This document shows, in pieces, positions 1 through 11,057 of a stretch of DNA of 11,057 bases. This DNA is from Treponema sp. (lineage in GTDB: Bacteria > Spirochaetota > Spirochaetia > Treponematales > Treponemataceae). The position numbers and the translations under genes are program-made. Within the stretch, counting starts at the first letter, position 1, and each line of letters begins with the position of its first letter. The stretch spans positions 14,005 to 25,061 of the forward strand of contig JAAVAM010000022.1 of NCBI GenBank assembly GCA_014804085.1, written 5' to 3'. The notes under the pieces were generated by a model. It was given only the letters and a program-made list of their open reading frames with translations, made no database searches and was not told the DNA's origin.

Positions 1-29
1 AAAAAGGACACCTTATGGTGTCCTTTTTT
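1..29. terminator. Bidirectional rho-independent terminator
   Basis: A 7-bp GGACACC/GGTGTCC stem with a TTAT loop is flanked by A5 on the left and T6 on the right, so it reads as an intrinsic terminator on both strands. On the minus strand it lies 165 bases past the murE stop and is the best candidate terminator for murE. On the plus strand it would end a gene lying left of the window. Confidence 0.8.
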
Positions 30-54
30 CGTCTTCTATCAATTATCTTCTTTA

Positions 55-183
55 CGGAGCGGGTTCTTAGGGCAGCGCCCTAAGCCGTGCTGGGGAAAGT
101 GGGTGGTTTGGAGGGAGGGAACCCCCGCTTCGGAAGTAGAGGGGTTTCCTCCCTCCAAGACGTTCCGCCCGCTTTCAAGCGGG
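55..183 (+). repeat. Three-hairpin dispersed repeat, copy A
   Basis: The element has three modules. H1 (66-84) is a perfect 8-bp stem, CTTAGGGC/GCCCTAAG, with loop AGC. H2 (108-158) has an 18-bp stem (108-125 with 141-158, one G.T pair) and a 15-base loop, CGCTTCGGAAGTAGA. H3 (168-183) is CCCGCTT/AAGCGGG with loop TC. The same modules in the same order occur inverted at 1900-2027, sharing near-identical H1, loop and H3 but different H2 arms. The 5' arm of H2 is purine-rich and the 3' arm pyrimidine-rich. No terminator-type T-run follows H2 or H3 on either strand. It has no coding capacity. It could be a non-autonomous mobile element, a REP-like unit or a structured RNA; two copies cannot decide. 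Confidence 0.85.
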
Positions 184-194
184 AAAAAAACGTT

Positions 195-1853
195 TCAATA
201 CCCCATTTCCCCCAGCGCATGCTCCGCCTCGCGGATCTCATCATACGGCATTACATGGTCTTTGTAGATAATGCTGTTCTCATGCGCCTTGCCGAGCAGG
301 AGCACGATGTCGCCCGTGCCCGCCAGCGACAGCGCATGGCGGATTGCGGCGGGGCGGTCGGGAATGATGAGCAGGTCTTTTCCCTGCACTTTGCCCGCCT
401 TTTCCGCCCCGGCGGCAATCTGCGCGAGTAGTTCGGCGGGATCTTCCCCGCGCGGGTCTTCGTCGGCAAGGATTATTACGTCGCAGAAGCGCGCGGCAAT
501 CTCGCCCTGCAACGGGCGTTTTTCCGTGTCGCGCTCGCCGCCGCTCCCGAACACGCACAGCATCTTGCCCGCGCACCGCTTGCGGATGGGCGGAAAAATC
601 GTCTCGAACGACGACGGCGTGTGCGCGTAGTCCACGATGACCTCGAACGGCTGCCGGTGGTCGATGACGGTCATCCTGCCTAGGATGGGTACCAGTCGGC
701 CCGTGTGCGGCGCAATCTCGTCAAGCGGCGTACCCGTCAGCCGGAAGACGGCAAGCAGTGCCGCCATGATATTGTACGCGTTGAACGCGCCGGGAGTCGG
801 CGCGGTTATGGTCAGCTCGCCGCCGTCCAAGCCCTGCTGCCCGCGCACCGTAAAGCGCAGGTCGTTGTGCGTCGCCGTAATGTCGTGCGCCGCGAGGTAC
901 GGCATGTCGCCGGGAATCGGGGGGAGCGGCTTGCCGGTCTGCTTGCCCGCCGTGCCGCCGGTCGTAAAGCCGAATACCGGGTGCGTGGTGGCGGCGGCAA
1001 AATACGGCGCGCTTTCGTCCTCAAGGTTGACGATACCGAACGCGCTCACGGTCGTTTCCCTGCCGCCGATGACCTTGCGGTGGTCGCACTCGTCCAGCTT
1101 GCGGAACAGGTTCGCCTTGTCGTCGCGGTACTGCGCGAACGTCTTGTGGAATTCAAGGTGTTCCAGCGTGACGTTCATGAACACGGCGCAGTCGTAGTCG
1201 ATGCAGCCCGTGCGGTTCGTCCGTGGCGAAAGCCCGTGCGACGACGATTCCACCACGGCATATTCGCAGCCCGCCGCGAGCATCTGTGCGAGCTGCCGCT
1301 GGATAATCGGGGCTTCGGGCGTGGTCTGGTGCTGCGGGTTCGCGATTGCCTCCCTGCCGAGCGAGTATTCCACGGTGGAGATGAAGCCGGCCTTTTTGCC
1401 GCTCAGACGCAGCAGCTGCCAGATGAATGAGACGGTAGACGACTTGCCTTCCGTGCCCGTCACGCCGATGACGACGAGTTTCTTTGACGGCCAGTCGTAG
1501 AACGTGGCGGAAATCGGTGCCATGACAAAGCGGGCATCCGCCACCCTGATGAGCGGCACGTCCTCGCCCCGCACGTCGAGCGCGGCGATAATGGCAAATT
1601 TGATCGTCTCGCTCCATTCATCCTGAAAGACGACTGCCGCCGCCCCTGCCATGATGGCGGTGGGAATGAATTTGTTCCCCGTGGTGTGCGTCCCGGGCAG
1701 TGCGAAGAACAGCGTCCCTGCCGTCACGTCGCGGCTGTCAAAGGCGAGCGACGAAATGACGGGATCGCCAGTTGTTCCGTCTGCGGGCGCGTCGTCCATG
1801 CGGACGCGCGTATGTTCGATAGCGGCAAGCAGTGCCGAAAGCGGTTTTTCCAT
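195..1853 (-). CDS. murE: UDP-N-acetylmuramyl-tripeptide synthetase (MurE)
   Basis: This cytoplasmic Mur ligase adds the third stem-peptide amino acid to UDP-MurNAc-L-Ala-D-Glu using ATP. The 552-aa product shows the N-terminal UDP-binding domain (SSLAFDSRDV near residue 34), the ATP loop VTGTEGKSS (131-139), the YRDDKANLF stretch that carries the lysine carbamylated in Mur ligases, and a C-terminal GKAHENSIIYKDH block. The specificity loop reads EDPR (465-468) where meso-diaminopimelate enzymes usually have DNPR. Treponemes are reported to use L-ornithine here, so the added residue is uncertain. The chosen ATG at 1853 starts the recognisable family N-terminus and lies six bases below a promoter; the frame stays open upstream to 1982 but only through the promoter and repeat B. 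There is no Shine-Dalgarno. The protein is somewhat longer than typical (about 490-500 aa), partly from an insertion around the TTGGTAGKQTGKPLPPIPG segment. Confidence 0.93.
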   Translation of the reverse strand: MEKPLSALLAAIEHTRVRMDDAPADGTTGDPVISSLAFDSRDVTAGTLFFALPGTHTTGNKFIPTAIMAGAAAVVFQDEWSETIKFAIIAALDVRGEDVPLIRVADARFVMAPISATFYDWPSKKLVVIGVTGTEGKSSTVSFIWQLLRLSGKKAGFISTVEYSLGREAIANPQHQTTPEAPIIQRQLAQMLAAGCEYAVVESSSHGLSPRTNRTGCIDYDCAVFMNVTLEHLEFHKTFAQYRDDKANLFRKLDECDHRKVIGGRETTVSAFGIVNLEDESAPYFAAATTHPVFGFTTGGTAGKQTGKPLPPIPGDMPYLAAHDITATHNDLRFTVRGQQGLDGGELTITAPTPGAFNAYNIMAALLAVFRLTGTPLDEIAPHTGRLVPILGRMTVIDHRQPFEVIVDYAHTPSSFETIFPPIRKRCAGKMLCVFGSGGERDTEKRPLQGEIAARFCDVIILADEDPRGEDPAELLAQIAAGAEKAGKVQGKDLLIIPDRPAAIRHALSLAGTGDIVLLLGKAHENSIIYKDHVMPYDEIREAEHALGEMGY

Positions 1854-1859
1854 ACGGTA

Positions 1860-1888
1860 AGTGTACTGCGAAACGGGGGTTTCTGCAA
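1860..1888 (-). promoter_or_regulatory. murE promoter, leaderless geometry
   Basis: On the minus strand a -35 TTGCAG (1883-1888) is followed by a 17-bp spacer and a -10 TACACT (1860-1865). Only six bases separate the -10 from the ATG, so transcription should start at or within a base or two of the A of ATG. The hexamers match consensus only moderately (3/6 and 4/6), but the geometry equals that of the queD and metF promoters. Confidence 0.6.
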
Positions 1889-1899
1889 TGTGGTGCTTA

Positions 1900-2027
1900 C
1901 CGCTTGGAAGCGGTGGGAACGTTTTGGGGGAGAGAGAGACCTCTACTCGGAAGCGTGGTCTCTCTCTCCCCCAAACCCCCACTCTCTTCCAGCACCGCTT
2001 AGGGCGCTGCCCTAAGAACCCGCTTCG
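1900..2027 (-). repeat. Three-hairpin dispersed repeat, copy B (inverted)
   Basis: This is the inverted partner of the element at 55-183. H1 (1998-2016) is CTTAGGGC/GCCCTAAG with loop GCT. H2 (1923-1975) has a perfect 19-bp stem (1923-1941 with 1957-1975) and a 15-base loop at 1942-1956 that reads ACGCTTCCGAGTAGA in element orientation. H3 (1900-1913) is CCGCTT/AAGCGG. In the 16 inner H2 pairs the two copies differ at eight pairs: seven are double compensatory changes and one is G.T against A.T. It lies just upstream of the murE promoter, so copies A and B bracket exactly murE plus promoter. Confidence 0.85.
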
Positions 2028-2036
2028 CTATTCGGA

Positions 2037-2395
2037 AGGAGTGTTGCGGACGGGGTTCTTTTTTGTTCCTGTCGCGGACTGTGTGGCGTTTAGTCCCTGT
2101 CACGGACGGGTTGCTTTTTTGTCCCTGTCGGGGACTGTTTTGCGCGCTGTCCCTGCCACGGACGGGGTGCACGTTCGTCCCTGTCGGGGACTGTTTTGCG
2201 TGTTGTCCCTGCTGCGGACGGGTTGCATGTTCGTCCCTGTCAGGGATTTTTTTGTGTCTTGTCCCCGTTAGGGACGGTTTTGCGGGCAGTCCCCGTCGGG
2301 GACGTGTACACGTCCCTGTCAGGGACTAAGGCATGTCCGTGCCGGGGACGTTCCCGCGCACTTGGTGCGGACACGGGCGTGTCCCTGCTGGGGAC
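2037..2395. repeat. Array of 14 short dyads, 28-bp then 23-bp period
   Basis: The unit is a 15-base dyad, best form GTCCCTGTCAGGGAC (7-bp arms, one central base). Units start at 2037 (degenerate), 2065, 2093, 2121, 2149, 2177, 2205, 2233, 2261 and 2289, all exactly 28 apart. They continue at 2312, 2335, 2358 (degenerate) and 2381, exactly 23 apart. Spacers are 13 bases and then 8. The 13-base spacers alternate between a GGGTTGCATGTTC-like and a TGTTTTGCGTGTT-like sequence from 2108 to 2232, giving a 56-bp higher-order repeat. All three forward frames are largely open here because the unit lacks stop codons and 28 is not a multiple of 3, so I do not call coding. Possible roles are a multi-site protein-binding array or a chain of RNA hairpins upstream of the lipoprotein promoter. 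Confidence 0.9.
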
Positions 2396-2496
2396 GTGAG
2401 GGCGGCAGGAACAGGAGCAGGAACGTGTTTGCGTTGGGAGAGTGCGGGGCAATGGCGTTCGCCCGTAAAAAAAATCATCATAATGCACGAAAAGGG
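2396..2496. other. Non-coding stretch between dyad array and promoter
   Basis: No convincing ORF is seen here. It holds a short purine-rich imperfect repeat (GGCAGGAACA then GAGCAGGAAC, 2404-2423) and an A-rich tract (2467-2474) about 25 bases upstream of the -35, which could act as an UP element for the lipoprotein promoter. Confidence 0.4.
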
Positions 2497-2526
2497 TTGA
2501 CAAAACCAATCGGGGGGGGGTAATAT
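2497..2526 (+). promoter_or_regulatory. Lipoprotein promoter with poly-G in its spacer
   Basis: A consensus -35 TTGACA (2497-2502) and a -10 TAATAT (2521-2526) are separated by 18 bp, the last nine of which are G. Losing one G would give the optimal 17-bp spacer; gaining or losing more should weaken transcription. A start near 2533 would give a leader of about 23 bases containing the AAGGAG ribosome binding site (2544-2549), six bases before the ATG. Confidence 0.8.
2512..2520 (+). repeat. Homopolymeric G9 tract
   Basis: Nine consecutive G directly abut the -10 hexamer. Runs of this length are prone to slipped-strand mispairing, and this one lies where a length change alters promoter spacing. 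Confidence 0.95.
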
Positions 2527-2555
2527 TAGGCATATTTTTTTGTAAGGAGCAAACG

Positions 2556-4493
2556 ATGAGAATGACGGCAAAGATGTTCGGCGTGCTGTGCGCGGCGAGC
2601 TTGGTGTTCTGTGCGGCGTGTGACGGCATAGGGAACAAGCCTGAGGACGAGGATGGTAAGGACAAAGATAAGACCGAATTGGACAACGATAAGGACAAAG
2701 ACGACGACGACAAGGATGACGGCAGCGAAAAGGATGATACCGTTGTCACGGTGTCGTATGATGTCGGGTCAATTGTGAAGTTTGAGGGCAAGGATTATCT
2801 TGTCATCAAGAATACCGAGGCGGGAAATACGGTTGCGGAGCAGTCGCCCGTATATCACTATTATCCGAACGCGCGGGCGGATGCCTACCGCGACCACCTG
2901 ATTGAAATGTATGAGGTGAAAGCGCCGTATGTGCTCGTGTTCAATACGGAGACCACGAAATCGACGACTACCAACGGGACATCTTGGGATGATGAGTATA
3001 GGATTTTGCGCAACGGCGTGACGCTTTATCGGATCAAGTATCGGTGGGAGAATTTGATAAGTAATATTGCGACAATTACGGCGGACGAGTTGCGCAAGGA
3101 CTATGACCCGTCTGCTTTTTGCATCGATAATTATTCGGCTGTATACGGAAGTGATTTGTCCGAAAAATTTAATCGTTCGTATCGGTTCGACTATAACGAA
3201 GACGGACATACGATTATCTATCGTGACGACAATTGGCGATTGACGGACGACAATAAGGATTATGTGTATATAAACGGGAATGAGCGTAATCAGTATGCGA
3301 TTAAGAACAGGATAAGTAGCAACGCGCGTAGTTATATTCTCCGTAATCCGAACAATACTAGTACTAACAACGGCAATGAGTTCTTTGAATTCCGGGTTGA
3401 CTTTGAAGAAGATGCTGTTACGCCGAGAGCATACCGGCTCATCGCAAACGGCATGGGACTGATTGATGGTAATACGAATAACAAACTCTATCAGAGTACC
3501 CTTTATATCGGCAGTTTAGGGTTTTGGCCTGATGGTGGTCGTGGTATATGGTTCAGCGTTGATACGAAAAGGAATAATGTCTCTGACCCCAAGCTTGTAT
3601 TCGACGATTTGTGTGAACGAACGGAATCGGGCGGCGATAATGGCGGTCAGTCTGAGGGTGACCCCGCAAGCGGCACAGAAACATACGGCGATTCCTTGAC
3701 GAATGAAGGTGTCGATAAGTATGTGACTGTTTCCGAAAAGACAACAATTGTCAACGACGTCAATGTTCCTGAGACGATAACGTTCTCCGTTCCGTTTGAA
3801 GATGCGAATGCGCCGATGAGCAAGTTTACCACAGTCACCTTTGTGCCAGTGCCATACAATGATGATGTGAAAGACGAGCATTATGTCATCTTTGTGCCGA
3901 AAACAGGCAGCAAGACCGCCTACGAGTTCATCGACAACTTCAAGGCGGGTTACGGTATTTTTGGCGACTATACGTGGGAGCGTCCTGTTTCCACTTCAAC
4001 CCCGTCAACGGATTCGTCGGTGACCTTACAGGACGATGCCGCCGCCAAGGCAGACACGTCAACGGCGCGCTTTAATTTCACGGGCAATCGGTTCCGCATT
4101 GAAATGGAAGCCATGACATCAAACTCCGGGGTGAGCATTGAGACGGACGCTACCGCTTCCGGCGGCAAGGCGGGCATTCTTACGAGCGAGGATTCGCGGG
4201 CGGAGGCAATCATCACATTCCCGGCGGGCAATTACACCGGCTACGCGGTCATCTACGCGCCGAGCGGCGACCACGATGCGTTCTATGTGAAATTCGGCGA
4301 CGGTCATATCCGCATGTATGCGGACGACCCGCCGCCTGCGGGGTACAAGCCCACGAGCCGCACGCCCATAAAGCTTTCGTGCGACAAGGAAGTGACCGTG
4401 CGCATGGTCATTTCGCCGCGCAGTGAGAAGTTCACGGGCAAAGCCGTTGAGACGGGCATGTACATCGACTATGTGGAATTCACGAAAGACTAA
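2556..4493 (+). CDS. Large secreted lipoprotein with CBM6/35-like C-terminus
   Basis: The 645-aa precursor starts at an ATG with AAGGAG six bases upstream. Residues 1-21 form a signal peptide ending in FCAAC, a relaxed spirochaete-type lipobox with the lipidated cysteine at 22. A strongly acidic, Lys/Asp-rich tether follows (about 27-62). The first folded region (about 66-350) opens with YDVGSIVKFEGKDYLVIKN and is not a family I recognise. A Gly/Ser/Asn-rich linker (about 353-382) leads to a second unidentified domain (about 390-490), then a Ser/Thr-rich linker. The last ~130 residues (514-645) resemble a beta-sandwich carbohydrate-binding module: an IEMEAM start, GG near 540, a GNYTGYAVIYAP core and a YIDYVEF end. 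This suggests a glycan-binding envelope protein, but that is inference. The first two-thirds is A+T-richer than the C-terminal module. It is probably monocistronic and phase-variable. Confidence 0.85.
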   Translation: MRMTAKMFGVLCAASLVFCAACDGIGNKPEDEDGKDKDKTELDNDKDKDDDDKDDGSEKDDTVVTVSYDVGSIVKFEGKDYLVIKNTEAGNTVAEQSPVYHYYPNARADAYRDHLIEMYEVKAPYVLVFNTETTKSTTTNGTSWDDEYRILRNGVTLYRIKYRWENLISNIATITADELRKDYDPSAFCIDNYSAVYGSDLSEKFNRSYRFDYNEDGHTIIYRDDNWRLTDDNKDYVYINGNERNQYAIKNRISSNARSYILRNPNNTSTNNGNEFFEFRVDFEEDAVTPRAYRLIANGMGLIDGNTNNKLYQSTLYIGSLGFWPDGGRGIWFSVDTKRNNVSDPKLVFDDLCERTESGGDNGGQSEGDPASGTETYGDSLTNEGVDKYVTVSEKTTIVNDVNVPETITFSVPFEDANAPMSKFTTVTFVPVPYNDDVKDEHYVIFVPKTGSKTAYEFIDNFKAGYGIFGDYTWERPVSTSTPSTDSSVTLQDDAAAKADTSTARFNFTGNRFRIEMEAMTSNSGVSIETDATASGGKAGILTSEDSRAEAIITFPAGNYTGYAVIYAPSGDHDAFYVKFGDGHIRMYADDPPPAGYKPTSRTPIKLSCDKEVTVRMVISPRSEKFTGKAVETGMYIDYVEFTKD

Positions 4494-4524
4494 TCGATAG
4501 AAAGAAAAAGAAAACAGATGCGCG

Positions 4525-4564
4525 GGAACGGCGTGCCTTTTGCGGGGCGCGCCGTTCCTCTTTA
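4525..4564 (+). terminator. Rho-independent terminator after the lipoprotein gene
   Basis: A 13-bp stem, GGAACGGCGTGCC with GGCGCGCCGTTCC (one T.G pair) and an 8-base loop, is followed by TCTTT. The T-run is weak, but the stem is strong and lies 31 bases past the lipoprotein stop. Its tail merges into the queD -35 element. Confidence 0.75.
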
Positions 4565-4589
4565 AAGATTCCGGGATTTTCGGTAGACT
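4561..4589 (+). promoter_or_regulatory. queD promoter, leaderless geometry
   Basis: A -35 TTTAAA (4561-4566), 17-bp spacer and -10 TAGACT (4584-4589) end six bases before the queD ATG. There is no Shine-Dalgarno in that gap. It overlaps the tail of the upstream terminator. Confidence 0.55.
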
Positions 4590-4595
4590 GGGCGT

Positions 4596-5006
4596 ATGTA
4601 TGAAGTTCGGGTGACGGCCGAGTTTGCGGCGGCGCATTTTCTGCGCGACTATCACGGGAAATGCGAGCGGCTGCACGGGCATAATTATACGGTGTATGCG
4701 CACGTGCGCGGTGCGGAGCTTGACGCGGGCGGCATGCTCCTTGACTTTGCGGTGCTCAAGGGCGCGCTGAAAACGGTGGCGGGGTCGCTCGACCACACGA
4801 ATCTGAACGACAATCCGGCGTTCGCGCAGAATCCGAGCGCGGAGCGGATTGCGCGGTTCATCTACGACCGCCTCTGCGCCGTGCTCGCGGAGCAGGGCGT
4901 TGACGTGCGGGGAAAGAACGGCGGCGCGGTCTTGTGCGCGGTTGACGTGTTTGAGACGGCGACGAGCCGCGCGCGCTACATTCCCGACGGCTGTTCCGGC
5001 CGGTAG
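4596..5006 (+). CDS. queD: 6-carboxy-5,6,7,8-tetrahydropterin synthase (QueD)
   Basis: QueD converts 7,8-dihydroneopterin triphosphate to 6-carboxytetrahydropterin, the second step towards 7-deazaguanine and queuosine in tRNA. The 136-aa length is close to the E. coli enzyme (about 120). Zinc ligands fit H14 (FAAAHFL) and H27/H29 (LHGHNY). The nucleophile fits C23 in the CxxxHGH spacing typical of QueD, and D66-H67 (SLDHTNLND) and E120 complete the expected active site. The CxxxHGH spacing favours QueD over the folate-pathway PTPS-III variant, but this cannot be proven here. No other queuosine gene is adjacent. The start follows the promoter by six bases with no ribosome binding site. Its last 31 bases overlap the 3' end of the convergent PAP2-like gene. 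Confidence 0.9.
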   Translation: MYEVRVTAEFAAAHFLRDYHGKCERLHGHNYTVYAHVRGAELDAGGMLLDFAVLKGALKTVAGSLDHTNLNDNPAFAQNPSAERIARFIYDRLCAVLAEQGVDVRGKNGGAVLCAVDVFETATSRARYIPDGCSGR

Positions 5007-5887
5007 GTGACCAGCCACCGCTGGACGGGCGCGCGCCAGTCATCGTCGTGCGCGCCTTCGAGCAGGAATCGTTCGTACATGTCCATGATGTGCGTCTTGA
5101 TGGCGCGCGCGCTTTGTTCGTCCATGCCTTCCGGCTGCACGAACAAAGCGTCGATGAACGCGACGGCATCGGTCGGCGTGAACAGCGCGGGGAACAGGCG
5201 GCTGACCATGTACAGCGCGGCGGGGACGCAGTTGACGCTGTGCTGTTTGACGTATAGCACCGATTCGGCAATGGCGACCGCGCCGTCGTACAGCTCTTTG
5301 TTCCACTGCCGCTGGTCGGCCTCCGGGAACTGCTCGCGCGCAAAGAAATGGCGGTAGAACGAGGCGCACAGCACGACAATGGCGATGTGCAGGCTGGGGA
5401 CGCAGCACAGGTGCGGGTCGAGCAGGTGAATCGTGAGGAATTTTCCCTTGCGGTAGGCGGGGCGTTCCATGGTACTCACGCGGAACCGGTACAGCCGCGC
5501 CGCCTCGTCGTATGCCGTGGTGATGGCGCGGAACCATTCCGCGCAGAACGGCATGGCTTTGTGCGCTCCGTAGCGGCGGATAAGCATGCTCAGCGGCTCA
5601 ATCCAGAAATTGATGAAGTGCAGGTAGATGCCGATTTTGTGCGGCAGGAACGGAATCGTCTTGTCGAGCGGGTGGTCAACGTGCACGACGGGAAGCTTTT
5701 TGATGCCCCATTTGACCAGAAACTGAAGCCCAAAGAAGTTGACGACGACCGTGCGCATATACGACAGGAACGCGCCGATGCTTCGCGGGCGGAACGGAAT
5801 GGTCGCGTAGCTCCACAGGACGCTGAAACTGCCGAGCGGGCGACCCGATGTCTTTTTGATGCGTTTTGCGGGAGCGGTCGTCGTCAT
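4976..5887 (-). CDS. Putative PAP2-superfamily-like membrane protein
   Basis: The 303-aa protein has several moderately hydrophobic stretches (about 38-62, 85-104, 164-183, 218-245) separated by basic segments, consistent with a membrane-associated protein. The motif CCVPSLHIAI (PSLH at 164-167) resembles the PSxH signature of PAP2/inositolphosphorylceramide-synthase-like phosphatases. ERP at 141-143 could be the first motif and H216 in KQHSVNC the second histidine. The Asp usually following that histidine is not evident, so activity on lipid or other phosphoesters is tentative. ATG at 5887 overlaps the metH stop by one base (TGATG), implying translational coupling as the third gene of the metF operon. 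The 3' end overlaps queD by 31 bases. No clear relation to methionine synthesis is visible. Confidence 0.7.
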   Translation of the reverse strand: MTTTAPAKRIKKTSGRPLGSFSVLWSYATIPFRPRSIGAFLSYMRTVVVNFFGLQFLVKWGIKKLPVVHVDHPLDKTIPFLPHKIGIYLHFINFWIEPLSMLIRRYGAHKAMPFCAEWFRAITTAYDEAARLYRFRVSTMERPAYRKGKFLTIHLLDPHLCCVPSLHIAIVVLCASFYRHFFAREQFPEADQRQWNKELYDGAVAIAESVLYVKQHSVNCVPAALYMVSRLFPALFTPTDAVAFIDALFVQPEGMDEQSARAIKTHIMDMYERFLLEGAHDDDWRAPVQRWLVTYRPEQPSGM

Positions 5888-8403
5888 CAGCCGAAGATTT
5901 CCTTTGCGACGGCGACGGAAGCCATCGCGTCCTTTACATAGTAGTCCGCCCCGATTTTTGCTGCGTAGTCGGCGGTGAGTACCGCGCCGCCCGCCATGAC
6001 CGCGCACGATTTTCCCGCTTTTTCGAGCGCGGCGCGCAGGTCGCTGATCGTGGTCTGCATGTTGCCGACGGTCGTCGTCATCAGCGCGCTCAGGCCGAGC
6101 AGTTTGATGTCGCGTTCGATTACGGTACTGACGACGGTCTCCGACGGCACGTTTTTTCCCAGGTCGATGACGGTGTAGCCGTAGTTTTCGAGCATTGCCT
6201 TGGTAATGTTCTTGCCGATGTCGTGGATGTCGCCGAACACGGTGGCGATTGCGATCGTGCCGCGGCTTTCCTGCGCGCCGCCGTCTGCTTGCAGCCGTTT
6301 TTTTATCACGGCGAATGCCGCGCCCACGGTGTCCGCGCTCAGCAGCAGCTGCGGCAGGAATTTCACGCCGCTCTCAAAGTCTTTTCCCACAAGGTCGAGC
6401 GCGGGCACGATACAGCGGTCGATGATGGCGACGGGCGTGCTGCCGGACGCAAGGAGCGACGCGGTTGCTTCGCCCGACTGTTCTTTGAAGCCCTTGCAGA
6501 TGATGTCGATGAGCGCGCGCTCGCCGTCGGTCAGGTCGGGGGGGAGCGTCACGTCCGACGGTGTTTTCGGTATGGCGGCGGTCTTTTTTTCGCCCGCTGT
6601 TGCTGGGGCGGCGGAGGGCGCGGTCGTTCCCGTGTAGGTTTCGATGTAATCGAGGCAGTTTTCGTCGTATCCGGCGAGCGCGCGGTAGCTGTGGTAGGTT
6701 TCGGTCATCGGCGCGCTCAGCGGGTTGATAATGCAGGCATCCAGCCCCGCGTACAATGCCATGGCAAAGAAGCGGCTGTTGATGATGTCGCGGCGCGGCA
6801 GCCCGAAGCTGATGTTTGACACGCCGAGGATGCACGTCAGCCCCTGCGCGCCGAATTCCTGTTTGAGCAGCGTCATCGCGCGGATAGTCTCCAGCGCCTC
6901 TTTCTGCTGCGAGCTGACCGTGAGCGTGAGCGTGTCGATAACGATGTCGCGCGGCTGAATGCCGTACCGCGCCGCTTCCGCGATGATCTTGCGGGCGACG
7001 GCGACGCGTCCTTCTGCGGTGGGCGCGATGCCGTTCTCGTCAATGCAGAGCGCGACCACCGCGCCGCCGTAGTGCGCCACGAGCGGGAACACGGCATCCA
7101 TCACGTCTTTGCGCCCGTTCACGCTGTTGACGAGCGGCTTGCCGTTGTAATAGCGCAGCGCGCGCGCCAGTACGTCGCGTTCGCTGGAGTCAATCTGGAG
7201 CGGCGTGGCGAACGTACCCTGAATCGTCCGTATCGCGGTGACCATCGTAGCAGCTTCGTCAATGCCGGGCAGTCCCACGTTCACGTCTAAAATCTGTGCG
7301 CCCGCCTGTATCTGCCGCTCCGCTTCGTTCAGGACGAACTGCATGTCGCCGGCGAGCAGGGCTTCCTTGCACGCCTTTTTTCCCGTGGGATTGATACGCT
7401 CGCCCACGATTTGCGGGCCTGCCGCGCCACCAATCTGCACGGTCTGGTTGTACGAGCAGATAACGGTGTCGGTCTCCGTGCCGGACGGCTCGCGCTCCAT
7501 GCTGCCGTCGGCTTCTATCATGCGGATCATGGCGGCAATGTGGGGCGGGGTCGTGCCGCAGCAGCCGCCCAAAGCGACGGCACCTGCGCGGCGGTTCGCT
7601 TGCTGTGACCGGGCGAATTCCTCCGCGCTCACGCGGTACAGCGTCTTGCCGCCAACGACGACGGGAATGCCCGCGTTCGGCTGGACAAGCACGGGTGTGT
7701 GCGCGTAACGCAAAAACTGCCGCACCAGCTCGTTGTCTTCTTCCAGGTTGCCGCCGCAGTTCAGTCCGAGCATATCGACGTGCAGTGCTTCCAGATAGGT
7801 GACGCAGGTGCGCACGTCCGCGCCCGTGAGCGTGCGCAGGTTCGGCTGGAACGTGGGCGTGGCGACGACTGCCATGCCGGTGTTTTCCTGCACCGCAAGG
7901 ATTGCCGCCTTCATTTCGTACAGGTCGCTCATCGTTTCGATTATCGCCACCTGCGCGCCCTCGCGTTCTGCCAGTGTCGCCGCCTGCTTGAAGCTTTCGT
8001 ATGCCGTATCGAACGGCAGGTCGCCCATCGGTTCGAGCAGCCGCCCGATCTGCCCCGTGTCCCATGCGATGAAGTGCGGACGGTCGTTGCCGTTTGCTTC
8101 CGCCGCCGCCACGCATTCGCGCAGAATGCCCATTTCCGCGCGAATGTACTGCTCGCAGGTGTAGGGCGCGTCCGCCAGTTTGAGCGCGTTTGCGCCGAAC
8201 GTGTTCGCCGTGAGTACGTGGCAGCCTGCGTCAAGGTATTTCTGATGAATCGAGCGGATGACATCGGGGCGGGTGATTGACAGGTCTTCGGGAATCACGA
8301 AATCCGTCACGCCCGATGCCTGTATCATCGTGCCCATGCCGCCGTCAAAAAAGACGGGAAGGCCGCGCGCAACCCGGTCCTGCAAGAACGAACGGAAGTC
8401 CAC
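5887..8403 (-). CDS. metH: Cobalamin-dependent methionine synthase, short form
   Basis: MetH transfers the methyl group of 5-methyltetrahydrofolate through methylcobalamin to homocysteine. The 838-aa protein has a homocysteine domain (1-300; FFDGGMGTMIQ, zinc ligands C216, C281, C282), a pterin-binding domain (about 328-590; VGERINPTGKK, LDVNVGLPG), a Pro/Ala/Thr linker, a B12 cap helical domain (about 622-705) and a B12-binding Rossmann domain (715-838) with GDIHDIGKN, where H727 is the lower cobalt ligand. It ends there: the C-terminal AdoMet reactivation domain of the ~1200-aa E. coli enzyme is missing, as in other short MetH proteins. The start is GTG at 8403, immediately after the metF stop in the same frame, with no clear ribosome binding site; TTG seven codons in is an alternative. 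The stop overlaps the next gene's ATG. Confidence 0.93.
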   Translation of the reverse strand: MDFRSFLQDRVARGLPVFFDGGMGTMIQASGVTDFVIPEDLSITRPDVIRSIHQKYLDAGCHVLTANTFGANALKLADAPYTCEQYIRAEMGILRECVAAAEANGNDRPHFIAWDTGQIGRLLEPMGDLPFDTAYESFKQAATLAEREGAQVAIIETMSDLYEMKAAILAVQENTGMAVVATPTFQPNLRTLTGADVRTCVTYLEALHVDMLGLNCGGNLEEDNELVRQFLRYAHTPVLVQPNAGIPVVVGGKTLYRVSAEEFARSQQANRRAGAVALGGCCGTTPPHIAAMIRMIEADGSMEREPSGTETDTVICSYNQTVQIGGAAGPQIVGERINPTGKKACKEALLAGDMQFVLNEAERQIQAGAQILDVNVGLPGIDEAATMVTAIRTIQGTFATPLQIDSSERDVLARALRYYNGKPLVNSVNGRKDVMDAVFPLVAHYGGAVVALCIDENGIAPTAEGRVAVARKIIAEAARYGIQPRDIVIDTLTLTVSSQQKEALETIRAMTLLKQEFGAQGLTCILGVSNISFGLPRRDIINSRFFAMALYAGLDACIINPLSAPMTETYHSYRALAGYDENCLDYIETYTGTTAPSAAPATAGEKKTAAIPKTPSDVTLPPDLTDGERALIDIICKGFKEQSGEATASLLASGSTPVAIIDRCIVPALDLVGKDFESGVKFLPQLLLSADTVGAAFAVIKKRLQADGGAQESRGTIAIATVFGDIHDIGKNITKAMLENYGYTVIDLGKNVPSETVVSTVIERDIKLLGLSALMTTTVGNMQTTISDLRAALEKAGKSCAVMAGGAVLTADYAAKIGADYYVKDAMASVAVAKEIFG

Positions 8404-9297
8404 TTATGATGCCGCCGTGCCGTTTGTTGCGGACAGGATGCTGTCCACGTTCTGCATGATTGCCTGCGCCACGCGCGGTTTGTTCATCGTATAGATATGG
8501 ACGCCGCGCACGCCGTTGGAAATCAGGTCGATGATCTGGTCGGTCACGTAGGCGATGCCCGCCTGCCACATCGCGTCCTCGCTGCCGCGGAATTTGTCGC
8601 AGAGCGAAAGGAGCTTGCGCGGAATGTACGCGTTCGACAGATCGACCATGCGGTTGACCTGCCGCGCGCTCGTTATGGGCATCAGCCCCGCCAAGACGGG
8701 AACATGAATGCCCGCCGACTGCAAGCGGTAGAGGAAGCTGTACAGCATGTCGTTGTCAAAGAACATCTGCGTCGTCAGAAAATCCACGCCCGCGTCAACT
8801 TTGTGCTTGAGGTTTTCGATGTCGCTGTCGCGGTTGAGGCTTTCGGGATGCCCCTCAGGATAGCACGCGCCGCCCACGCAGAAGCCTTCCCGCTTGAGTA
8901 CGGCGACCAGATCCGATGCATGCCGCAGTCCTGCCGGAAAAAGGTTTTCGCCCGGCTGCGCGTCTTTGGGCAAGTCGCCGCGCAGCGCAAGCACGTTCTG
9001 AATGCCGCGCGCCTTGAAGTCCGCGATTGCTGCGTCCAGCTGATCGCGCGTCAGGCGGACACAGGTCAGGTGCGCCAGTGCCGTCGTGCCGTGCTGCTCG
9101 ATCAGTTCCGCCACGTCTGCCGTGCCGGTTTTTTGGGAGCCTGCCGCCCCGCACGTAATGCTGACAAAATCGGGACGCAGCGACACCAGTTTTTTTGCCG
9201 CCTCGCTCACCGTCGCAAAATCGTCCTGCCGTTTGGGCGGAAACACTTCAAACGAAAGCACCACTTTTTTCTGCTTCAGGATTGTGCTGATGTTCAT
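8404..9297 (-). CDS. metF: 5,10-methylenetetrahydrofolate reductase (MetF)
   Basis: MetF is a flavoenzyme that reduces 5,10-methylenetetrahydrofolate to 5-methyltetrahydrofolate, the methyl donor for MetH encoded next door. The 297-aa product matches the family's ~290-aa TIM barrel: LSFEVFPPKR (catalytic Glu 17), VSITCGAAG, LALRGD, YPEGHP, TTQMFFDN and PVLAGLMPI, in the expected order. The chosen ATG at 9297 begins just before the conserved core and lies six bases below a promoter; the frame is open 28 codons further upstream, but through the promoter. The mRNA is probably leaderless, so no SAM or cobalamin riboswitch can precede this operon. The TAA stop is followed at once by the metH GTG in the same frame. 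Confidence 0.93.
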   Translation of the reverse strand: MNISTILKQKKVVLSFEVFPPKRQDDFATVSEAAKKLVSLRPDFVSITCGAAGSQKTGTADVAELIEQHGTTALAHLTCVRLTRDQLDAAIADFKARGIQNVLALRGDLPKDAQPGENLFPAGLRHASDLVAVLKREGFCVGGACYPEGHPESLNRDSDIENLKHKVDAGVDFLTTQMFFDNDMLYSFLYRLQSAGIHVPVLAGLMPITSARQVNRMVDLSNAYIPRKLLSLCDKFRGSEDAMWQAGIAYVTDQIIDLISNGVRGVHIYTMNKPRVAQAIMQNVDSILSATNGTAAS

Positions 9298-9303
9298 GCT
9301 GTC

Positions 9304-9332
9304 ATTGTATAGTAAAGAAGTCGGTTTTACAA
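9304..9332 (-). promoter_or_regulatory. metF operon promoter, leaderless geometry
   Basis: On the minus strand a -35 TTGTAA (9327-9332), a 17-bp spacer and a -10 TACAAT (9304-9309, 5/6 to consensus) end six bases before the metF ATG. Transcription should begin at or next to the start codon. It should drive metF, metH and the PAP2-like gene. Confidence 0.7.
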
Positions 9333-9391
9333 GGTGGAAAGCGTGGGAGGGCAGAGCAGGATTGCTTTTCCGGAATAACAATCACGGCTAC

Positions 9392-9419
9392 TTGCATTAT
9401 CTGCGAAATCTGTTATACT
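9392..9419 (+). promoter_or_regulatory. Promoter of the small-ORF pair
   Basis: A -35 TTGCAT (9392-9397), 16-bp spacer and -10 TATACT (9414-9419) precede an AGGAG ribosome binding site (9437-9441) and the ATG at 9451. The expected start near 9426 gives a leader of about 25 bases. Confidence 0.6.
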
Positions 9420-9450
9420 GAATGTACGGGAAAGAAAGGAGAAGTTATAC

Positions 9451-9603
9451 ATGAACAAAGCGACTGTCAGTAATGCGAGAAAACAGCCGTCAATGCCTCG
9501 GATTGTTACAAATCGGTATCTTGTAAAGCCAGCGGCAAAGTCGTTTCGTATCTCGCGGACGCTCCGAAAAAAACTGAACGCAATCTATGGCAAAGAAGAC
9601 TAG
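9451..9603 (+). CDS. Small basic protein, 50 aa, unknown function
   Basis: This short ORF has a promoter and an AGGAG site nine bases before its ATG. The 50-aa product is rich in Lys and Arg (MNKATVSNAR at the start, SFRISRTLRKKLNAIYGKED at the end) and has no signal peptide or membrane segment. The basic, partly helical C-terminus could bind nucleic acid or the acidic membrane surface. It overlaps the downstream membrane-protein gene by 17 bases in another frame, so the two are probably translationally coupled. I do not recognise the family; an antitoxin- or regulator-like partner of the next gene is only a guess. Confidence 0.7.
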   Translation: MNKATVSNARKQPSMPRIVTNRYLVKPAAKSFRISRTLRKKLNAIYGKED

Positions 9604-10015
9604 TCGCAAAAATACATTTCCGTATGCGACATTCGTAAAAGATGATAATGACCTTAAAGGAATTGTCGCATACAGTTTATACAAAAAAGCAAAAATAGAG
9701 TACCAGGCAAAACTGGACAAAGAAAATGTAACAAGCGAAGAATATGATGCGAAAGTTTCTGAATGGGTAAAATCAAAGTTATTGGAAGGCGAGATTCAGC
9801 GGATAAACGAAGCTGCAGAAATGTATTTGAAAGAATATGTGGACTGGTATCGGGAATCAAGTTTTCCGTGGAAAAACAGTATTTTGGCAAGCGTGATGGT
9901 AACGGTAGTGGCTATTGCGCTGTCAATGGGCATAGCCTGCTACAACAAATTTAATCCTATAGAATTGTTAAAAACGGCCGCAAACAATGTTTCTGTAGAA
10001 TTGGCGCAAGATTGA
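9587..10015 (+). CDS. Single-pass membrane protein, 142 aa, unknown function
   Basis: The protein starts with a basic MAKKTSRKN segment, followed by a charged, helical cytosolic region (about 18-90) containing DLKGIVAYSLYKKAKIEY. One membrane helix (about 97-118, ILASVMVTVVAIALSMGIA) and a short tail follow. The DLxGxxAYSLYK motif resembles, from memory only, a group of small uncharacterised bacterial membrane proteins; I cannot assign a role. The ATG lies inside the preceding 50-aa gene and has no Shine-Dalgarno of its own, so it depends on coupling. The gene is A+T-rich compared with the metF operon. It converges on the XRE regulator gene 41 bases away, with no obvious terminator between them. 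Confidence 0.75.
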   Translation: MAKKTSRKNTFPYATFVKDDNDLKGIVAYSLYKKAKIEYQAKLDKENVTSEEYDAKVSEWVKSKLLEGEIQRINEAAEMYLKEYVDWYRESSFPWKNSILASVMVTVVAIALSMGIACYNKFNPIELLKTAANNVSVELAQD

Positions 10016-10056
10016 TAAAGTGCTGATGGACTGTACGGCAAGTTCTTGCGACATCA

Positions 10057-10383
10057 TTAGGCATTTTGGTAGGAATCGATGAGCGCGGTGACGTGCTTGC
10101 GGTCGTCGGGAGACATTCGGAACAGTTTGTCGGCGAGTGTGCGGATTTCTGCGGGATACGGCTCGTCGTTATTTGAGAGGTCTTTTTTGCCGGTTACCAA
10201 ATATTCCACGGTAACGCCGAGCGCACCCGCGATTTTTACGGCAATGTCCGCAGACGGAACGGACGAATTTTCCCGCAGGTAATTGCTGAGCGTGTACGGG
10301 TTCAGCCCCGCTTTTGCCGCAACCTCCTTGACGAGCAGTCCTTGATACGAAAGTTCGTCCCGAAAATTCTCTTTGAAGCCCAT
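10057..10383 (-). CDS. XRE/Cro-C1-family transcriptional regulator
   Basis: The 108-aa protein has an N-terminal lambda-repressor-like helix-turn-helix (about 8-64): LVKEVAAKAGLNPYTLSNYL forms helices 2 and 3, followed by ADIAVKIAGALGVTVEYLVTG. A short C-terminal region (about 70-108) with a helical SPDDRKHVTALIDSY segment may be for dimerisation; there is no peptidase or sensor domain. It is divergent from the 121-aa lipoprotein gene, and four GTANATNTAC dyads fill the intergenic region, so repression of itself and of the lipoprotein is likely. The ATG at 10383 is nine bases below a -10-like TATGAT. Confidence 0.9.
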   Translation of the reverse strand: MGFKENFRDELSYQGLLVKEVAAKAGLNPYTLSNYLRENSSVPSADIAVKIAGALGVTVEYLVTGKKDLSNNDEPYPAEIRTLADKLFRMSPDDRKHVTALIDSYQNA

Positions 10384-10392
10384 ACATTCCCT

Positions 10393-10398
10393 ATCATA
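10393..10398 (-). promoter_or_regulatory. Candidate -10 of the XRE regulator gene
   Basis: The minus strand reads TATGAT (5/6 to consensus) nine bases before the ATG; no good -35 is seen at 16-18 bp. The first operator dyad (10400-10409) directly abuts it, which fits autorepression. The predicted leader would be only about 3 bases. Confidence 0.4.
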
Positions 10399-10399
10399 A

Positions 10400-10498
10400 G
10401 TAAATTTACGATTTTAGGGTTGACAGTTAGTATATTTACGATTATAATCAGATTTGTAAGTAGATTTACTGACAAAACAAATGGCATCGTATATCTAC
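10400..10498. promoter_or_regulatory. Four regularly spaced operator dyads GTANATNTAC
   Basis: O1 GTAAATTTAC (10400-10409), O2 GTATATTTAC (10430-10439), O3 GTAGATTTAC (10460-10469) and O4 GTATATCTAC (10489-10498) all fit the symmetric consensus GTANATNTAC. Starts are 30, 30 and 29 bp apart, about three helical turns. O1 lies in the regulator's promoter, O2 in the spacer of the divergent promoter, O3 just after the expected start site and O4 in the leader. The divergent XRE protein is the obvious candidate ligand. Confidence 0.8.
10420..10448 (+). promoter_or_regulatory. Perfect consensus promoter of the Ig-like lipoprotein
   Basis: TTGACA (10420-10425) and TATAAT (10443-10448) are both perfect consensus hexamers with an optimal 17-bp spacer. 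Transcription should start near 10455, giving a leader of about 80 bases. Such a strong promoter overlapped by operators suggests that repression is the main control. Confidence 0.9.
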
Positions 10499-10534
10499 TA
10501 TGAGACAACCGTGGAAAATCACAGGAGGCAAACT

Positions 10535-10900
10535 ATGGTGAAGTTGGGAAAAAGAATCGGGCTGCTCGCGCTTGCGGTATGTATGGCGGTAGGCATTGTG
10601 GCGTGCTATGACGGCGGGGAAATTCCCGCGCCGTCAATCGAAGTGAGTGAGACAGTACTTGAATTGCAAAAGGATGGCGATAATGCTTATGTTATCGTGA
10701 AAGTCAGTGACTGTGATTCCCTTGATGCTTCTGTAAAGGTTGTCAAGAATTACAATGGTGAAGTCAGTTTGGGTACGGTCGGGGAACGCTCAATTGTTAC
10801 CGTAACACCGGGAACAAAGGCGGGTACGGGAGCGGTCATTATTACCGCCGGAAACAAAGGTTCTTGGAATTCTGTGTCAATTCCGATTACCGTAAAATAG
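10535..10900 (+). CDS. Small lipoprotein with bacterial Ig-like fold
   Basis: The 121-aa precursor begins at ATG 10535, chosen because AGGAGG (10523-10528) lies six bases upstream and the signal peptide starts there; an in-frame ATG at 10481 lies beside O4 and lacks a ribosome binding site. The signal peptide (KLGKR, then a Leu/Ala/Val core) ends in GIVAC, with the lipidated cysteine at 24. The mature ~97 residues are short beta-strand-like segments (PSIEVSETVLELQKD, NAYVIVKVSDC, SIVTVTPGTKAGTGAVIITAG, SVSIPITV) typical of one bacterial Ig-like domain. It is an envelope-anchored single-domain protein of unknown ligand. It is controlled by the consensus promoter and operator set and closed by a strong terminator. 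Confidence 0.87.
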   Translation: MVKLGKRIGLLALAVCMAVGIVACYDGGEIPAPSIEVSETVLELQKDGDNAYVIVKVSDCDSLDASVKVVKNYNGEVSLGTVGERSIVTVTPGTKAGTGAVIITAGNKGSWNSVSIPITVK

Positions 10901-10926
10901 CATATCGCTGTCGGGAAAACATATCG

Positions 10927-10957
10927 GCACACAACAGAAACCGTTGTGTGCTTTTTT
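10927..10957 (+). terminator. Rho-independent terminator of the Ig-like lipoprotein gene
   Basis: A perfect 9-bp stem GCACACAAC/GTTGTGTGC with loop AGAAACC is followed by T6. The T-run contains the stop codon of the convergent gene on the minus strand. Confidence 0.9.
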
Positions 10958-11057
10958 ATGCGAATGCCGCCGCGTTTCTGTCCTGCTGCATATCTTCCAG
11001 CGCGCGCAGTTTTTCCGGGTCAAGCTTGACGAACAGGTTTTTTTCGTGCGTGGGAAG
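10956..11057 (-). CDS. C-terminal end of an unidentified protein (partial)
   Basis: The minus strand is open from the window edge to a TAA at 10958-10956, giving 33 residues: LPTHEKNLFVKLDPEKLRAL followed by EDMQQDRNAAAFA. The G+C-rich codon use resembles the housekeeping genes. The segment looks helical and soluble, but it is too short to assign. It ends inside the T-run of the convergent lipoprotein terminator. Confidence 0.65.
   Translation of the reverse strand, partial: LPTHEKNLFVKLDPEKLRALEDMQQDRNAAAFA

Follow-up and report, generated by a model that had tools for sequence, protein, structure and literature searches.

An array of fourteen short dyads in an 11,057-nucleotide stretch of Treponema DNA (the window) belongs to a broad class of tandem dyad arrays in this genus, whose members share a few helical spacings rather than a sequence and lie near genes for HU-DUF4469 proteins more often than expected. 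It is, in our judgement, an even call that the window array is a stand-alone member of a class of DNA-level protein-binding arrays, which would be read by an HU-DUF4469 protein and would act on the promoter of the neighbouring lipoprotein-like gene.

Geometry and conservation of the window array

Direct reading of the dyad starts gave fourteen 15-base positions between 2037 and 2395 (Table 1). Nine starts lie at 28-bp steps (2037, 2065, 2093, 2121, 2149, 2177, 2205, 2233 and 2261), with 13-bp spacers, and the tenth, 2289, ends these steps and begins the 23-bp ones (2289, 2312, 2335, 2358 and 2381), as proposed in an earlier reading made from the sequence alone (the sequence-only reading). The 56-bp super-repeat claimed there is supported by Tandem Repeats Finder (TRF), which reported periods of 28, 56 and 112 bp; a loose GGTTTTGC theme is seen in several spacers of the 28-bp part. 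At the switch between periods, an inverted-repeat search found a near-perfect 38-bp palindrome. The copy at 2037 keeps its right half alone. The odd unit at 2358 looks degenerate, but it has closely similar counterparts (GCACTGGGCGCGGAC and close variants) in genomes G082 and G084, and we therefore regard it as conserved, not decayed. The unit matching this position differs at loci L010, L012, L071 and L073.

Table 1. Features of the window around the dyad array (positions are those of the window).
Feature	Positions	Strand	Evidence or remark
Mur-ligase gene (murE-like), divergent, upstream of array	195..1853	-	Pfam Mur_ligase, Mur_ligase_M, Mur_ligase_C
28-bp-period part of array	2037..2288	+	direct reading; TRF 28/56 bp
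23-bp-period part of array	2289..2395	+	common to all aligned arrays; R1 model matches
Conserved junction, dyad - GTGTACAC - dyad, at the 28-bp to 23-bp switch	2289..2326	.	inverted repeat; aligned arrays
Asymmetric unit GCACTTGGTGCGGAC	2358..2372	+	similar unit in L011, G082 and G084 arrays
Promoter-like TTGACA (2497), 18 bp with G9 tract (2512-2520), TAATAT (2521)	2497..2526	+	lipoprotein gene
Lipoprotein-like gene, 645 aa, downstream of array	2556..4493	+	no Pfam match; paralogues

With at most one mismatch, GTCCCTGTCNGGGAC matched the host, a MAG of the genus Treponema, 14 times on the forward and 8 times on the reverse strand, whereas the reversed control pattern had a single match on each strand. 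On our 4-unit array score the window array reached 107, and when the same 794 kb of the host was resampled once with a dinucleotide Markov model, nothing scored at least 82; thus, the array is beyond chance. A dyad search of 58 other genomes gave 0-3 matches per strand, like the control pattern (0-5), compared with 15 in the host.

In the host, window included, dyads of the GTCCCTGTCNGGGAC type (one mismatch) occur on contigs C20, C29 (two places) and C47. The host holds four arrays of this dyad, namely, the window array, those at about C20:55478 and about C47:130898, and that at C29:54423, and in each of them the spacing changes from 28 bp to 23 bp at one common junction. The number of 28-bp steps is nine in the window (counting the half copy), three in C20 and four each in C29:54423 (locus L011), where one such step measures 29 bp, and C47. 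A two-dyad pattern found 11 loci in the GTDB collection, four of them in three Treponema MAGs; the other seven were taken as unrelated, four after direct reading (periods of 12/18, 24, 27 or 28 bp) and three from the control scan alone. The same pattern had no match in viral contigs, and a phage origin was rejected.

Thirteen arrays from four genomes, which are not independent sequences, were aligned. The junction and the 23-bp part are common to the host and the three other Treponema MAGs, whose arrays carry zero, one or two 28-bp steps; over the alignment, eight arrays have at least one such step and five have none, and the junction spacer is similar in 11 arrays and deleted in two. The 23-bp part is therefore the conserved core, and the 28-bp part gains or loses whole units. 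Spacing that varied at random in relatives had been named as evidence against the array; what we find is that spacing is kept and sequence changes. Another repeat, TATTTGCGGAAATACGT, adjoins the GTCCC arrays of G082 and G084 (flanks of L070, L074, L075 and L125) and also forms a 22-bp array in the host, at C3:72636.

The adjacent gene had been read as a phase-variable lipoprotein gene. Its promoter does contain a G9 tract, and the same layout recurs at two paralogues, with a spacer of 18 bp at L011 and 19 bp at L270; switching itself is putative. Three host genes match the lipoprotein N-terminus (window, L011 and L270), and each has the G-tract promoter and an upstream array. The array at C29:54423 is the one that precedes the L011 paralogue; it lies, as in the window, about 100 bp from the promoter, and at L270 the distance is about 370 bp. 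The L270 repeat is a different one (CAGCC-N-GT-N-GCAC, period 23, weak dyad symmetry). Neither array nor G-tract promoter was found at L271 and L273, which share only the C-terminal part of the lipoprotein; a third such relative, L272, is cut by a contig end. An array is thus kept at this promoter type when its sequence is replaced, which speaks for function, in three cases.

Two further features of the window may be recorded here. On either side of the murE-like gene (61-190 and 1895-2035) lies a further intergenic repeat that contains strong inverted repeats, with a 19-bp perfect stem (arms 1923-1941 and 1957-1975; GGGTTCTTAGGGC..GCCCTAAG), and L258 has a comparable element after its array. 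At 10057-10900, a small lipoprotein-like gene and a gene for an HTH_3 regulator are divergently oriented.

A class of arrays with few periods and many sequences

We scored seven host contigs (793,682 bp, 29% of the genome), preselected for a known array or HU gene, at a threshold of at least 82, and obtained 47 arrays with periods of 21 (4), 22 (10), 23 (12), 24 (2), 28 (3), 40 (2), 41 (6) and 42 bp (8), and none at other lags between 15 and 45. Extending the lag to 60 moved three of these to 46 or 56, a doubled unit. Their density is not an unbiased estimate, because the contigs were preselected and eight of the 47 arrays were known before (C15:28514, C20:55478, C29:16098, C29:73902, C30:2576, C3:151195, C47:130898 and C51:81551); this preselection favours no particular period. 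The array at C29:54423, fourth member of the window family, falls outside the 47 owing to its 29-bp step. A second class is made up of the arrays that repeat every 40-42 bp, or about four turns of the helix (host contigs C3, C20, C29, C30, C47 and C51), and one 42-bp unit, CAAATCGCATTTG, is common to host C29:97226 and G119 C13:114019.

Four other genomes of the genus (400 kb, including the contig G021:C6, already known to hold one of the arrays) gave ten arrays, with periods of 22 (4), 23 (2), 42 (2), 44 (1) and 30 bp (1). In 100 kb of E. coli, the control, there was one coding-repeat site, inside yacH (scores of 86, 84 and 81 at lags 18, 15 and 21, respectively), and nothing of at least 82 at 21-24, 28 or 40-42. 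The score rewards palindromes, so that dyad symmetry is partly built in; consensus symmetry was 5.08 of 8 pairs, against 3.88 in column shuffles. Clustering 92 arrays, of which at least four were entered twice (from the census and from an HU locus), gave 65 families, 50 of them singletons. One 22-bp family consists of an HU-linked home array and three orphans, like the window family.

These properties bear on the reading that the arrays are non-functional or selfish intergenic tandem repeats of the REP, BIME or MITE kind, with periods set by a copying mechanism. In its favour, 36 of the 47 arrays found in the host lie between genes (p=3e-25, with coding sequence at 0.888 by our own gene calls), some families are multi-copy, the number of units varies by whole units and the neighbours are very diverse. 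REP, BIME and REPIN elements are likewise intergenic, palindromic and multi-copy; however, the arrays described here are tandem at a fixed helical period, with many unrelated sequences in one genome. That so many unrelated sequences share the same few periods, that the arrays are linked to HU genes, and that an array is kept upstream of the lipoprotein paralogues though its sequence is replaced, makes this reading an unlikely one. We know of no bacterial genome with dozens of unrelated tandem palindrome arrays sharing only helical spacing.

Thirty of the 36 intergenic host arrays sit 5' of a gene, and arrays often follow a stop codon. The remaining eleven are inside ORFs by our gene calls (six at 42 bp, two at 21, two at 23 and one at 41), and some of these look like coding repeats. 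Several orphans lie beside what look, judging by their N-termini, like housekeeping genes.

HU-DUF4469 and XRE genes beside the arrays

The array-linked protein matches the HU-HIG and DUF4469 clade of the HU/IHF superfamily (PF14734, PF14848 and PF18291). Its profile matches the structure 4fmr, a putative DNA-binding protein of Bacteroides vulgatus, at 9.4e-10, although phmmer against the PDB with a single HU sequence gave no match; Foldseek also paired it with 4fmr at 7.8e-14, but with a TM score of 0.37. In the AF2 model the HU half is poor (mean pLDDT 66) and only the Ig-like half is reliable. A word-limited protein search returned 14 relatives at E 1e-5 or better, and at E 1e-10 or better relatives were present in 74 of 200 genomes of the genus.

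Eighty HU-DUF4469 loci were examined, 20 from the search and 60 further ones taken in order, with some skipped, among the matches listed; several of their contigs end before the XRE position. A 4-unit dyad array scoring at least 78 was found in 41 loci, compared with none of 80 shuffles, with best periods of 23 (25), 22 (8), 28 (2), 27 (1) and others (5). Thus tandem arrays with a period of 22-23 or 27-28 bp are present at 36 of the 80 loci, their dyads being for the most part unrelated, and at 39 none reached the threshold of 78. Among control loci, 10 of 43 also scored at least 78; their periods are scattered, most of them come from GC-rich genomes that belong to other groups, and 8 of 43 shuffles scored as high. 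Only one of 52 control windows was positive at 22-24 or 27-28 bp, a comparison that favours the HU side, as windows overlapping known arrays had been excluded. The fairer test takes its expectation from random genes of the same seven host contigs: an intergenic array lies within 1.5 kb of 6 of 8 HU genes (1.60 expected, p=0.0016), within 500 bp of 3 of 8 (0.82 expected, p=0.042) and within 100 bp of 3 of 8 (0.35 expected, p=0.003). This linkage is an enrichment and not a rule, since for 41 of the host's 47 arrays no HU-DUF4469 match lies within 1.5 kb.

The host has 20 DUF4469 matches, and none of 14 control genomes has any. Fourteen of the 20 have an array scoring at least 77 (12 at least 78), with periods of 22-24, 28 or 44 bp, and four or five show no array; L250 and L251 may be one element assembled twice, and L253 and L257 are near-identical. 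Twelve of these fourteen arrays are just downstream of the HU gene, between it and the next, often exported, gene, and two are upstream. The window array has the tandem-dyad spacing (21-24 or 27-28 bp) of this HU-DUF4469-linked family as defined here. It is not itself adjacent to an HU-DUF4469 gene, the nearest match being 25.7 kb away, but the same dyad family adjoins one at C20, where the array lies between a trypsin-like gene and an XRE regulator gene that it abuts and that is followed by the HU-like/DUF4469 gene.

XRE proteins commonly bind dyads, and lambda-type, ImmR and CapH repressors use tandem operators, which suggests another reader. Here the arrays would be operators of a CapH/ImmR-like XRE regulator under the control of an M78 peptidase, the HU gene being a passenger. 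Of the 36 array-positive HU loci, 21 do have an XRE gene that separates the array from the HU gene, and one XRE of the group matches PADLOC RmrA (3e-12) and CapH (8e-11), with a peptidase partner that matches CapP (2e-19). Our model detected no XRE gene at another 14 loci, though some of these contigs stop within a few hundred bases on the upstream side; here the array precedes the HU gene by 27-460 bp. In the one remaining locus the array lies downstream. The HU gene, beside the array in these 14 loci, is for this reason the steadier partner. Moreover, among the 12 host loci with a downstream array, only L262 has an XRE gene within the 1.5-kb flanks.

Additional evidence comes from the XRE side. 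A sequence-only model of the 23-bp part (R1) matched 13 of 200 genomes of the genus; on inspection seven hold real arrays and six weak or other repeats, and five of the seven have an array that precedes the gene of an XRE relative from the same group. The arrays of G185, G021 and G095 have dyads of mostly RTCCGY...RCGGAY at 23-bp spacing only, and beside them XRE, M78 peptidase and HU-like/DUF4469 genes stand in a row; an orphan array lies between metG and another HTH gene in G185 and G021 (L118 and L120). XRE relatives at E 1e-20 or better occur in eight of 200 genomes. Ten of their upstream regions were scored, an eleventh (L137) being truncated where its contig ends. Seven gave a best lag of 23, although L138, one of these, did not exceed its own shuffles; one region gave 28 followed by 23, and two (L136 and L139) gave neither. 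At three XRE loci the dyads are unrelated to GTCC (GTATAGGC in L134; TTAGTGCAGTAA in L135 and L138). The XRE promoters that were read contain, on the stretch from array to gene, a further palindrome (GTGCAA-N5-TTGCAC, or TTCAATTTTATTGAA and variants), and this palindrome tracks XRE type, which the array dyad does not. The first of these, present as such or as a close variant at L010, L071, L108 and L111, may be the operator of the XRE protein itself.

Compared with the lambda-type, ImmR and CapH operators, the arrays are alike in dyad length (about 15-17 bp), in repeat distance (about 23-24 bp) and in their place next to an XRE gene that is accompanied by an ImmA/IrrE-type peptidase. They differ in that they reach 14 sites and two periods in one array, with many families per genome and many loci where no XRE gene was found. 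The arrangement of dyads before an XRE gene with M78 peptidase holds for the home-array relatives G185, G021, G095 and G222; the HU protein of G222 is 79% identical to that of the host home locus, and its XRE is intact. The home locus itself, on C20, has an altered XRE, and no M78 gene was detected there; nor does the arrangement hold for the window array or for the 14 HU loci mentioned above. On balance, XRE operators seem to us a rather improbable account of the arrays. As a separate observation, L162-L169 are XRE, M78 peptidase and HU-DUF4469 modules; those of L165-L168 have restriction-modification genes close by, and that of L165 also Fic genes, which gives them defence-like surroundings.

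The HU-DUF4469 protein is, at about even odds, the best single candidate reader of the window dyad family. Three observations speak against it: the arrays that have no HU gene close by; G119 and G224, which carry the window dyad family and whose best HU relatives are only about 30-34% identical; and the fast change of dyads between similar HU proteins. Dyads differ between HU proteins that are 81% identical (L233 and L234), and HU identity and dyad similarity are weakly correlated, with a rho of 0.14 over 780 pairs of 40 loci, four of them added by hand. Either specificity would thus have to change fast, or geometry is read and not sequence. At L233, L234 and L244 the array lies between the HU-DUF4469 gene and a divergent ATPase-like gene (MLLEFSCSNVRSIRD..), whose product we take to be abortive-infection-like.

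DNA sites, transcribed hairpins and what the arrays may do

The sequence-only reading had offered co-transcribed hairpins as one possibility, and we considered a structured RNA or hairpin chain within a transcript. The 13-array alignment has no excess of such change inside dyads, which goes against that proposal, nor any excess covariation for dyads 1x2 and 3x4. Dyads 2 and 3 (alignment A1, columns 24-41 with 44-61), in contrast, do covary (0.154 against 0.096 shuffled; 0 of 500 shuffles reach this value, and the best slid version gives 0.097), a signal that a pure DNA-site model does not need and a simple one does not explain. RNAalifold predicted 27 pairs, five with compensatory change, but the covariation term contributes merely -0.61 of -26.78 kcal/mol. 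Rfam gave no match in the window at gathering score, and a known Rfam RNA was rejected; its 32 sub-threshold matches are mostly to microRNA families, most at 1900-2020, outside the array. Given also that arrays occur in both orientations relative to genes, an RNA role appears highly improbable.

CRISPR arrays share with these arrays short palindromic repeats at regular spacing. They differ in that the window array has related spacers, shared between arrays, and a period that changes within the array; spacer elements (GGTTTTGC, GTGTACAC and TAAG) recur within and between arrays, and a Pfam scan of nine proteins of the window revealed no Cas family. We therefore agree with the earlier judgement that the array is not CRISPR-like. 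It was also said to fit no known family, and our searches indeed found no paper on it, yet the array does have a place, in the broad class of this genus. In the literature on tandem palindromic arrays, judged by titles and the start of abstracts, there was none on such arrays. Searches for DUF4469 found no paper, those on the HU superfamily and Treponema intergenic palindromes nothing on point, and those on CapH/CapP and Treponema poly-G background only. A 2017 survey is said to have reported a lineage-specific expansion of the HU superfamily in Bacteroidetes; we know of no report of private tandem dyad arrays for the HU-HIG/DUF4469 clade.

The array, its copies, their spacing and conservation, and the gene linkage are matters of observation. 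Because of the period, the symmetry, the intergenic position and the gene linkage, DNA sites of dimeric proteins in helical register fit best. The protein-binding array once put forward is thus supported by comparative evidence; binding itself, the identity of the binder and the effect on transcription are what we infer from it. Each dyad would be a site for a dimeric protein, and sites about two helical turns apart (21-24 bp, and in the window family also 28) would let neighbouring dimers touch or wrap DNA together. The home array of the window family in the host would be C20:55478, before the XRE and then the HU-like/DUF4469 gene, and the reader would be the HU-DUF4469 protein of that locus or, with lower probability, the XRE. 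The window array, which precedes the G-tract lipoprotein promoter by about 100 bp, could set promoter activity or local DNA shape.

It is tempting to speculate further that the expanded HU-DUF4469 paralogues, 20 matches in the host, each pair with their own dyad family, a home array and orphans being kept in helical register (two or four turns) as the dyad sequence turns over and geometry is selected; the window array would then be an orphan placed on a switchable lipoprotein gene. We offer this pairing model tentatively, as a possibility that falls clearly short of an even chance. It predicts specifically which protein binds which array, and the arrays give a simple test of whether geometry or sequence is under selection. 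If HU-DUF4469 paralogues do read private arrays, one fold would have given rise, in a new way, to many independent regulatory or chromosome-shaping circuits, and the DUF4469 family, of unknown role, would gain a function.
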